Source: Olleya sp. YS (lineage in GTDB: Bacteria; Bacteroidota; Bacteroidia; Flavobacteriales; Flavobacteriaceae). Taken from it: 64,000 nt of DNA. The notes below the pieces were generated by a model, which was given only the letters and a program-made list of their open reading frames with translations, searched no databases and was not told the DNA's origin. Where the stretch lies: NCBI RefSeq assembly GCF_029760915.1, contig NZ_CP121685.1, positions 1,896,001 through 1,960,000 on the forward strand, written 5' to 3'. Of this stretch, positions 1-64,000 are shown piece after piece; within the stretch, counting starts at the first letter, position 1; each line of letters starts with the position of its first letter. Made by a program: the position numbers and the translations under genes.

Positions 1-1043
1 AAACGGTTTGGTATAACTCTATTTTCTTTCCGATAGCAGAATTTTTAGGCTCCTTAACCACAGGTTTAGTGGTGTGGTATGGTGGATTAAATATTTTGGT
101 TGAAGGTAGTAATGTCACACCTGGTGCATTGTTTATGTTTATTACTATGATACCTATGTTGTTTAGGCCATTACGTCAAATAGCAGATAAGTTTAATACC
201 CTTCAAATGGGAATGATTGCCTCAAACCGAGTCTTTAAAATTTTAGACACCACCTCACATATTGACAATTCAGGTAGTTTAATTGCAGATAATTTTGAAG
301 GTCATATTAACTTTAACAACGTGCATTTTAGTTATGTTAAAGATGAAGAAGTGTTAAAAGGAATTTCTTTTAACGTCAAAGCAGGAGAGACAGTTGCTAT
401 TGTAGGTGCGACAGGTGCAGGAAAAAGTACGGTTATTAATTTATTAAATCGTTTTTACGAAATTAATTCTGGAGACATCAACATAGACAATACAAACATC
501 AAAGATTATACTTTAGTCTCATTAAGACAGCAAATTGCTGTGGTGTTACAAGATGTATTTTTGTTTGCAGATACCATTTTAAACAATATTACTTTAAATA
601 ATCCTAATATTACCGAAGCACAAGTAGTAAAAGCAGCAAAGGATATTGGAATCCACGATTTTATTATGAGTCTACCAAACGGTTACCATTATAACGTTAA
701 AGAGCGTGGTGTGATGTTGTCTTCTGGACAACGTCAACTCATTTCATTTTTACGTGCCTATGTGACTAATCCAAGTATTTTGGTGTTAGATGAAGCTACA
801 TCCTCTGTAGATTCTTATTCTGAACAGTTAATACAAAATGCTACCGAGAAAATAACAAAAGGTCGTACATCTATTGTAATTGCCCACAGATTAGCGACTA
901 TCCAAAAAGCAGATAATATCATTGTGATGGATGCTGGTCAAATTGTAGAGCAAGGAACACATCAAGAGTTGCTTAAAAAAGATAATGGGTATTATAAAAA
1001 CTTGTACGAAGTACAGTTTTTGCAAGCAGAAAAGGTGGCTTAA
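1..1043 (+). CDS. ABC exporter, fused permease/ATPase, C-terminal part (gene runs off the left edge)
   Basis: This is the end of a multidrug/lipid-type ABC half-transporter (MsbA-like). The reading frame is open right to the window edge, so the GTG at 69 is not a real start. The visible part begins in the last transmembrane segments and continues into the nucleotide-binding domain. The Walker A motif GATGAGKST is encoded around 406-432, the Q-loop LQDVF near 548, the signature LSSGQ near 718 and the Walker B ILVLDEA near 777. Such proteins work as homo- or heterodimers in the inner membrane and export hydrophobic substrates. The substrate cannot be read from this fragment. The gene converges on the minus-strand c-di-AMP synthase gene with 2 bases between the stop codons. 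Confidence 0.93.
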   Translation, partial: TVWYNSIFFPIAEFLGSLTTGLVVWYGGLNILVEGSNVTPGALFMFITMIPMLFRPLRQIADKFNTLQMGMIASNRVFKILDTTSHIDNSGSLIADNFEGHINFNNVHFSYVKDEEVLKGISFNVKAGETVAIVGATGAGKSTVINLLNRFYEINSGDINIDNTNIKDYTLVSLRQQIAVVLQDVFLFADTILNNITLNNPNITEAQVVKAAKDIGIHDFIMSLPNGYHYNVKERGVMLSSGQRQLISFLRAYVTNPSILVLDEATSSVDSYSEQLIQNATEKITKGRTSIVIAHRLATIQKADNIIVMDAGQIVEQGTHQELLKKDNGYYKNLYEVQFLQAEKVA

Positions 1044-1045
1044 AT

Positions 1046-1837
1046 TTAATCCAAATCCTTCTTCAAAATCTCAGCTAATTCTGTCGTGTCTTTAAATGGC
1101 AAGAATTCGCCATTTCTAAAACAAGAAATTTGTCCAGTTTCTTCACTTACAGCAATAGCAATTGCATCTGTACGTTCTGTTACACCAACTGCAGCACGAT
1201 GACGCAATCCAAAGCGTTGCGGAATGGTCTTCTCGTTATTAACAGGTAAAATCACGCGCGTTGCTTTTACTATATTATCTTGGATAATAATGGCTCCATC
1301 GTGTAATGGACTATTTTTAAAAAAGATACTTTCTATAATAGGTTGAGTGACTTTTATATTCATCTCGTCACCTGTTCCAGCTAAAAAATCTAGGTTATTG
1401 TTACGTTCTAAAACTATTAAAGCACCAGTTTTTGAGCTACTCATTTTATTGCATGCAGCAATAACAGCATCAATATCTGTGATTGACGTTGAAATCCCTT
1501 CGGTTTTTAAAAATTTTAAATGTCTTAAAAAGCCACGTTTAGTAGAAAAGTTAGTCGAGCCAATCATTAATAAAAACTTTCTAACTTCCTGCTGAAACAC
1601 TATAATTAAAGCAATAAATCCAACACTAATAAAGCCACCTAATATTTTGGTGAGTAATACCATTTGTAAAGCTTCAACCGTTAAATAGATAAAGTAAATC
1701 ACTACAATACCAATAAAAATATTAATAGCAACAGTCCCTTTAACTAGTTTGTAGGCATAATAGAGGAGTAATGCTACTAAGACCACATCTATAATGTCAA
1801 TCCAGCTAAATTTTAAAATGTCGTTAAATATCTCCAA
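1046..1837 (-). CDS. dacA: Membrane diadenylate cyclase, CdaA type
   Basis: Makes the second messenger c-di-AMP from two ATP. The 263-residue protein has about three transmembrane helices in residues 13-82, followed by the DAC catalytic domain. The family motifs are visible: DGA at residues 180-182 (SPLHDGA) and RHR at 212-214 (LRHRAAVG). Length and order match the CdaA/YbbP family rather than DisA, which carries a DNA-binding domain. In Firmicutes this enzyme controls potassium and osmolyte balance; its targets in Bacteroidetes are less clear. It lies downstream of folP and a lipoprotein gene on the same strand, so co-transcription is likely. No CdaR regulator gene is next to it. Confidence 0.95.
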   Translation of the reverse strand: MEIFNDILKFSWIDIIDVVLVALLLYYAYKLVKGTVAINIFIGIVVIYFIYLTVEALQMVLLTKILGGFISVGFIALIIVFQQEVRKFLLMIGSTNFSTKRGFLRHLKFLKTEGISTSITDIDAVIAACNKMSSSKTGALIVLERNNNLDFLAGTGDEMNIKVTQPIIESIFFKNSPLHDGAIIIQDNIVKATRVILPVNNEKTIPQRFGLRHRAAVGVTERTDAIAIAVSEETGQISCFRNGEFLPFKDTTELAEILKKDLD

Positions 1838-1872
1838 GTAAATGCGGTTTTGGTAAATTTAGTAAAATTGGG

Positions 1873-2580
1873 TTAATAAATGAATTCATGATTATTAATC
1901 ACCTTTTTATCATTTTTAAAATTTTCTAATTTTGATTTGACAGTTATGTAATCTTGAAAACTTAAATTTTTATTAATACCTATATTAATATTATGATAGT
2001 TAATGCTATGTTTATTGTCTTCAAATAATTCATAGTTAAAAATTGATTCAAGAGTATGATTTAATTGATGGATATTAGTTTTAGCATTAATAATTATGGA
2101 GTCAATATCAATATTGTCAAGATCTTCAATTATTATATTTATTTCATTTGAGTCATCTTCTGTTATTATTTCAGTATTTATACTGTCGTTGTAAGTAAAA
2201 TGATATTCTACATCAGTAAAATCAATAAACCCTAAGTTTTTAATGCTAGTATCATTACAAGTAAAATAATTACGTGCTTTTTCATTTTTATGCATTGAGG
2301 CATTACGTTTTTTGTCTTGTAATTTAATAATAGAAGGTAAGGCTTGTTTCAAGGTTAATCGTTTATCGACATTAACTAACCAATTGGTAGAAATAATTAG
2401 ATTTTTTCGGTTTAACTCGACACTATCTTGCTTGGTTTCATCATAAAAAATATAAGCAGGAGAGACGTCTAAAACCTTAGTGATTTCTGCATTTTGTATT
2501 TCTGGTAGTTGTACAATTTTTTCGTTTCCGCAGGAAAACAACAATACTATAAATCCAATAAATAATAGTTTGTTACGCAT
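1873..2580 (-). CDS. Hypothetical lipoprotein between folP and dacA
   Basis: About 235 residues, not assigned to a named family. The chosen start, ATG at 2578-2580, gives a clean lipoprotein signal with lipobox LFSC and Cys17. It overlaps the end of folP by 8 bases, which suggests translational coupling. A longer reading upstream would run through folP and destroy the signal peptide. The mature part is rich in Asp, Asn and Ile and has no obvious catalytic motif. Residues LIISTNWLVNVDKRLTLKQA and a stretch of acidic residues midway are the most distinctive features. Its place between folP and dacA implies shared expression, not shared function. Confidence 0.75.
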   Translation of the reverse strand: MRNKLLFIGFIVLLFSCGNEKIVQLPEIQNAEITKVLDVSPAYIFYDETKQDSVELNRKNLIISTNWLVNVDKRLTLKQALPSIIKLQDKKRNASMHKNEKARNYFTCNDTSIKNLGFIDFTDVEYHFTYNDSINTEIITEDDSNEINIIIEDLDNIDIDSIIINAKTNIHQLNHTLESIFNYELFEDNKHSINYHNINIGINKNLSFQDYITVKSKLENFKNDKKVINNHEFIY

Positions 2581-3397
2581 GTAATTGGTTATAAAGTGTG
2601 ATACATTCTTGAGCTTCTTTAACATCATGCACACGTAATATTTTTGCACCTTTTTGTAAGGCAACCATGTGTAACGCAGTGGTTCCGTTTAAGGCTTCAG
2701 TAGCTGTAGTGTTTAGTGTTTTGTAAATCATAGATTTTCTGGACACACCAGCAAGTAAAGGTAAATTTGCAATGTTAAGTAGCTCAAAGTTGTTGAGTAA
2801 TTCAAAATTTTGTTCTGTTGTTTTTGCAAAGCCAAAACCAGGATCTAGAATTAAATCGATAATTCCTAAAGTGCGTGCTTTTGCAATGCGCTCTGAAAAA
2901 TAAAGATTAATATCTTTTATTAAATCATCATAATTAGTAAGTGTTTGCATAGTTTGTGGTGTACCACGCATGTGCATCATGATGTAAGGGACTTGTAATT
3001 CAGCAATGGTTTGCAGCATGTTTTGGTCTTGTAAACTAGCAGAAATATCGTTAATTAAAGCAGCACCAGCTTCAATACTTTGTTTGGCAATATAGCTTCT
3101 AAAGGTATCAATGGATAAAATAATTTTTGGAAATTTTTCAACTAATAATTCAACAATTGGTAAAAGACGTTGTAATTCTTCGTCTTCAGACACAAAAGGT
3201 GCATTTGGTCTAGAGCTGTAAGCACCAACATCTATAAATGTTGCACCTTCTTGAAGCATCGATTCGACTTGATTTAAAATTGAGGTTTCGTCTTTATAAC
3301 GTCCTCCATCATAAAACGAATCTGGTGTGACGTTTAAAATACCCATCACTTTTGGAGTACTTAAATCTATAAGTTTACCTTTACAATTAATTGTCAT
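2573..3397 (-). CDS. folP: Dihydropteroate synthase
   Basis: Condenses p-aminobenzoate with hydroxymethyl-dihydropterin pyrophosphate in folate synthesis; it is the sulfonamide target. The 274-residue TIM-barrel protein carries the family signatures: MGILNVTPDSF near residues 18-28, DVGAYSSRP with the pterin/pABA-contacting residues, SIDTF, DPGFGF, and a C-terminal GVSRKSM loop. The length is normal. It is the first gene of a minus-strand unit folP, lipoprotein, dacA, and it diverges from the DUF1599 gene. The start ATG at 3395-3397 is the only sensible one, since the conserved N-terminal strand follows at once. Confidence 0.97.
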   Translation of the reverse strand: MTINCKGKLIDLSTPKVMGILNVTPDSFYDGGRYKDETSILNQVESMLQEGATFIDVGAYSSRPNAPFVSEDEELQRLLPIVELLVEKFPKIILSIDTFRSYIAKQSIEAGAALINDISASLQDQNMLQTIAELQVPYIMMHMRGTPQTMQTLTNYDDLIKDINLYFSERIAKARTLGIIDLILDPGFGFAKTTEQNFELLNNFELLNIANLPLLAGVSRKSMIYKTLNTTATEALNGTTALHMVALQKGAKILRVHDVKEAQECITLYNQLHA

Positions 3398-3513
3398 TTA
3401 TACCTTAGTAATTGGTGTTGGGATAATCGTATGAAAACTTTAAACCCTAAACCTTGAAGTTTAAATAATTTTATGCGAAATTTACACAAATTTCAATTCA
3501 TAGTATATCATTT

Positions 3514-4056
3514 ATGCAAGATACTTCAAAACAATACGATGCGGTTATAAAAACTTGTCGCGATCTTTTTATTAATAAAATGACTGATTATGGAAGCGCT
3601 TGGCGCATTTTACGTTTACCATCTTTAACCGATCAAATTTTTATAAAGGCACAACGTATTAGAAGCTTACAACAAAACGATGTGCGTAAAGTAGATGAAG
3701 GTGAACAAAGTGAATTTATTGGCATTATCAACTATTGTATTATGGCATTAATTCAGCTTAAAAAAGGCGTTGTAGAACAACCAGATTTAGAGGTTGAAGA
3801 AGCTATCAAGTTGTATGATAAAGAGGTCAAAGCGACAAAACAATTAATGCAAGATAAAAACCATGATTATGGTGAGGCTTGGCGAGATATGCGTGTTAGT
3901 AGTTTAACCGACTTAATTTTACAAAAATTACTACGTGTTAAACAAATCGAAGATAACTCTGGTAAAACCATTGTTAGTGAAGGGATTGATGCTAATTATC
4001 AAGACATGATTAATTATGCGATTTTTGCGATGGTTCATTTAAACGAAAAAGAATAA
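3514..4056 (+). CDS. DUF1599 protein with two copies of the domain
   Basis: 180 residues. The DUF1599 family is widespread in Bacteroidetes and, from memory, has been linked to nucleotide-modification-associated domains. Its exact reaction is not known to me. The protein is an internal duplication: residues about 11-85 and 105-178 both carry a D-Y-G-x-A-W-R motif, then SLTD, then a basic helix, then a hydrophobic helix of the type INYxIxAxxxL. The helical pattern and conserved Asp/Glu residues resemble all-alpha nucleotide pyrophosphohydrolases, but I do not see a full MazG motif. It is followed 2 bases later by the DoxX-type gene, so the two form an operon. Confidence 0.85.
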   Translation: MQDTSKQYDAVIKTCRDLFINKMTDYGSAWRILRLPSLTDQIFIKAQRIRSLQQNDVRKVDEGEQSEFIGIINYCIMALIQLKKGVVEQPDLEVEEAIKLYDKEVKATKQLMQDKNHDYGEAWRDMRVSSLTDLILQKLLRVKQIEDNSGKTIVSEGIDANYQDMINYAIFAMVHLNEKE

Positions 4057-4058
4057 AT

Positions 4059-5180
4059 ATGAAATATTTAGTAGGTTTTTTAAGAATATTTGTTGGTATA
4101 TTTTTTATCATTTCTGGATTTATAAAACTAAATGACCCAATTGGGTTTGCTTTTAAATTAGAAGAATATTTTGGTCCAACCGTTTTAGATTTACCATTTT
4201 TAATTCCTTATGCTCTAGGTATTTCAATAATAGTAGTCGTTTTAGAAGTGTTGTTAGGTGTCTTTCTAATTATAGGTTATAAACCTAAATTTACGGTTTG
4301 GAGTTTACTGTTAATGATTGTATTTTTTACGTTCCTAACTTTTTATTCGGCTTATTATGATAAAGTTAAAGATTGTGGATGCTTTGGTGATGCGATGAAG
4401 ATGGATCCATGGGAAAGCTTTGGTAAGGACGTTGTCCTACTGGTTATGATTTTGGTTATTTTCTTCGGAATTAAATATATCAAGCCTTTATTTGGAAAGT
4501 TAGCAACAACTATCATTTCACTATTAAGTTTTATTGCTTGTTTAGGATTTGCGTATCATGTATTAATGCATTTACCAACTATAGATTTTAGACCATTTAA
4601 GGTTGGGAATAACATTACAGATAAAATGATAATTCCAGATGATGCTCCAAAACCTGTTATTGAATATACATGGACCTTCAACGAAAACGGAACAGAAAAA
4701 CAATACATCACAGATGGGTCTTATCCAGAATCTCCTGGTAAATATGTTGATGTAACTACCAAAACCATATCTGAAGGGTATGAGCCACCAATTCATGATT
4801 TTTCTATTGAAAAAGATGGCGAAGATTTTACTGAAGATATTTTAACCAGACCACATGTTTTATTAATTGTTAATTACAATCTCGCTAAAGCAGAAACGGA
4901 AGGTTTAAAAGCTGTAAAAGCAACAGCAGACAAAGCTTTAGCTAATGGTTATGACGTTATTGGTTTAACAGCATCAGGACCAGAGGAATCTGCAGCAATT
5001 AAGGAGCAATACAAATTAGGCTTTGACTATTATTTTTGTGATGAAACTGCGTTAAAAACCATTTTACGTTCTAATCCAGGAATTTTAAAATTAGAAAAAG
5101 GAACCATAATCCAAAAAGTCCACTGGAATGATGTAGATGAGTTAGAATTGCCTAAGGTTGAAGTAATATTTAAAGAGTAA
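4059..5180 (+). CDS. DoxX/MauE-like membrane protein with C-terminal extension (BT_3928-like)
   Basis: 373 residues. The first 180 or so contain about four transmembrane helices of DoxX/MauE type, with the conserved DCGCFGD motif (two Cys) near residue 107. In related proteins such a pair handles electrons or disulfides. The C-terminal 150 residues look like a thioredoxin-type fold (LLIVNYNLAKAE, then YDVIGLTAS, then GFDYYFCDE) but lack a CxxC pair, so this half may bind rather than reduce. It starts 2 bases after the DUF1599 gene. The stop TAA at 5178-5180 lies in the same reading frame as the downstream ABC permease. Confidence 0.85.
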   Translation: MKYLVGFLRIFVGIFFIISGFIKLNDPIGFAFKLEEYFGPTVLDLPFLIPYALGISIIVVVLEVLLGVFLIIGYKPKFTVWSLLLMIVFFTFLTFYSAYYDKVKDCGCFGDAMKMDPWESFGKDVVLLVMILVIFFGIKYIKPLFGKLATTIISLLSFIACLGFAYHVLMHLPTIDFRPFKVGNNITDKMIIPDDAPKPVIEYTWTFNENGTEKQYITDGSYPESPGKYVDVTTKTISEGYEPPIHDFSIEKDGEDFTEDILTRPHVLLIVNYNLAKAETEGLKAVKATADKALANGYDVIGLTASGPEESAAIKEQYKLGFDYYFCDETALKTILRSNPGILKLEKGTIIQKVHWNDVDELELPKVEVIFKE

Positions 5181-5192
5181 ACACATAAAAAA

Positions 5193-6269
5193 CTGATACG
5201 ATACTTACTAAATAAAATCGGTTACGCACTACTCACTTTATTTGGAGTAGTCACAGTTATATTTTTATTATTTAGTGTACTTCCTGGTGATCCAGCTCAA
5301 ATGATGTTAGGTCAAAATGAAGATAGTAAGCAGTTAGCCATCGTCAAAAAAAAGTATGGTTTTGATAAGCCAATAGCCACACAGTATCTGTACTATTTAA
5401 ACGATTTGTCTCCACTATCCTTTCATTCTAAAACAGAAGGACATTACACATATTTAAGTCAGAATAAATATACTGCAAAATCACTATTTTCAATAGGAAA
5501 CACAACCACAGTGTTGAAGTTTCCATATTTACGCGAATCCTTTACTAAACAAGGCAAAAAAGTCAGTCAAGTCTTAGGCGAAACCTTACCAAACACCTTT
5601 GTGTTAGCAGTAACAGCAATAATAATTGCAATGCTATTAGGCATGATGTTAGGCGTGATTTCAGCATTAAAAAAAGATACATTTATAGATAAAAGTATTC
5701 AGGTTTTAAGTACATTGGGTATGAGTGTCCCTTCCTTTTTTAGTGCTATTTTATTTGCTTGGATATTTGGGTTTCTATTACATAAATACACCAATTTAGA
5801 AATGACAGGTAGTCTTTACGAATTAGACGATTTTGGAGAAAAAATGCACATCAAATGGAAAAACCTTATTCTTCCAGCAATTGTTTTAGGGATCAGACCA
5901 TTAGCAGTTGTTATTCAGCTAATGAGAAACTCCCTATTAGAGGTCTTTAATCAAGATTATATCAGAACAGCAAGAGCAAAAGGCTTATCCGAGTTTCAAA
6001 TTATAAAAAAACACGCTATTAAAAATGCACTAAATCCTGTAGTAACAGCAATTTCTGGTTGGTTTGCTAGTATGTTAGCAGGTGCAGTATTTGTAGAGTA
6101 TATTTTTGGTTGGAACGGATTAGGAAAAGAAATAGTCAATGCACTAAACACTTTAGATTTGCCTGTAATTATGGGTTCTGTGTTAATTATAGCGTTACTC
6201 TTCATTATAATTAATATTTTTGTTGATATTATCTATACGTGGTTAGATCCAAAAGTGAAATTAGAATAA
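5193..6269 (+). CDS. Peptide-type ABC transporter permease, start codon non-standard
   Basis: Inner-membrane permease of the DppB/OppB family. The typical EAA-like loop is present (RTARAKGLSEFQIIKKHAIKN, about 5965-6030), together with several transmembrane helices and the C-terminal NIFVDIIYTWLDPKV tail. The first ATG in frame (5301) would remove the conserved N-terminal helix and the LPGDPA motif, which are clearly encoded from about 5193. No ATG, GTG or TTG exists in frame between the previous stop and 5301, so the start is probably CTG 5193 or ATA 5196, about 358 residues. No ATPase or solute-binding partner lies next to it. tpiA follows 11 bases later. Confidence 0.85.
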   Translation: MIRYLLNKIGYALLTLFGVVTVIFLLFSVLPGDPAQMMLGQNEDSKQLAIVKKKYGFDKPIATQYLYYLNDLSPLSFHSKTEGHYTYLSQNKYTAKSLFSIGNTTTVLKFPYLRESFTKQGKKVSQVLGETLPNTFVLAVTAIIIAMLLGMMLGVISALKKDTFIDKSIQVLSTLGMSVPSFFSAILFAWIFGFLLHKYTNLEMTGSLYELDDFGEKMHIKWKNLILPAIVLGIRPLAVVIQLMRNSLLEVFNQDYIRTARAKGLSEFQIIKKHAIKNALNPVVTAISGWFASMLAGAVFVEYIFGWNGLGKEIVNALNTLDLPVIMGSVLIIALLFIIINIFVDIIYTWLDPKVKLE

Positions 6270-6280
6270 AATACAATATC

Positions 6281-7030
6281 ATGAGAAAAAATATAGTAGC
6301 AGGAAACTGGAAAATGAATAACGGATTGTCACAAACACAAGCGTTAATTACAGGATTAAAAAAGCAAACAAAAACGTCAGAAGCAGAAGTAATGATTGCG
6401 CCATCTTTTACCAATTTATGGCATGCTTTTGAAGCGTTAAGACAACATGATATAGAAGTAGTAGCACAAAATATGCATTTTGCAGAAGATGGTGCTTACA
6501 CAGGCGAGGTCAGTGCAGGAATGCTTAAAAGTGTAGGAATCCAAACGGTTATTTTAGGACATTCAGAGCGTCGTGCCTATTTTAATGAAGACGATGCTAC
6601 ATTATCCAAAAAGGTAGATGCAGCACTAGCAAATGATATGCGTGTCATATTCTGTTTTGGTGAGGAATTAGCAGACCGTAAATCAGGTAATGAAGAAACA
6701 ATTGTAGAAGCACAAATTAAAAATGCACTGTTTCATTTAGACGCATCAGCATATAAAAATATTGTTTTAGCCTACGAGCCAGTTTGGGCAATAGGTACAG
6801 GTGAGACTGCCAGCCCAGAACAAGCGCAAGACATGCATAAATTCATTAGAAAAACTTTACAAAACCAGTATGGAAACGATGTTGCAGATAACATGACTAT
6901 TCTTTATGGTGGTAGCGTAAAACCAGCAAATGCTAAAGAAATTTTCTCAAAGCCAGACGTGGATGGTGGATTAATTGGAGGTGCTTCACTAAAAGCAGAA
7001 GATTTTTACGCCATAGTCAACGCATTTTAA
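6281..7030 (+). CDS. tpiA: Triosephosphate isomerase
   Basis: Interconverts dihydroxyacetone phosphate and glyceraldehyde-3-phosphate in glycolysis. 249 residues, normal length. The substrate-binding Lys sits in NWKMN near the N-terminus, the catalytic His in LGHSERR, the catalytic Glu in AYEPVWAIGTG (the hinge of loop 6), and the phosphate-binding GGSVKP and GGLIGGASL are both present. The start at 6281 is chosen because MRKNIVAGNWKMN is the conserved N-terminus; a longer frame from 6239 would overlap the permease gene. It appears to be transcribed with the upstream genes. Confidence 0.98.
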   Translation: MRKNIVAGNWKMNNGLSQTQALITGLKKQTKTSEAEVMIAPSFTNLWHAFEALRQHDIEVVAQNMHFAEDGAYTGEVSAGMLKSVGIQTVILGHSERRAYFNEDDATLSKKVDAALANDMRVIFCFGEELADRKSGNEETIVEAQIKNALFHLDASAYKNIVLAYEPVWAIGTGETASPEQAQDMHKFIRKTLQNQYGNDVADNMTILYGGSVKPANAKEIFSKPDVDGGLIGGASLKAEDFYAIVNAF

Positions 7031-7041
7031 AACAATAATTT

Positions 7042-7172
7042 GGGCGTTACCTTTATCCTGATTTGAGATCAGGATAAAGGTCGCGCTATCCACTATATCT
7101 TTTTTGCGCATAAGCGCACACAAAAAAGGATGTCGTTACTATCGCTAACGCATTAGCCTATGGTTAAGGTAA
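7042..7172. repeat. Palindromic intergenic repeat element between tpiA and prmA
   Basis: A compact structured element fills most of the tpiA-prmA gap. It opens with GGGCGTTACC and contains a perfect 13-bp stem (7050-7062 pairing with 7068-7080) around a five-base loop. A second hairpin follows: CTTTTTTG at 7099-7106 pairs with CAAAAAAG at 7121-7128, with a GCGCA/TGCGC inner stem. It ends near GCTAACGC, which mirrors the opening GGGCGTTA. From memory, elements starting GGGCGT and ending CTAACGC are scattered through many Flavobacteriaceae genomes. It may also end the tpiA transcript. Confidence 0.65.
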
Positions 7173-7224
7173 ACATAAATGGCAATTAAAATGTCAATCG
7201 TAATTTATAATTCAATAATCACAC

Positions 7225-8064
7225 ATGTCAGACAACATATACATAGGCTATTATTTTAAAGTAGAACCCTTACAACCTGCAACCGAAATTTTGATTGCAG
7301 AATTAGGTTATGCAGGATTTGAAAGTTTTGTAGAAACCGAAGGTGGAGTAACAGCTTATATCCAAAAAGAAGAATGGCAAGAAGATATATTAAAAGATAT
7401 TCAAATTTTAAATTCTGACGAATTTAAAATCACCTATACTTTTGAAGAGATAGAACAAACCAATTGGAATGCAGAGTGGGAGAAAAATTTTAATCCAATT
7501 GTAGTAGATAATGTATGTGCAGTTAGAGCACCATTTCATGACCAATTCGACACGCAGTACGAAATAATCATTGAGCCAAAAATGAGTTTTGGCACAGGAC
7601 ATCATGAAACCACACATATGATGATTCAGCATATTCTTAAAAATGATTTTAAAGACAAATCTGTATTAGATATGGGTTGCGGTACTGCAGTACTAGCAAT
7701 TTTAGCTGAGATGAAAGGTGCCAAACCAATAGATGCAATAGACATAGATAACTGGTGTTATTTAAATAGTCTAGAAAATGTAGAACGTAATAATTGTAAA
7801 CATGTTTCGGTTTTTGAAGGTGATGCGTCATTGTTAGAAGGAAAAAATTATGATGTTATTATTGCTAATATTAACCGTAATATTCTACTTAATGATATTA
7901 AAATCTACTCTAAATGTCTAAATCCAAAGGGCAGTTTATTTTTAAGTGGTTTTTATGATACTGATATCCCTCTAATAGAAAAAGAGTGTTTAACTAATAA
8001 TCTTATTTTAAAGGATTCTTTAAAAAGAAATAATTGGGTTGCCCTTAAGTTTGAAAACGAATAA
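7225..8064 (+). CDS. prmA: Ribosomal protein L11 methyltransferase
   Basis: S-adenosylmethionine-dependent methyltransferase that trimethylates ribosomal protein L11. 279 residues. The N-terminal substrate-recognition part is followed by the catalytic domain with FGTGHHETTHMM, the SAM-binding VLDMGCGTAVLAI (motif I), AIDIDNW (motif II) and NINRNIL in place of the usual NILAN motif near residue 215. The start ATG at 7225 gives a normal N-terminus. It is separated from tpiA by the repeat element at 7042-7172 and is followed by a 234-base gap in which I see no gene. Confidence 0.95.
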   Translation: MSDNIYIGYYFKVEPLQPATEILIAELGYAGFESFVETEGGVTAYIQKEEWQEDILKDIQILNSDEFKITYTFEEIEQTNWNAEWEKNFNPIVVDNVCAVRAPFHDQFDTQYEIIIEPKMSFGTGHHETTHMMIQHILKNDFKDKSVLDMGCGTAVLAILAEMKGAKPIDAIDIDNWCYLNSLENVERNNCKHVSVFEGDASLLEGKNYDVIIANINRNILLNDIKIYSKCLNPKGSLFLSGFYDTDIPLIEKECLTNNLILKDSLKRNNWVALKFENE

Positions 8065-8298
8065 TACAGTCATACTTTTTAATTTTCGACAAAGCACATA
8101 AAATTTTAACATTAAAAGTGTCTAAAATGTATCATTTGTGGCTAAAACCACAATAAATATTTCTTGTAAATAATTACCTTTAACTTGATAATTATCTCAC
8201 ATAAGATTAATAGCAAATTCCTTAAACTAACTTTTTTAAGATTGTGTGAAACATTTTACGTAAAGCAAACCATTTATTAATTTAAAATTCAAATCAAA

Positions 8299-9132
8299 AT
8301 GAAAAAAATTAAATTTATGGCTTTAGCTAGCCTATGTTTTATTTTAGGGTTACAATCTTGTCAAAAAGATCAAGACAGTATTATAGATGAAGAAGTCTCC
8401 CAAACACGAGAGGTCTCTGCTGAGGTTTTAGAAAAATTAGCCAACGCACAGATTAATACCGACAATGTAAAAATCGTTGACTTTTATTTGCCAGATGGTA
8501 CAACTAAAGAAATGGTAGAAATGGAAGGAGATATTTACATGAGTGAAGAAGACATTTTAGAACTCAACCAAGTTTCCGATAATGGTAGAAACTACCGTAC
8601 AAATAATTTAGTATCTCAAGGTAAAACGATATCTATTATTGGTTATACTGGTGGAGGCGGTTTTGGATTGTCAAATAAAGAAAGAACTGCTTTGCAATGG
8701 GCTGTAAATAATTACAATGCATTAAGTGGTGTTTCTATATCGTTTCAACTATCTTTTGGAACAAATTATCAGTCTAAGGACATGGTAGTATATCACAATC
8801 CTAATCAATCTGGAGCAGGTGGATCTGCTGGTTTCCCAAGTAATGGTAATCCAAACAAGTTTGTTCAAATTTATGGGCTGAATGGCTATAATACTAATGT
8901 TGTAGAGCATGTTATAACTCATGAAATCGGTCATTCTGTTGGATTTAGACACACAGATTGGTTTAACAGAGCTAGCTGTGGTCAAAACGTAAATGAAGGT
9001 GCTGGGTCTATTGGTGCTATTGATTTAGGAGGTAATGATCCTGCTAATTCTGTTATGCTAGCATGTTTTAGTAGTGGAGAAGATGGAGAATTTGGCGCTG
9101 ATGATGTTAGAGCTTTAAGAATCATGTATTAA
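8299..9132 (+). CDS. M57-type zinc metalloprotease lipoprotein
   Basis: 277 residues with a lipoprotein signal (Cys21 after LGLQS). The catalytic motif HEIGHSVGFRHTDW lies at about residues 208-221: the HExxHxxGxxH zinc-binding consensus of metzincin-like proteases, and the HEIGH signature of peptidase family M57. The N-terminal part before it is a pro-region-like acidic stretch with the sequence pattern of the family. It probably sits on the outer surface or in the periplasm and degrades proteins. A strong terminator follows at 9155, so it is likely a single-gene unit. Confidence 0.92.
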   Translation: MKKIKFMALASLCFILGLQSCQKDQDSIIDEEVSQTREVSAEVLEKLANAQINTDNVKIVDFYLPDGTTKEMVEMEGDIYMSEEDILELNQVSDNGRNYRTNNLVSQGKTISIIGYTGGGGFGLSNKERTALQWAVNNYNALSGVSISFQLSFGTNYQSKDMVVYHNPNQSGAGGSAGFPSNGNPNKFVQIYGLNGYNTNVVEHVITHEIGHSVGFRHTDWFNRASCGQNVNEGAGSIGAIDLGGNDPANSVMLACFSSGEDGEFGADDVRALRIMY

Positions 9133-9154
9133 CTGTAGACCAACTATAATTTTA

Positions 9155-9187
9155 AAGGCTTTTGTGACGACAAAAGCCTTTTTTTTC
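9155..9187 (+). terminator. Rho-independent terminator after the M57 protease
   Basis: A 10-bp stem, AAGGCTTTTG paired with CAAAAGCCTT around a six-base loop, followed by a run of Ts. Confidence 0.9.
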
Positions 9188-9222
9188 TAATATTTTTTTA
9201 CATTTATAAAAAAAAAGTCTCA

Positions 9223-9498
9223 ATGAGTACTAGAGAAAAAATACAAGAACAACACGACGTTGACACTTTAGAACAAAAAAACAACGAAATTGTATTATAT
9301 AACGATGATGTTAATACCTTTGACCATGTTATAGATACATTAATTTATGCTTGTGATCATACACCAGAGCAAGCAGAGCAATGTTCTATTTTAGTACATT
9401 ATAAAGGTAAATGTACAGTTAAAACAGGTGTTTACGAAGAACTTGAGCCAAGATGCACCATGCTGCTTGATGCAGGATTAAGCGCAGAAATAGTTTAA
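9223..9498 (+). CDS. clpS: ClpS adaptor of the Clp protease
   Basis: Delivers N-degron substrates to the ClpAP/ClpCP protease. 91 residues, the usual size. The core NDDVNTFDHVIDTL (Asn-Asp contact residues for the substrate's N-terminal residue) and the later VHYKGKCTVKTG strand are typical; the unstructured N-terminal 20 residues are rich in charge. In this lineage it lies near prmA and tpiA, here separated by the M57 protease gene. It converges on the DUF2892 gene and shares a terminator with it. Confidence 0.96.
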   Translation: MSTREKIQEQHDVDTLEQKNNEIVLYNDDVNTFDHVIDTLIYACDHTPEQAEQCSILVHYKGKCTVKTGVYEELEPRCTMLLDAGLSAEIV

Positions 9499-9531
9499 AA
9501 AAAGAGCCTTTTGTAAAAAGGCTCTTTTTTT
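9499..9531. terminator. Bidirectional terminator between clpS and DUF2892 gene
   Basis: Stem AAAGAGCCTTT paired with AAAGGCTCTTT, with A and T runs on both sides. It touches the stop codon of the minus-strand gene. Confidence 0.9.
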
Positions 9532-9733
9532 ATTTTGTTCTACATGTATTAATGCCAATAATGCTATACAAAGGGCAAAAATTAATAAAACTTGTCACCA
9601 AAAATATAATAGCTACAGCCATTAATATGTAAGCAGTTGTTCCTGTTATGACATCTAGAAAGTATAATAAAGCAATAACTGCAGCAGCTAATACTCTTAG
9701 ACTTTTATCTAATGCTCCCATGTTTTTTTTCAT
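9530..9733 (-). CDS. Small DUF2892 (YgaP-like) membrane protein
   Basis: 67 residues with two transmembrane helices (about residues 12-28 and 33-50), followed by NFCPLYSIIGINTC. This is the DUF2892 pattern, the same membrane part that anchors the YgaP rhodanese. Here there is no rhodanese domain. The two Cys near the C-terminus are typical. Function unknown; in other species it is often near sulfur or redox genes, which is not the case here. Confidence 0.88.
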   Translation of the reverse strand: MKKNMGALDKSLRVLAAAVIALLYFLDVITGTTAYILMAVAIIFLVTSFINFCPLYSIIGINTCRTK

Positions 9734-9776
9734 GATACTATAATTTAATAATAGTACTAAATGTAGTTAATACAAC

Positions 9777-9808
9777 TAAAAAAAGCAAGCTAACATTTAG
9801 CTTGCTTT
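9777..9808 (-). terminator. Second hairpin downstream of tRNA-Arg
   Basis: AAGCAAGCTAA pairs with TTAGCTTGCTT, and a run of Ts follows on the minus strand. Confidence 0.75.
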
Positions 9809-9851
9809 GTTAAAAAGGATTTCCTTTCTATCAAAGGATCGATTTAAAAAC

Positions 9852-9891
9852 AAAAAATCCAATTAACTAAATATCAGTTAATTGGATTTTA
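9852..9891 (-). terminator. Terminator immediately after tRNA-Arg
   Basis: A 15-bp inverted repeat (AAAATCCAATTAACT and its complement) followed by Ts on the minus strand, starting within 10 bases of the tRNA 3' end. Confidence 0.85.
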
Positions 9892-9897
9892 ATAAAG

Positions 9898-9971
9898 TGA
9901 CCTCGACAGGATTCAAACCTGTAACCTCTTGAGCCGTAATCAAGTGCGCTATTCAGTTGCGCCACGAGGCC
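9898..9971 (-). tRNA. tRNA-Arg (ACG)
   Basis: 74 bases on the minus strand. The acceptor stem GGCCTCG pairs with CGAGGTC with one G-U pair, and the discriminator is A. The anticodon stem is CTTGA/TCAAG with loop TTACGGC, giving anticodon ACG. The T-arm TTTGAATCC loop is present. CCA is not encoded. A TAtaTTTG -7 box lies 15 bases upstream, and two hairpin terminators follow, so it is a single-tRNA transcript. Confidence 0.96.
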
Positions 9972-9985
9972 TTTTTTTGTGGGTG

Positions 9986-9993
9986 CAAATATA
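9986..9993 (-). promoter_or_regulatory. -7 box of the tRNA-Arg promoter
   Basis: TATATTTG on the minus strand, matching the Bacteroidetes TAnnTTTG consensus. Confidence 0.75.
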
Positions 9994-10035
9994 TTTCTTT
10001 TTTATATAAACATCAAAATTTTAAGACAATTAAAA

Positions 10036-10188
10036 TTAGTCTAATGCATTTTTGGTTACATAAACTTTCCAACCAAAAATAGCCATCTGTAATTTAGTGG
10101 CTTTGCTTAAGTCTAATTTTTGCTTTGTATAGCTAGGAAGTAGCATCTTATTAAGTTTAGCTAATACTTTAAATGCTTGCTTTTTCAT
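10036..10188 (-). CDS. Small basic conserved-looking protein, 50 residues
   Basis: An uninterrupted frame of 50 residues starting MKKQAFKVLAKLNK and ending VYVTKNALD. It is basic at the N-terminus, with a hydrophobic stretch LQMAIFGWKVYV near the C-terminus. I recall similar short proteins next to tRNA genes in Flavobacteriaceae but cannot name a family. Coding is supported by a good ATG, typical codon use and its position directly upstream of the tRNA on the same strand. Function unknown. Confidence 0.7.
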   Translation of the reverse strand: MKKQAFKVLAKLNKMLLPSYTKQKLDLSKATKLQMAIFGWKVYVTKNALD

Positions 10189-10709
10189 TATTTATGATTT
10201 CCTCAAAATTATTCTTTTATTATGTGTCTGCCAAAAGTTGCTTATAATTTTAAAAATAGTAAAACTTATTCTAGACTAAGTTTTACATTTTTGGTTTAAA
10301 GCATAATCGATGTTAAAATATCGACTATTAGTTTGGCAAGTGTTAGCATAATTTTAAAGTTTTAAGGGTTAATAAACATCCATTTTTCAGGATTGTTTTT
10401 TGAAGATATATTTTTTCAATATTAACCACCAAATAAAAACACTGAAATCTATACAATTGACTTTACTTTTATAAGTCAAAAAATATAATATGTTTTAATA
10501 TTTACTGTTACCTCTTGATTAAAGTTTTAATATGTAATATAAATTATAAAATAAGGTTTCATACTGAAGTAAATGTAGAGGCCTTTTTTGCATTTTTATT
10601 TTTGTCAAGGGAGTTTTGATTTAAAAAAGTACTAAAATTGATAGTTCTATTTTTTTAATTTAAAAAGTTAATTAATCACTCGACAAAAATAAAGACCAAC
10701 ATTAAGTAC
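10189..10709. other. AT-rich gap without a recognised gene
   Basis: Very AT-rich sequence with stop codons in all frames. I see no convincing short gene, RNA or repeat. It separates the minus-strand small gene from the plus-strand endonuclease gene and probably holds the upstream control regions of both. Confidence 0.6.
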
Positions 10710-10717
10710 TATATTTG
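10710..10717 (+). promoter_or_regulatory. -7 box upstream of endonuclease gene
   Basis: TATATTTG, a full match to TAnnTTTG, 14 bases before the start codon. This implies a very short leader. Confidence 0.7.
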
Positions 10718-10731
10718 CAAAAATTAATGTT

Positions 10732-12717
10732 ATGAAAAATTTATTAGTGCTAGTCTTTTTATTATTTGCAACTTTAAGTATGTCTCAAGTTGTAATTAAC
10801 GAATTAGACTGTGATACACCAGGAATTGATGATATGGAATTTGTTGAATTATTATCTGATACTCCAAATTTTCCACTTGATGGTTATGTATTAGTGTTTT
10901 TTAATGGGTCTACGTCTGGTGGTGATTCTAGTTATTTTACTGTTGATTTAGATGGTTATACTACAGATGTAAACGGTCTGTTGCTAATAGGTAGTAATAC
11001 AGTTACGCCTTTTCCACAACTAATTATAGCAGCTAATACTATACAAAATGGTGCAGATGCTGTTGCATTATATTTAGGTGATGATACTGATTTTCCTGAA
11101 GGGACTCTGGCTACTCAAACCAATTTAGTGGATGCATTATGTTATGATACAAGTGATTCAGACGATACTGTTTTAATGGCATTATTAGGAGTTACAGAGC
11201 AAATTAATGAAGGTTCAAGTAATAATACCAATTCTATCCAACGTTTTGATGACGGTTTAGGCAATCCTAATAGTGTAACTTACACCTCAACAACACCAAC
11301 ACCTAGAGCTTTAAATGATGGAAGTGGGATTGTGTTAAACGGACTATTAATAACGGTTGCTCAAACGCAATATAATGAAGGAGATACTTTTAATATTGAC
11401 TTTACTACAGAGCAAAATGTAGATTCTGATTTAAATTTTAATTTTACTTTAAATAATGGAGGATTTAATACTTCAGATTATACAGGAAATACATCGCTCA
11501 CTATTCCAACTGGTCAAAACTCTGTCTCAACTACAATTAGTTTAATAGATGATACAACTGATGAAGGCGATGAAGTCATGGAAATAGTAGTATCAACTTT
11601 GCCAACAGAGTATTTAGCATTAAATAATAATATTGAAGTAAGAATAGTAGATAACGATTTTACTATGGCACCTTTTGGTGTACCCACTAGTCAGCCATAC
11701 CCAAACTTAAATCCTGCTCCATTGACGGTACAAAGCACGCAACCAGTAGGTTATTATGATAGTTTAGATGGATTGTCTGGTGCTAATTTAGAGCAAGCCT
11801 TACAAGATATAATTGCTGAAGAAGGCGTAGTTAGAGCACAAACTTATAGTGATGTTATTGATATATTGGAAGAAGCAGATCAAAACCCAGCTAATAGTAA
11901 TCAAGTGTGGTTAGTCTACACAGAGCAAGGTCGTGCAAAATTAGATTTTCAAACTACATCCAATAATTTTGGAACATGGAATAGAGAACACACATTTCCA
12001 AGATCGTTAGCAGGCTACAATAGTATTGATTTAGACGATATTAGAGATGGTAAGGATGTTTTTTGGAATACTACCGCAGATTCTTTAAGACATGGTAATA
12101 GTGATGCACACGCTTTACGTGCTGCAGATGGACCAGAAAATAGCTCTAGAGGAAACCAGCATTATGGGCAGTACAATGGACCTACAGGTAATACAAGTAG
12201 CTTTAAAGGTGATGTGGCTAGAAGTGTTTTGTATATGCAAATTAGGTATAATGGACTAAGCGTGGTCAATGGTTTTCCAACCACCACTGGACAAATGGGA
12301 GATTTAGCCACCATTTTAGATTGGCATAGAAATGATCCTCCAGACGATTTTGAAATGAATAGAAACAATGTGGTTTACACTTGGCAATTTAACCGTAACC
12401 CATTTATAGACCATCCAGATTTGGTCGAATATATTTGGGGAAATCAAGTTGGAAATCCTTGGAGCCAACCATTGAGTGTTACAGATTTTAACCCAGAAGC
12501 TATTAAGGTGTATCCAAACCCAGTAACCGATAGATTATTTATTTCTGGAAAACAACAAAATTATAATATTGCTATTTTTTCTTCGGAAGGTCGAGCTGTG
12601 TTAAACCAAACTATAACTAACAATAGCTACGTAGATTTAAAATTAGCAAGTGGTTTATATCTAGTTAAAATTGAAGCAGAAGGCGATAGCTTAATCAAAA
12701 AGATTATTGTTGAATAA
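10732..12717 (+). CDS. T9SS-secreted endonuclease I with lamin-tail-like and Calx-beta domains
   Basis: 661 residues. Domain order: signal peptide (1-18); a lamin-tail-like domain opening with VVINELDCDTPG (about 19-190); a Calx-beta-like domain (about 205-310, ending VRIVDND); an endonuclease I domain (about 340-580) with the WNREHTFPRS active-site motif at about 415-424 and SRGNQHYG; and a T9SS type A sorting domain (VYPNPVTDRLF to IVE). It should be exported to the cell surface or released, where it would degrade extracellular DNA for phosphate or nucleosides. Residues around the catalytic His look intact. A terminator follows directly. Confidence 0.93.
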   Translation: MKNLLVLVFLLFATLSMSQVVINELDCDTPGIDDMEFVELLSDTPNFPLDGYVLVFFNGSTSGGDSSYFTVDLDGYTTDVNGLLLIGSNTVTPFPQLIIAANTIQNGADAVALYLGDDTDFPEGTLATQTNLVDALCYDTSDSDDTVLMALLGVTEQINEGSSNNTNSIQRFDDGLGNPNSVTYTSTTPTPRALNDGSGIVLNGLLITVAQTQYNEGDTFNIDFTTEQNVDSDLNFNFTLNNGGFNTSDYTGNTSLTIPTGQNSVSTTISLIDDTTDEGDEVMEIVVSTLPTEYLALNNNIEVRIVDNDFTMAPFGVPTSQPYPNLNPAPLTVQSTQPVGYYDSLDGLSGANLEQALQDIIAEEGVVRAQTYSDVIDILEEADQNPANSNQVWLVYTEQGRAKLDFQTTSNNFGTWNREHTFPRSLAGYNSIDLDDIRDGKDVFWNTTADSLRHGNSDAHALRAADGPENSSRGNQHYGQYNGPTGNTSSFKGDVARSVLYMQIRYNGLSVVNGFPTTTGQMGDLATILDWHRNDPPDDFEMNRNNVVYTWQFNRNPFIDHPDLVEYIWGNQVGNPWSQPLSVTDFNPEAIKVYPNPVTDRLFISGKQQNYNIAIFSSEGRAVLNQTITNNSYVDLKLASGLYLVKIEAEGDSLIKKIIVE

Positions 12718-12732
12718 AGTATAATTCAAAAT

Positions 12733-12768
12733 AAAAAAAAGACCTTCAATTGAAGGTCTTTTTTTTAT
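12733..12768. terminator. Bidirectional terminator, endonuclease / M56 gene
   Basis: The perfect 18-bp palindrome GACCTTCAATTGAAGGTC at 12741-12758, flanked by A and T runs, placed between convergent genes. Confidence 0.92.
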
Positions 12769-12780
12769 ATAATAATAGTT

Positions 12781-14640
12781 TTATTTTTTTGTCTTAATTT
12801 CAATCACTCCATCTTTACCTTTATCCCCATAAAGCTTTTTAGCTTGCTCTCCTTTAATAACATTCATACTTTTGATATCATCTGGGTTTAAAGATTTTAA
12901 TTCTCCTTTTTTAGCTTCTTTGCCATCAATAATAATTAATGGTGTTTCTCCATTACTACTTCTTATTTCAATATCACTGTCTGCAGAATTTTTTACTTCT
13001 ATTCTTTTTTTTATGGTTTTACCGTCTTTATCTTTAATTATAAAAACATTAGAATCTTCTGTGCTGTTTATGTCATCTACTGTTATTTCTTTTTTAATGA
13101 TGAAAGTGTTTTTATTAGGATTTGCATCATTTTTAATCTTCATAATATGAATGCTATCATGTTTTTTGCCAACCCATAAAGTATCAGTATTAATATACTT
13201 TGTAACGATTTTTGCCTTTATCTTTTCACCATCAGCACCATCCATTACAATAATATGACTGTCGTCTATATCTTCTAAGTCGACATGAATAGAGTCTTTA
13301 CTTTTCCAAATAAATGAATTGCTTTTAATACTATCGTTTTTATTCTTAATTATAACTTTTACATCTTCATGATGTTTATCATTATCATCAGATGAAATGA
13401 CAAAAACATTATTCCCTTTTTTCTTTGTTATAATTTTTGTGTGATCATCATTGGTAGAAAAATGATAGTCTTTTCCGTGTTCAGGCTTACCGTTTCCTAT
13501 TGATACACTATTTTTAGTTTGGTCAAATATTATCTTTATAGGATTAATCGGATTATCTGAGTTTACGCTAAAATTTGCATTAGAATCTTTAGTTTTGGCA
13601 GAGATTTTTATTGCGATAATCTCACCACTAGAGTTTCTCTTAACGCTTTTAAACTTTAAGGTAACATCTTTCTTTTTAAACTCCTTTTCAGCTTGAGACA
13701 ATTCAGCATCAGTTGTATACTTATTTATCATAAGTATTTCTATATCACTTGTTTTATTTGGTGTAGTATTAGTTTCTTTATTTGTTTTGGTAATGTAGAT
13801 GTCTTTGGTATTAAAGCTCATTAAAAATAATGCTAGTGCTGGAAGTATTAAAAAGTATTTCCACGCATTTAAGGTACTTGATTTTGACTTGTGTAACATA
13901 ATGATTCGTTTTTTGAGTAATGAATTGTAAAAATTATTAGCAATAGCTAATTTATAATTTGGTATTGTGACTTTAAGTAAAACCTGCTGATAACTAATAT
14001 CACAATTGGCGTTACTTTGTGCTTTTTGGTCTGCAATAAATTCTAAGTTTTGCTGCATTTCTTTTTTGTATAACCAAATAAAAGGATTAAACCAAAACAC
14101 AATACAAGCTAATTGTGTGACAATAATGTCTATCGAATGGTATTGCTTTGCATGAATTTTTTCATGATTAATTATATGGCTTAATTCGTCTTTGTTAAAC
14201 TGATTAGGGTTATAAACTATCCAATTAAAAAATGAAAACGGTGAGACCTTATTATTTGTTTCTATAAGTTTAAAATTTTGAATGGACTTGTAAGGTTTGT
14301 TGTAAAGTTGATGTATAAGAGAGCTAGTTTCAAAAATTAGTTTGATACTAAAAAAGAGTATGCCAATAGCGTAGCACCATTGTAGTGTATTATAAAAGTT
14401 AAAAGCAGAATTGCTTTGTTGTTGAGTTATTACAGTGTCCTTAATGCTAATAGTTTGGGTAGGAACATCCAGAATTTCAATATATACAGGTATTACTAAC
14501 AAAGGTATACATGCCGATATGATTAATCCAATAACAAAAAACCATCGGTTTGCTTGGAAAAACGTTTCGCGTTGTAAAAACAATTTATAGCAAGCATAAA
14601 ATAGTATGATAACTGCAGAAGCTTTTAAAAAATAATCCAT
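12781..14640 (-). CDS. BlaR1/MecR1-type M56 sensor protease with TonB-plug-like C-terminus
   Basis: 619 residues. Residues 1-100 hold three membrane helices, and the M56 zinc-protease motif HEKIH follows at about residue 158 with a further helix pair. A last helix sits near 270. The next 340 residues are a repetitive, highly charged periplasmic region rich in DDxK and KxIV motifs. The C-terminus (PLIIIDGKEAKKGELKSLNPDDIKSMNVIKG through GDKGKDGVIEIKT, not quoted whole) resembles the plug of TonB-dependent receptors, a common ending for M56 proteins in Bacteroidetes. By analogy to BlaR1 it would sense an outside signal and cleave the BlaI repressor encoded just upstream. The signal is unknown, and no beta-lactamase gene is nearby. 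Confidence 0.9.
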   Translation of the reverse strand: MDYFLKASAVIILFYACYKLFLQRETFFQANRWFFVIGLIISACIPLLVIPVYIEILDVPTQTISIKDTVITQQQSNSAFNFYNTLQWCYAIGILFFSIKLIFETSSLIHQLYNKPYKSIQNFKLIETNNKVSPFSFFNWIVYNPNQFNKDELSHIINHEKIHAKQYHSIDIIVTQLACIVFWFNPFIWLYKKEMQQNLEFIADQKAQSNANCDISYQQVLLKVTIPNYKLAIANNFYNSLLKKRIIMLHKSKSSTLNAWKYFLILPALALFLMSFNTKDIYITKTNKETNTTPNKTSDIEILMINKYTTDAELSQAEKEFKKKDVTLKFKSVKRNSSGEIIAIKISAKTKDSNANFSVNSDNPINPIKIIFDQTKNSVSIGNGKPEHGKDYHFSTNDDHTKIITKKKGNNVFVISSDDNDKHHEDVKVIIKNKNDSIKSNSFIWKSKDSIHVDLEDIDDSHIIVMDGADGEKIKAKIVTKYINTDTLWVGKKHDSIHIMKIKNDANPNKNTFIIKKEITVDDINSTEDSNVFIIKDKDGKTIKKRIEVKNSADSDIEIRSSNGETPLIIIDGKEAKKGELKSLNPDDIKSMNVIKGEQAKKLYGDKGKDGVIEIKTKK

Positions 14641-14642
14641 AA

Positions 14643-15002
14643 TTAATCTTGTTTTTCTATTAAACGAATAATCTCTTTTAATTCATCAATACTTATTTTT
14701 TCCTCCTTGGCAAAAAATGAGACGACGTTTTTATAAGAGCTATTAAAATAGTTGTCTATAGCTGTATTCATAAATTTTTTACGATAGTCTTCTTTTTTAA
14801 TAATAGGGAAGTAACGGTGTGTTTTTCCAAATGCTTCATAACTAACATACCCTTTCTCTTCTAGATTTCTAATCATTGTAGACAGCGTGTTATAATGCGG
14901 TTTGTCTTCTTTTATTTCGGCCATAACATCTTTAACAAAAGCATGTTCTAGCTTCCATAAAATATGCATGATTTCTTCTTCTTTGTTTGTTAATTTTTGC
15001 AT
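14643..15002 (-). CDS. BlaI/MecI/CopY-family repressor
   Basis: 119 residues, the usual length. A winged-helix N-terminus (LTNKEEEIMHILWKLEHAFVKDVM, then YNTLSTMIRNLEEKGYV, quoted in parts) binds DNA as a dimer, and the C-terminal helices mediate dimerisation. It is cotranscribed with the M56 sensor: 2 bases separate the two genes. The upstream region holds a three-unit palindromic operator that overlaps its own -7 box, so autorepression is expected, with release when the sensor cleaves the repressor. Confidence 0.95.
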   Translation of the reverse strand: MQKLTNKEEEIMHILWKLEHAFVKDVMAEIKEDKPHYNTLSTMIRNLEEKGYVSYEAFGKTHRYFPIIKKEDYRKKFMNTAIDNYFNSSYKNVVSFFAKEEKISIDELKEIIRLIEKQD

Positions 15003-15031
15003 TTTTTAGAATTTTATTAACTTCTTAAAAG

Positions 15032-15039
15032 CAAACATA
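15032..15039 (-). promoter_or_regulatory. -7 box of the blaI-like promoter
   Basis: TATGTTTG on the minus strand, 30 bases before the start codon. It overlaps the first operator unit by 3 bases. Confidence 0.7.
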
Positions 15040-15096
15040 ACTAAAAAAATAGTTATATAACTAAAAATATAGTTTTTTAACTATTTTTTTAGTTTT
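15037..15096. promoter_or_regulatory. Three-unit operator of the BlaI-type repressor
   Basis: Three consecutive 20-bp units (15037-15056, 15057-15076, 15077-15096). Each has ACTA-N6-TAGT at the same place (15040-15053, 15060-15073, 15080-15093). The third core is the exact reverse complement of the first, and unit one is a full 20-bp palindrome. The spacing is two helical turns, so bound dimers would line up on one face. The array lies between the repressor gene and the divergent exchanger gene. Confidence 0.8.
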
Positions 15097-15184
15097 GTGT
15101 TGAATAGTTTTTACTGTGTAGAAAAAATAGAAATGGAATTTATCTAATAAAAATTCTAACTGTATATTCGCAAAAAAATAATGT

Positions 15185-16126
15185 ATGAGTGTTGCTTTTT
15201 TAATATTAGGATTCGTGCTTTTAGTTATAGGAGGAGAGTTTTTAGTAAGATCTTCAGTTGCGTTATCATTTAAGCTTAACATATCTAAAATTGTAATAGG
15301 TATGACGGTTGTGTCTTTTGCAACGTCTGCTCCAGAGCTTTTAGTTAGTTTACAAGCAGCTTTAAAAGGCTCGCCTGCAATTGCTATTAATAATGTGGTA
15401 GGTTCTAATATTGCCAATATAGGTTTGGTGTTAGGGATAACAGCAATAGTTGGAGCAATCGCTATAGATAAGTCTTTTTATAAGTTAACTTGGCCAGTCA
15501 TGATGTTGTTTTCAATAGCGCTATACTATTTTCTTTGGAATGACAATCAGTTAATTGCTATTGAAGGTGCAGTATTGTTTATTGGATTAATCATCTTTAT
15601 TGTTTATTTAATTAGAAGTCAGAAATCTTCAGACGATATAGAAGACGTCGATGATGCTTTAGCAGTAGTGTCCAACTTTAAAATTATAATTTGGTTAATA
15701 ATCGGAGCAACTGCATTGTATTTTGGAAGCGAGTGGTTAGTCAAAGGAGCCACTCAAATTGCAACAAGTTTAGGTGTTAGTGAAGCTGTTATTGGTGTAA
15801 CCATGATTGCTATTGGTACTAGTGTGCCAGAACTTGCAGCATCTGTGATTGCTGCTGCTAAAAAAGAAAAAGCAATTTCATTGGGTAACTTAATAGGTTC
15901 TAATATTTTTAATATTGGGTCTGTTTTAGGATTAACGTCAATGGTAAAAATAATACCTGTGACAGAGCCTTTAATTCTATCTCGTGATATATTTTGGATG
16001 CTCATTTTTGCAGTATCAGTTTTAATTTTAGGGCTTTTGCCAAAGCAACACGAAATAGGAAAAGTAAAAGGCTTTGGGTTAGTTTTAATCTATGGTGTAT
16101 TTATATTTTTAGCTTTTAAAGGGTAA
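15185..16126 (+). CDS. Calcium/sodium antiporter (CaCA family)
   Basis: 313 residues with about ten membrane helices in two inverted halves. Each half holds the alpha-repeat signature: IGMTVVSFATSAPELLVS in the first and IGVTMIAIGTSVPELAAS in the second, followed by GSNIANIG and GSNIFNIG. These are the ion-binding sites of the YrbG-type exchangers, which pump Ca2+ out using Na+ (or K+/Na+). The start at 15185 gives the conserved short N-terminus. Its promoter region is shared with the BlaI operator, so the repressor may affect this gene as well. Confidence 0.93.
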   Translation: MSVAFLILGFVLLVIGGEFLVRSSVALSFKLNISKIVIGMTVVSFATSAPELLVSLQAALKGSPAIAINNVVGSNIANIGLVLGITAIVGAIAIDKSFYKLTWPVMMLFSIALYYFLWNDNQLIAIEGAVLFIGLIIFIVYLIRSQKSSDDIEDVDDALAVVSNFKIIIWLIIGATALYFGSEWLVKGATQIATSLGVSEAVIGVTMIAIGTSVPELAASVIAAAKKEKAISLGNLIGSNIFNIGSVLGLTSMVKIIPVTEPLILSRDIFWMLIFAVSVLILGLLPKQHEIGKVKGFGLVLIYGVFIFLAFKG

Positions 16127-16171
16127 AGGCGTCATGTGTCACAATAACAGTCTAAAAAAAATAGAAAAATA

Positions 16172-16546
16172 ATGAAGAGTATTTTTTCCATAATAATCTT
16201 TCTAATAACTTTAATTGGCTATGCGCAGGAAAAAGAATGCATAGATTTTAAAGTTGGAAAATTTACCTATTCAAATCCAGATTATTCAGATTTAATCACA
16301 ATACGTAAAGACACATTACAAATAGATTATTATCCTAATTTAGGTTGGGAATTAACTAGTAAAGTTAATTGGTTAAATGATTGTAAATATGAAATTATTT
16401 ATACAGAAGTTAATGACTCAAAACTAGACCTTTTAATAGGAGTAAGGTTTGTTATTGAAATAATTGAAATTAATAGTAATAAGATATTGTGCAGAACAGT
16501 TTCAGAAGGTTTAACGGTTGAACAAGAAATGATTAAAATAGAATAG
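16172..16546 (+). CDS. Hypothetical secreted protein
   Basis: 124 residues with a signal peptide ending near GYAQ (residue 18). The mature part has two Cys early (KECIDF, NDCKYE) and one late (KILCRTV), and alternating hydrophobic residues that suggest a small beta-sandwich or calycin-like fold. I do not recognise the family. It starts 45 bases after the exchanger gene and is followed by a clear terminator, so it may share the exchanger transcript. Confidence 0.75.
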   Translation: MKSIFSIIIFLITLIGYAQEKECIDFKVGKFTYSNPDYSDLITIRKDTLQIDYYPNLGWELTSKVNWLNDCKYEIIYTEVNDSKLDLLIGVRFVIEIIEINSNKILCRTVSEGLTVEQEMIKIE

Positions 16547-16585
16547 CAATATTTATATTACATATTTATTTAATGAGCTATAAAA

Positions 16586-16622
16586 CAAAAAAACGCTTTC
16601 TAATTTTAGAAAGCGTTTTTTA
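16586..16622. terminator. Bidirectional terminator, secreted protein / GSII
   Basis: AAACGCTTTCTA pairs with TAGAAAGCGTTT, with A and T runs on either side, between convergent genes. Confidence 0.92.
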
Positions 16623-16645
16623 TTGGATTTAACTATTAATCAAAA

Positions 16646-17665
16646 TTATGTAATATTTGCTGATTTCACAGTCTTAATAATACGACCTGCAATTTTATAA
16701 GGATCTCCATTAGAAGCTGGACGACGGTCTTCTAGCCAGCCTTTCCAACCTTTTTCAACAGTGATTATTGGAATACGTATTGAAGCACCTCTATCTGATA
16801 CACCATAACTAAAGTCATTGATAGATGCAGTTTCATGGTCTCCAGTTAAACGTTGGTCATTAAACTCTCCATAAACTGCAATATGCTCTTTTACAACTGG
16901 TCTAAAAGCTTCACAGATTTTTTCATAAGTTTCTTGAGAACCACAAGTTCTTAATACAGTATTAGAGAAGTTAGCATGCATACCAGAACCATTCCAATCC
17001 ATATCTTTACCTAAAGGCTTCGGGTGGTATTCTATATAGTAACCATATTGTTCTGTTAATCTATCAAGAAGGTATCTTGCTATCCATATTTCGTCACCAG
17101 CCTTTTTTGCACCTTTTGCAAATAATTGAAACTCCCATTGTCCAGAAGCTACTTCTTGGTTGATACCTTCAAAGTTTAAACCAGCATCAATACAAAGATC
17201 AGCATGTTCTTCAACTAAATCTCTACCATGTGTATTCTTTCCACCAACAGAGCAATAATACATCCCTTGAGGCGCAGGATAACCACCAATAGGAAACCCT
17301 AATGGTAATTGTGTTTTGGTATCCATAATAAAATATTCTTGCTCAAAACCAAACCAGAAATCATTGTCTTCATCTTCAATAGTTGCTCTTCCATTAGAGA
17401 TGTGAGGAGTTCCATCTGCATTTAAAACTTCAGTCATCACTAAATAACCATCTCTTCTAGCTGGATCTGGATAAATAGCTACTGGTTTTAAAAGACAATC
17501 TGAAGATCCACCTGACGCTTGCTTGGTTGAGCTTCCGTCAAAAGACCAAATGGGACAATCTTCTAATTTTCCACTAAAGTCATTTTCAACTTTAGTTTTA
17601 CTTCTCATGTTTTGTGTTGGAAAGTAACCATCCAGCCAGATGTACTCTAATTTTGATTTACTCAT
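16646..17665 (-). CDS. Glutamine synthetase type II (eukaryote-like)
   Basis: 339 residues. Ligates ammonia to glutamate using ATP. The sequence follows the short GSII pattern: EYIWLDGYFPTQNMRSKTK at the N-terminus, WSFDGSST, FGFEQEYF (metal-binding Glu), NFEGINQEVASGQWEFQ, and HETASINDFSYGVSDRGASIRIP near the C-terminus (quoted in part). Type II enzymes are about 340-370 residues, against about 470 for type I and about 725 for type III, so the class is clear. It is divergent from the GSIII gene. GSII enzymes are not adenylylated, so control is probably by transcription. Confidence 0.95.
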   Translation of the reverse strand: MSKSKLEYIWLDGYFPTQNMRSKTKVENDFSGKLEDCPIWSFDGSSTKQASGGSSDCLLKPVAIYPDPARRDGYLVMTEVLNADGTPHISNGRATIEDEDNDFWFGFEQEYFIMDTKTQLPLGFPIGGYPAPQGMYYCSVGGKNTHGRDLVEEHADLCIDAGLNFEGINQEVASGQWEFQLFAKGAKKAGDEIWIARYLLDRLTEQYGYYIEYHPKPLGKDMDWNGSGMHANFSNTVLRTCGSQETYEKICEAFRPVVKEHIAVYGEFNDQRLTGDHETASINDFSYGVSDRGASIRIPIITVEKGWKGWLEDRRPASNGDPYKIAGRIIKTVKSANIT

Positions 17666-17696
17666 GATAAAAATTCGTTTTTGGTATTAATTTTAG

Positions 17697-17704
17697 CAAA
17701 TATA
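17697..17704 (-). promoter_or_regulatory. -7 box of the GSII promoter
   Basis: TATATTTG on the minus strand, 31 bases before the start codon. Confidence 0.72.
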
Positions 17705-17853
17705 GAATAATTTTAAAATCACCCATTAAAAAATAAGGGTCAAAATATAATTTTTATTAAAAGACTGTTGATAACCCTATTTTTTTTAGGGTATATCATT
17801 TTAGGTGTATAAAAATTTGTAATTTCGTAAAATAATTAATTTAAAAAGAAGAT

Positions 17854-20040
17854 ATGTCAACACTAAGATTTCATGCCATAAAAGAATCTTTAAAACATAA
17901 ACCTATAGTTATTAAGGAAAAACAGCGTCGCTCTGAGATTTTCGGTGCTAATGTATTTGGTGAGGCTACTATGCGTCAATATTTAACCAAAGAGGCATTG
18001 TCCAGTGTTATGGATGCCATTCAATTTGGAAAAAAAATAGATCGTGTTATAGCGGATCACATTTCTACAGGAATGAAAGAATGGGCAATTTCTAAAGGAG
18101 CTACACATTACACACATTGGTTTCAACCTTTAACAGGTGCTACTGCAGAAAAACATGATGCATTTTTTGAAACTATTGGTAATGGGTTAGCAATAGAAAA
18201 ATTTGGTGGTGGGCAGTTAGTGCAACAAGAACCAGATGCCTCAAGTTTTCCAAATGGTGGTATTAGAAACACCTTTGAAGCAAGAGGATATACTGCTTGG
18301 GATCCTACCTCTCCAGCTTTTATTTATGGTACAACTTTGTGTATTCCTACTGTATTTGTGGCTTACACAGGAGAGGCTTTAGACTATAAAACACCTTTAT
18401 TAAGAGCATTACAAGCTGTAGATAGCGCAGCAGTCGCAGTCTGCAAATATTTTGATAAAAATGTAAAAAAAGTTAATGCGTCTTTAGGTTGGGAACAAGA
18501 ATATTTTTTGATAGATCGTGATTTGGCAATGTCAAGACCAGACATTGTGCAAACAGGTCGTACTTTGTTAGGACATTCTCCTGCTAAAGGTCAGCAATTA
18601 GATGACCATTATTTTGGAACCATACCTAATCGTGCCATGTCTTTTATGCGCGATTTAGAAACCGAATGTATGTTATTAGGTATTCCGGTTAAAACTAGAC
18701 ATAATGAGGTGGCTCCAAATCAATTTGAATTAGCGCCAATTTATGACGAAGCTAATTTAGCAGTAGACCATAATTCCTTATTAATGGATGTTATGGATAA
18801 AATTGCAGACCGACATAATTTTAAAGTCTTATTTCATGAAAAACCTTTTGCAGGTGTTAATGGATCAGGAAAGCATAACAATTGGAGTTTAAGTACAGAT
18901 ACAGGTGTTAATTTATTAAGTCCAGGAAAAACACCTATGAGTAATCTTCAGTTTTTAACCTTCTTTATTAATACTATAAAAGCAGTGCATGAAAACGAAG
19001 AATTGCTACGTGCTTCAATAGCATCAGCAAGTAATGACCATCGATTAGGTGCTAACGAAGCGCCTCCTGCAATAATATCTGTATTTATAGGAGCGCAATT
19101 AACAAAAACGTTAAATGAGTTAGAAAATGTAACCGATGGTAAGTTGTCTCCAGAAGAAAAAACTGACCTTAAATTAAATGTAGTCGGTAAAATACCAGAT
19201 GTGTTATTAGATAATACAGACAGAAACCGTACGTCTCCTTTTGCCTTTACAGGAAATAAATTTGAGTTTAGAGCAGTAGGTTCTACTGCCAATTGTGCCA
19301 ATCCAATGACGGTTTTAAATGCTATTGTAGCTAAGCAACTTATAGATTTTAAAAGAGAAGCTGATGCATTGATAGATAAAAAAGGAATGAAAAAAGATGA
19401 TGCGGTCTTCAATGTATTAAGAGAATACATAAAACAATCTAAAGCTATTTTATTTGAAGGAAATGGATATGGAGAAGCGTGGGAGAAAGAAGCAAAAAAA
19501 CGAGGATTAAGTAATAATAAAACAACTCCAGACGCTTTAAAAGCCAGAATATCTAAAAAAACGTTGCAATTGTTTGATGAATTAGGTGTCATGAATACTA
19601 TTGAAGCTGAAGCGCGTTATGAAATAGAAATAGAAGAATACACAATGCGTATACAGATTGAAGGACGTGTTTTAGGTGACATTGCTCGTAACCATATTGT
19701 GCCAACAGCTGTAAAATATCAAAACTTACTAATAGACAATGTTAAAGGATTGAAAGAAATTTATGGTAACGACTATAAAAAACTTGCCCAAGAGCAGCTA
19801 AATTTAATTGAAGAAATTTCAAGTCATATTGCCAATATTAACTCTAATGTTACAAAGATGACTGAAGCGCGTAGAAAAGCTAATTCTATTACAAACGAAA
19901 CTAAAAAAGCATTAGAGTATTGTAAAACAGTTAAACCCTTGTTTGATGATATTAGGTACCATTGCGACAAGTTAGAGTTGTTAGTGGATGACGAGTTATG
20001 GCCACTTACAAAATATAGAGAGTTATTATTTACAAAATAG
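17854..20040 (+). CDS. glnN: Glutamine synthetase type III
   Basis: 728 residues, the typical size of GSIII. Signatures include the N-terminal FGANVFGEATM, THWFQPLTGATAEKHDAF (quoted in part), GWEQEYFLID with the metal-binding Glu residues, RHNEVAPNQFELAP, NGSGKHNNWS, SNDHRLGANEAPPAIIS and RTSPFAFTGNKFEFR. It forms large oligomers and assimilates ammonium, and is often the main inducible enzyme under nitrogen limitation in Bacteroidetes. The GSII gene sits head to head with it across 188 bases. A TAATTTCG sequence at 17820-17827 may be its -7 region. Confidence 0.97.
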   Translation: MSTLRFHAIKESLKHKPIVIKEKQRRSEIFGANVFGEATMRQYLTKEALSSVMDAIQFGKKIDRVIADHISTGMKEWAISKGATHYTHWFQPLTGATAEKHDAFFETIGNGLAIEKFGGGQLVQQEPDASSFPNGGIRNTFEARGYTAWDPTSPAFIYGTTLCIPTVFVAYTGEALDYKTPLLRALQAVDSAAVAVCKYFDKNVKKVNASLGWEQEYFLIDRDLAMSRPDIVQTGRTLLGHSPAKGQQLDDHYFGTIPNRAMSFMRDLETECMLLGIPVKTRHNEVAPNQFELAPIYDEANLAVDHNSLLMDVMDKIADRHNFKVLFHEKPFAGVNGSGKHNNWSLSTDTGVNLLSPGKTPMSNLQFLTFFINTIKAVHENEELLRASIASASNDHRLGANEAPPAIISVFIGAQLTKTLNELENVTDGKLSPEEKTDLKLNVVGKIPDVLLDNTDRNRTSPFAFTGNKFEFRAVGSTANCANPMTVLNAIVAKQLIDFKREADALIDKKGMKKDDAVFNVLREYIKQSKAILFEGNGYGEAWEKEAKKRGLSNNKTTPDALKARISKKTLQLFDELGVMNTIEAEARYEIEIEEYTMRIQIEGRVLGDIARNHIVPTAVKYQNLLIDNVKGLKEIYGNDYKKLAQEQLNLIEEISSHIANINSNVTKMTEARRKANSITNETKKALEYCKTVKPLFDDIRYHCDKLELLVDDELWPLTKYRELLFTK

Positions 20041-20058
20041 AATTTTCAAACTTTACTT

Positions 20059-20094
20059 TTAAAGCCTTTCTATCTAGAAAGGCTTTTTTTTTGT
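20059..20094 (+). terminator. Terminator after GSIII
   Basis: AAAGCCTTTCTA pairs with TAGAAAGGCTTT, followed by nine Ts. Confidence 0.92.
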
Positions 20095-20211
20095 AACAGG
20101 AATTACTAGTAAGTTTTACATTACAACGATTAAATTGTAAGCTTATCGAAAAAAAAGTCTCATTCTTCAAAAGCGCTTTTATGCTGCGAATATTTGACTT
20201 AGATTTATGAT

Positions 20212-20234
20212 GCTATTAATCAATATATTTAAAC
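20212..20234 (+). promoter_or_regulatory. Conserved leader box of csgA1
   Basis: GCTATTAATCAATATATTTA directly before the ATG. The same box precedes csgA2 (21506-21525) and csgA3 (23413-23434, with a two-base insertion). In csgA2 and csgA3 a TAnnTTTG box lies 4 bases upstream of it, so the box is the transcribed leader. In csgA1 the nearest -7-like sequence is the weaker AATATTTG at 20189-20196. Confidence 0.7.
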
Positions 20235-21170
20235 ATGAAAAAAATTTTTCTCAGCGCAGCTGCGCTCATGTGTGGGACAATAATGTTCGCACAATCTAAC
20301 GTCAGTGATGTAGATCAAACAGGTACTTCCAATGATGCTGACGTTTTCCAACAAGGTGCTGGTAACGATTCTGATGTCGATCAGTATGGTGCTGTACCAA
20401 CAAATCCCAACAGTGGAGAACTTAATGATGCAGATGTGTATCAATTAGGAGACTTAAACGAAGCTACAGTCAAGCAGGCTGGAGACCGTAATCTTGGAGA
20501 TACTTACCAAGAGGGTAATCGTAACAGAGCTAGAATTGATCAAGGAGTCAATTTTGCAGAAGATAACATAGCTTATGCAAATCAGCTTGGTAATCGAAAC
20601 AGATCTAATCAAATCCAACGATTTGATAATAATTTTTCAGATACTGATCAAGACGGAAACAGAAACAGAGGGAGACAATACCAAAGTTCTGGTCCTAATC
20701 AATCACCTGGTAACACTGCTTATTTGACACAGTTAGGTAATAGAAACTATTCAAATCAAGATCAGGTTGGTAACGATAATTTTAGTGATGTAAACCAAAC
20801 AGGAAACGATAACGAGTCAAGAGTATTCCAAGTTGGTATCAATAACGCATCAAATGTAGATCAAACAGGAGACTTAAACGAGTCTTATGTGTCGCAAACC
20901 GGAGATGATAACATTGATGATACAGATCAAACAGGAGACAGTAATTATGCTTCAACTATTCAAAATGGAAATTTAAATAACTCTACTACCTTACAATTAG
21001 GAAATAATAACAATAGTCTAGTAGATCAAAATGGATTTTCACATTTAAGCAATGTCTACCAAGCTGGAGATTTAAATTCAAGTACTGTAAGTCAAAACGG
21101 TACTACACATGTAAGTGATGTAGATCAAATAGGTGATTCTAATTCATCTATTGTTACTCAAAACGACTAG
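20235..21170 (+). CDS. csgA: CsgA1, curlin-repeat amyloid fibre subunit
   Basis: 311 residues. The signal peptide ends near MFAQS (about residue 20), and the rest consists of about 25 strands of an 11-residue curlin unit with the pattern N-x-S-x-V-x-Q-x-G-x-x. E. coli CsgA has ten such strands. The units would stack as a beta-solenoid that polymerises into amyloid on the cell surface. Unlike the two next copies, residues about 75-165 are rich in Arg (GNRNR motifs), so the surface charge differs. It ends in QND like its paralogues. It has its own leader and terminator. The pattern could be called CsgA or CsgB; size and position favour a main subunit. Confidence 0.9.
   Translation: MKKIFLSAAALMCGTIMFAQSNVSDVDQTGTSNDADVFQQGAGNDSDVDQYGAVPTNPNSGELNDADVYQLGDLNEATVKQAGDRNLGDTYQEGNRNRARIDQGVNFAEDNIAYANQLGNRNRSNQIQRFDNNFSDTDQDGNRNRGRQYQSSGPNQSPGNTAYLTQLGNRNYSNQDQVGNDNFSDVNQTGNDNESRVFQVGINNASNVDQTGDLNESYVSQTGDDNIDDTDQTGDSNYASTIQNGNLNNSTTLQLGNNNNSLVDQNGFSHLSNVYQAGDLNSSTVSQNGTTHVSDVDQIGDSNSSIVTQND
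20253..20266. repeat. Palindrome in the csgA1 signal-peptide codons
   Basis: AGCGCAGCTGCGCT, a perfect 14-bp palindrome and unusually GC-rich for this genome. It is identical in csgA2 and csgA3. As RNA it could form a 5-bp stem with an AGCU loop just after the start codon. Confidence 0.7.
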
Positions 21171-21201
21171 TAATAATAGTTTTACTTTAATTTCAATATA
21201 T

Positions 21202-21234
21202 AAAAGGACTCTTAATTTAAGAGTCTTTTTTTTG
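21202..21234 (+). terminator. Terminator after csgA1
   Basis: GACTCTTAA pairs with TTAAGAGTC, followed by eight Ts. A TTTTG microsatellite of about four units follows directly (21226-21256). Confidence 0.88.
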
Positions 21235-21331
21235 TTTTGTTTTGTTTTGTTTGTTTGAATTATATCTATGCTATACTATAAATATAATAACAAGTAATTT
21301 TTATGTGTTATAGTCATTTATAGATGTTTTA

Positions 21332-21347
21332 TACGTATAGGTACGTA
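21332..21347. promoter_or_regulatory. Paired TACGTA boxes upstream of csgA2
   Basis: TACGTA, four bases, TACGTA. The boxes are 10 bp apart centre to centre and start 162 bp before the -7 box. The same arrangement occurs upstream of csgA3. Candidate activator site; the regulator is not identified. The rest of the 358-base gap before csgA2 shows no gene. Confidence 0.55.
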
Positions 21348-21493
21348 CTTAATTGTTTGATTTACAATATTTTAATTGAGGGTTTTTCTTACTTGACTCT
21401 GTAGCTTATCTTATTAAATTTCCTTTTTAACGAAAAAAAGTACTTTTCACATGAATATATAATGATGAAAGAATTTGGTGCTAATTAATAAGC

Positions 21494-21501
21494 TATATTT
21501 G
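21494..21501 (+). promoter_or_regulatory. -7 box of csgA2
   Basis: TATATTTG, with a possible TTG -33 element at 21475-21477, followed 4 bases later by the conserved leader box at 21506-21525. Confidence 0.75.
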
Positions 21502-21528
21502 AAATGCTATTAATCAATATATTTAATT

Positions 21529-23028
21529 ATGAAAAAACTTTTTTTCAGCGCAGCTGCGCTAATGTGTGGGACGTTAATGTTCGCACAATCAAACAACAGT
21601 GATGTTGATCAAGTAGGAAGCGGAAATGCTTCTGTAGTATCACAAACTGGAATGACCAATAACTCAGATGTTGACCAAGTAGGAGATACAAATGATTCTG
21701 ATGTAATGCAGAATGGTGTATCTAACGATTCTGATGTAGATCAATTAGGTAACGATAACGAAGGTGATGTTATCCAATTAGGAGACAATAACGAAGCAGA
21801 CATCCACCAAGGTTTTGGTTCTGGAGCTTCTGTTAATGACAATAACACAGCATCTGTTACACAAACAGGAAATGGTAACATAGGACACATTGACCAATAT
21901 GGTGATACAGATGGTTCTGATGATAACAATTCTGCTATCAATCAAACGGGAGATGGTAATTTAGCTTACAACAGTCAAGTTGGTGATTTTAACAACTCAA
22001 CTCAAGATCAAAATGGAGATAGTAACTCTAGTTTTGTTAATCAAAACGGAGATACCAATTTTTCTGATGAAGATCAAACGGGAGACTCAAATACCAGCTC
22101 AACTTCTCAGAACGGAGATAATAACTACTCTCAAATGTGGCAAAATGGTAATTCTAACAGTAGTACAATAAGTCAAAATGGTGATTTTAATACCTCTCAA
22201 TCTTATCAAGGGTTTACAGGAGATAATAATAGTAGTACAATAGATCAAATAGGAGACAGTAACTATTCGTATTTAGCACAAGTAGGAAACTCTAATACTA
22301 ATGATACAGACCAGAATGGAATGTCTAATTTCTCTGTAGTACAGTCTTATGGAGATTTAAACATGTCAAGTACAGACCAAATGGGTGATAATAATGATAG
22401 CTGGACAGATCAGTTTGGTAATTCAAATACCTCAGATACGGAGCAATATGGTAACTCAAATGATTCTTATGTAGGTCAATTTGGAGATAATAATAGTTCT
22501 TTAGTGTGGGAGTACGGAAATGATAATGACAGTGATGTTAATCAAAATGGAAATGGAAATACATCTTTAGTTCGTCAAGGTGCTCCTTTTGATGCTGTAA
22601 CTGCAGCAAGTGATAATAATACAAGTACAGTAAATCAAACAGGTGATGGTAACTGGCAAAGTACAGATCAATATACTCCTGCTGGAGATGGATCTGACTT
22701 TAATATAAGTACAGTAACACAAACAGGAGACAATAACTATAGTTTTACAGCTCAATTTGACGATAATCATAATTCTGATGTAGATCAAATAGGAGATAAT
22801 AACCATAGTGAAGTCCGTCAACATGGTGACGCTAACTCTTCTGTAGTATTATCGACTGGAGACTTTAATATTAGTGATGTTAATCAATCTGGTTTAATGC
22901 ACACAAGTACTGTTAATCAATTAGGAGATTTAAATAATTCTGATGTAGATCAAACAGGAACTACTCATAATAGTACTGTAGATCAAATAGGTAACTCTAA
23001 TACGTCAACAGTTATTCAGAACGACTAA
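21529..23028 (+). CDS. csgA: CsgA2, long curlin-repeat amyloid subunit
   Basis: 499 residues: a signal peptide (to about residue 20) and about 41 curlin strands of 11 residues, broken by a few longer loops (for example near residues 88, 112, 350 and 375) that would bulge out of the stack. Motifs such as NDSDVDQ dominate, so the protein is very acidic, with Asp at the same strand positions in unit after unit. The first 150 or so codons are nearly identical in DNA to csgA3, which shows recent duplication or gene conversion. The central part differs. It ends QND, carries its own promoter and is followed by a terminator. Confidence 0.92.
   Translation: MKKLFFSAAALMCGTLMFAQSNNSDVDQVGSGNASVVSQTGMTNNSDVDQVGDTNDSDVMQNGVSNDSDVDQLGNDNEGDVIQLGDNNEADIHQGFGSGASVNDNNTASVTQTGNGNIGHIDQYGDTDGSDDNNSAINQTGDGNLAYNSQVGDFNNSTQDQNGDSNSSFVNQNGDTNFSDEDQTGDSNTSSTSQNGDNNYSQMWQNGNSNSSTISQNGDFNTSQSYQGFTGDNNSSTIDQIGDSNYSYLAQVGNSNTNDTDQNGMSNFSVVQSYGDLNMSSTDQMGDNNDSWTDQFGNSNTSDTEQYGNSNDSYVGQFGDNNSSLVWEYGNDNDSDVNQNGNGNTSLVRQGAPFDAVTAASDNNTSTVNQTGDGNWQSTDQYTPAGDGSDFNISTVTQTGDNNYSFTAQFDDNHNSDVDQIGDNNHSEVRQHGDANSSVVLSTGDFNISDVNQSGLMHTSTVNQLGDLNNSDVDQTGTTHNSTVDQIGNSNTSTVIQND
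21547..21560. repeat. Palindrome in the csgA2 signal-peptide codons
   Basis: AGCGCAGCTGCGCT, identical to the copies in csgA1 and csgA3 although flanking synonymous bases differ. Confidence 0.7.
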
Positions 23029-23050
23029 TTTAGACACATTATAATAATTA

Positions 23051-23084
23051 ATAAAAGGCTTGATTGTAATCAAGCCTTTTTTGG
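23051..23084 (+). terminator. Terminator after csgA2
   Basis: AAAAGGCTTGATT pairs with AATCAAGCCTTTT, followed by Ts. Confidence 0.88.
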
Positions 23085-23218
23085 TTATACAATTATTTTT
23101 AACACTAAAGTTGATGTACTGTGTGTTCCAATAACTTTGATTTTTCAATCATTTATTATAATGTATCTAGTAGTTAGACGTATTTCTATATAAATGTTAA
23201 TTTCAATACCTTTAAATG

Positions 23219-23234
23219 TACGTAGTTCTACGTA
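23219..23234. promoter_or_regulatory. Paired TACGTA boxes upstream of csgA3
   Basis: TACGTA, four bases, TACGTA, within a longer direct repeat (TACGTAGTT twice, one base apart). Same layout as upstream of csgA2, about 20 bp further from the -7 box. The 409-base gap between csgA2 and csgA3 shows no gene. Confidence 0.55.
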
Positions 23235-23400
23235 GTTACCAGTAATATAAGGGGTTTAGCAAGTTTTAGTAAAATTATATATTGTAAGAAAATACTTGCT
23301 AAATTGTGCGTTTTATCGTATAAATAAGAAATGTTGACGAAAAAAGTGTTAAAAACAGATGTTTTTTTGATTATCAAATTTTATGAGTAGATAAATTCTG

Positions 23401-23408
23401 TATCTTTG
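23401..23408 (+). promoter_or_regulatory. -7 box of csgA3
   Basis: TATCTTTG, a full TAnnTTTG match, 4 bases before the conserved leader box at 23413-23434. Confidence 0.75.
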
Positions 23409-23437
23409 AAAAGCTATTAATCAATATATATTTAAAC

Positions 23438-25369
23438 ATGAAAAAATTATTCTTCAGCGCAGCTGCGCTTATGTGTGGAACACTAATGTTCGCACAATCA
23501 AACAACAGTGATGTTGATCAAGTAGGAAGCGGAAATGCTTCTGTAGTATCACAAACTGGAATGACCAACAACTCAGATGTCGATCAAGTAGGAGATACAA
23601 ATGATTCTGATGTAATGCAGGATGGTGTATCTAACGATTCTGATGTAGACCAATTAGGTAACGATAACGAAGGTGATGTTATCCAATTAGGAGACAATAA
23701 CGAAGCAGACATCCACCAAGGTTTTGGTTCTGGAGCTTCTGTTAATGACAACAACTCAGCATCTGTTACACAAACAGGAAATGGTAACACAGGACACATC
23801 GACCAATATGGTGATACTGATGGTTCTGATGGTAACAGTTCTGATATTAATCAAACAGGAGATGGTAACTTAGCTTACAACAGTCAAGTTGGTGACCTTA
23901 ACATATCTACTCAAGACCAAGATGGTATGTCTAACACATCATTTGTAACACAAAATGGAGACAGTAACGATTCTGATGAAGACCAAACAGGAGACAACAA
24001 CACATCATTTACTGATCAGACTGGAGACATGAATAGTTCTGATGTTGTACAAACTGGTAACAGTAATAGTTCTGATGTTGACCAATTAGGAGATGGTAAC
24101 GATTCAACTGTATGGCAAGGTACTGTAGGAGACAATAACACAAGTACGGTATCTCAAACAGGTGATGACAACGATTCATTTGTATGGCAAGATGGAAATG
24201 ATAACCTTTCTGACGTAGATCAAACTGGAAACAACAATGATTCTTATTTAGATCAATGGGGTGATTTTAATACTTCTGATATAGATCAAGATGGTGACGG
24301 AAATGAATCTGATGTTTTCCAAGGATATAATGGTGACAACAATAATAGTGTTGTAGATCAAAATGGAGATAACAATACATCTTATGTTTTTCAAGATAAT
24401 GACTTAGGTGGAGGAAATGATTCTTCTGTTACTCAAACAGGTAATGACAACGACTCTGATGTAAACCAAGATGGTGAGTCTAATACAAGTGATGTTGACC
24501 AAACAGGAGACATGAACGTGTCAGATGTAGACCAAGATGGTGATACAAATGATTCTGATGTTGACCAATTAGGTAACATGAATGATGCTTCTGTTGATCA
24601 AGACGGTGATTCTAACTCTGCATGGATTGACCAACAAGGTGACAGTAATATGAGTTCTGAAACTCAAACAGGTGATTCTAATATTGCTGAAAACCAACAA
24701 ATTGGTAACTCAAACATCTCTGATATTGACCAAACTGGTGACAATAACTATGGTGGAGCAGGACAATATGGAGATATGAACCAAAGTGATATTGACCAAA
24801 TTGGAGATTTCAATGGTGCATTAACAATCCAGACTGGAGATTCTAACTATTCTACGCAAAATCAAGTTGGTAACGCTAACACAGCAATTACTTATCAAAC
24901 AGGAGATATGAATAACTCTTATGTTGACCAAATCGGTGACAGTAACTCAGCGAGTGCTAACCAATTAGGTGATGGTAACCAATCTGATGTTGATCAAAAT
25001 GGTAACTTAAATAACAGTACAACTGCACAAACAGGTAATAATAACGTATCTGTAGTTATGCAAGATGGTACTGGTAACATTAGCCAAGTAACACAAACAG
25101 GTATGGATAATAACTCTACTGTTGACCAAGATGGTACAGGTAATAATAGCTCTGTATCTCAATTAGGAGACTTACATTTATCTACTGTTACTCAAAATGG
25201 AATGTTAAACAACAGTATTGTTGACCAAGATGGTTTCATGCATGATAGTTCTGTTAACCAACAAGGAAACATGAACTCTAGTATAGTTGATCAAAACGGA
25301 ACAACTCATACAAGTACTGTAGACCAAATTGGAAACGGTAACTCATCTTCTGTAACTCAAAATGACTAA
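23438..25369 (+). CDS. csgA: CsgA3, giant curlin-repeat amyloid subunit
   Basis: 643 residues: a signal peptide and about 55 strands of the 11-residue curlin unit, over five times the number in E. coli CsgA. Runs such as NDSDVDQ, NTSDVDQ and NVSDVDQ repeat with little change, and the mature protein has no Cys and very few basic residues, so it is strongly acidic. Only a few units are longer than 11 residues. The end (TTHTSTVDQIG through VTQND) matches the C-termini of the other two subunits and may be a cap or an export signal. It is followed by a terminator and then the csgB-like operon. Confidence 0.93.
   Translation: MKKLFFSAAALMCGTLMFAQSNNSDVDQVGSGNASVVSQTGMTNNSDVDQVGDTNDSDVMQDGVSNDSDVDQLGNDNEGDVIQLGDNNEADIHQGFGSGASVNDNNSASVTQTGNGNTGHIDQYGDTDGSDGNSSDINQTGDGNLAYNSQVGDLNISTQDQDGMSNTSFVTQNGDSNDSDEDQTGDNNTSFTDQTGDMNSSDVVQTGNSNSSDVDQLGDGNDSTVWQGTVGDNNTSTVSQTGDDNDSFVWQDGNDNLSDVDQTGNNNDSYLDQWGDFNTSDIDQDGDGNESDVFQGYNGDNNNSVVDQNGDNNTSYVFQDNDLGGGNDSSVTQTGNDNDSDVNQDGESNTSDVDQTGDMNVSDVDQDGDTNDSDVDQLGNMNDASVDQDGDSNSAWIDQQGDSNMSSETQTGDSNIAENQQIGNSNISDIDQTGDNNYGGAGQYGDMNQSDIDQIGDFNGALTIQTGDSNYSTQNQVGNANTAITYQTGDMNNSYVDQIGDSNSASANQLGDGNQSDVDQNGNLNNSTTAQTGNNNVSVVMQDGTGNISQVTQTGMDNNSTVDQDGTGNNSSVSQLGDLHLSTVTQNGMLNNSIVDQDGFMHDSSVNQQGNMNSSIVDQNGTTHTSTVDQIGNGNSSSVTQND
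23456..23469. repeat. Palindrome in the csgA3 signal-peptide codons
   Basis: AGCGCAGCTGCGCT, the third identical copy. Confidence 0.7.
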
Positions 25370-25412
25370 GCAGAAGCTTTTATAAAATAGATTATTTTAT
25401 TAAATAATTATA

Positions 25413-25448
25413 AGGTATAAGAGCATTAATTTGCTCTTATACTTTTTA
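25413..25448 (+). terminator. Terminator after csgA3
   Basis: GTATAAGAGCA pairs with TGCTCTTATAC, followed by five Ts. Confidence 0.85.
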
Positions 25449-25501
25449 TAACAGATATATTTTTATAACTTACAAGTAGATATATCTTAAAACTTAAGAC
25501 T

Positions 25502-26017
25502 ATGAAAACTATATATAAATTCTTAATAGTAGTTTCTATACTAATGTCAGGTAACTTTATCACAGCTCAAACTTTTGAAGCTACTGATGATGCTACAGAT
25601 ATTTCTGGTTTTGAAACACAGTCTTCCCAAGAAAACTTTTTATTAAATCAAAGTGCTACTACTGCTAGTGTTACTAGTTCTGACAATGCTATTTTTATAG
25701 CTCAAATAGGTGATAGCAACAATTTAATTAGTAATACAACATCTACAGAAAGTAACATTACTGTCATACAAAATGGTGACGAAAACCTGACTGTACTTGA
25801 TATTAATAGTACAACCTTAAAAGAAACTGTAATACAAAATGGTGATAATAACACATTTTTAGATTATAGTCCATTCAGATCAAATTTAAGAAATGCGACT
25901 ATTAATCAAACAGGTAATAATCAAAATTTAACTATGTTTGGTTCTAACTCTTTGTCAGAAAAAATCAAAATTTCTATGCAAGGACAAGACCAATCCATTA
26001 TCATAAGAAATTTTTAA
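25502..26017 (+). CDS. csgB: CsgB-like minor curlin protein (probable nucleator)
   Basis: 171 residues with a signal peptide to about residue 23. After a repeat-free stretch of about 40 residues come four or five degenerate curlin strands (IAQIGDSNNL, VIQNGDENLT, VIQNGDNNTF, INQTGNNQNL, then SMQGQDQSIIIRNF). The spacing is irregular and the sequence is less acidic than the CsgA proteins. In E. coli the minor subunit CsgB nucleates fibres and stays bound to the cell. Size, weak repeats and position at the head of the assembly operon support that role, but this is inference. It is 10 bases from the csgE-like gene. Confidence 0.7.
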   Translation: MKTIYKFLIVVSILMSGNFITAQTFEATDDATDISGFETQSSQENFLLNQSATTASVTSSDNAIFIAQIGDSNNLISNTTSTESNITVIQNGDENLTVLDINSTTLKETVIQNGDNNTFLDYSPFRSNLRNATINQTGNNQNLTMFGSNSLSEKIKISMQGQDQSIIIRNF

Positions 26018-26027
26018 CAATAGTATT

Positions 26028-27224
26028 ATGTTTTTGTGTTTAAACCAAAAAACAATAATATTTTTTGTTATCATTCTCTTTGCCTTTAGTGCTAAAGCAC
26101 AACTATATAATACAGAAGTTGAAGCTAAACTTCAAGTCAATCAAGACAACGATTACATCAATATCAAAGGTATAGCCATTAATAAAACTCAAACTACCAA
26201 AAACTTGAGTTATAAATTGTCTGTTTTTAAAACAGATGAACAACAAAACAAATCTAAAAACGAACAAAGCGGTCAGTTTACTTTAGATTCCAATCAACAA
26301 AATGACCTATCAACTACATCTATTAACTTTGATCAAAAAACTAAAGTAATTATTCTTCTTTTAGTTTTTGATACTAATAAAAATATTATTGGCAAAGACC
26401 GAGTTGTGTTTAATGACGATGGTCAAAATAGTATTAATAAAGTTGAGGTACTCAAAGATATTGCAGCAAAAGTAGAAGACACATCCATAAAAATTAATGC
26501 TCAATTAATCAATAACGAGGTTGAAGCCAAAATACAAACTAATCAACAAAACGATTTTACCACTATTAAAGGTACAGCCTTTAATAAAACTGAGATTACT
26601 AAAAGCCTTATTTATAAACTAGTAGTTTTTAACAAAGATGAAAGCTTAAACAATATAGAAGAATTAAAGAATGAGCGTTTTATTTTATCTGCAAATCAAA
26701 AAATAGACTTATCCTCAATTTCATTTAAGTTAGATGAAAACGAAAAGAAAATAGCAGTATTATTAATTTATGACTTAGATAATAATATTATTGGACAAGA
26801 CAGAGTTGTTTTTAACGAGAGTTTAAATGAAGAAGAAGAGAAAAAAAAGCGCATATTAGAAAAATTAAAACAGGAGCAAGAACAATCTCAAGATATTAAT
26901 ACAGAAGTAAGGGATGGTCTAGAACTAAAAGGAATTGTAGTTGAGGATACTAAAACCAAACCAGGAAGAGATTTTTACAAACTGTTTTATTCTTTATATA
27001 CTCAAAATAACATAAACGGTAATCAAGTAGTAACCATAAAAGAAATTTTAGCTATTGGTAGAAACACGAAAATAGAAGTTATAGTTGGAGATGATAAGAT
27101 TTTTTCGTTTTTTGTAAGACCTAGTACAGAGTATTTAACTAAAATGAATGATTATGCCATAATCAATGTGTATAAGCATTTCAAAAATCTTGAAAAAGAA
27201 TCAAAAACAGTAAAACGCTATTAA
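26028..27224 (+). CDS. csgE: CsgE with two N-terminal CsgH-like domains
   Basis: 398 residues. A signal peptide ends at about residue 25. Two copies of a beta-sandwich-like domain follow (about 28-130 and 161-264), each opening NTEVEAK or NNEVEAK and closing GKDRVVFN or GQDRVVFN. Their pattern of a Y-K-L strand, an acidic loop, an F-x-L strand and LLxFD resembles CsgH, the amyloid-inhibiting chaperone of alphaproteobacteria. A charged helix (about 265-288) leads to a CsgE domain (about 290-392: LKGIVVEDTKTKPGRDFYKLF, quoted in part, then FSFFVRPST). E. coli CsgE is about 129 residues and caps the CsgG pore. The CsgE assignment is firm; the CsgH assignment rests on pattern only. Confidence 0.88.
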   Translation: MFLCLNQKTIIFFVIILFAFSAKAQLYNTEVEAKLQVNQDNDYINIKGIAINKTQTTKNLSYKLSVFKTDEQQNKSKNEQSGQFTLDSNQQNDLSTTSINFDQKTKVIILLLVFDTNKNIIGKDRVVFNDDGQNSINKVEVLKDIAAKVEDTSIKINAQLINNEVEAKIQTNQQNDFTTIKGTAFNKTEITKSLIYKLVVFNKDESLNNIEELKNERFILSANQKIDLSSISFKLDENEKKIAVLLIYDLDNNIIGQDRVVFNESLNEEEEKKKRILEKLKQEQEQSQDINTEVRDGLELKGIVVEDTKTKPGRDFYKLFYSLYTQNNINGNQVVTIKEILAIGRNTKIEVIVGDDKIFSFFVRPSTEYLTKMNDYAIINVYKHFKNLEKESKTVKRY

Positions 27225-27234
27225 TTATTTAGTC

Positions 27235-27633
27235 ATGAAAAAATTATTAACTTTTTTAATATTCTTAGCTGGATATTTTTGTGTAGGTCAACAACTCACT
27301 TATAAGCCTATAAATCCTGCTTTTGGAGGAGAGACCTTTAATTACCAATGGTTATTAAGTTCTGCAAATGCTCAAAACTCGTTTACAGATCCTAATGCCG
27401 ATTTAGATAATGACGAAAGTTCTTTAGAAGCTTTCGCTGAAAATTTAAATAGACAAATTTTAAGTCAATTATCAAGGTCATTATTTCAAACACAATTGGG
27501 TGACGGATTACAAGAAGGAAACTTCAGTTTTGGTAGCTTAGCTCTAGAAATTTACGACTCTGCAGAAGGGCTTGTCATTAACATTCTAGATACTGACACA
27601 GGAGAACAAACACAAATTATAGTCCCTAACTAA
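27235..27633 (+). CDS. csgF: CsgF, curli assembly factor
   Basis: 132 residues, close to the family's usual size. The signal peptide ends near VGQQ, followed by the diagnostic LTYKPINPAFGGETFNYQWL (20 residues), the segment that inserts into the CsgG pore in E. coli. The rest includes SSANAQNSF and a short beta-rich C-terminus ending QIIVPN. CsgF links the pore to the CsgB nucleator on the outer surface. It lies 10 bases after csgE and 17 before csgG. Confidence 0.95.
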   Translation: MKKLLTFLIFLAGYFCVGQQLTYKPINPAFGGETFNYQWLLSSANAQNSFTDPNADLDNDESSLEAFAENLNRQILSQLSRSLFQTQLGDGLQEGNFSFGSLALEIYDSAEGLVINILDTDTGEQTQIIVPN

Positions 27634-27650
27634 TCACTTAACTTCACATC

Positions 27651-29138
27651 ATGATAAATTTTAGACCTGCTTTTGCAGTCATATTATTTTTAATCTTAAC
27701 CAGTTGTGGCGCTTTTTTTAATCAACCTTATAAGCAAGAAAGAGCTAGAATTGGAGAATCGACTCCAGTTACCAGTAAGTTAACCCAGTTTCCACTACCA
27801 CAAGAACCAGTTGTAGCAGGTGTTTATAACTTTAAAGACCAAACAGGTCAATATAAAGCTGTAGAAAATGGAAGTACCTTTAGTACAGCTGTATCTCAAG
27901 GTGGTACAACCATGTTAATTAAAGCGTTAGAAGATTCTAAATGGTTTACAGTAATAGAAAGAGAAAATTTAGGAAACCTTTTAAACGAAAGAAACATTAT
28001 TCGATCTACCAGAGATGAGTATAGAAAAAACCAAAATCCAAACGAACCTAATTTACCACCACTACTATATGCTGGCGTATTACTTGAAGGTGGAATAATT
28101 TCTTACGACACAAACATCATCACTGGAGGTGCAGGAGCTAGATATTTAGGTATAGGTAGTTCTACACAATATAGACAAGATAGAATAACCGTATATTTAA
28201 GAGCAGTCTCTACATCAAGCGGAAAAATTTTGAAAACCGTTTATATTTCTAAAACAATTTTATCTCAAGCAGTATCCGCAAACTTATTCAAATATGTTAA
28301 GTACCAACGTTTATTAGAAACCGAAGTAGGTTTTACTAAAAACGAACCTGTACAACTAGCAATGAAAGAAGCAATTGAAAAAGCTGTAGAATCTTTAATT
28401 ATAGAAGGAATAAAAGATAAATTATGGTTACCTAGATTAAGCGAAGAATCTACTGCACAACTTATTCAAGATTATGATGCAGAAAAAGATGAAGCCATCT
28501 CAACAGAATTGTACGAGAGATTTTTAACAGAACGTCGAGGTGATTACGCCATTACTGGTGCTTTAGGAGGTACATTAATTAACGGAGATTTACCAGACCC
28601 TCAACCAGAATTTAATAGTAAAATAGGTCTCAAACGTTCTCTTAATCCTTATCTAAGTTTAGGATTTACTTACAACAAATACAACTTAGAAAATAAAGAG
28701 ATTTTAAACGAAGGCTTTATGTCTTTTGATTTAAATATAGAATACAGGGTGTTACCGTTCGACAATTTTACACCTTATCTTTTTGCAGGTGTTGGTACTA
28801 ATGCTTCAAACTATTTTAAAGCAATCGACCCAAAATTGCAAGCGGGAATTGGTTTGGAATATTTAATACAAGACAATCTAGGCGTGTATCTTTATGGAGA
28901 GCATAATCTTGTGTTTTCAGATGAAATTGATGGTGTAGTAGCTGGTAGTATTGATGATATGTTTTATCGATTTGGTTTAGGAGTCAACTACTATTTGTCT
29001 AAACCACAAACTAAATTCAACCAAAGAAAAGAATTAGAAAAGCTTCAAAAAGCAGAATTAAAGGCACAAAAGAAAGAAAATCGTAGGTTAATGCAAGAGA
29101 AAAATAGAGCAGAACGCCAAAACAGAAAAAATAATTAA
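27651..29138 (+). CDS. csgG: CsgG curli pore with C-terminal beta-barrel-like extension
   Basis: 495 residues, against about 277 in E. coli. A lipoprotein signal gives Cys19. Residues about 45-270 are CsgG (VVAGVYNFKDQTGQYK, then TTMLIKALEDSKWFTVIERENL quoted in part, then the strand pair with GARYLGIGSSTQYRQDRITV), which forms the outer-membrane secretion pore. Residues about 300-450 look like an eight-strand outer-membrane beta-barrel (YAITGALGGTLING, YLSLGFTYNKYNL, FTPYLFAGVGTN, LQAGIGLEYLIQDNLGVYLYGEHNL quoted in part). The last 45 are a basic, Lys/Arg/Gln-rich helix. The extension could anchor the pore or contact the cell wall. The core assignment is firm; the role of the added parts is not known to me. 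Confidence 0.93.
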   Translation: MINFRPAFAVILFLILTSCGAFFNQPYKQERARIGESTPVTSKLTQFPLPQEPVVAGVYNFKDQTGQYKAVENGSTFSTAVSQGGTTMLIKALEDSKWFTVIERENLGNLLNERNIIRSTRDEYRKNQNPNEPNLPPLLYAGVLLEGGIISYDTNIITGGAGARYLGIGSSTQYRQDRITVYLRAVSTSSGKILKTVYISKTILSQAVSANLFKYVKYQRLLETEVGFTKNEPVQLAMKEAIEKAVESLIIEGIKDKLWLPRLSEESTAQLIQDYDAEKDEAISTELYERFLTERRGDYAITGALGGTLINGDLPDPQPEFNSKIGLKRSLNPYLSLGFTYNKYNLENKEILNEGFMSFDLNIEYRVLPFDNFTPYLFAGVGTNASNYFKAIDPKLQAGIGLEYLIQDNLGVYLYGEHNLVFSDEIDGVVAGSIDDMFYRFGLGVNYYLSKPQTKFNQRKELEKLQKAELKAQKKENRRLMQEKNRAERQNRKNN

Positions 29139-29178
29139 TCTGTTAAATTTTAATTTAACATTTAAATAATTGAAACAG

Positions 29179-30666
29179 ATGAAAATACTATCAAAATATA
29201 TAAGCTTAATCGTCATAATAACTATGTTAGTTAGTTGTAGTGAAGATAAGATTACACTAAGTGGAACAGGAACTATTACCGGAAAAGTGGTATCACAAGG
29301 TGATAATATACCATTAGAAAACACCAGAGTATCAACTAACCCAAACTCTAGTATTGTTTTTACAGATGCATCAGGAAATTTTGTAATTAACGACATAGCA
29401 GTAGGAACCTACTCTGTGCAAGCACAAAAAGAAGGTTATTTAAGTAAGTTTGAGCCTGCAACAGTTACTGACGATAACACGGTAAATGTAATTTTTGAAT
29501 TGGATATAGAAACAGCAAATAACGATGCACCTAATGCACCTGTCTTAGTCAGTCCTTCTAATAATGCAGTAAATCAAGCTATAACGTTAGATTTAGTTTG
29601 GACAGGATCTGACCCTGAAGATGACGATTTGACTTATGAAGTACAAATTTTAAACGATCAAAACTCTGACGTATTAACATTTACAGATTTAACAGATACT
29701 ACACTAACTATTTCAGATTTAGATTATAATACCAAATATTTTTGGCAAGTTTCAGCTTCAGATAATATAAATGATCCAATTTTAAGCGAAACCTATAATT
29801 TCAAAACCTTAGAATTCCCAGATAACAGACACTTTTTTACTAGAAAAATAAATGGAAATAATGTGATTTTTTCTGTTGATGATGCAGGTAACGAATATCA
29901 ACTCACTTCTGCAAGCAATAATAGCTGGAGGCCTAGAAAAGCGAGCAATTTAGATAAAATTGCATTTTTAAGATCTAATGGTGGACAAGTACATATTTAC
30001 ACCATGGATTTAAATGGATCTAACGTTATGCAGGTAACTAATACAGTATCTGTAAATGGATTTAATTTAGAAGAACTAGATTTTGAATGGAAAAGTAACA
30101 ATACCAAACTGGTGTACCCTAATTTTGATTCGTTATACGAAATCAATAGCAATGGGTCTGGCTTAAATTTAATCCATCAAACATTAAATGGTAATTTTAT
30201 TACAGAAGTAGATTGGTGTCAATTAACACAACGTTTAGCTGTAAAAACAAATAATGCTGTAGGTTATAATGTAGAAATATATACTATGACTAACTCAGGC
30301 GGTATTGTAGATTATATCTTGCAAAGTGTAACTGGTGCGGCAGGTGGATTAGACTATACTTTTGATGGTACTAAGTTATTATACACTTACGATGTATCTG
30401 GTAATCAAAATGTAGATTATAGACAGTTAGACTCTCATATGTTTATATACGATATAAATACTATGACTACAATAGATATTTCTACTTCTAAACCAGCAGG
30501 AACTAATGATTTAGATCCTAAATTTTCACCTAACGAAGCAGAGGTCATTTTTGTAAATACTTCTAATGACGGTATCTCACAACAAGATTTAGTTAAAGTA
30601 GAACTTGCTTCTTTAAGTACTAGAACATTATTTTTAGAAAACGGAAAAATGCCAGATTGGAAGTAA
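29179..30666 (+). CDS. Beta-propeller lipoprotein with CarboxypepD-like and Fn3 domains, last gene of the curli operon
   Basis: 495 residues from ATG 29179; an upstream TTG at 29170 is less likely. The lipobox gives Cys20. The order is a carboxypeptidase-regulatory-like domain (about 30-105, ITGKVVSQG to VNVIFEL), an Fn3-like domain (about 115-210, DLVWTGSDPEDDDLTYEVQI in part, FWQVSASD), and a TolB/PD40-type beta-propeller (about 215-495) with repeated blades such as IYTMDLNGSNVMQVT and PKFSPNEAEVIF. It begins 40 bases after csgG and ends with a terminator. It is not one of the known Csg proteins. Position suggests a surface accessory or anchoring role. Confidence 0.8.
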   Translation: MKILSKYISLIVIITMLVSCSEDKITLSGTGTITGKVVSQGDNIPLENTRVSTNPNSSIVFTDASGNFVINDIAVGTYSVQAQKEGYLSKFEPATVTDDNTVNVIFELDIETANNDAPNAPVLVSPSNNAVNQAITLDLVWTGSDPEDDDLTYEVQILNDQNSDVLTFTDLTDTTLTISDLDYNTKYFWQVSASDNINDPILSETYNFKTLEFPDNRHFFTRKINGNNVIFSVDDAGNEYQLTSASNNSWRPRKASNLDKIAFLRSNGGQVHIYTMDLNGSNVMQVTNTVSVNGFNLEELDFEWKSNNTKLVYPNFDSLYEINSNGSGLNLIHQTLNGNFITEVDWCQLTQRLAVKTNNAVGYNVEIYTMTNSGGIVDYILQSVTGAAGGLDYTFDGTKLLYTYDVSGNQNVDYRQLDSHMFIYDINTMTTIDISTSKPAGTNDLDPKFSPNEAEVIFVNTSNDGISQQDLVKVELASLSTRTLFLENGKMPDWK

Positions 30667-30691
30667 TTCATACTTTCACATCAATTTAATT

Positions 30692-30725
30692 ATAAAAGCA
30701 CACATATTATTTGTGTGCTTTTTAT
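30692..30725 (+). terminator. Terminator at the end of the curli operon
   Basis: AAAAGCACACA pairs with TGTGTGCTTTT, followed by Ts. Confidence 0.88.
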
Positions 30726-30732
30726 TTATAAA

Positions 30733-30740
30733 TATCTTTG
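30733..30740 (+). promoter_or_regulatory. -7 box of purM
   Basis: TATCTTTG, a full consensus match, 17 bases before the start codon. Confidence 0.7.
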
Positions 30741-30757
30741 TAGCTTAACACTGCACA

Positions 30758-31936
30758 ATGAGTTCCGAAATTTCAAAACGTTATAGCCAAAGAGGGGTTT
30801 CTGCCTCTAAAGAAGATGTACACAACGCTATAAAACATATAGATAAAGGTCTATTTCCAAAAGCGTTTTGTAAAATAGTACCAGATTACCTCACTAATAA
30901 TGATGATTATTGTCTGATTATGCATGCAGATGGTGCTGGAACAAAATCGTCTTTAGCTTATATGTATTGGAAAGAAACTGGTGATGTTTCGGTCTGGAAA
31001 GGAATTGCTCAAGATGCTTTAATCATGAATATTGACGATTTACTATGTGTTGGTGCAACAGATAATATTATGTTATCATCTACTATAGGAAGAAATAAAA
31101 ACTTAATTCCAGGTGAAGTTATCTCTGCAATTATTAACGGAACAGAAGAGCTAATTGAAGATTTAAAATCTTTTGGTGTCACGATTCATTCAACTGGTGG
31201 CGAAACTGCAGATGTCGGAGATTTAGTTAGAACCATAATTGTGGATTCTACGGTAACTGCAAGAATAAAACGAAGAGAAGTTATAGATAACGCAAATATT
31301 AAGGCAGGAGACGTCATTGTTGGTTTAGAAAGTTTTGGACAAGCCACTTATGAGAAAGCGTATAATGGCGGAATGGGAAGTAACGGATTAACCTCTGCAC
31401 GACATGATGTGTTTAGTAAGTATCTAGCTAAAAAATATCCAGAAAGTTTTGATGCGTCTGTACCTGAAGATTTGGTGTATTCTGGTCAAGTAAAACTAAC
31501 AGATATTGTAAAGGATTCACCTATAGATGCTGGAAAGTTAGTACTATCACCAACGCGTACTTATGCGCCAATTATAAAAGCTATATTAGCTAAATATAAT
31601 AAACAAGACATCCATGGAATGGTACATTGTAGTGGTGGTGCGCAAACAAAAATTCTTCATTTTATAGATAATTTGCATATTGTTAAAGACAACATGTTTT
31701 CCATACCACCTTTGTTTAAATTAATACAGGAACAGTCTAAAACAGACTGGAAGGAAATGTATCAAGTCTTTAATTGTGGGCATAGAATGGAATTATATGT
31801 CTCTCCAGAAATTGCGGAAGATTTAATTACAATATCTAAATCTTTTAATGTCAATGCCCAAATTATTGGTCGTGTTGAGGCTTCAAAAGAAAAAAAACTA
31901 ACTATTAAAAGTGAGTTTGGAACCTTTGAATATTAA
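30758..31936 (+). CDS. purM: Phosphoribosylformylglycinamidine cyclo-ligase (AIR synthase)
   Basis: 392 residues. Closes the imidazole ring in purine synthesis, using ATP. The PurM signatures are present: YSQRGV at the N-terminus, HADGAGTKS (ATP loop), the dimer segment NIDDLLCVGA, STGGETADVGD and a C-terminal HCSGGAQTK in place of HITGGG. It is longer than the E. coli enzyme (345) and matches the Bacteroidetes AIR-synthase-related form, for which activity is inferred. The last 4 bases overlap the end of the minus-strand ABC ATPase gene. Confidence 0.88.
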   Translation: MSSEISKRYSQRGVSASKEDVHNAIKHIDKGLFPKAFCKIVPDYLTNNDDYCLIMHADGAGTKSSLAYMYWKETGDVSVWKGIAQDALIMNIDDLLCVGATDNIMLSSTIGRNKNLIPGEVISAIINGTEELIEDLKSFGVTIHSTGGETADVGDLVRTIIVDSTVTARIKRREVIDNANIKAGDVIVGLESFGQATYEKAYNGGMGSNGLTSARHDVFSKYLAKKYPESFDASVPEDLVYSGQVKLTDIVKDSPIDAGKLVLSPTRTYAPIIKAILAKYNKQDIHGMVHCSGGAQTKILHFIDNLHIVKDNMFSIPPLFKLIQEQSKTDWKEMYQVFNCGHRMELYVSPEIAEDLITISKSFNVNAQIIGRVEASKEKKLTIKSEFGTFEY

Positions 31937-32595
31937 TCTAAACTACCAATGCTTAAATAGTTGTAGTCTTCCAGTTCATTGATATTATCAATTAATTGTG
32001 TACAACCGTTTTTAAGCAAATATATAGTGTCAGAAATAGCAATAACTTCTTTGTACCTGTGGTCAGACAATAATATAGCTTTGGCTTGCTTTTCTTCAAG
32101 TATTAATTGCTGTATTTGTTCAATATAAAGAGGTGAAACTCCAGTAAACGGTTCATCTAGTATAACAATATTAGCTTGCTTTTTTAATATTAAATATATT
32201 TCAATAACGCGTCTTTCTCCATCAGATAGCGTATTAAATTTATGATATTCAAATTTTGAAAAACTTTCGAATTGGATTATAAAATCATCCCATTTGACCT
32301 CAAATAAATTAAATAAAGATATGACTTTGGCTTGATTAGGCACAAAATGATATTGGGGTAAAAAAGCAGCTTGTTTTGTTTTAAATAGTTCAGTTTTTAA
32401 AACCTGACCATCAAGTCTAATCTGCTTATATTTAGCTTTTAAGGTGCCAAATGCAATATTTAGCAAACAACTTTTACCACTACCATTACTGCCAAATATA
32501 CTTGTTATTTTACCAGTTTCTGCTTTTAAGTAAATACCGTTTAATATGCGTTTGTCCTTAAAGTAAAGTTCTACATTGTCTATTTCAAATATCAA
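31933..32595 (-). CDS. ABC transporter ATPase
   Basis: 220 residues, a stand-alone nucleotide-binding subunit. The motifs are Walker A FGSNGSGKSCLLN, signature LSDGERRVIEIY (Asp in place of Gly), and Walker B ANIVILDEPFTGV with a later H-loop LLSDHRYKE. The Q-loop is AFLPQYHF. The substrate is unknown. The membrane-protein gene 7 bases upstream on the same strand may be its partner, though that protein is small for a permease. The two could form a two-gene unit ending against purM. Confidence 0.9.
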   Translation of the reverse strand: MIFEIDNVELYFKDKRILNGIYLKAETGKITSIFGSNGSGKSCLLNIAFGTLKAKYKQIRLDGQVLKTELFKTKQAAFLPQYHFVPNQAKVISLFNLFEVKWDDFIIQFESFSKFEYHKFNTLSDGERRVIEIYLILKKQANIVILDEPFTGVSPLYIEQIQQLILEEKQAKAILLSDHRYKEVIAISDTIYLLKNGCTQLIDNINELEDYNYLSIGSLD

Positions 32596-32602
32596 AATAA
32601 GG

Positions 32603-32977
32603 TTATATAAATTCGTTCATTAAACTTAAAAATCCTGTAGTTATAAAAGCGTCTATAAGGTATAAAATACTAAACAATTTTAAATCAGATACACCTAAGT
32701 TTTTATAAAAGGTCAGTTTTTGTTTAGCAGTGGTCTCGCTTACTATATAATATAATAATACAACCAAAAACAATTTAGTGATTAGTGCTATAATTAAGTG
32801 AGAACTTCCAGTAATTAAAAACATAATATTAATCACAAAAGACCACATAGCAAATGTGCGATAGTAATATAATATAGCGAATAATTGGTTTAGCATAAGT
32901 ATTAAAATAACGAATAACACTAGCCTGATAGTATAACATAAGGTGAAAAGAATATATTTTAAATAATAAAATGCCAT
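32603..32977 (-). CDS. Hypothetical membrane protein next to the ABC ATPase
   Basis: 124 residues with about four hydrophobic segments (near residues 8-30, 42-62, 64-82 and 100-120). I do not recognise a family. The segment TTAKQKLTFYKNLGVSDLKLF between helices three and four is amphipathic and could be a coupling helix that contacts the ATPase encoded just downstream, as in some small exporter subunits. That link is inference from spacing and strand. Confidence 0.75.
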   Translation of the reverse strand: MAFYYLKYILFTLCYTIRLVLFVILILMLNQLFAILYYYRTFAMWSFVINIMFLITGSSHLIIALITKLFLVVLLYYIVSETTAKQKLTFYKNLGVSDLKLFSILYLIDAFITTGFLSLMNEFI

Positions 32978-33075
32978 TTAAATTAAAGTTTAAAAAGAGT
33001 ATTCGGTATTGGATTAACTTTAATTTCTAATCATATAGTTTATATTTAAAAGCATTGCAAATTCATTAATTATCG

Positions 33076-33083
33076 TATTTTTG
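33076..33083 (+). promoter_or_regulatory. -7 box of prfA
   Basis: TATTTTTG, a TAnnTTTG match, 21 bases before the start codon. Confidence 0.65.
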
Positions 33084-33104
33084 TTTCACAATTTTGAAAG
33101 TTAA

Positions 33105-34181
33105 ATGTTAGAAAAATTACAAATAGTAAAACAACGATTTGATGAGGTTAGTGATTTAATAATCCAACCAGATATTATAACTGATCAAAAACGTTATGTG
33201 GAACTAAATAAAGAGTATAAAGACTTACGTTTGTTAATGGACAAGCGTGAGCAATATATAGAGTTTACAGAAAATTTAAAGGAAGCTGAAGAGATTATTG
33301 CAGATGGTAGTGACCCAGAAATGGTAGAAATGGCTAAAATGCAATATGACGAAGCTAAAGAAGGTATTCCAAAGCTTGAAGAAGAAATCAGACTACTATT
33401 AATACCTAAAGACCCTCAAGATACTAAAAATGCTGTTGTCGAGTTACGTGCAGGAACAGGAGGAGATGAAGCTAGTATTTTTGCAGGAGATTTGTTTAGA
33501 ATGTATACTAAGTATTGCGAAGGTCGAGGATGGAAAGTAGACACAGTAGATTATAGTGAAGGTACTAATGGAGGATTTAAAGAAATTCAGTTTGAAGTCT
33601 CTGGAGAAGATGTTTACGGAACATTAAAATTTGAAGCAGGTGTACATCGTGTACAGCGTGTCCCTCAAACCGAAACCCAAGGTCGTGTACATACAAGTGC
33701 TGCAACCGTAATGGTATTTCCAGAAGCAGAAGAGTTTGATGTAGAAATCAACCCTAAGGATGTACGTATTGACTTTTTCTGTTCATCTGGACCTGGAGGA
33801 CAGTCAGTAAACACAACTTACTCAGCAGTACGTTTAACGCACATTCCAACAGGTTTAGTGGCTCAATGTCAGGATCAGAAGTCGCAACATAAAAACAAAG
33901 AAAAGGCCTTTAAAGTATTACGTTCTAGACTTTACGATTTAGAACTGGCTAAAAAAATGGAAGAAGATGCAGCGTTGCGTGGTACAATGGTAACCTCTGG
34001 TGATAGAAGTGCTAAAATTAGAACGTATAACTATCCACAAGGACGTGTAACTGATCATAGAATTGGATTAACATTATACGATTTATCTAATATTGTTAAT
34101 GGAGATATCCAAAAAATTATAGACGAGTTACAACTAGCTGAAAATACTGAAAAACTAAAAGCTAGTGACGAACATATTTAA
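33105..34181 (+). CDS. prfA: Peptide chain release factor 1
   Basis: 358 residues. Reads UAA and UAG in the ribosomal A site and triggers release. The catalytic GGQ sits near residues 231-233 ([10 protein letters not shown]), and the codon-reading P-x-T motif appears as PQT in [15 protein letters not shown]. This is the RF1 type, since RF2 would have SPF. Length is normal. The gene has its own promoter and a terminator 4 bases after its stop, so it is separate from pyrF. Confidence 0.97.
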
Positions 34182-34183
34182 TA

Positions 34184-34211
34184 CTAAGCCTCTTTTTTGA
34201 GGCTTTTTTTA
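34184..34211 (+). terminator. Terminator after prfA
   Basis: AAGCCTC pairs with GAGGCTT, followed by Ts. It ends 5 bases before the pyrF start codon. Confidence 0.8.
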
Positions 34212-34215
34212 TATC

Positions 34216-35031
34216 ATGACAACAGAACAACTAACTGACCAAATCAAAAAAAAGAAATCCTTTTTATGTATAGGATTGGATGTCGATTTAAATAAAATTC
34301 CAAAACATCTTTTAGATACCGAAGATCCTATTTTTGAATTTAATAAAGCCATCATTGATGCGACACATCATTTATGTGTGGCTTATAAACCTAATACTGC
34401 GTTTTATGAAGCTTATGGAATTAAAGGTTGGAAAGCGTTAGAAAAAACAATTCAATATCTAAACAAAAACCATCCAGACATTTTTACGATTGCTGACGCT
34501 AAACGTGGAGATATTGGTAATACTAGTACCATGTATGCCAAAGCCTTTTTTGAGGATTTAGCGTTTGATAGTGTTACTGTTGCACCTTATATGGGTAAAG
34601 ATTCTGTCGAGCCTTTTTTAGCGTTTAAAAACAAGCACACCATATTGTTAGCCTTAACATCAAATGCTGGTGCATTTGATTTTCAGACAAAATCTATTGA
34701 CGGAAAAGAGTTATATAAACAAGTACTAGAAACGTCTAAAACTTACCAGAATTCTGAAAATTTAATGTATGTTGTTGGTGCGACTAAAGCAGAATTTTTT
34801 TCTGACATCAGAAAAATTATTCCTAATAGCTTTTTACTCGTGCCAGGAGTAGGTGCTCAAGGCGGAAACCTACAAGAGGTTTGTAAATATGGTATGAATG
34901 ACAATGTTGGATTACTAATCAATTCTTCTAGAGGGATTATTTACGCTTCAAATCAAGACGATTTTGCTCAAGCTGCAGCTAATAATGCTGAAGCTTTGCA
35001 GCAGCAAATGGAGGAGATACTTAATAAGTAA
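34216..35031 (+). CDS. pyrF: Orotidine 5'-phosphate decarboxylase (type 2)
   Basis: 271 residues. Converts OMP to UMP, the last step of pyrimidine synthesis. The catalytic Asp-Lys-x-x-Asp motif is DAKRGD (near residue 95), with LCIGLDVDL at the N-terminus and [11 protein letters not shown] near the C-terminus. The length and motif spacing match the longer type 2 form seen in Bacteroidetes and mycobacteria rather than the 230-residue E. coli type. A dispersed repeat follows directly. Confidence 0.96.
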
Positions 35032-35032
35032 T

Positions 35033-35063
35033 CGTCATTCCGAGCAAAGTGAAGCAATTTCAT
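35033..35063. repeat. Dispersed repeat between pyrF and the binding-protein gene
   Basis: CGTCATTCCGAGCAAAGTG followed by AAGCAATTTCAT. This resembles the CGTCATTGCGAGCGAAGCGA element (quoted as recalled) common in intergenic regions of many bacteria. It overlaps a possible GTG start at 35049. Confidence 0.7.
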
Positions 35064-35855
35064 ATGCAATTAAAAGACCAAATAGGGAATATTATTTTAC
35101 TTAATTCGACTCCAAAACGAATCATCTCATTAGTCCCTTCTCAAACCGAATTGCTCTTTGATTTAGGATTAGAAGATGCTGTAGTTGGTATTACAAAATT
35201 CTGTGTACACCCTTTTCATTTTAAAAGTACAAAGATAATTGTTGGTGGTACAAAGCAAATTAATGTCGAAAAAATCAAAGCTTTACAACCTGATATAATT
35301 TTGTGTAATAAAGAAGAAAATACAAAAGAAATTGTAGAAGCTTGTCAAGAGATTTGTCATATTCATGTTTCAGATATTATTACTATTAATGACTGCTTAG
35401 AATTGATTTCTCAATATGGACAGCTCTTTAATAAACGTATTAATGCACAGAAAATAAAAGACAAAATTGAATTTAATTTAAAAGATTTTCAAAATTATAT
35501 AAAAGATAAGCCAACATTAAAAACCGCTTATTTTATTTGGCGAAACCCTTGGATGGTAGCTGCTAATAATACGTTTATTAATTATCTTTTAGAATTGAAT
35601 AAATTTAATAACATCTACAATAATCAAGAACGCTATCCGGAAATAGATATTACAAAGTTAAGAGTAGAAGGTGATCCAGAAATTATCTTATTGTCCAGCG
35701 AGCCTTATCCTTTTAAAGAAGAACACGCGTTTGAAGTAGGAAGACATAGCCATCACGCTAAAACTATATTTGTTAATGGAGAATATTTTTCTTGGTATGG
35801 GTCTAGATTAACTAAGGCATTTAGCTACTTTAAACAATTAAGAGAGCGGTTGTGA
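35064..35855 (+). CDS. Periplasmic-binding-protein-like metal-cofactor receptor
   Basis: About 263 residues, of the helical-backbone metal receptor type (BtuF/FepB fold). Visible motifs: RIISLVPSQTELLFDLGLED, in the place where BtuF has its N-terminal domain, then VGGTKQINVEKIKALQPDII and NPWMVAANNTFINYLLEL. No signal peptide is visible, so it may act in the cytoplasm or be a distant relative with another role. The ATG at 35064 is preferred over the GTG at 35049 because the latter lies in a repeat. It overlaps the convergent small gene by 18 bases. Confidence 0.85.
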   Translation: MQLKDQIGNIILLNSTPKRIISLVPSQTELLFDLGLEDAVVGITKFCVHPFHFKSTKIIVGGTKQINVEKIKALQPDIILCNKEENTKEIVEACQEICHIHVSDIITINDCLELISQYGQLFNKRINAQKIKDKIEFNLKDFQNYIKDKPTLKTAYFIWRNPWMVAANNTFINYLLELNKFNNIYNNQERYPEIDITKLRVEGDPEIILLSSEPYPFKEEHAFEVGRHSHHAKTIFVNGEYFSWYGSRLTKAFSYFKQLRERL

Positions 35856-36035
35856 TTGTTCTCTAACTAAATATTTTAGTTTGTTTAGCTTATCTAAAAG
35901 CTTAATAGCTCTGTATTCTGATACATCACTAGCTTCATGATCAGTTTGGCGTAGGTTATAAGCGTGTTCTACAAGTTGTTTGTAGCGTTTGTTTAATTTA
36001 TGTTGGTGCTGTTTTAGTTTGTCTCTACGACTCAT
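35838..36035 (-). CDS. Small charged helical protein (Lacal_2735-like)
   Basis: 65 residues from ATG 36033-36035, rich in Lys, Arg and His (MSRRDKLKQHQHKLNKRYKQ), followed by LVEHAYNLRQTDHEASDVSEY. The pattern of a basic helix, then Y-x-x-L-x-x-x-A-x-x-L, then SD-x-x-x-x-A resembles the flavobacterial Lacal_2735 family of unknown function. A longer frame up to 36104 exists but adds an unlikely N-terminus. It overlaps the end of the binding-protein gene. Confidence 0.65.
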   Translation of the reverse strand: MSRRDKLKQHQHKLNKRYKQLVEHAYNLRQTDHEASDVSEYRAIKLLDKLNKLKYLVREQSQPLS

Positions 36036-36304
36036 GGTCTTATGGGTTGATTTTGAGTAAATTAAATTACTTTTTTTATTTAAATAAAAAAAATAATTTT
36101 TCAAAAAAAAATCTTAAATACACAAAAGCCTATTCTTAAATTTTAAAAATAGGCTCTAATAAACTAACTCTTAATATAAGAAAAGGACTTAAACCCTTTT
36201 ACACAGTAAAAATGCTAAAAAGTGAAGTGAACCATATTATTTAATTATTAAGCTTTCATTAAGTTATTTAAATTTAATAGCTTTATAACTAATCTTATAA
36301 TAGA

Positions 36305-36805
36305 ATGAAACACGCTATCATATTAATTCTTGCATGTATATCCTTTAATGCAATATCACAAAATAATGATTGTGCATGTTGTACAGATCAGCATGAAGCA
36401 TTTGATTTTTGGATAGGAGAATGGCAAGTTACTAATCCAGATGGGACTTTAGCAGGCCATAATACTATAATAAAAATTCAAGATAATTGTATACTTTTAG
36501 AAGATTGGGTGAGTGCTAAAGGTAATTATACTGGTACAAGTCAGAATTTTTACAATGCAAAAACTGGTCAGTGGGAACAAATTTGGATAGACAATCAAGG
36601 TGGTACTTTGCATCTAAAAGGAAACAGGACCGGAAACCAAATGATTTTACAATCTGATACAGAACTCAATAAGGATGGCAACCCTTATTTTCATCGTGTG
36701 ACGTGGACACTAAACCAAGATGGTTCTGTACGTCAACTTTGGGAAACCACAACAAATAACACAGAAGTTGTTGTTGCTTTTGATGGGTTGTATAAAAGAA
36801 AATAA
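36305..36805 (+). CDS. Secreted lipocalin-like hypothetical protein
   Basis: 166 residues with a signal peptide to about residue 18 (ISFNAISQ). The mature part opens with NDCACCTD (three Cys) and then FDFWIGEWQVTNPDG. This last motif is shared with DUF1579-type calycin proteins that bind small hydrophobic or metal ligands. The beta-strand spacing fits a barrel of that kind. The ligand is unknown. It is a single gene convergent with the DUF4197 gene with no gap. Confidence 0.8.
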   Translation: MKHAIILILACISFNAISQNNDCACCTDQHEAFDFWIGEWQVTNPDGTLAGHNTIIKIQDNCILLEDWVSAKGNYTGTSQNFYNAKTGQWEQIWIDNQGGTLHLKGNRTGNQMILQSDTELNKDGNPYFHRVTWTLNQDGSVRQLWETTTNNTEVVVAFDGLYKRK

Positions 36806-37507
36806 CTAGTCCTGTAAAGCAAATACTTTTTTGAGCAAATCTGTTGCTCTAGAGCTAACTTTTGTTCTTATATCTTGCTCCTCGACAGCAATCATAGTGT
36901 ATACACCTTTTAAAGCTTCACTAGTAACATAATCTGTTAAATCTGGATTAACATTATTAGTAAACGGTATGGTATTGTATCTATTAATTAAATTCTCCCA
37001 AATTTGGTCAGCACCAACTTTACTAAACGATGCTTTGATGATTGGATTAAACTTGTTATATAAAGCTGTCTCTGTTTTAGATTTTAAATAGTTTGTTGCA
37101 GCATCATTATTGCCTAATAGTATATTTTTAGCATCAGTAAATGTAATATCTTTAACTGCATTTACAAAAATAGGTGTAGCTTCTCCAACAGCATCTTCAG
37201 CTGCTCTGTTTAATACTTTTAAACCTTCATCAGCCAAATTACCTAATCCTATATCTCTTAACGCTTTGTCTACTTTTTGTAATTCTTCAGGTAGTAAAAT
37301 CTTAACCAATTCGTTTTTAAAAAAACCGTCTGTCTGGGTTAATTTAGAAACTTGTTTATCGATTCCTAAATCTAGAGCTTCGCGCAATCCGTTAGCAATA
37401 TCTAATTCGCTTACTCCACCTCCTTGAGGTAATTGATTAACAACGTCTCGTAATTCTGCACAAGCAGTAACATTTAATATAACTAAAAGGGTTAAAATTT
37501 TTTTCAT
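36806..37507 (-). CDS. DUF4197 lipoprotein
   Basis: 233 residues with a lipoprotein-like signal (Cys16 after LNVTA). The mature part matches DUF4197: LDIANGLREALDLGIDKQVSKL near the N-terminus (quoted in part), then LLPEELQKVDKALRDIGLG, LNRAAEDAVGEA and a C-terminal ALKGVYTMIAVEEQDIR. It is all-alpha in prediction. Function unknown; it probably sits on the inner face of the outer membrane. It is downstream of purU on the same strand with a 34-base gap. Confidence 0.9.
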   Translation of the reverse strand: MKKILTLLVILNVTACAELRDVVNQLPQGGGVSELDIANGLREALDLGIDKQVSKLTQTDGFFKNELVKILLPEELQKVDKALRDIGLGNLADEGLKVLNRAAEDAVGEATPIFVNAVKDITFTDAKNILLGNNDAATNYLKSKTETALYNKFNPIIKASFSKVGADQIWENLINRYNTIPFTNNVNPDLTDYVTSEALKGVYTMIAVEEQDIRTKVSSRATDLLKKVFALQD

Positions 37508-37541
37508 GTTGAATGTTTTAAAGTAGTAAATATACCTCTAA

Positions 37542-38396
37542 CTATGAGAAAATAACAGTTTTATTATTATAAACCATTACTTTTCGTTTAATATGAAGTT
37601 TAATGGCATTAGCTAATACTATTTTTTCCAAATCTCGTCCTTTGGCTATCAAATCACCAATAGCATGAGTATGAGAGACTCTTGTGACATCTTGTTCTAT
37701 GATTGGTCCAGCATCTAATTCTTCTGTAACATAGTGGCTAGTAGCACCTATAATTTTAACACCTCGTTTATAAGCAGAATGGTAAGGTTTTGCACCAACA
37801 AATGCTGGTAAAAAAGAATGATGAATGTTAATTACCTTATTAGGAAACTGACTAATAATTTTGTTTGATACTATTTGCATGTAACGTGCAAGCACAATAA
37901 AATCGACACCAAATGTTTTACACAATTCTAATTGTTGGTCTTCAGCCTCAGCTTTAGTGTCTTTAGTTACAGGAATGTGGTAAAATGGAATATTAAAGCT
38001 ATTAGCTATAGGTTTTAAATTATTATGATTGCTTACAATAAAAGGGATTTCTACATCTAATTCTCCAGAATTATATCTTCCTAAAATATCGTACAAACAA
38101 TGATCATATTTAGAGACAAACAAAGCCATTTTCGGGATGTCTTCAGAAGTATATACACGCCATTTCATTTCAAATGTTTTTGCTAAGTCTGTTTTAAAAT
38201 TAGTTTTAAAAGACTCCATGGTGAAGGTGTCATTCTTAAACTCACTTTCTAAACGCATAAAAAAGATATTTTGTTCTCTATCGACATGTTGATCTATGTA
38301 AACAATATTACCATGGTTATTAGCAATAAAATTTGTGACATTAGCAATAATACCAGATTGGTCTTTACAATTAATTAGTAAGGTTATTTTTTTCAT
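37542..38396 (-). CDS. purU: Formyltetrahydrofolate deformylase
   Basis: 284 residues. Hydrolyses 10-formyl-THF to THF and formate, supplying formate for purine synthesis and balancing one-carbon units. The N-terminal ACT domain (ITLLINCKDQSGIIANVTNF) is followed by the formyltransferase catalytic domain with NIHHSFLPAFVGAKPYHSAY, where the His is catalytic, and TEELDAGPIIEQD, where the Asp is catalytic. The length is normal. It diverges from the fused mutase gene across 163 bases. Confidence 0.96.
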   Translation of the reverse strand: MKKITLLINCKDQSGIIANVTNFIANNHGNIVYIDQHVDREQNIFFMRLESEFKNDTFTMESFKTNFKTDLAKTFEMKWRVYTSEDIPKMALFVSKYDHCLYDILGRYNSGELDVEIPFIVSNHNNLKPIANSFNIPFYHIPVTKDTKAEAEDQQLELCKTFGVDFIVLARYMQIVSNKIISQFPNKVINIHHSFLPAFVGAKPYHSAYKRGVKIIGATSHYVTEELDAGPIIEQDVTRVSHTHAIGDLIAKGRDLEKIVLANAIKLHIKRKVMVYNNKTVIFS

Positions 38397-38559
38397 ATTT
38401 GATTCCCTTTCAATAAAATTTTAAGTAATAGCTCTACTAATTTAATCTAAATAGTACCGAAAATGGACTACTCCAAAACTTTTAGATAATTACGTATTAT
38501 CAAGCATTTTTTTTGAATATTTCGTAAATTGCGACCTCAAAATAGATTATATTTTAAGA

Positions 38560-41500
38560 ATGATACAAGCAACTCCTTATAAGCCAAAACATAAAGTAAG
38601 AATTGTTACTGCAGCATCACTGTTTGATGGTCATGATGCGTCTATAAATATTATGAGACGAATTATCCAAGCAACTGGTGTAGAAGTAATTCATTTAGGA
38701 CATGACAGAAGTGTAGATGAGGTTGTAAATACTGCTATTCAAGAAGATGTAAATGCTATATGTTTAACTTCTTATCAAGGAGGACATAACGAGTATTTTA
38801 AATACATGCATGATTTACTTCAAGAGCGTGGTGCAGGACATATCAAGATTTTTGGTGGAGGTGGAGGTGTAATATTACCTTCTGAAATTAAAGAGTTAAT
38901 GGATTATGGTATTGCTCGTATCTATTCGCCAGATGATGGTCGTGCAATGGGATTACAAGGTATGATTAACGATTTGGTTAAGCAATCTGATTTTGCAGTG
39001 GGTGATGTTTTGAATGGCGAAATTGATGAGCTTCCAACAAAAAATCCAAAAGCGATTGCAAGAGTTATTTCTTCTGCCGAAAATTTTCCAGAAGTAGCAA
39101 AAGACACTTTAGACAAAATTCATAAAAAAAATGAAACATCTAAAACACCAGTTTTAGGAATTACAGGTACTGGTGGAGCAGGTAAATCTAGTCTAGTAGA
39201 TGAATTGGTTAGACGTTTTTTAATCGATTTTCCAGAAAAAACAATAGGTTTAGTGTCTGTAGACCCTTCAAAACGTAAAACAGGTGGTGCACTTTTAGGT
39301 GATAGAATCCGTATGAATGCAATAAACTCACCAAGAGTGTATATGCGTAGTTTGGCGACAAGACAATCTAACTTGGCGTTATCAAAATATGTACATGAAG
39401 CTATTGAAGTTTTAAAAGCTGCAGAATACGATTTAATTATTTTAGAGACTTCTGGAATTGGACAGTCTGATACAGAGATTATAGAGCATAGTGACGTGTC
39501 CTTGTACGTTATGACACCAGAATTTGGTGCTGCTACACAATTAGAAAAAATCGACATGCTTGATTTTGCAGATTTAGTGGCCATCAATAAATTTGACAAA
39601 CGTGGATCTCTAGATGCGTTGCGCGATGTTAAAAAGCAGTACATGCGTAATAATAATCTATGGGATGTTCCACAAGAAAATTTACCTGTTTTTGGGACGA
39701 TTGCTTCGCAATTTAACGATCCAGGAATGAATACGCTTTATAAAGCGATTATGGATAAGTTGGTAGAGAGAACAGACGCTGATTTAAAATCAACTTTTCA
39801 TATTTCTGATGAGATGAGCGAGAAGATTTTCGTCATTCCTCCAAGTCGTACACGTTACTTATCTGAAATTGCTGAAAATAATCGTGCATACGATAAAAAA
39901 GCAACAGAACAAGTTGAGGTAGCCCAAAAACTATACGGAATATACAAAACATTAGGTTCAGTACTTAATGTCTCGTCGAGCGCAGTCGAGACGTCTCTTT
40001 TAGACAAACATGGATTAAATAGTGATGAGATACTGAAACAAGTTCAGGATGACAACACCGATTTTGTTAAACTTCTTATTTCAGAATTTGATCGCGTAAA
40101 ACTAAACTTAGATCCTTACTATTGGGAAGTGATTACAGGTTGGGATGAGAAAGTAAACAAGTATAAAAATCCAATCTACAGCTTTAAAGTAAGAGATAAA
40201 GAAATAAAGATTGAAACCCATACCGAGTCACTTTCTCATTTACAAATACCAAAAGTAGCCTTACCAAAGTATCAAGCCTGGGGAGATTTATTGCAATGGA
40301 CATTACAAGAAAATGTGCCAGGTGAGTTTCCATACACCTCTGGTTTATATCCATTTAAACGTACAGGAGAAGATCCAGCACGTATGTTTGCAGGAGAAGG
40401 TGGACCAGAACGTACCAACAGACGTTTTCATTACGTTAGTGCTGGTTTACCAGCTAAGCGTTTATCCACTGCTTTTGACAGTGTGACGCTTTACGGAAAC
40501 GATCCAGATTTACGTCCAGACATCTATGGTAAAATTGGTAATGCTGGTGTAAGTATTTGCTGTTTAGATGACGCTAAAAAACTATATTCTGGTTTTGATT
40601 TAGCTAATGTTATGACATCGGTAAGTATGACTATTAATGGTCCAGCACCAATGTTGCTAGGCTTTTTTATGAATGCTGCAATCGACCAACAATGTGAGAT
40701 GTATATCAAAGAAAATGGTCTAGAAAAAGAAGTAGAAGCTAAAATTGCTAAACTATATAAAGACAAAGAACGTCCATCTTATAATGGTGATTTACCAGAA
40801 GGGAATAATGGTTTAGGTTTAATGCTTTTAGGTGTGACAGGTGACCAAGTATTACCAGCAGAGGTCTATGCAGACATTAAAAAAAATACAATAGCCCAAG
40901 TAAGAGGAACAGTACAAGCCGATATTTTAAAAGAAGACCAAGCACAAAATACCTGTATATTTTCAACTGAATTTGCGCTACGTTTAATGGGAGATGTACA
41001 AGAGTATTTTATTGACAATAATGTGCGTAATTTCTATTCGGTGTCTATTTCTGGATACCATATTGCTGAAGCAGGAGCCAATCCAATTACACAATTAGCC
41101 TTGACATTATCTAATGGTTTCACTTACGTGGAATATTATTTAAGTCGCGGAATGGATATTAATAAGTTTGGACCAAACTTATCCTTCTTTTTCTCAAACG
41201 GAATCGATCCAGAATACGCAGTAATTGGTAGAGTAGCACGTAAAATTTGGGCAAAAGCCATGAAGCACAAATATGGTGCAAATGCAAGAGCGCAAATGTT
41301 GAAGTACCATATTCAAACGTCAGGACGAAGCTTACACGCTCAAGAAATTGACTTTAACGACATACGTACTACGCTTCAAGCATTATATGCGATTTACGAT
41401 AACTGTAACTCATTACACACCAATGCATACGATGAAGCCATTACGACACCAACTGAAGAATCGGTTAGACGTGCTATGGCGATTCAACTTATTATTAATA

Positions 41501-41997
41501 AAGAATTAGGTTTAAATAAAAACGAAAATCCAATTCAAGGGTCGTTTATTATTGAAGAATTAACCGATTTAGTCGAAGAAGCAGTCTTGTTAGAATTTGA
41601 TCGTATCACAGAACGAGGAGGTGTACTTGGTGCTATGGAAACCATGTACCAACGTAGTAAAATACAAGAAGAAAGTTTGTATTACGAAACATTAAAACAT
41701 AATGGAGACTTCCCAATAATTGGCGTAAACACATTTTTAAGTTCTAAAGGCTCACCAACTGTTATTCCTGCGGAAGTTATTAGAGCAACAGAAGAAGAAA
41801 AGCAGTTTCAAATTAAAACTTTAGAGAATTTGCATAAAGCGAATGATACAAAAGCTTTATTGAAAGACCTTCAGAAAAAAGCAATCAATAACGAGAATAT
41901 TTTTGAAGCGTTGATGGATGTTTGTAAAGTATGTAGTTTAGGTGAAATCACTTCAGCATTATTTGAAGTAGGCGGACAGTATAGACGCAACATGTAA
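38560..41997 (+). CDS. icmF: Fused coenzyme-B12 acyl-CoA mutase with its own GTPase chaperone (IcmF type)
   Basis: 1145 residues. Order: B12-binding domain (about 12-145, with the cobalt-ligand motif FDGHDASIN at 22-30), MeaB-like GTPase (about 192-420, P-loop GTGGAGKSS near 199-207, NKFD near 343), a linker, then the acyl-CoA mutase barrel (about 560-1100, with [20 protein letters not shown] and [20 protein letters not shown], quoted separately). The fusion order matches isobutyryl-CoA mutase IcmF, which interconverts isobutyryl- and butyryl-CoA and reloads cofactor by GTP hydrolysis. It could also be annotated as methylmalonyl-CoA mutase, but MCM lacks an internal GTPase. Residues 471-498, in the linker, are encoded by two elements resembling dispersed intergenic repeats. 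Confidence 0.93.
39970..39997. repeat. Palindromic repeat inside the mutase coding frame
   Basis: GTCTCG and CGAGAC form the arms (39970-39975, 39987-39992) around TCGAGCGCAGT. This resembles the TGAGCGTAGTCGA element found between genes at 51974-52001. In frame it encodes VSSSAVETS. Confidence 0.65.
40024..40053. repeat. Second repeat element inside the mutase coding frame
   Basis: The 30 bases match the intergenic element that I recall as CTGAAACAAGTTCAGGATGA in many genomes. In frame they encode [10 protein letters not shown]. The reading frame is kept. Confidence 0.65.
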
Positions 41998-42000
41998 GCA

Positions 42001-42140
42001 GAGAGCCAATTTTTCTTTTTCAGAAAAATTGTGCGAATCACTTATCCCAAACTAGTTTTGGGATCTCATTAACAATTAAAGTATATGAATCACCTATCCT
42101 GAGCGTCCCGATAGCTATAGGGATCGAAGGATTTCATAAA
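42001..42140. repeat. Cluster of palindromic elements downstream of the mutase gene
   Basis: Three hairpin-forming parts lie in a row: AATTTTTC/GAAAAATT (about 42010-42031), ATCCCAAA/TTTTGGGAT (about 42045-42065), and a composite element at 42095-42139 in which the palindromic TCCCGATAGCTATAGGGA sits inside TCCTGAGCG and ATCGAAGGAT. The last resembles nested REP-like elements common in Flavobacteria. No gene is seen in the 226-base gap. Confidence 0.65.
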
Positions 42141-42147
42141 TAAAATC

Positions 42148-42181
42148 TCACCAAAAGCATTATGTTTTTGGTGTTTTTTTG
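42148..42181 (+). terminator. Terminator after the repeat cluster
   Basis: CACCAAAA pairs with TTTTTGGTG, followed by seven Ts. Confidence 0.75.
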
Positions 42182-42223
42182 TATCAATATTATAATGCGT
42201 AATTTCGTGATAAATAATAAGAA

Positions 42224-42838
42224 ATGTCTTTCAAAAAATACCATCCATTATTAAAAGAATCAATTGAAAATGTAGGTTTTGCTACCACTAATGCGTTTCA
42301 AAAACAAGTGATGCCTTTAATAAAAGGAGGAAGTGATGTGTATGCAATTGGTCCAAAAGGATGTGGTAAAACTACTGCAATGGTTATTAGCACCATTCAA
42401 AAATTAGATGCAGCAGCTTTTGAAGATTCTCCAAGAGCTTTAATTATTGCAAAAGACAGACAAACAACATTGGATTTAAAAGAACGCTTTGAAGTATTTA
42501 CAAAAAATACAGATTTACGTATTTATTGTGCTTATGAAGAAAGTGATTTAGAAAAACAACGTGAAGAAATTTACTATGGAGTTGATATTTTAATTGCTAC
42601 ACCAAAACGATTAAGCAAACTGTACCATTTAAATAGTGTGCATTCTGGAGAATTAAAATTATTTATTATTCATGATGCCGATTTTGTTACCAGAAACAAC
42701 TACCATAATTATATTTTAAGATTAAGTGAAAGTGCGCCAAAAGCACAGTTTGTTATTTTCTCCGAAACCTTTAATTCTAAAATAAAAGCTTTTCAAGACT
42801 GGTTTATGTTTAATGCAAGAATTGTAGAAGTTAAATAA
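42224..42838 (+). CDS. Single-domain DEAD-box-like protein
   Basis: 204 residues, only the first RecA-like domain of a DEAD-box helicase. Walker A GPKGCGKTT at 43-51 is intact. The motif ATPKRL (125-130) is the usual TPGR position, with a Lys in place of Gly. DEAD is replaced by HDAD (150-153), so the catalytic Glu is absent, and motif III SAT is replaced by SET. There is no second domain and no frame beyond it. Proteins of this size recur in Flavobacteriaceae, so it is probably a stable family, perhaps binding RNA or ATP without unwinding. Loss of Glu suggests weak or no hydrolysis. Confidence 0.85.
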   Translation: MSFKKYHPLLKESIENVGFATTNAFQKQVMPLIKGGSDVYAIGPKGCGKTTAMVISTIQKLDAAAFEDSPRALIIAKDRQTTLDLKERFEVFTKNTDLRIYCAYEESDLEKQREEIYYGVDILIATPKRLSKLYHLNSVHSGELKLFIIHDADFVTRNNYHNYILRLSESAPKAQFVIFSETFNSKIKAFQDWFMFNARIVEVK

Positions 42839-42842
42839 TAAA

Positions 42843-43562
42843 TTATTTTTCAATCACTAGGTGTGGAACTTCTTCCAAGTTCCAGTCAATAACCAATCCA
42901 CCAGCTAAAGATTGAGTAATTTCTTTTCCGTAAAGGTGTTCACACAAATATAAAGCAGCCTCAAAACTTTTAGCACCACCAGCAGAGGTGATGTATTTAC
43001 CATCGTGAACAAAGAGAACATCTTTTCTAATATCCAATTCTGGAAACATGGTGCGCATAGCATCTACATCACTTGGAAAAGTAGTAGACACAGAATTGTC
43101 CAATACACCTGCTTTTGCTAGTACAAATGCACCATCACAATGTGAAGTTACAAAAACCGCTTCTTTATCCACTTTTTGAACAAATTCTATCATAGCTTTG
43201 TCTTCTAAATCGGTATCTAAATGGTGTTCTGCACTTGGTACAACAAGGATATCAATTTTAGGTAAATCATCAGTAACATAATTGTAATCAGGTAAGATGC
43301 GCATCCCTTCAAAAGAGGTAATGGCTTCATCCGTATTGGCAACAGTAAAGACATTCATTGCTTTAATTTTCTCTCTAAAAATGGTGTGCTGAAAGATGTC
43401 GAAAGGAGCAGTTAACTCGGTATTGTAAGTGCCATCCATAATTAGAAAAGCTACATTGTAACGGTTGGACTCCAGCTTTGGGAACTGTTTTTCTACTCTT
43501 TTATTATCAGAATTACAGTTTAATAGTAGAGTAAAGGTTAAAATGTATATTAAGTGTTTCAT
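42843..43562 (-). CDS. DJ-1/PfpI-family lipoprotein
   Basis: 239 residues from ATG 43560-43562. The start is chosen over 43583 because it gives a lipoprotein signal (Cys16 in LLLNC) and avoids overlap with the VOC gene. The class I amidotransferase-like fold has the nucleophile elbow TSHCDGAF (Cys), with ITSAGGAKSFEAALYL near the end, as in the AraC-associated or ThiJ/PfpI group. The role is unknown; the family includes proteases, chaperones and isonitrile hydratases. It is the last of three minus-strand genes (MFS, VOC, DJ-1). Confidence 0.88.
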   Translation of the reverse strand: MKHLIYILTFTLLLNCNSDNKRVEKQFPKLESNRYNVAFLIMDGTYNTELTAPFDIFQHTIFREKIKAMNVFTVANTDEAITSFEGMRILPDYNYVTDDLPKIDILVVPSAEHHLDTDLEDKAMIEFVQKVDKEAVFVTSHCDGAFVLAKAGVLDNSVSTTFPSDVDAMRTMFPELDIRKDVLFVHDGKYITSAGGAKSFEAALYLCEHLYGKEITQSLAGGLVIDWNLEEVPHLVIEK

Positions 43563-43567
43563 TGTTT

Positions 43568-43945
43568 TTAATTTATTCGCCAAGGTGGATTTTTTCTGTT
43601 TACGCCAGCTTTATATAGTTTAATGGTATTTCCGTCAGGATCTTCCAAGTTGGCTTCACGCCATAACCACGATTGATCTGTAGGTTCTGAGATAAAAATA
43701 AGTCCTTTTTGTTTAAGTTTTAAAACTAAATTATCTAAATCTTCATCTTCAAAATAAATAGTAGTGTTGTTATTGGTTTGCATAGCTTTATTTAAATGAA
43801 TGGAAAATGTAGCTTCTCCATCAGGACACTCAAATCGAGCATATCGTGGTAAGGCATCAACAATAAGTTTAAGCCCTAAAAGTTTATAAAATGCTACTGA
43901 TTTATGTACATTTTTTGAGGATATGGTAACTTGATTTAAATTCAT
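43568..43945 (-). CDS. VOC-family (glyoxalase-like) protein
   Basis: 125 residues, two beta-alpha-beta-beta-beta halves: NLNQVTISSKNVHKSVAFYKLLGLKL, quoted in part, and the second half ending ANLEDPDGNTIKLYKAG, which holds a metal-ligand-like Glu-Asp-Pro-Asp-Gly-Asn motif. The family includes glyoxalase I, dioxygenases and resistance proteins. The substrate is unknown. It overlaps the MFS gene by 4 bases, so the two are translationally coupled. Confidence 0.9.
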   Translation of the reverse strand: MNLNQVTISSKNVHKSVAFYKLLGLKLIVDALPRYARFECPDGEATFSIHLNKAMQTNNNTTIYFEDEDLDNLVLKLKQKGLIFISEPTDQSWLWREANLEDPDGNTIKLYKAGVNRKNPPWRIN

Positions 43946-45147
43946 TTGTATTCTTTTTTAACGTATGTTTTTAAGAAAAATAACAGTGCAACACAGACCA
44001 TTCCTAGAATAGTCATAATAAACCATGTATTGTCAAAGCCTAATTTTTCTGCTAATTGTAGACCAACATTATGTCCAAAAATGCTTCCTACCGAAAACGC
44101 CATAGCATACATGGCCATATATTCTCCTTGATTTCCTTTTTTTGCTCTATCTAATGCAAATCTATGCGCAAACGGGAAAGCAATCATTTCTCCAACAGTC
44201 ATTAAAAACATTCCCATAATTAATATGCCTGACCAACCTGTAAAGTTTAGGATTAGTAAACTTATTGTGGTTAAAAATGCACCAAATAGAATAAGACCAA
44301 CTTTAGTATTTTTTGTTTTTTCTAACCACTTAATTAAAGGCATTTCAAATAGGAATATAAATAATCCGTTTGCACCTAGTAATAGTCCAACTTCAAGTTC
44401 ACTTAATTGATGTGCCTCTCTGTAATATATTGGCATGGCTGAAAAATATTGAAAAAAGACAATTGCAAATAAAATCATAGCCACAAAAAATATTAAAAAC
44501 GACTTGTCTTTATAAGCGGACTCAGGATTTTCAACCATAATATCATCCTGTATTTTAGCCTTTTTTGGATTTAAAACGTAAAACATTACTATTGTCGCTA
44601 AAATACAAGTTACACCATCTACCCAAAACAAGCCAGAGTAACTTAACTTTGTTATTATTAAACCTCCAATAGCAGGACCAGCTGAGAAACCAAGATTAAT
44701 AGCTAGTCTTATTAGTGTAACACTTCGTGTTTTGTTTTCTGGCTTACTGTAAGCACTCATAGCTACAAAAGAAGCAGGTCTAAACATGTCTGCAACACAC
44801 ATAGTTAGAAATACACCTATGCATAAAGATTTAAACGTTGTTAAATATTGTAATCCTATAAATAAAAACCCTGTAGATAACAAACTGATGACCATAATTT
44901 TGTAATAACCAAATACGTCTGTTAGCTTTCCTCCAAACCAAGTACCTACTAGAGATCCAAGACCAAAGCATGACATAATCCATCCAATATTAGATTTAGT
45001 TATACCTAAATCTTCATTAAGGTAGATTGATAAAAAAGGGATTACCATTGTACCTGCTCTATTAATTAGTGTGATTAGTGCTAGCCACCAGATTTCTGAT
45101 GATAATCCATTAAAAGAATTAAAGTAGTTTTTAAATAGCGTTTTCAT
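43942..45147 (-). CDS. Major facilitator transporter
   Basis: 401 residues with 12 predicted membrane helices. The loop 2-3 motif GTWFGGKLTDVFGYYKIMV matches the MFS GxLaDrxGrk signature (Trp and Phe at usual small positions). It resembles MdtH/YfcJ-type drug or metabolite exporters. It heads a three-gene minus-strand unit with the VOC and DJ-1 genes, which suggests a shared stress or detoxification role. This is inference from position. Confidence 0.9.
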   Translation of the reverse strand: MKTLFKNYFNSFNGLSSEIWWLALITLINRAGTMVIPFLSIYLNEDLGITKSNIGWIMSCFGLGSLVGTWFGGKLTDVFGYYKIMVISLLSTGFLFIGLQYLTTFKSLCIGVFLTMCVADMFRPASFVAMSAYSKPENKTRSVTLIRLAINLGFSAGPAIGGLIITKLSYSGLFWVDGVTCILATIVMFYVLNPKKAKIQDDIMVENPESAYKDKSFLIFFVAMILFAIVFFQYFSAMPIYYREAHQLSELEVGLLLGANGLFIFLFEMPLIKWLEKTKNTKVGLILFGAFLTTISLLILNFTGWSGILIMGMFLMTVGEMIAFPFAHRFALDRAKKGNQGEYMAMYAMAFSVGSIFGHNVGLQLAEKLGFDNTWFIMTILGMVCVALLFFLKTYVKKEYK

Positions 45148-45230
45148 TGGTTGGTTTGGTATTAATGTTTTTTTACATAGCCTTAAATTCTATTTGAGTT
45201 GGATAATTTTATTATGATTATTAACAAAAT

Positions 45231-45262
45231 AAAAAAGTCCAACGTAGAAGTTGGACTTTTTA
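45231..45262. terminator. Hairpin with T-run between divergent genes
   Basis: AAAAAGTCCAAC pairs with GTTGGACTTTTT. It is placed upstream of both neighbours, so it may end a lost transcript or act as a regulatory hairpin. Confidence 0.65.
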
Positions 45263-45412
45263 TATTGTATTAATTGATATTTATATCATCACAAAATATA
45301 AGGCGTCCAACCTGTATCTCTACACGTGGTATATTGCTTATTATTTGTAATGACTAAATTCATTTTCTCTTAAATTGTGTAGTCAAAGCTAAACAATTTT
45401 TTTAATAAGTTG

Positions 45413-45420
45413 TATTTTTG
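45413..45420 (+). promoter_or_regulatory. -7 box of the DUF1684 gene
   Basis: TATTTTTG, 39 bases before the start codon. Confidence 0.6.
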
Positions 45421-45459
45421 ATATTAAATTATTGAATTTTTTATAACAAATAATCCAAC

Positions 45460-46062
45460 ATGAGAGTCTTAATTTTCTTTTTTTTAATTATCAGTACTTT
45501 TAGCTGTGCGCAAGACAAATTACCATTATTAGGTGAGACTGAGCATCAACGTGAAATGAATGCAAAGTTTAAAGATGCAGCAAAATCACCATTAACAGAT
45601 CAAGACCGCAAAGACTTTAGAGGCTTAGATTTTTTTAAGTTTGATAGTACATATATCGTGACTGCTTTGTTTAAAAGAACACCAAATGAAGCCTCTTTTA
45701 AAATGAAAACTACCACAGACCGATTAGTAGATTATGTTAAGTATGGTGAGGTAACATTTACGTTGAAAGGAAAAGAATTAAAACTTAACGTTTATCAAAA
45801 TCTAGAAGCGGTTAAGCAATTAGGCGAAGAAGAAGCCTTATTTTTACCCTTCATGGATAATACTAATGGAGAAGAAAGCTATAAAGGTGGTCGCTATATC
45901 GAGGTCAAATTACCAGAAAACAACAAGATGGTTATAGATTTCAATAATGCTTATAACCCTTATTGTGCTTATAATAAAAAGTATTCTTGCCCAATTGTAC
46001 CAGATGAAAATAGATTATACGTTGCTATTGAAGCAGGAGTTAAAAAGTATGATGACCACTAA
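45460..46062 (+). CDS. DUF1684 lipoprotein
   Basis: 200 residues with a signal ending TFSC (Cys16). It matches DUF1684: a central LFLPFMDNTNGEESYKGGRY, then VDFNNAYNPYCAYNKKYSCPIVPDENRL with DF-N-Y-N-P-x-C-x-Y (quoted in parts). The family is widespread in Bacteroidetes and Actinobacteria, and its function is not established. The conserved Cys pair in YCAYNKKYSC may bind a metal or form a disulfide. It converges on crcB with 4 bases of overlap. Confidence 0.9.
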   Translation: MRVLIFFFLIISTFSCAQDKLPLLGETEHQREMNAKFKDAAKSPLTDQDRKDFRGLDFFKFDSTYIVTALFKRTPNEASFKMKTTTDRLVDYVKYGEVTFTLKGKELKLNVYQNLEAVKQLGEEEALFLPFMDNTNGEESYKGGRYIEVKLPENNKMVIDFNNAYNPYCAYNKKYSCPIVPDENRLYVAIEAGVKKYDDH

Positions 46063-46430
46063 AATTGCTTAGCTAGCCATAATCCTAAAAATACAGCTAG
46101 AAACCCTAATACAAAACTTGCAATTGTATAAAACGCAAAGCTGGTAAAATCTCCTGCTTTTAAAAACACATGATTTTCATAAGCAAACGTAGAAAACGTG
46201 GTGAATCCACCACAAAATCCTGTTGCTAATAATACTGTTTGGTTATTTGTTAGCGTATTGTTTTTTAGAGCTATACCTAAAATAATTCCTATTAATAAAC
46301 TTCCTAAAACGTTAGCTAAAAAGGTTCCGTAAGGAATACCATTTTCAGAGCTATTTAAAGACTTACCTAATATATACCTAAGGACGCTTCCAAAGCCTCC
46401 ACCTATAAAAACTAATACAAGTTGCTTCAT
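46059..46430 (-). CDS. crcB: CrcB/Fluc fluoride channel
   Basis: 123 residues, four membrane helices, the usual length. Exports fluoride as a dual-topology dimer. Motifs: GGGFGSVLRYILGKS at the N-terminus, NVLGSLLIG (the conserved Asn) and TGFCGGFTTFSTFAYE in helix three, whose Phe and Thr residues line the pore. A stem-loop (GTCCC 46437-46441, GGGAC 46450-46454) lies 7 bases upstream of the start codon. It is not the known fluoride riboswitch as far as I can read. Confidence 0.95.
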   Translation of the reverse strand: MKQLVLVFIGGGFGSVLRYILGKSLNSSENGIPYGTFLANVLGSLLIGIILGIALKNNTLTNNQTVLLATGFCGGFTTFSTFAYENHVFLKAGDFTSFAFYTIASFVLGFLAVFLGLWLAKQF

Positions 46431-46672
46431 ATGTACGTCCCTTATGTATGGGACTTTCTTTTAGTTGATAATTCTACAGATTACAATATAATTCAATTTT
46501 TTAATAACACTATTCTTTAGCTATCGCTTAGTTGCTAAAATTTAACAATTTAATTGTTAACCTATTCATTTTAAACCTATTAAAGGTTATCAAATACACA
46601 ATATAATTGATTTGTTTGGCGGAAACTGAAAAGCCAAAAAAGAGTAAGTGCGCTATTATAAATTCTATAATC

Positions 46673-48751
46673 ATGGAAAAACTAAATGAAAAGCAACTTT
46701 TGGTTGCAAGAGAAGAGTTTAGACCCTTTTTAACAATGAAAAACAAAGGACTATCTAAACTTAAATTAAAAACATCATTAAACTTTTTTAAACAACAGTT
46801 TAATACCACTTATGAGTCTTTAGGCTGTGTAGGTTACAATCCTACCTTTAAGCAGTTAACAGCAACTATAAATATTAAACGAGCAACTGGTTATTCAGGA
46901 GGTTTATGTACTAATGGATCTTTTGAATACGTTAGGTTTTATATGGATTACCAAGATGGGAATGGTTGGGAAGACATGGGTTATGTAGGTGTAAATGTAC
47001 ATGATATCCCAACTGAAAAAGATTGTAGTAATACAAATGAAAAACCTATTAACTATACGGTAAGATTGAATATTAATCCAAAGAAAAAATTTTGTAGCAC
47101 ACCAAATTTACCTATAGTTAGAGCGGTTTTATCATGGAATTCTGTACCAGAACCAAATGATCCAGATTTAACAGCTGGAACCTATGTTTGGAGTGATAAA
47201 AAAGATGTACAAGTACAAATTGAACCTTTAAAATTTTTCATTCCAGACTTTCCGTTAGTGCAGTTGGATGATTTATTTAATACTGCTATTTTAAATCCAT
47301 CAGTCTCATTTGATAAATTGGTAAATATCAATCCCAATTTAAAAAATGCATTACAAGATGCTAAACAAGCAGTAGTTCCAAAAGCTTATAATTTTGCCGA
47401 ATTAAATGCACTTTATAAAAAAGAAAACATAGGACCTGAACGTTTTGGACACAAGTTATTAAAACAAGTACAGTCCTCTAACCAATTAGCTAATCTTACT
47501 GATATCAATGATTTATTTGAGCTGAATAGTTTGAATTTACCTGAGATTTTAGTGAATTGGAATAATTTAAATTGTAATACTAATTACGAAGAATTATTGT
47601 GCGTTGGTGCAGACTATAATCAAGAGGCATTGGTAGGAACTTTAAAAATTAAAAAACCATCTGGTTATAGTGGAAATCTATGCAGTACAGGTAGTAAAGA
47701 GTATGTGTCTTTTTGGATTCAAACCGAGGATAATTGTCAATGGAAGCATGCAGGAACTACATTTGTAAATGCTTATGATATAGCTAGTATACCTAGTGAC
47801 GGAATACATTATTCTGTTGTGTTGCCTTATAGTTTTGAGGGATTGAAGCAAGATTGCGAGAACCCTCAAGTATTAAAGGTTAGAGCAATTTTATCTTGGA
47901 ATACACCACCACAAGGTATGAATTGTTCAAATTACGGAAATGTCATCGAATCTTATGTACAGTTAAAACCACAATCTAGTACTGCTAATGGACCTAAATT
48001 AGTTTCTGTTGGAGGTGTCTCTACAGATTTTATTAATACTAGTAGCGGATTGACTTTAGGTGGTAGTAAATTTGGATTTAATATGCATGATGTAACTGCA
48101 GATAGTGCATTTGCTGGAACGATTGTTATACAAGGTTTAACAAATACTTACAAAGGGCAGAAGTATAAAATAAAAGCGACCAATCTAGATACTGGAGATA
48201 CAAAGTATATTAATAACGATTTTGTAGTTGAAGGTTACGATGAGGTTGCAGGAATGACAACTTATGATACATCTTCAGCTCCAGGAGATGAGTACACATA
48301 CATTGGTGACAAGAAAAACACTTATAACGTTATTGCTAGATTTGAATTGTCAGGTAATAATAAATGGCTAATAGAATTAGAGCATTTAGGAGCCATAGTG
48401 GATAGTCAGGTTATTCAAATGGATAATCAGTCACCAATTTTAACGCTTGATATTGATAATTATGGCAATTGTTCTCACTTTAAAAAAGGAGTTATAATTA
48501 CTGGAACTTATAAAGTTGAAGAAGTGCATTTAAGTCATTTTACTTTAAGTACTACTGCAACAGATGTTAATCAAGTTTTAAAAAGTAGTTTAGCAGGTGA
48601 TTCTACAAACGGAAGTTTCATGTTTACAGCATCGACTTCTAAAAACTGTGGAAATATTAGACTAAGTGCTAAACCAAAAACAGTTGTTAATAGTGTAGAA
48701 ATGCACAAAGGTGTCGCTATTGCGCCAAACATTTGTTTGTCTGATAATTAA
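46673..48751 (+). CDS. Large tandem-domain protein of unknown function, no signal peptide
   Basis: 692 residues from ATG 46673. No signal peptide or membrane helix is visible; the N-terminus is MEKLNEKQLLVAREEF. Two copies of a Cys-containing domain (about residues 50-160 and 298-408) share LxCVG, TLKIKxxxGYSGxLCxxGSxEYVxFW/Y, a Trp-rich strand, VNxxDI, then CxxPxxxxVRAxLSWNxxP. A different beta-rich C-terminal part (about 430-692) contains GPKLVSVGGVSTDF and Cys-poor strands. I recall this GYSG-LC domain in other Bacteroidetes proteins of unknown role. Single-gene unit with a terminator. Confidence 0.85.
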   Translation: MEKLNEKQLLVAREEFRPFLTMKNKGLSKLKLKTSLNFFKQQFNTTYESLGCVGYNPTFKQLTATINIKRATGYSGGLCTNGSFEYVRFYMDYQDGNGWEDMGYVGVNVHDIPTEKDCSNTNEKPINYTVRLNINPKKKFCSTPNLPIVRAVLSWNSVPEPNDPDLTAGTYVWSDKKDVQVQIEPLKFFIPDFPLVQLDDLFNTAILNPSVSFDKLVNINPNLKNALQDAKQAVVPKAYNFAELNALYKKENIGPERFGHKLLKQVQSSNQLANLTDINDLFELNSLNLPEILVNWNNLNCNTNYEELLCVGADYNQEALVGTLKIKKPSGYSGNLCSTGSKEYVSFWIQTEDNCQWKHAGTTFVNAYDIASIPSDGIHYSVVLPYSFEGLKQDCENPQVLKVRAILSWNTPPQGMNCSNYGNVIESYVQLKPQSSTANGPKLVSVGGVSTDFINTSSGLTLGGSKFGFNMHDVTADSAFAGTIVIQGLTNTYKGQKYKIKATNLDTGDTKYINNDFVVEGYDEVAGMTTYDTSSAPGDEYTYIGDKKNTYNVIARFELSGNNKWLIELEHLGAIVDSQVIQMDNQSPILTLDIDNYGNCSHFKKGVIITGTYKVEEVHLSHFTLSTTATDVNQVLKSSLAGDSTNGSFMFTASTSKNCGNIRLSAKPKTVVNSVEMHKGVAIAPNICLSDN

Positions 48752-48768
48752 TAACAAATAGTTTTAAA

Positions 48769-48802
48769 CTAAAAAGCAGTTCTTTCCAGAACTGCTTTTT
48801 TA
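48769..48802. terminator. Bidirectional terminator after the tandem-domain gene
   Basis: AAAAAGCAGTTCT pairs with AGAACTGCTTTTT, between convergent genes. Confidence 0.9.
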
Positions 48803-48806
48803 ATGA

Positions 48807-49826
48807 TTACTTAAGTGGTAAATATATTTCTGTTACCCAATTGGATGGGTTCGGGACATTTCCTGGATCATTAGCATATATTTCAAATGGATCTAAATCA
48901 GATTGCTCCAGATTATTTTCAGCAATATATTTATTTGCAGCCTCCCAAGCATCAGGTAAATAAGTGTAATTTCCTTTTAAAGTTGTTTTTAAAGCTTTAG
49001 TTTTTGGTATGTAACCACAAAGGACTTCACTATCGTTTTCAACAGTAATTTTATTCATCACAGGTATGGCTTGACTCATAATTATATTACCAGTTTCAGG
49101 ATTCATTTCGTTATAAATAGTAAAAGGCATTCCAGTCTGTACTATACTATTTTTAGCCATATATGCCATGATTTCGCCATATTGTTTTCCAATTAATTCG
49201 CTAATATTTGTTCCTGTTGCTGCTGTAGTTTTATACATGTAAAATCCACCACCATATTCTGTTATACCATCTACTTTAATATTAAATTGTTTCATACTTT
49301 CAACAACTTTTCTATCTAAAAGTTCTAAACTACGCTCGTAATAAGGTCCTATTTGTTTGTCCATACCTCCAGAAAAGGCTGCAAACGCTTTGAATCCAAA
49401 AGGTAAATCTTTACCTGATATGGTCCATTTTACTTCTGTGCTACCATCTTCATTTGGAGTAAACTCCCACATAACGTCAGATTTAGGAAACTCTCCAAAT
49501 TGCATTTCTTGTGTAATGGATGCATTTGGGTTGGCAGCTATAGTTTTCATTCTACCAGTTTCACCATCATCTGTCCAAGAATAAGACCCATCAATACCAC
49601 TAGTTTTTTCAGGATACGTTAAGGTCATTTCTGGTTTTTCTTCAACCCAAGCATTCCAATCTTGCCAATTTTTAAAATCAATAACTTCATTATATACAAG
49701 ACTTGCAGGTGCCTGTATGGTTTTACTTCTTGTCACAGAATAACTATTTGGTTGAACAGCAATATAAATTGCAGCTGCTATAATGACAATAAGGAGAAGA
49801 AATAAGATATACTTTAAATATTTCAT
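48807..49826 (-). CDS. SRPBCC and GyrI-like two-domain protein
   Basis: 339 residues. After an N-terminal membrane helix (about 5-24), an SRPBCC/polyketide-cyclase-like domain (about 30-185: SKTIQAPASLVYNEVIDFKNW, quoted in part, and WTISGKDLPFGFKAF) is joined to a GyrI-like effector-binding domain (about 190-339, ending PSNWVTEIYLPLK). Such pairs bind small hydrophobic ligands. It faces the periplasm or sits at the membrane. Ligand unknown. It diverges from the dipeptidyl peptidase gene. Confidence 0.88.
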   Translation of the reverse strand: MKYLKYILFLLLIVIIAAAIYIAVQPNSYSVTRSKTIQAPASLVYNEVIDFKNWQDWNAWVEEKPEMTLTYPEKTSGIDGSYSWTDDGETGRMKTIAANPNASITQEMQFGEFPKSDVMWEFTPNEDGSTEVKWTISGKDLPFGFKAFAAFSGGMDKQIGPYYERSLELLDRKVVESMKQFNIKVDGITEYGGGFYMYKTTAATGTNISELIGKQYGEIMAYMAKNSIVQTGMPFTIYNEMNPETGNIIMSQAIPVMNKITVENDSEVLCGYIPKTKALKTTLKGNYTYLPDAWEAANKYIAENNLEQSDLDPFEIYANDPGNVPNPSNWVTEIYLPLK

Positions 49827-49853
49827 GTTTTTAGTATTAAATTTTAGTTATTT

Positions 49854-49861
49854 CAAAGATA
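49854..49861 (-). promoter_or_regulatory. -7 box of the SRPBCC gene
   Basis: TATCTTTG on the minus strand, 27 bases before the start codon. Confidence 0.68.
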
Positions 49862-49919
49862 ATCAAATTATAATATGTTAAATTCTTATATTTATTGACT
49901 TTAAAAAAAATAACTAATT

Positions 49920-51959
49920 ATGAGAATAAAACACGTATTAAGTGTTGCTTTAATTGCAACTCTATTTTTGTCTTGCGGTAATGATAAAACCGATAAATCA
50001 ACAACTGAAGACAATAAAAAAACCGAAACAGACTTTGACTTTAACGTCGAACAGTTTGCAGATATTAAAATTTTACGATATCAAATTCCTGGTTGGGATA
50101 ATTTAACTTTAAAAGAACAAAAACTAGTCTATTATTTAACTGAAGCAGGATTAGCTGGTCGTGACATAATGTGGGACCAAAATTACAGACACAATCTAAA
50201 AATTAGAAAAGCTTTAGAAAATGTATACACTAATTATGAAGGTGATAAAAACACAGATAACTGGAAGGCGTTTACTACTTACTTAAAGCGTGTTTGGTTT
50301 AGTAATGGTATTCATCATCATTATTCTAACGATAAGCTAAAACCAGAATTTTCTCAAGACTATTTAAAAGAGATTATGTCTGCTACAAACACAACATTAG
50401 CTGGCGAAGCTTTTGATGTTATTTTTAACGATGCAGATAGTAAAAAAGTAAATCAAGCAAAGGGTGTAGATAATGTGGGTTTATCTGCAGTTAATTTTTA
50501 CGGTCCAAATGTGACTAATGCAGATGTAGAGGCGTTTTATTCTAAAATGAAATCTCCAAACCCAGAAAAGCCATTATCATTTGGCTTAAACTCGCAGTTA
50601 GTTAAAGAAAACGGAGTATTAAAAGAACGTGTTTATAAATCTGGAGGTTTATATGGATCTGCTATTGACGAAATTGTAAAATGGTTAGAATTAGCAAAAG
50701 GCGTTGCAGAAAATAAAGAACAAGGCGATGCACTAGGATTGTTAATCAAGTATTACAAATCTGGAGATTTACAGACTTGGGACGATTACAATGTGGCATG
50801 GACTGCAGCAACTAAAGGTAATGTTGATTATATTAATAGTTTTATAGAAGTGTATAACGACCCATTAGGTTACAGAGGGTCTTACGAGAATATTGTGCAA
50901 ATCAACGATTTTGATATGTCACAAAAAATGGCTGTATTATCTGAAAACGCACAATGGTTTGAAGATAATTCACCTTTAATGGACGAGCATAAAAAGAAAA
51001 ACGTTGTTGGTGTTACCTATAAAGTGGTAAACGTTGCAGGAGAAGCTGGAGACGCTTCACCAAGCACACCTATTGGTGTTAATTTACCTAATGCTAACTG
51101 GATTCGTGCAGCTGTTGGAAGTAAGTCGGTATCTTTAGGAAACATCATCCATGCCTATAATAATGCTGGAAGCACTGGTCGTTTAAAAGAATTTGTACAT
51201 GATGACGAAGAGTATGAATTAGAAGAAAAATACGGACAACAAGCAGATAAATTACACACTGCATTACACGAAGTTATTGGTCACGCTTCTGGACAATTAA
51301 ATCCTGGTGTTGGCGAAACCAAAGAAACGCTTAAAAATTACGCCTCAACTTTAGAAGAAGGTCGTGCAGATTTAGTAGGTCTTTACTATTTATACAATCC
51401 AAAATTACAAGAATTAGGATTGGTTGACGATTGGAAAAAAATAGGAATGGCAGCTTATGATGGTTACATACGTAATGGGTTAATGACTCAATTAATTAGA
51501 TTAAATTTAGGTGATGATGTTGAAGAAGCACACATGCGTAACAGACAATGGGTTAGTGCTTGGGCTTTTGAAAAAGGAAAAGCAGATAATGTTATCGAAA
51601 AAGTAACTCGCGATGGAAAAACTTATTTTAATATTAACGATTATGATAGATTACACGAATTGTTTGGCGAGTTGTTACGCGAAACCCAACGTATTAAATC
51701 TGAAGGTGATTTTAAAGCAGTAGAGGCTTTAGTAGAAGGCTATGGTGTAAAAGTAAATCAGGATATTCATTCAGAAGTTTTAGAACGTAACAAACAATTT
51801 ACATCTGCACCTTATAGTGGATTTGTAAATCCAGTTTTAGTTGCAGAAACAAATGATGATGGAGAGATTACAGCAATCAAAGTAACACAGCCAGATACGT
51901 TTGATGGACAAATGTTAGACTACAGTAAAAACTATAGCTTTTTACCAGAAGATAATTAA
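49920..51959 (+). CDS. Dipeptidyl peptidase III (M49) lipoprotein
   Basis: 679 residues with a lipoprotein signal (Cys19 in LFLSC). Cleaves dipeptides from the N-termini of short peptides. The zinc motif is HEVIGH (near residue 450; HELLGH in most relatives), with the further ligand and catalytic motif EEGRADLVGLYYL (the usual form is EECRAE, so Gly replaces Cys). The two-lobe length is typical. It probably works in the periplasm on peptides delivered by other secreted proteases. Confidence 0.93.
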   Translation: MRIKHVLSVALIATLFLSCGNDKTDKSTTEDNKKTETDFDFNVEQFADIKILRYQIPGWDNLTLKEQKLVYYLTEAGLAGRDIMWDQNYRHNLKIRKALENVYTNYEGDKNTDNWKAFTTYLKRVWFSNGIHHHYSNDKLKPEFSQDYLKEIMSATNTTLAGEAFDVIFNDADSKKVNQAKGVDNVGLSAVNFYGPNVTNADVEAFYSKMKSPNPEKPLSFGLNSQLVKENGVLKERVYKSGGLYGSAIDEIVKWLELAKGVAENKEQGDALGLLIKYYKSGDLQTWDDYNVAWTAATKGNVDYINSFIEVYNDPLGYRGSYENIVQINDFDMSQKMAVLSENAQWFEDNSPLMDEHKKKNVVGVTYKVVNVAGEAGDASPSTPIGVNLPNANWIRAAVGSKSVSLGNIIHAYNNAGSTGRLKEFVHDDEEYELEEKYGQQADKLHTALHEVIGHASGQLNPGVGETKETLKNYASTLEEGRADLVGLYYLYNPKLQELGLVDDWKKIGMAAYDGYIRNGLMTQLIRLNLGDDVEEAHMRNRQWVSAWAFEKGKADNVIEKVTRDGKTYFNINDYDRLHELFGELLRETQRIKSEGDFKAVEALVEGYGVKVNQDIHSEVLERNKQFTSAPYSGFVNPVLVAETNDDGEITAIKVTQPDTFDGQMLDYSKNYSFLPEDN

Positions 51960-51973
51960 GATTATAACAGCGA

Positions 51974-52001
51974 GTTTATGCTGAGCGTAGTCGAAGTACG
52001 G
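51974..52001. repeat. Dispersed repeat after the dipeptidyl peptidase gene
   Basis: Contains TGCTGAGCGTAGTCGAAGT. This is the same class as the in-frame element at 39970-39997 and the degenerate copy at 62531-62556. Confidence 0.7.
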
Positions 52002-52002
52002 A

Positions 52003-52041
52003 ATAAAAAAGCCTTAATCTAATTTGGATTGAGGCTTTTTA
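52003..52041. terminator. Bidirectional terminator
   Basis: AAAAAGCCTTAATC pairs with GATTGAGGCTTTTT with one mismatch, between the dipeptidyl peptidase gene and the minus-strand small membrane protein. Confidence 0.85.
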
Positions 52042-52044
52042 ATT

Positions 52045-52230
52045 TTATTTAAATAATACTTTAATAGCTACTATCATCCCAATAAAACCGATAAAGGCAA
52101 GTAGTATCCAAAGGACACCTTTGTAATGGATTTTGTGTAAGTTTAAATCTTTGCGGTACATTCTAATCAGCACTAAAATAAATGCGATTGCGAATAAAAC
52201 TCCAAAAACCATTTGTCCTTTACTAAACAT
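52045..52230 (-). CDS. Small two-helix membrane protein
   Basis: 61 residues with two membrane helices (about 7-22 and 41-59) around a basic loop (RMYRKDLNLHKIHYKG). It is conserved-looking in layout but I cannot name a family. It has its own TAATTTTG -7 box at 52245-52252 and diverges from the NTP pyrophosphohydrolase gene. Confidence 0.75.
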   Translation of the reverse strand: MFSKGQMVFGVLFAIAFILVLIRMYRKDLNLHKIHYKGVLWILLAFIGFIGMIVAIKVLFK

Positions 52231-52244
52231 AATTTATTTTTAAG

Positions 52245-52252
52245 CAAAATTA
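52245..52252 (-). promoter_or_regulatory. -7 box of the small membrane protein gene
   Basis: TAATTTTG on the minus strand, 14 bases before the start codon. Confidence 0.55.
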
Positions 52253-52293
52253 ATAAAACTAGTCACTAACATCAAGGAATAAATAACAATTAT

Positions 52294-52680
52294 ATGCAAG
52301 ATAAAATAGACGCAGTTAAAGCTTTTCATACTGCTTTTAAAATAGGTCACAGAGAAACACCAAAAGCCGATTTAGGTTTAGAAAAAAACCTGTTACGCTA
52401 CGAGCTGATGCGTGAAGAAAATGAAGAATATTTAGAAGCAGCTAAAAATAATGATTTAGTTGAAGTTGCAGATGCTTTAGGCGATATGCTTTATATATTG
52501 TGTGGTACCATTATAGAACACGGAATGCAGCATAAAATTGAAGAGGTATTTAATGAAATACAACGCAGTAATATGAGTAAATTAGGAGACGATGGAGAAC
52601 CTATTTACAGAGAGGATGGAAAAGTGCTAAAAGGACCAAATTACTTTAAACCTAATATTGAGGCTATTTTAAAAAGGTAA
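52294..52680 (+). CDS. MazG-like nucleoside triphosphate pyrophosphohydrolase
   Basis: 128 residues, all-alpha. The metal-binding motif is REENEEY (E-E-x-x-E/Y) with a later VADALGDMLYIL (the EVxDALGD element). The closing NYFKPNIEAILKR also fits the family. Such enzymes remove abnormal nucleotides or act in histidine synthesis (HisE type). No his gene is nearby, so a housecleaning role is more likely. Single gene with a terminator. Confidence 0.88.
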   Translation: MQDKIDAVKAFHTAFKIGHRETPKADLGLEKNLLRYELMREENEEYLEAAKNNDLVEVADALGDMLYILCGTIIEHGMQHKIEEVFNEIQRSNMSKLGDDGEPIYREDGKVLKGPNYFKPNIEAILKR

Positions 52681-52714
52681 TTTGTAGAAAAGTTGATTCG
52701 TCAATTCGGTTATA

Positions 52715-52748
52715 ATAAAAAAAGCAACTATTAGGTTGCTTTTTTTAA
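52715..52748 (+). terminator. Terminator after the MazG-like gene
   Basis: AAAAGCAAC pairs with GTTGCTTTT, followed by Ts; it also has an A-run on the other side. Confidence 0.85.
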
Positions 52749-52789
52749 GTTTTGACTATTACTGTTTACTGAAGACTGACTACTGCTAA

Positions 52790-53857
52790 CTATACTTTCA
52801 TTCGCCATCCAAATGGATCTTCAGTTTTATTAGTTTGTATGTTAATAATACGTGTTTTTAATTGCGATGCAAAAGATGCGGATTGTTGTGGGATTTCAAA
52901 ATCTTCACCTCTAAATCCAAATCCAGATATTGGCGAGATTACTGCAGCAGTACCTGCTCCAAACATTTCTTTTAAGCTTCCATTTTTTGAAGCTTCAACC
53001 AATTCGCTAACCTTTATTTGTCTTACTTCCGTTTTTATTCCTTCAGTTTCTGCTAGTTCTAAAATACTTTTTCTAGTAATTCCATCTAAAATACGGTCAC
53101 TTACAGGAGATGTTAATAAGGTGTCATTAATACGCACAAAAACATTCATTGCTCCAGCTTCTTCTATATATTCATGTGATGTATCATCGGTCCAAATTAC
53201 TTGTTGATACCCTTTGTCTTTTGCCAATTGTGTCGGGTAGAATTGTCCAGCGTAATTACCACCAGCTTTAGCAAAACCAACACCACCATTAGCACTACGT
53301 GAGTATTTTTCTTCTATGAGTACTTTAACTTGTCCAGAAAAATAAGCGCCTGAAGGTGCAGTTGCAATTATAAATTTATATTCGTCAGCTGGAGAAGCGT
53401 GAAATCCTTGTCCAGTTGCAAAAACAAATGGTCTAACGTATAACGAGCTACCTTCAGAAGTCGGAATCCATTCTTTGTCTAAATCTAAAAGAGCTTTTAA
53501 TCCTTCCATAAAGTAGTCTTCTGGTAATTCTGGAATAGCTAATCGCTGTGCAGAGATATTTAGTCGTCTGACATTGTCCATTGGTCTAAATAAAAAGACG
53601 TTATCATCAGTATCTTTATAGGCTTTCATACCTTCAAAAATAGATTGTCCATAATGAAAAATCTTAGCGGAAGGCTCTAAGGTTAATGGTCCGTATGGAA
53701 CAATTTCTGGCGATTGCCATTTACCATCTTTAAAATCGCAGGTTAACATGTGATCAGAAAAGACCTGACCAAACGCTAGATTACTAAAATCGATAGATTT
53801 GATTTTAGAGGTTTCACATGTAGTGATTTTAATATCGTTTTTGGTTAAAGTTGCCAT
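52790..53857 (-). CDS. ilvE: Branched-chain amino acid aminotransferase
   Basis: 355 residues. Transfers the amino group between glutamate and Val, Leu or Ile. PLP enzyme of fold class IV: the Schiff-base Lys is at about residue 197 (GFAKAGGNYA), with EYIEEAGAMNVF and LDGITRKSILELA as cofactor-binding motifs near 228-275. The fold and length match the larger mitochondrial-like BCAT form. It has a promoter at 53881 and diverges from the DUF4920 gene. Confidence 0.97.
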   Translation of the reverse strand: MATLTKNDIKITTCETSKIKSIDFSNLAFGQVFSDHMLTCDFKDGKWQSPEIVPYGPLTLEPSAKIFHYGQSIFEGMKAYKDTDDNVFLFRPMDNVRRLNISAQRLAIPELPEDYFMEGLKALLDLDKEWIPTSEGSSLYVRPFVFATGQGFHASPADEYKFIIATAPSGAYFSGQVKVLIEEKYSRSANGGVGFAKAGGNYAGQFYPTQLAKDKGYQQVIWTDDTSHEYIEEAGAMNVFVRINDTLLTSPVSDRILDGITRKSILELAETEGIKTEVRQIKVSELVEASKNGSLKEMFGAGTAAVISPISGFGFRGEDFEIPQQSASFASQLKTRIINIQTNKTEDPFGWRMKV

Positions 53858-53880
53858 GTATTGTGGTTAATTTTCGGTTA

Positions 53881-53888
53881 CAAAAATA
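53881..53888 (-). promoter_or_regulatory. -7 box of ilvE
   Basis: TATTTTTG on the minus strand, 23 bases before the start codon. Confidence 0.62.
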
Positions 53889-53930
53889 CAGAATTATAAA
53901 TTAGAAAGTAGTGAATTCGCCTTAAAATAC

Positions 53931-53938
53931 TATCTTTG
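53931..53938 (+). promoter_or_regulatory. -7 box of the DUF4920 gene
   Basis: TATCTTTG, a full consensus match, 26 bases before the start codon. Confidence 0.7.
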
Positions 53939-53964
53939 ATGTTCATAATATAATAAATAAAAAG

Positions 53965-54486
53965 ATGAAAAATTATCTAATTCTTTTAGCATTATTGGTG
54001 TCAGTAATGGCTTGTAAAAATGAAACAAAACAAGAGGATTCTGTAAAAGACGAGATGGTTAAAGAAACCGTTGAGGTAGATTACAAATCCTTTGGAAAAG
54101 AGATACAACCTAATGATGCAATAGCATCTGTGTCTATGTCTAAACACTATAATGACATGAATGTTGGCGATAGTATTCCTGCCAAAGTAACTTTAAAAGT
54201 TAAAGAAGTTTGTCAAGCTAAAGGATGTTGGATGACAGCAGATTTAGTCGATGGAAACGAGGTTATGGTTAAGTTTAAAGACTACGGTTTTTTTATGCCA
54301 AAAGACATTGCAGGTCAAGAAGTGATTGTTAACGGATTGGCTTATGTTAAAGAAGTTCCGGTAGACGAGCAACGTCATTATGCAGAAGATAAAGGAGCTA
54401 CCAAAGAGGAAGTAGAAAAAATCACAGAACCTAAACGTACCTTTTCATTTGAAGCAGATGGTGTGCTGTTAGTTGAAACTAAATAG
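53965..54486 (+). CDS. DUF4920 lipoprotein
   Basis: 173 residues with a lipoprotein signal (Cys17 in VMAC). The mature part matches DUF4920: a beta-barrel-like domain with VKEVCQAKGCWMTADL (a conserved C-x-x-K-G-C-W motif likely to bind a metal or form a disulfide), VKFKDYGFFMPKDI, and a C-terminal GVLLVE strand. Function unknown. The stop overlaps the start of mnmD by one base (TAGTG), so the two genes are coupled. Confidence 0.9.
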   Translation: MKNYLILLALLVSVMACKNETKQEDSVKDEMVKETVEVDYKSFGKEIQPNDAIASVSMSKHYNDMNVGDSIPAKVTLKVKEVCQAKGCWMTADLVDGNEVMVKFKDYGFFMPKDIAGQEVIVNGLAYVKEVPVDEQRHYAEDKGATKEEVEKITEPKRTFSFEADGVLLVETK

Positions 54487-55172
54487 TGAAACCTAAAATA
54501 GAAATTACAAAAGACGGGTCATCAACCTTACTGCATCCTAGGTATAAAACGCATTATCATTCGGTATTTGGAGCAATAGAAGAGTCAGATTTTGTTTATA
54601 TAAACACAGGATTGTTATATGTTTTGTCATCACAAATTGGGCAAGAGATAAAACAATCCTGTTCTGTTTTAGAAGTTGGTTTTGGTTCTGGTCTTAATGC
54701 CTTTAACACACTTCTTAAAACTGAAAATTTGCCAGTAAATATTGACTACTTAGGTGTAGAAACCGAACCTGTGCCTTTAAGTATTATCAAAAAATTAAAC
54801 TATCCAGAACAGTTATTGGCTAAACATAAAGCAAAAATTTTCAATCAAATCCATGAAGTATCTTGGCAAGAAAAGCATCAACTAACCAAGCAATTTAGTT
54901 TAGAAAAACGTCAACAAGATATTTTTAGTCTTACAGCAACTAATCAATTTGATGTGGTTTACTTTGACGCGTTTGGTCCTGACGCACAACCAGAATTATG
55001 GACAGCCAAAATTTTTAAAATCATGTATGCTGCATTAAAACCACAAGGTGTTTTAGTAACCTATTGTGCTCAAGGTAATGCTAGACGTGCTATGCAAAGT
55101 GTTGGTTTTAAAGTTAGCAGATTACCTGGTCCACCAAGTAAACGACATATTTTACGCGCAGTCAAGGACTAG
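54486..55172 (+). CDS. mnmD: tRNA methyltransferase MnmD
   Basis: 228 residues; finishes the wobble base mnm5s2U in tRNA by methylation with SAM. In E. coli this is the first half of MnmC; here the FAD half is absent, as is usual in Bacteroidetes. Motifs: HYHSVFGAIEESDFVYINTGL (DUF752, quoted in part), SAM motif VLEVGFGSGLNAFN, YFDAFGPDAQPELWT and YCAQGNARRAMQSVGF. The GTG start at 54486 is needed to keep the conserved N-terminus and overlaps the preceding stop codon. Confidence 0.93.
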   Translation: MKPKIEITKDGSSTLLHPRYKTHYHSVFGAIEESDFVYINTGLLYVLSSQIGQEIKQSCSVLEVGFGSGLNAFNTLLKTENLPVNIDYLGVETEPVPLSIIKKLNYPEQLLAKHKAKIFNQIHEVSWQEKHQLTKQFSLEKRQQDIFSLTATNQFDVVYFDAFGPDAQPELWTAKIFKIMYAALKPQGVLVTYCAQGNARRAMQSVGFKVSRLPGPPSKRHILRAVKD

Positions 55173-55285
55173 TAGTAAAAAGTGAAAAACAATTAAGTAT
55201 TTAAAGCTTTATAATATTTAGTGTTAAACCTTACTTAAAGCTTCGACTACAATCTCTACTATTGCGTATTTTTAAATAAAAAATA

Positions 55286-56188
55286 ATGCGAATACTAATT
55301 ACAGGTGCAACAGGATTAATTGGAAGCGAGATTGTTAAGCAATGTCACGCTAAAGGTATTGCAGTACATTATCTAACCACTAGTAAATCCAAGTTATCTA
55401 AAGACGAAAATTACACAGGTTTTTACTGGAATCCTTTAAAAAATGAAATAGATACAGATTGCCTCAATGGAGTAGAGGCTATCATTCATTTAGTTGGTGC
55501 TAGTATCTCCAAACGTTGGACAGAAAGCTATAAAAAAGAAATTCTACTCAGTCGTACCCAAACGTCTCAGCTATTATTTAATACCCTTCAAAACACATCA
55601 CATCAAGTCAAACACCTAGTGTCTGCTAGTGCTATAGGTATTTATCCAAGCTCATTAACTAATTATTATGCTGAAGATCACTCAGAAGTAAGTACATCAT
55701 TTTTAGGACAAGTGGTAGAACAATGGGAACAAACGGTTGATGCTTTTAAAGCGTTAGATATACATGTTGCTAAAGTACGGATTGGGTTAGTACTATCAGC
55801 AAAAGGAGGTGCGCTTCCAGAAATGGCAAAGCCAATTAAATTTGGTGCAGGAGCAGCATTTGGTTCTGGTAAGCAGTGGCAATCTTGGATACATCTTACC
55901 GATTTAGCCAATCTATTTTTACATGTTTTAGAAGAAAATCTAGAAGGTGTGTATAACGGAGTAGCACCAAATCCAGAAACCAACCAGCAATTAACTAAAG
56001 CAATTGCAAAGCAATTAAAACGACCATTATTTTTACCAAACATCCCAAAATTAGCAATGAAGTTAATCTTAGGAGAGATGCATATTTTGTTGTTTGAAAG
56101 CCAGCGTGTTAGCTCTAAAAAAATTGAAGACACAGGATTTAACTTTAAGCATTACAATTTGCAAAGTGCTTTAGAGGAGGAGTATTAG
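55286..56188 (+). CDS. TIGR01777-type NAD(P)-dependent oxidoreductase
   Basis: 300 residues. A Rossmann fold starts at once with MRILITGATGLIGSEIVK; the catalytic-like YAED and ASAIGIYPS motifs follow, and the C-terminal part (LVLSAKGGALPEMAKPIKFG, quoted in part, then WIHLTDLANLFLHVLEENLEGVYNGVAPNP in parts) is typical of TIGR01777. The family is related to epimerases; its cell-division link in some species (SulA-like naming) is not supported by sequence. Substrate unknown. Confidence 0.92.
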   Translation: MRILITGATGLIGSEIVKQCHAKGIAVHYLTTSKSKLSKDENYTGFYWNPLKNEIDTDCLNGVEAIIHLVGASISKRWTESYKKEILLSRTQTSQLLFNTLQNTSHQVKHLVSASAIGIYPSSLTNYYAEDHSEVSTSFLGQVVEQWEQTVDAFKALDIHVAKVRIGLVLSAKGGALPEMAKPIKFGAGAAFGSGKQWQSWIHLTDLANLFLHVLEENLEGVYNGVAPNPETNQQLTKAIAKQLKRPLFLPNIPKLAMKLILGEMHILLFESQRVSSKKIEDTGFNFKHYNLQSALEEEY

Positions 56189-56271
56189 GATGGGTCAGCT
56201 TAACAAATAGATATAGTAAGATTCCAATTAGTTATCCTGATTATTAAAACTAAGATATAGAAAATGCAATT

Positions 56272-57504
56272 CTAAGCTTTCAAATTCTTAATACGTTGTA
56301 ACAACGTTGGATGCGAATAATGCATAAACACATACGCAGGATGTGGTGTTAAGTTACTCAGACTATTTTTAGATAGCTTTTTTAAAGAGGTTATTAAAGG
56401 TTCTGCTTTAAAGGTGGTTTTGGCATAGTCATCTGCTTGATATTCAAATCTGCGCGAAAACCAATTCATCATTAATCCAGTAATTTCGGATAATGGCGAG
56501 TATAATATCCCAAAAGCAATTAATCCAATATGAAAACTAGGTTGAGGTACACCCAATGCTTGACTCAGTATTGGATTACCAATCAATAACGACAAAATAA
56601 ATAGGGTTAATCCAGTAAGTATAACAGATGCTATTAAATTAAATATAATGTGCTTTTTCTTGTAATGTCCAACCTCGTGTGCGAGTACTGCTACGATTTC
56701 ATCGTCGTCTAAATCGTTAATTAGCGTATCGTAAAGCGTGACGCGTTTTTCGCTTCCAAATCCAGAAAAATAGGCGTTAGCTTTAGTACTGCGTTTAGAA
56801 CCATCTATAACAAAAATTTTGTCCAAATTAAAACCTACGGTTTTAGCATAATCAGAAATTGAAGTCCTTAAATTACCATCTTCTAACGGACTTTGTTTAT
56901 TAAAAATGGGTACAATTAATCTAGAGTAAAATAAGTTAACAAAAACAGTAAACACAGTAATTAGTAACCAAGCATATAACCAGAATTGCGCTCCTGTTTG
57001 TTGATAAAACCAAGCTAATGTAGCTAAAATGGCTCCTCCAACTATAATCATCATGACCCAACCTTTTATTTTGTCCAAAATAAAAGTTGTTGTTGTGGTT
57101 TTGTTAAACCCAAATTGCTCTTCAATAACAAAGGTTTTGTAATACGCAAAAGGTGTGGTTAGGATATCACTTCCTAGCATAATGATTGCAAAAAATAGTA
57201 GCGTAATCACTATAGAATTGTCGCTAAATTGTCTTGCCAATTGATCCACAAAAGCAAAACCATCTAAAAAGAAAAACATTAAAGTCAACGCTAAAGAAAA
57301 CCCAGAGGTAATCAAACCAAATGTGTAGTTTGTCGCTTTATAACGTTGTGATTTTTGGTATTCTTCTGTATCATAAACATCTTGTAATTCTGCAGGTAAA
57401 GCATCTTTAAAATGCTTCGCGTTAAGCGCATTTAAAATGGTATCAATTATAAAATTAATAACTATAATAGCTATGATGATGTAAAATAGAGTAGTAGGTG
57501 TCAT
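56272..57504 (-). CDS. M48 (Ste24-like) membrane metalloprotease
   Basis: 410 residues from ATG 57502-57504, chosen over 57570 because the longer form overlaps the methyltransferase gene. Seven or so membrane helices surround the catalytic site; the zinc motif HEVGHYKKKH lies near residue 275 and the third ligand Glu in FEYQADDYA near 340. Ste24-type enzymes cleave prenylated proteins in eukaryotes; in bacteria they clear damaged membrane proteins. It is 4 bases from the upstream gene on the same strand. Confidence 0.93.
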   Translation of the reverse strand: MTPTTLFYIIIAIIVINFIIDTILNALNAKHFKDALPAELQDVYDTEEYQKSQRYKATNYTFGLITSGFSLALTLMFFFLDGFAFVDQLARQFSDNSIVITLLFFAIIMLGSDILTTPFAYYKTFVIEEQFGFNKTTTTTFILDKIKGWVMMIIVGGAILATLAWFYQQTGAQFWLYAWLLITVFTVFVNLFYSRLIVPIFNKQSPLEDGNLRTSISDYAKTVGFNLDKIFVIDGSKRSTKANAYFSGFGSEKRVTLYDTLINDLDDDEIVAVLAHEVGHYKKKHIIFNLIASVILTGLTLFILSLLIGNPILSQALGVPQPSFHIGLIAFGILYSPLSEITGLMMNWFSRRFEYQADDYAKTTFKAEPLITSLKKLSKNSLSNLTPHPAYVFMHYSHPTLLQRIKNLKA

Positions 57505-57508
57505 ATTG

Positions 57509-58306
57509 TTATTTAAAATTACGCTGACGCTTAGCTTCAAAAATAAGTATGCCTGCTGCAACAGATACATTCATAGAGTCAATTGCGCCTTGCATTGGGA
57601 TTTTTACGTTTTGTTTGGAGGCGTCTCGCCACTCTTGGCTTAAACCATCTGCTTCTGTACCAACTACAATTGCAGTAGCTTGCGTGTAATCTTGCTCGTG
57701 ATAATTAACAGCATCTTGCAAAATAGCACTGTAAATAGCAATATTATTTTGGCTTAAAAAGCTAATAATTTCAGCGGTAGTTCCTGTTGCAATTTGGTTG
57801 GTAAATACACAGCCAACACTAGAGCGTATGATGTTAGGATTATACAAATCCGTTTTTGGATTTGCAATAATAACAGCATCCACATTGGCTGCATCTGCAG
57901 TGCGTAAAATGGCGCCAATATTTCCAGGTTTTTCTGGTGCTTCGGCAATAAGTACTAAAGGAGTTTTGATGTTGAATTTTAAATCTAAAATGTTATGAAG
58001 CTTACTTTTAGCGACAGCAATTATTCCTTCAGTAGTTTCTCGATGTGCTATTTTATGATAGACATCTTTAGAGATTTCAATGATGTCTAAGTCATCAGAA
58101 AATTGATTTAGCTTTTTTTTATCAAAAATATCAGGATAAAATAACAACGTTTCAATAGTATAGTGTCCTTTAATGGCTAATTGAAGCTCACGTTCGCCTT
58201 CAATAATAAACGTATTAGTTTTTTTACGCTCACGCGATTTGTCTTTTAATGAAACTAGATGTTTAATTAACGGATTTTGAGTGCTGCTTATCTGTTTAAT
58301 ACTCAT
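57509..58306 (-). CDS. SpoU/TrmH-family RNA 2'-O-methyltransferase
   Basis: 265 residues. The N-terminal RNA-binding domain (KDKSRERKKTNTFIIEGERELQ, quoted in part) is followed by the knotted SPOUT domain with motif 1 NIGAILRTADAANVD, motif 2 IVVGTEADGLSQEW and motif 3 IPMQGAIDSMNVSVAAGI. The Arg, Glu and Asn-Ser residues of these motifs form the active site. The target is probably a 23S rRNA or tRNA ribose; which one is not visible. It is cotranscribed with the M48 protease. Confidence 0.94.
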   Translation of the reverse strand: MSIKQISSTQNPLIKHLVSLKDKSRERKKTNTFIIEGERELQLAIKGHYTIETLLFYPDIFDKKKLNQFSDDLDIIEISKDVYHKIAHRETTEGIIAVAKSKLHNILDLKFNIKTPLVLIAEAPEKPGNIGAILRTADAANVDAVIIANPKTDLYNPNIIRSSVGCVFTNQIATGTTAEIISFLSQNNIAIYSAILQDAVNYHEQDYTQATAIVVGTEADGLSQEWRDASKQNVKIPMQGAIDSMNVSVAAGILIFEAKRQRNFK

Positions 58307-58462
58307 TAGTATTGCTAAAATTCATATATTTAAACTAAAACAAATTTAAGTTAATTCTTTTGAGTCTCTACTTTTAAGTTTGATTATTATATAATTTTCA
58401 CTGTCCAAGTAGGAATAATTGAGATTGACTTGTTTTAATTATACTAATCTAACCCTCACTTT

Positions 58463-61400
58463 ATGATACGACAAATACTTTTTTTGTTTGCCTCTTTTTT
58501 AATTTCGATAACTACATACGGTCAAGTTATAGCTAATCAACCTTCAGATTTAGAAGTTTGTGATGATGATTTAGACGGTATTTACGATTGGGATTTAACC
58601 GTTCAAGATGCTACTATTTTAGGTGGTCAAGACCCAAACACGTTTCAGGTGACCTATCATATTTCTCAACAGGAAGCTATTTCGGCAGTTAATGCACTGT
58701 CAAGTCCTTTTGCTAATACTGTAAATCCACAAACTATATATGCAGCAGTTATGGATTTAACTACTGGTAATACTGTAACTACCAGTTTTAATCTGATGGT
58801 TAATCAGTCTACCGTCGCTAATTTTGGTTATGATAATGCAATTTGTGACGGAGAATCCATCGTGCTTAATCCAAATCTAGACCCTAATTACGTCTATCAA
58901 TGGAATACAGGTGAAAGTACTGCTACTATAACAACTAATATAGGTGGTGTCTACACGGTTGATATTTATGATCCTATTACTGGATGCCAAAGCACTAATA
59001 CCATTGAAGTAATTAGTTACGACATTCCGATTTTAACTACACCAAGCGATTTAACAGCTTGTTTAAACGATACGGTGTCTTTGATAAGTCATACATCTAA
59101 TATTGTACAAAACGCACCTGCAAATTTTGCTTATGAAATATCCTTTTTCCTATCGCAAGCAGATGCAGACAATAATGTAAGCCCTATAACTAATTCCACA
59201 GCTTATCAAGCTTTACAAACCGAAACTATTTACGTAAGGGTAAGACCTAACTTAACAGACTGTTACTCTACAACAAGTTTTGATTTAATTGTAGATGATT
59301 GTTCTGTAACACCTACGCAGGTAACTTGTGGGACTATTGTAAATACTAATTTTTGTTATGATAATAACGATACCACACAATTTACTTTTGAAAGTAGTGA
59401 TGGCTCACCGTTACAAGTCGTGTTTAACTCTGGATTAACAGAAAACAGTTATGATGAAGTCATTATTTTAGACTCTGATGGTGTGACAGATTTAAATAGC
59501 CAAACTCCTTATGGAAACAATGGAGATTTAACAGGATTAACCTATGTGTCTTCTGGAAGTACTATAACTGTTGGTGTGATATCAGATGGATCCGTTATAG
59601 GTTGCACTAATAGCCCATGGGATTTTGATGTGTTTTGTGTCAATACGACTTCAGTACCTAGTTGTACAACATTAAGCTCACCATTAAATGCTGCAGTTAA
59701 CGTTAATGAAAATGCCTCAATATCTTGGAATAATGCAACAGGTGTTGTAGTTGGTTACAAACTATCTATTGGCACAACTTCTGGTGGTACAGATGTGATT
59801 AATGCTTTAGATATTGGAAACGTACTGACTTATACGCCAACAACCTTGACAACTAGTACAACATACTACGTCACTGTAGTGCCATACAATACTAATGGAG
59901 ATGCAGTTGGATGTACAGAAGAAAGTTTTACAACCAGAACAATTCCTAATCCACCAGTGGGTGTTACTTGTGGTTCTGAACCAGCAACATATATTTTTAC
60001 TGAAGATTTTGAAACAGATATACCAAGCGGTTGGACAGGAACAGCATTTCCAGGTTCTAATGGTGAATGGGATGTGACTGTCGGTGATGCCAACTCTCAA
60101 AATACTGGACCATATGCTTCGTTTAGTGGGAATTCTCATTTAGAGTATGAAGCTAGCGGAAACTCATCTGCTATAGCATCGGCTATTAGTCCAGCAATAG
60201 ATTTAACTAATGCTTTAACGTCTGCAGAATTGTCCTTTTATATGCACGCTTATGGTGCAGAAATAGGAACTTTAAACGTTGGAATTTCTAATGATGCTAC
60301 AGGTCCATTTACAACGCTATTTACTTGGTCTGGAGAGTATCAAGTATCCGAAGCAGAAAACTGGTTGCCTATTGGAGTTAATTTAGATGCTTATTTAGGT
60401 CAAATTATATATATTGAGATTAGTTATGGTGCAACAGGAAACAGTTTTGAAGGCGATTTAGCAATAGACTTTTTACGCGTACAAACATGCGGAACTTTTT
60501 GTGTAGCACCAAGTAATATTACCATAGCTAATATTACAGAATCGACTGCAGATATCTCTTGGACAGCAAATGGAACCGAAACAGCATGGGAATATGTAGT
60601 ACAACCAGTTGGAACAGGAGAGCCTATTGGTGGTGGAATAGTAACTAATACAATACCAGTTGTTGTTACAGGTTTACTGCCTTCAACAGATTACGAGGTT
60701 TGTGTACGTGCAGATTGTGGTGCTAATGGGTTTGGTTTATGGGCATGTTCAAATAGTTTTACAACGTTGCCAGACACCAACTTTATTGTAGATTGTGCTA
60801 CAAACCAATCAGTAAACACGACCTACTGTTATGACAATAATGACACCACAGTATTTACATACACGAGTAGTGATGGATTACCACTTACAATGATTTTTAA
60901 TGCTGGACAAGTAGAGCATAATTTTGACGAACTTATTGTGTATGATTCTGACGGAATTACAAACTTAAATCCATCAACACCTTATGGTAATGCTGGAGAT
61001 TTATCAGGATTAGTCTTTACATCAACAGGAGACTCAATATCGTTCACTATAGACTCAGATATCTCTATAAATTGTAGCAGTAATAATTATACACCTTTAG
61101 ATGTTGAGGTATTTTGTGCTTCAACAGTCAGTTACATACAGGTCAATGCCTTTTTAGATACTAATAACGATGGTATTTTTAATGGAAATGATACGCCTTT
61201 TAACAATGGGTTTTTTACGTATGAAGTTAATGATGATTCGGTTATCAATACCGTAAATTCTACCACAGGAAGTTTTACCATTTTTAATAGTGACGAAACA
61301 AATAGTTATGATATCACTTTTGCTGTTAATTCAGGATATGAAAGTTGTTATAATATACCAACAGCATTGTTCGAAAATATTAGCGCAACAACTGGAAATA

Positions 61401-62512
61401 CAACTGTAGTTGATATTCCGATAGTAGAAATAACACAATGCGAGGATATTGCTGTCTATTTAGTACCATCGATTGCACCAGTTCCAGGATTTTTATACTG
61501 GAACAATGTGGTTATAGAAAACTTAGGCGCTACAACAGTAACTTCTGGTAGTATCGAGTTTGTGCATGATCCTGCTGTAAATTTTGTGGAAGTTTGGAAT
61601 CCACCAGCAACAGGAACAATTACGTTAACTGCAACAGGATTTATTTACGATTTTGTAAACTTACAACCAGGACAATCCATTACTATGTATCCAGATATGA
61701 CAGTACCAGCTTCGGTAGCTTTAGGAACTATGCTAACCAATAGTGTGTCATATATTACCACAACCAATGATATTATATCAGATAATAATTCGGCTTCAGT
61801 AACCCAAGAAGTGGTAGGCTCTTATGACCCTAATGATATTACTGAGTCTTATGGTCCAGACGTAGTTTATGATGATTTTATTACAACTAATGAGTATTTG
61901 TATTACACCATTCGTTTTCAAAATCTTGGAACTGCAGAAGCGGTAAATATCAGAATAGAAAATACATTAGATGCTTTATTAGACAAAACTACTATTCAAA
62001 TGATGGAAGCCAGTCATAATGTTGTCATGCATAGATTAGACAACCAATTAACTTGGACATTTGATAATATTTATCTACCAGCAGAAATACAAGACGAACG
62101 TGGTAGTCATGGTCATATAGTCTACAAAATTAAACCTCTAGCTGGTTACAATGTTGGTACTATTATCCCAAATACTGCCGAAATCTATTTCGATTTTAAT
62201 GCAGCAGTAGTTACCAATACCTTTAACACCACTTTTGTAACACCTCAATTATCTGTTGACGAGTTTAACACCAAAGCATTTAATCTATATCCAAATCCTG
62301 CAACTGCAGATGTCACGATTCAATTCAATAACGCTTTACGCGGAAGCTACGCCTTGACAGTAATAGATATTCAGGGTAAACAAGTATTGTCTGCTAAAGT
62401 TAATATAGATAGCTCAACTACTTTTAATGTTAGTAGTTTAGAAAGTGGAATGTATTTTGTTAAACTGAAAAATAGCAATGCAGAGCATATCCAAAAGCTA
62501 ATTATAAAGTAA
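58463..62512 (+). CDS. Large T9SS-sorted surface protein with paired CUB-like, MAM-like and Fn3 domains
   Basis: 1349 residues. Signal peptide to about residue 20; an Asp-rich N-terminal region (PSDLEVCDDDLDGIYDWDLT); a CUB-like domain (about 285-395, FCYDNNDTTQF to FDVFC) and a second copy (about 770-890); an Fn3-like strand set (about 400-490); a MAM or choice-of-anchor-like domain (about 510-675, FTEDFETDIPSGW); an Fn3 domain (about 680-770); a conserved SYDPNDI domain (about 1120-1260) typical of large Bacteroidetes surface proteins; and a T9SS type A sorting tail (NLYPNPATADVTIQF to LIIK). It is probably an adhesin or matrix protein. No enzyme motif is seen. Confidence 0.93.
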   Translation: MIRQILFLFASFLISITTYGQVIANQPSDLEVCDDDLDGIYDWDLTVQDATILGGQDPNTFQVTYHISQQEAISAVNALSSPFANTVNPQTIYAAVMDLTTGNTVTTSFNLMVNQSTVANFGYDNAICDGESIVLNPNLDPNYVYQWNTGESTATITTNIGGVYTVDIYDPITGCQSTNTIEVISYDIPILTTPSDLTACLNDTVSLISHTSNIVQNAPANFAYEISFFLSQADADNNVSPITNSTAYQALQTETIYVRVRPNLTDCYSTTSFDLIVDDCSVTPTQVTCGTIVNTNFCYDNNDTTQFTFESSDGSPLQVVFNSGLTENSYDEVIILDSDGVTDLNSQTPYGNNGDLTGLTYVSSGSTITVGVISDGSVIGCTNSPWDFDVFCVNTTSVPSCTTLSSPLNAAVNVNENASISWNNATGVVVGYKLSIGTTSGGTDVINALDIGNVLTYTPTTLTTSTTYYVTVVPYNTNGDAVGCTEESFTTRTIPNPPVGVTCGSEPATYIFTEDFETDIPSGWTGTAFPGSNGEWDVTVGDANSQNTGPYASFSGNSHLEYEASGNSSAIASAISPAIDLTNALTSAELSFYMHAYGAEIGTLNVGISNDATGPFTTLFTWSGEYQVSEAENWLPIGVNLDAYLGQIIYIEISYGATGNSFEGDLAIDFLRVQTCGTFCVAPSNITIANITESTADISWTANGTETAWEYVVQPVGTGEPIGGGIVTNTIPVVVTGLLPSTDYEVCVRADCGANGFGLWACSNSFTTLPDTNFIVDCATNQSVNTTYCYDNNDTTVFTYTSSDGLPLTMIFNAGQVEHNFDELIVYDSDGITNLNPSTPYGNAGDLSGLVFTSTGDSISFTIDSDISINCSSNNYTPLDVEVFCASTVSYIQVNAFLDTNNDGIFNGNDTPFNNGFFTYEVNDDSVINTVNSTTGSFTIFNSDETNSYDITFAVNSGYESCYNIPTALFENISATTGNTTVVDIPIVEITQCEDIAVYLVPSIAPVPGFLYWNNVVIENLGATTVTSGSIEFVHDPAVNFVEVWNPPATGTITLTATGFIYDFVNLQPGQSITMYPDMTVPASVALGTMLTNSVSYITTTNDIISDNNSASVTQEVVGSYDPNDITESYGPDVVYDDFITTNEYLYYTIRFQNLGTAEAVNIRIENTLDALLDKTTIQMMEASHNVVMHRLDNQLTWTFDNIYLPAEIQDERGSHGHIVYKIKPLAGYNVGTIIPNTAEIYFDFNAAVVTNTFNTTFVTPQLSVDEFNTKAFNLYPNPATADVTIQFNNALRGSYALTVIDIQGKQVLSAKVNIDSSTTFNVSSLESGMYFVKLKNSNAEHIQKLIIK

Positions 62513-62530
62513 TTATTTAGTTAAAATTTT

Positions 62531-62556
62531 GTCACACTAAGCATAGTCGAAGTGTA
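62531..62556. repeat. Degenerate copy of the GTAGTCGAAGT repeat
   Basis: GTCACACTAAGCATAGTCGA followed by AGTGTA, with weak inverted ends (CAC/GTG), next to a terminator. Confidence 0.55.
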
Positions 62557-62590
62557 AAAGCTTCAGTATAACCACTGAAGCTTTTTTTTG
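62556..62590 (+). terminator. Terminator after the T9SS protein gene
   Basis: AAAAGCTTCAGT pairs with ACTGAAGCTTTT, followed by Ts. Confidence 0.9.
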
Positions 62591-62644
62591 TAAAGAATAA
62601 TAATTAACTCCGACAGACTATAAAATTATAAAATCAACCTTTAA

Positions 62645-63448
62645 ATGAAACGTATACCATTCGTATTACTAATTGCCTTATTATTTATATCGTGTAAAAA
62701 TGATACAACTTCTAAAACTGAAATTGATACAGACTATTCCAAAGAAACATTAAACGTAACTACATCTATTTATCCAGAAAATATAACTAAGGTATTTGAT
62801 GCTCATGGTGGAATAGACGTATGGAATACGATGCAATCTCTAGAGTTTACAATGAAAAAGCCTGATGGAGATGAGGTGACTTTAACTAATTTAAAATCTA
62901 GAGAATCACTCATTACCATGCCAGATTATACTATAGGTTATGATGGTAATATGGTTTGGTTAAATTCTACAACGGATCAAGACTATTCAGGAAATCCGAA
63001 GTTTTACTACAATTTGATGTTTTACTTTTATGCAATGCCATTTATTTTAGCGGATGATGGTATTAATTATCAAAATGTAGAGCCTCAAACATTTGAAAAC
63101 ACAACCTATCCAGGAATTAAAATTAGTTATGAAAATGAAGTAGGAGAGTCACCAGAAGACGAATATATTTTATATTACAATCCTGACACCTATAAAATGG
63201 AATGGTTAGGGTATACTGTTACTTACTTTACAAAGGAGAAGAGTAAAAAATGGTCTTTTATTAAGTATAGTAATTGGCAAACTGTTAAGGGATTATTATT
63301 ACCAGAAACGTTAACATGGTATAAGGTGGAGAATAATGTACCTGTCGAAGTTCGCAATGATTTAAAATTTACGGATATTAAATTATCAAAAGCCAAAGTA
63401 GATAAATTGAAATTTACAAAACCTGAAGATGCTAAAATTATACAATAA
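62645..63448 (+). CDS. DUF6503-type lipoprotein
   Basis: 267 residues with a lipoprotein signal (Cys17 in LFISC). The mature part resembles the DUF6503 family: FDAHGGIDVWNTMQSLEFTM near the N-terminus, YTIGYDGNMVWLN, and a C-terminal KWSFIKYSNWQTVKGLLLPETL (quoted in part). Such proteins share a lipoprotein-carrier-like (LolA/LolB) beta-sheet with half-open barrel shape, so it may bind a lipid. Function is not established. Single gene with a shared terminator. Confidence 0.82.
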   Translation: MKRIPFVLLIALLFISCKNDTTSKTEIDTDYSKETLNVTTSIYPENITKVFDAHGGIDVWNTMQSLEFTMKKPDGDEVTLTNLKSRESLITMPDYTIGYDGNMVWLNSTTDQDYSGNPKFYYNLMFYFYAMPFILADDGINYQNVEPQTFENTTYPGIKISYENEVGESPEDEYILYYNPDTYKMEWLGYTVTYFTKEKSKKWSFIKYSNWQTVKGLLLPETLTWYKVENNVPVEVRNDLKFTDIKLSKAKVDKLKFTKPEDAKIIQ

Positions 63449-63476
63449 AAAAAGCGACCAAATGGTCGCTTTTTTT
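63447..63476. terminator. Bidirectional terminator
   Basis: AAAAAGCGACC pairs with GGTCGCTTTTT, with A and T runs, between convergent genes; it overlaps both stop codons. Confidence 0.9.
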
Positions 63477-63840
63477 ATTCGTGATTTATAATTAAAGGTG
63501 TGCGTTGCTGAGTATTGAAAAAATTACCAGTAAACATAATACGTTGTAACTCGACATCTAAACTAGGTCTAGCATCTATCTGAAGTCCTTCAAAAGAGCG
63601 TCCAAGGTTTTCTGTATTAACTATTAACTGACCTTGTCTAATTTCATCAAAGCGTTTAATAATAGTGGTAGTTTCATTAATATGTTCACTTATTGCTCTA
63701 AGTTTATTGTATATCTCTTCAAATCCTTGATAATTTATTGTTTGGTCAATAGCATTTGTTTGATTATTATCAACTAGTATCTCTTGAGATAGTCCAAAAC
63801 AACTCATTAAAGTCATGCAAATAGTGAATACATATTTCAT
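63475..63840 (-). CDS. Hypothetical secreted helical protein
   Basis: 121 residues with a signal peptide ending near FGLSQ (residue 19). The mature part is mainly alpha-helical with a heptad-like stretch (YNKLRAISEHINETTTIIKR). I do not recognise a family. It follows the amidohydrolase gene on the same strand after 15 bases, so the two are probably cotranscribed. Confidence 0.7.
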   Translation of the reverse strand: MKYVFTICMTLMSCFGLSQEILVDNNQTNAIDQTINYQGFEEIYNKLRAISEHINETTTIIKRFDEIRQGQLIVNTENLGRSFEGLQIDARPSLDVELQRIMFTGNFFNTQQRTPLIINHE

Positions 63841-63855
63841 ATTAATTCATTTAAA

Positions 63856-64000
63856 TTACTGCTTATATTTAGCAGAATAACGTTTGTATAATTCTGTTTG
63901 ATGTGTCTCAAGACTAATATCACGACCTTGTATAAACGCTTTACTTAATTTATTGGTTCGCATATCTAAAGCATCACCTTCACTAATAAAAAGAGTAGCG
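63856..64000 (-). CDS. Amidohydrolase-family protein, C-terminal end only (runs off the right edge)
   Basis: The last 47 codons of a minus-strand gene. The visible end, ATLFISEGDALDMRTNKLSK then AFIQGRDISLETHQTELYKR, matches the C-terminus of imidazolonepropionase-like amidohydrolases, where GDALDMRT and AFIQG-R form the last strands of the composite beta-sandwich. The catalytic TIM barrel lies outside the window, so substrate and metal ligands cannot be judged. Confidence 0.75.
   Translation of the reverse strand, partial: ATLFISEGDALDMRTNKLSKAFIQGRDISLETHQTELYKRYSAKYKQ

Follow-up and report, generated by a model that had tools for sequence, protein, structure and literature searches.

CsgC and CsgH block the nucleation of curlins at low ratio, and CsgE blocks it at 1:1 and in E. 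coli caps the CsgG pore in a 9:9 arrangement (PMC4838910, PMC5135000). Two distant cysteines define CsgH and a CxC motif defines CsgC, and sub-families of CsgH occur in Bacteroidetes (Taylor et al. 2016, PMC4838910). Surveys of curli operons describe Bacteroidetes without csgC (PMC3521004), and csgH is among the genes counted in PMC10192328 and PMC12822426. Where, then, is the missing curli inhibitor of Bacteroidetes to be found? The locus described here suggests that it lies inside CsgE itself.

The window, a stretch of 64,000 nucleotides from Olleya sp. YS, contains a curli cluster in which all genes lie on the forward strand in the order curlins, csgH-csgH-csgE, csgF, csgG. Three curlin subunits of 311, 499 and 643 residues (20235-21170, 21529-23028 and 23438-25369) give 20, 31 and 49 matches to a simple repeat pattern; 25-55 strands had been proposed for the subunits. 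They are followed by a short curlin-like protein of 171 residues (25502-26017; PF07012, 23.8 bits against a cut-off of 20.7), for which a CsgB-like role would be a guess. Downstream of the fusion gene stand csgF (27235-27633; 132 residues; PF10614, 116.6 bits) and csgG (27651-29138; 495 residues; PF03783, 231.2 bits over residues 46-261). This CsgG has about 190 extra C-terminal residues that resemble an outer-membrane barrel (PF13505, 26.5 bits over residues 320-447, below the cut-off of 28.7; NF052316, PorG, E 5.6e-5). A lipoprotein-like open frame at 29170-30666 adjoins csgG and is also found beside csgG in L036 and L073, and may be a further curli-linked gene.

The gene at 26028-27224 encodes 398 residues, comprising a signal peptide, two CsgH-like domains and CsgE. 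The signal peptide (residues 1-24, 26028-26099) is recognised from its sequence, which ends AKA/Q, and contains a helix at residues 7-21 in a full-length structure model of low confidence. The first CsgH-like domain (residues 26-132, 26103-26423) is joined by a linker (residues 133-157, 26424-26498; pLDDT below 50 across residues 130-163) to the second (residues 158-265, 26499-26822), which can be aligned with the one CsgH domain that relatives have. As predicted, the two form a tandem pair of about 100 residues each: they align over 105 residues with no gaps at 51% identity (E 1e-33), values that mark a true tandem repeat and rule out a chance likeness. The full-length model, with a poor pLDDT of 52.7, has seven strands in each repeat and is silent on how the domains are arranged. 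A charged linker (residues 266-295, 26823-26912), for which the same model predicts a helix at residues 269-286, precedes CsgE. The linker includes an in-frame run of eight A (26841-26848), which was considered as a slippery site and rejected, as it is not conserved in other Olleya genes, whose linkers have a run of seven or none.

The last quarter of the protein (residues 296-398, 26913-27221) was correctly assigned to CsgE, with PF10627 matching residues 300-393 at 39.6 bits against a cut-off of 25. The NCBI equivalog NF007701 gives 24 bits (E 2.8e-5) where its cut-off is 137; it models the enterobacterial CsgE, and the protein is therefore filed as a member of the CsgE family rather than as an equivalog. 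A phmmer search of the PDB with the whole protein likewise has CsgE (2na4) as its best match, a weak one at E 0.15, and csgF, csgG and curlins adjoin the gene, the context that goes with csgE.

The likeness of the two N-terminal domains to CsgH, which the original prediction had drawn from strand pattern, is supported by profile and by predicted fold. NF041112, the NCBI model of CsgH, matches residues 33-117 of the whole protein at 36.4 bits, passing its cut-off of 35 by 1.4 bits, and scores 33.9 bits, below that cut-off, on the same gene in a six-frame search of the genome. PF10610 (CsgC) reaches 23.7 bits on the protein, just below its cut-off of 25, and PF21112, the Pfam CsgH model, has no match up to E 1. 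A profile built from the domains of relatives matches both copies (E 3.7e-39 and 3.7e-37), the result for copy 2 being partly circular as the profile includes domain 2. The fold of domain 1 was predicted with AF2 from an alignment of four sequences, namely both domains of this protein and both of the O. namhaensis protein, and has seven strands with a pLDDT of 89.8. When this model is compared by Foldseek with 350,542 PDB chains, CsgH (2n59) ranks first at E 5.5e-6 and CsgC (2xsk) second at E 8.8e-6, with a TM-score of 0.69/0.79 (0.79 by target length); the unrelated fold that would have refuted the assignment was thus not obtained. The margin is small, given that Ig-like domains of unrelated enzymes match from E 1.9e-5 and range from 1e-5 to 1e-3, although 2n59 and 2xsk are the sole short whole-chain matches among the top results. 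The seven-stranded CsgH/CsgC fold is thus modelled directly for domain 1 and extends to domain 2 through their 51% identity.

In two respects the domains depart from the described inhibitors. The mature protein has no cysteine, the single one being residue 4 in the signal peptide, so both the two distant cysteines of CsgH and the CxC motif of CsgC are absent, and two cysteines are found in none of 61 domains of relatives. As the two families are defined by their cysteines, the domains are named here CsgH/CsgC-like. The second respect is charge. CsgC and CsgH have been described with a positive patch that meets the acidic CsgA. The curlins of this locus carry net charges of -29, -70 and -112, and the domains themselves -1 (domain 1) and -4 (domain 2), with a median of -2 over the 61 domains of relatives and +4 for CsgE. 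Such net charges on the domains do not suit simple attraction to the curlins, although a local patch is possible.

The further claim that no separate csgC or csgH is present at the locus extends, with NF041112 and domain 1 as queries, to the whole genome, which is 3.0 Mb in one contig with one CsgE. In these 3.0 Mb, NF041112 finds this gene and a single other match of 11.6 bits (E 0.65), and domain 1 as query matches just the two copies here.

As a feature exceptional to this locus, the joining of CsgH to CsgE is not supported. CsgE was found in 56 of 249 genomes of the family sample. Outside Olleya, 54 genomes of the family bear csgE, and in all 46 of those inspected with local profiles one CsgH domain and CsgE lie in one frame, indicating that the pairing is old and has been kept; the remaining eight comprise four present in the alignment (one of them truncated at the end of its contig) and four judged by open frame alone, of 240-276 residues. 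NF041112 matches 22 of 32 aligned relatives at E 0.01. A fusion unique to this genome, or produced by an assembly artefact, is ruled out by its being common to relatives. In the phylum sample CsgE occurs in 41 of 395 genomes, and among the best 29 of these loci CsgH is fused in frame in five, split in two and undetected by the relatives' profile in 22, in some of which a remoter CsgH could be present. All seven fused or split loci belong to the family of the window or to another family of its order. The fusion thus seems characteristic of the order, and the doubling of Olleya. In Olleya CsgE is present in eight of ten genomes, with two CsgH domains in seven and one in the eighth; the protein of Olleya namhaensis DSM 28881, 75% identical, was the single locus found in named genomes with this protein as query. 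No open frame longer than 306 residues was seen outside Olleya in the family, phylum and g128 samples.

Two further arrangements were observed. Four of ten CsgE proteins scanned from the phylum sample (L037, L040, L043 and L050) have an N-terminal LysM domain above the Pfam cut-off, and L044 and L046 a weaker match, raising the question of whether such a CsgE is anchored to the wall. In genome G406, from another family of the class, a separate CsgH of 138 residues (L132:14722-15135, forward strand; PF21112, 30.9 bits) shares a cluster with a CsgE that lacks CsgH, the two standing about 5 kb apart.

What is unusual is the second CsgH copy, found in seven of the eight csgE-bearing Olleya genomes and nowhere else sampled. 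In a tree of 64 domains, which has few columns and leaves many forks open, copy 1 of the seven genomes forms one clade (support 99/99) and copy 2 another (75/89, a single clade in 80% of bootstrap trees), so that the duplication predates these species and both copies have been retained. Both are under purifying selection, with dN/dS of 0.05-0.20 for domain 1 (five of five pairs) and 0.05-0.16 for domain 2 (three of five pairs, dS not being computable in two), alongside 0.02-0.05 for CsgE (five of five). The eighth genome, G636 (L074:9778-10575), has one CsgH domain and a curlin of 385 residues. A loss of one copy was considered and rejected, since its domain groups with that of G056, from another genus, with support of 99/89; this suggests, from the domain tree, that the csgE of G636 may have come from elsewhere and replaced the resident gene by transfer.

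What is the advantage, if any, of a second copy? The original prediction was that it may suit long subunits, and the longest curlin per genome does have a median of 665 residues in six genomes with two domains, whereas the median is 416 in the 48 genomes with one (p 0.0006 by a one-sided rank test, uncorrected for kinship and with one genus counted as six). The comparison excluded L075 (the same genome as L073), the six non-family loci L128-L133, and L083, which has no curlin that fitted the pattern. As one genus counts six times the difference does not show cause, and one-domain relatives manage curlins of up to 1042 residues with 64 repeat matches; the tie between doubling and long subunits is suggestive only, and subunit length as a demonstrated driver is rejected. 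A rival to an adaptive second copy accepts the fusion as working in the manner proposed below and treats the extra domain as a neutral or dosage change untied to subunit length. This has a little under an even chance of being right: the single origin in one genus and the long curlins of one-domain relatives favour it, and the retention of both copies in seven genomes under purifying selection speaks against it, as does the difference in medians; the short curlin of the one-domain Olleya points the same way, but with a csgE that groups with another lineage it is no clean loss.

The explanation that best accounts for the protein as a whole, and which we consider likely, is that it would act as a chaperone tethered at the gate. 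The secreted, periplasmic protein would have two CsgH-type immunoglobulin-like domains tethered via flexible and helical linkers to CsgE, the CsgE part capping the nonameric CsgG pore on its periplasmic side as in E. coli. Joining CsgH to CsgE would place the inhibitor at the mouth of the pore, with up to eighteen CsgH domains per cap round the entrance, or nine in one-domain relatives. There, through brief contacts, these domains would keep the curlins, which are acidic and rich in repeats, from folding and would then pass them to the pore, the tether standing in for a free, diffusing CsgC or CsgH. Alternatively, the Ig-like domains could be spacers or adaptors that fix CsgE to CsgG, to another part of the envelope or to each other, with no part in inhibiting amyloid. 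Ig-like domains often serve as adaptors, the model has further matches among Ig domains of other proteins, and the domains here have neither positive net charge nor cysteines; moreover, the LysM domain that another family of the phylum has on CsgE instead indicates that CsgE accepts wall-anchoring modules. A purely structural role is nevertheless unlikely. The closest of all PDB chains are the two known curli amyloid inhibitors, the sequence models agree with this, and the curli operon here has no other CsgC or CsgH. In addition, a sister genus appears to make the CsgH part alone by design, for which a mere spacer would have no need.

That genus, g128, is a large sister genus in the same family and is probably Flavobacterium. 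CsgE was found in 60 of its 249 sampled genomes, in 27 of which the CsgE frame is just 112-129 residues long. With four more from the phylum sample, 64 loci were read: CsgH and CsgE share one frame in 36 and lie in different, overlapping frames in 28, with CsgE in the -1 frame (L125:9472-10205, forward strand; L126:9830-10560, reverse strand; and 26 more g128 loci, in part L134-L165). At the junction of all 28 split loci, from 28 species, stands exactly A10 followed by G in the same phase, while the flanks are variable; the stop of CsgH comes 0-10 codons after the run. Over the 207,595 bases of these loci, with both strands counted, exact A10 runs number 36, 28 of them being the junctions and four lying in one-frame linkers; a linker run of at least nine A is found in seven of the 36 one-frame loci. 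Lysine is encoded in these loci by AAA 490 times and AAG 97 times, yet the third lysine codon at the junction is AAG in 28 of 28. The phase is that of A_AAA_AAG, the dnaX site. Either this heptamer in phase or a run of A9-A10 leads to two products from one gene, and an A10 run is also long enough for slippage by RNA polymerase (PMC3711429, PMC5009743). The slippery run thus occurs, in all 28 split loci, in phase with a downstream CsgE frame that is conserved. Mapped onto the tree of CsgE, the split state requires three changes, at least two of them by well-supported branches.

These sequence features make the A10-G junction a likely candidate for a programmed slippage site that would give both free CsgH and CsgH-CsgE. 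In L153, L157 and L174, g128 loci with csgH-csgE in one frame and an A10-G run in the linker, slippage would instead yield free CsgH. It is improbable that the frame break reflects a pseudogene, an error in sequencing or phase variation: homopolymers are error-prone and hypermutable, a one-frame relative (L065) has A11, and no clear stimulatory RNA structure is evident downstream (mean z -1.40, five of 28 under -2 with mononucleotide shuffles), but chance errors or phase variation would produce runs of 9, 10 and 11 rather than one invariant junction in 28 species with variable flanks, and the CsgE frame is conserved even though, in the split cases listed, it lacks both a start and a signal peptide. 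On balance, with a modest lean in its favour, curli export in Flavobacteriaceae may combine a CsgG-capping CsgE that carries a CsgH ring with, in part of g128, A10-G slippage setting the ratio of free to gate-tethered chaperone, much as in dnaX.

How does this system compare with those already described? In the openly available article text that was searched, no CsgH-CsgE fusion, tandem CsgH or slippage site in a curli gene was found; the terms curli, CsgE and Flavobacteri- are absent from the accessible text of PMC3711429 and PMC5009743. The Bacteroidetes CsgH sub-family is reported, in the available part of PMC4838910, with no mention of CsgE fusion or tandem copies. With alphaproteobacterial CsgH (NF041112, PF21112; 2n59) the domains share the seven-stranded Ig-like fold, the curli operon and the best PDB match, at 16% identity in the structural alignment of domain 1; that CsgH is a free single domain, whereas here two copies are fused to CsgE, have no cysteines and are unmatched by PF21112. 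With enterobacterial CsgC (PF10610; 2xsk) they share the fold and a near-threshold profile match, but lack the CxC motif and are not a separate gene. E. coli CsgE (PF10627; 2na4) is a free one-domain protein, whereas in the 398-residue protein CsgE makes up just the last quarter; the kinship shows in this C-terminal domain, which passes the Pfam cut-off, and in csgF and csgG as neighbours. Finally, frameshifting or slippage in dnaX makes two products from one gene, and its g128 counterpart would set free CsgH against CsgH-CsgE; if real, this conserved slippery site would represent recoding in the control of amyloid, for which no precedent was found in print.
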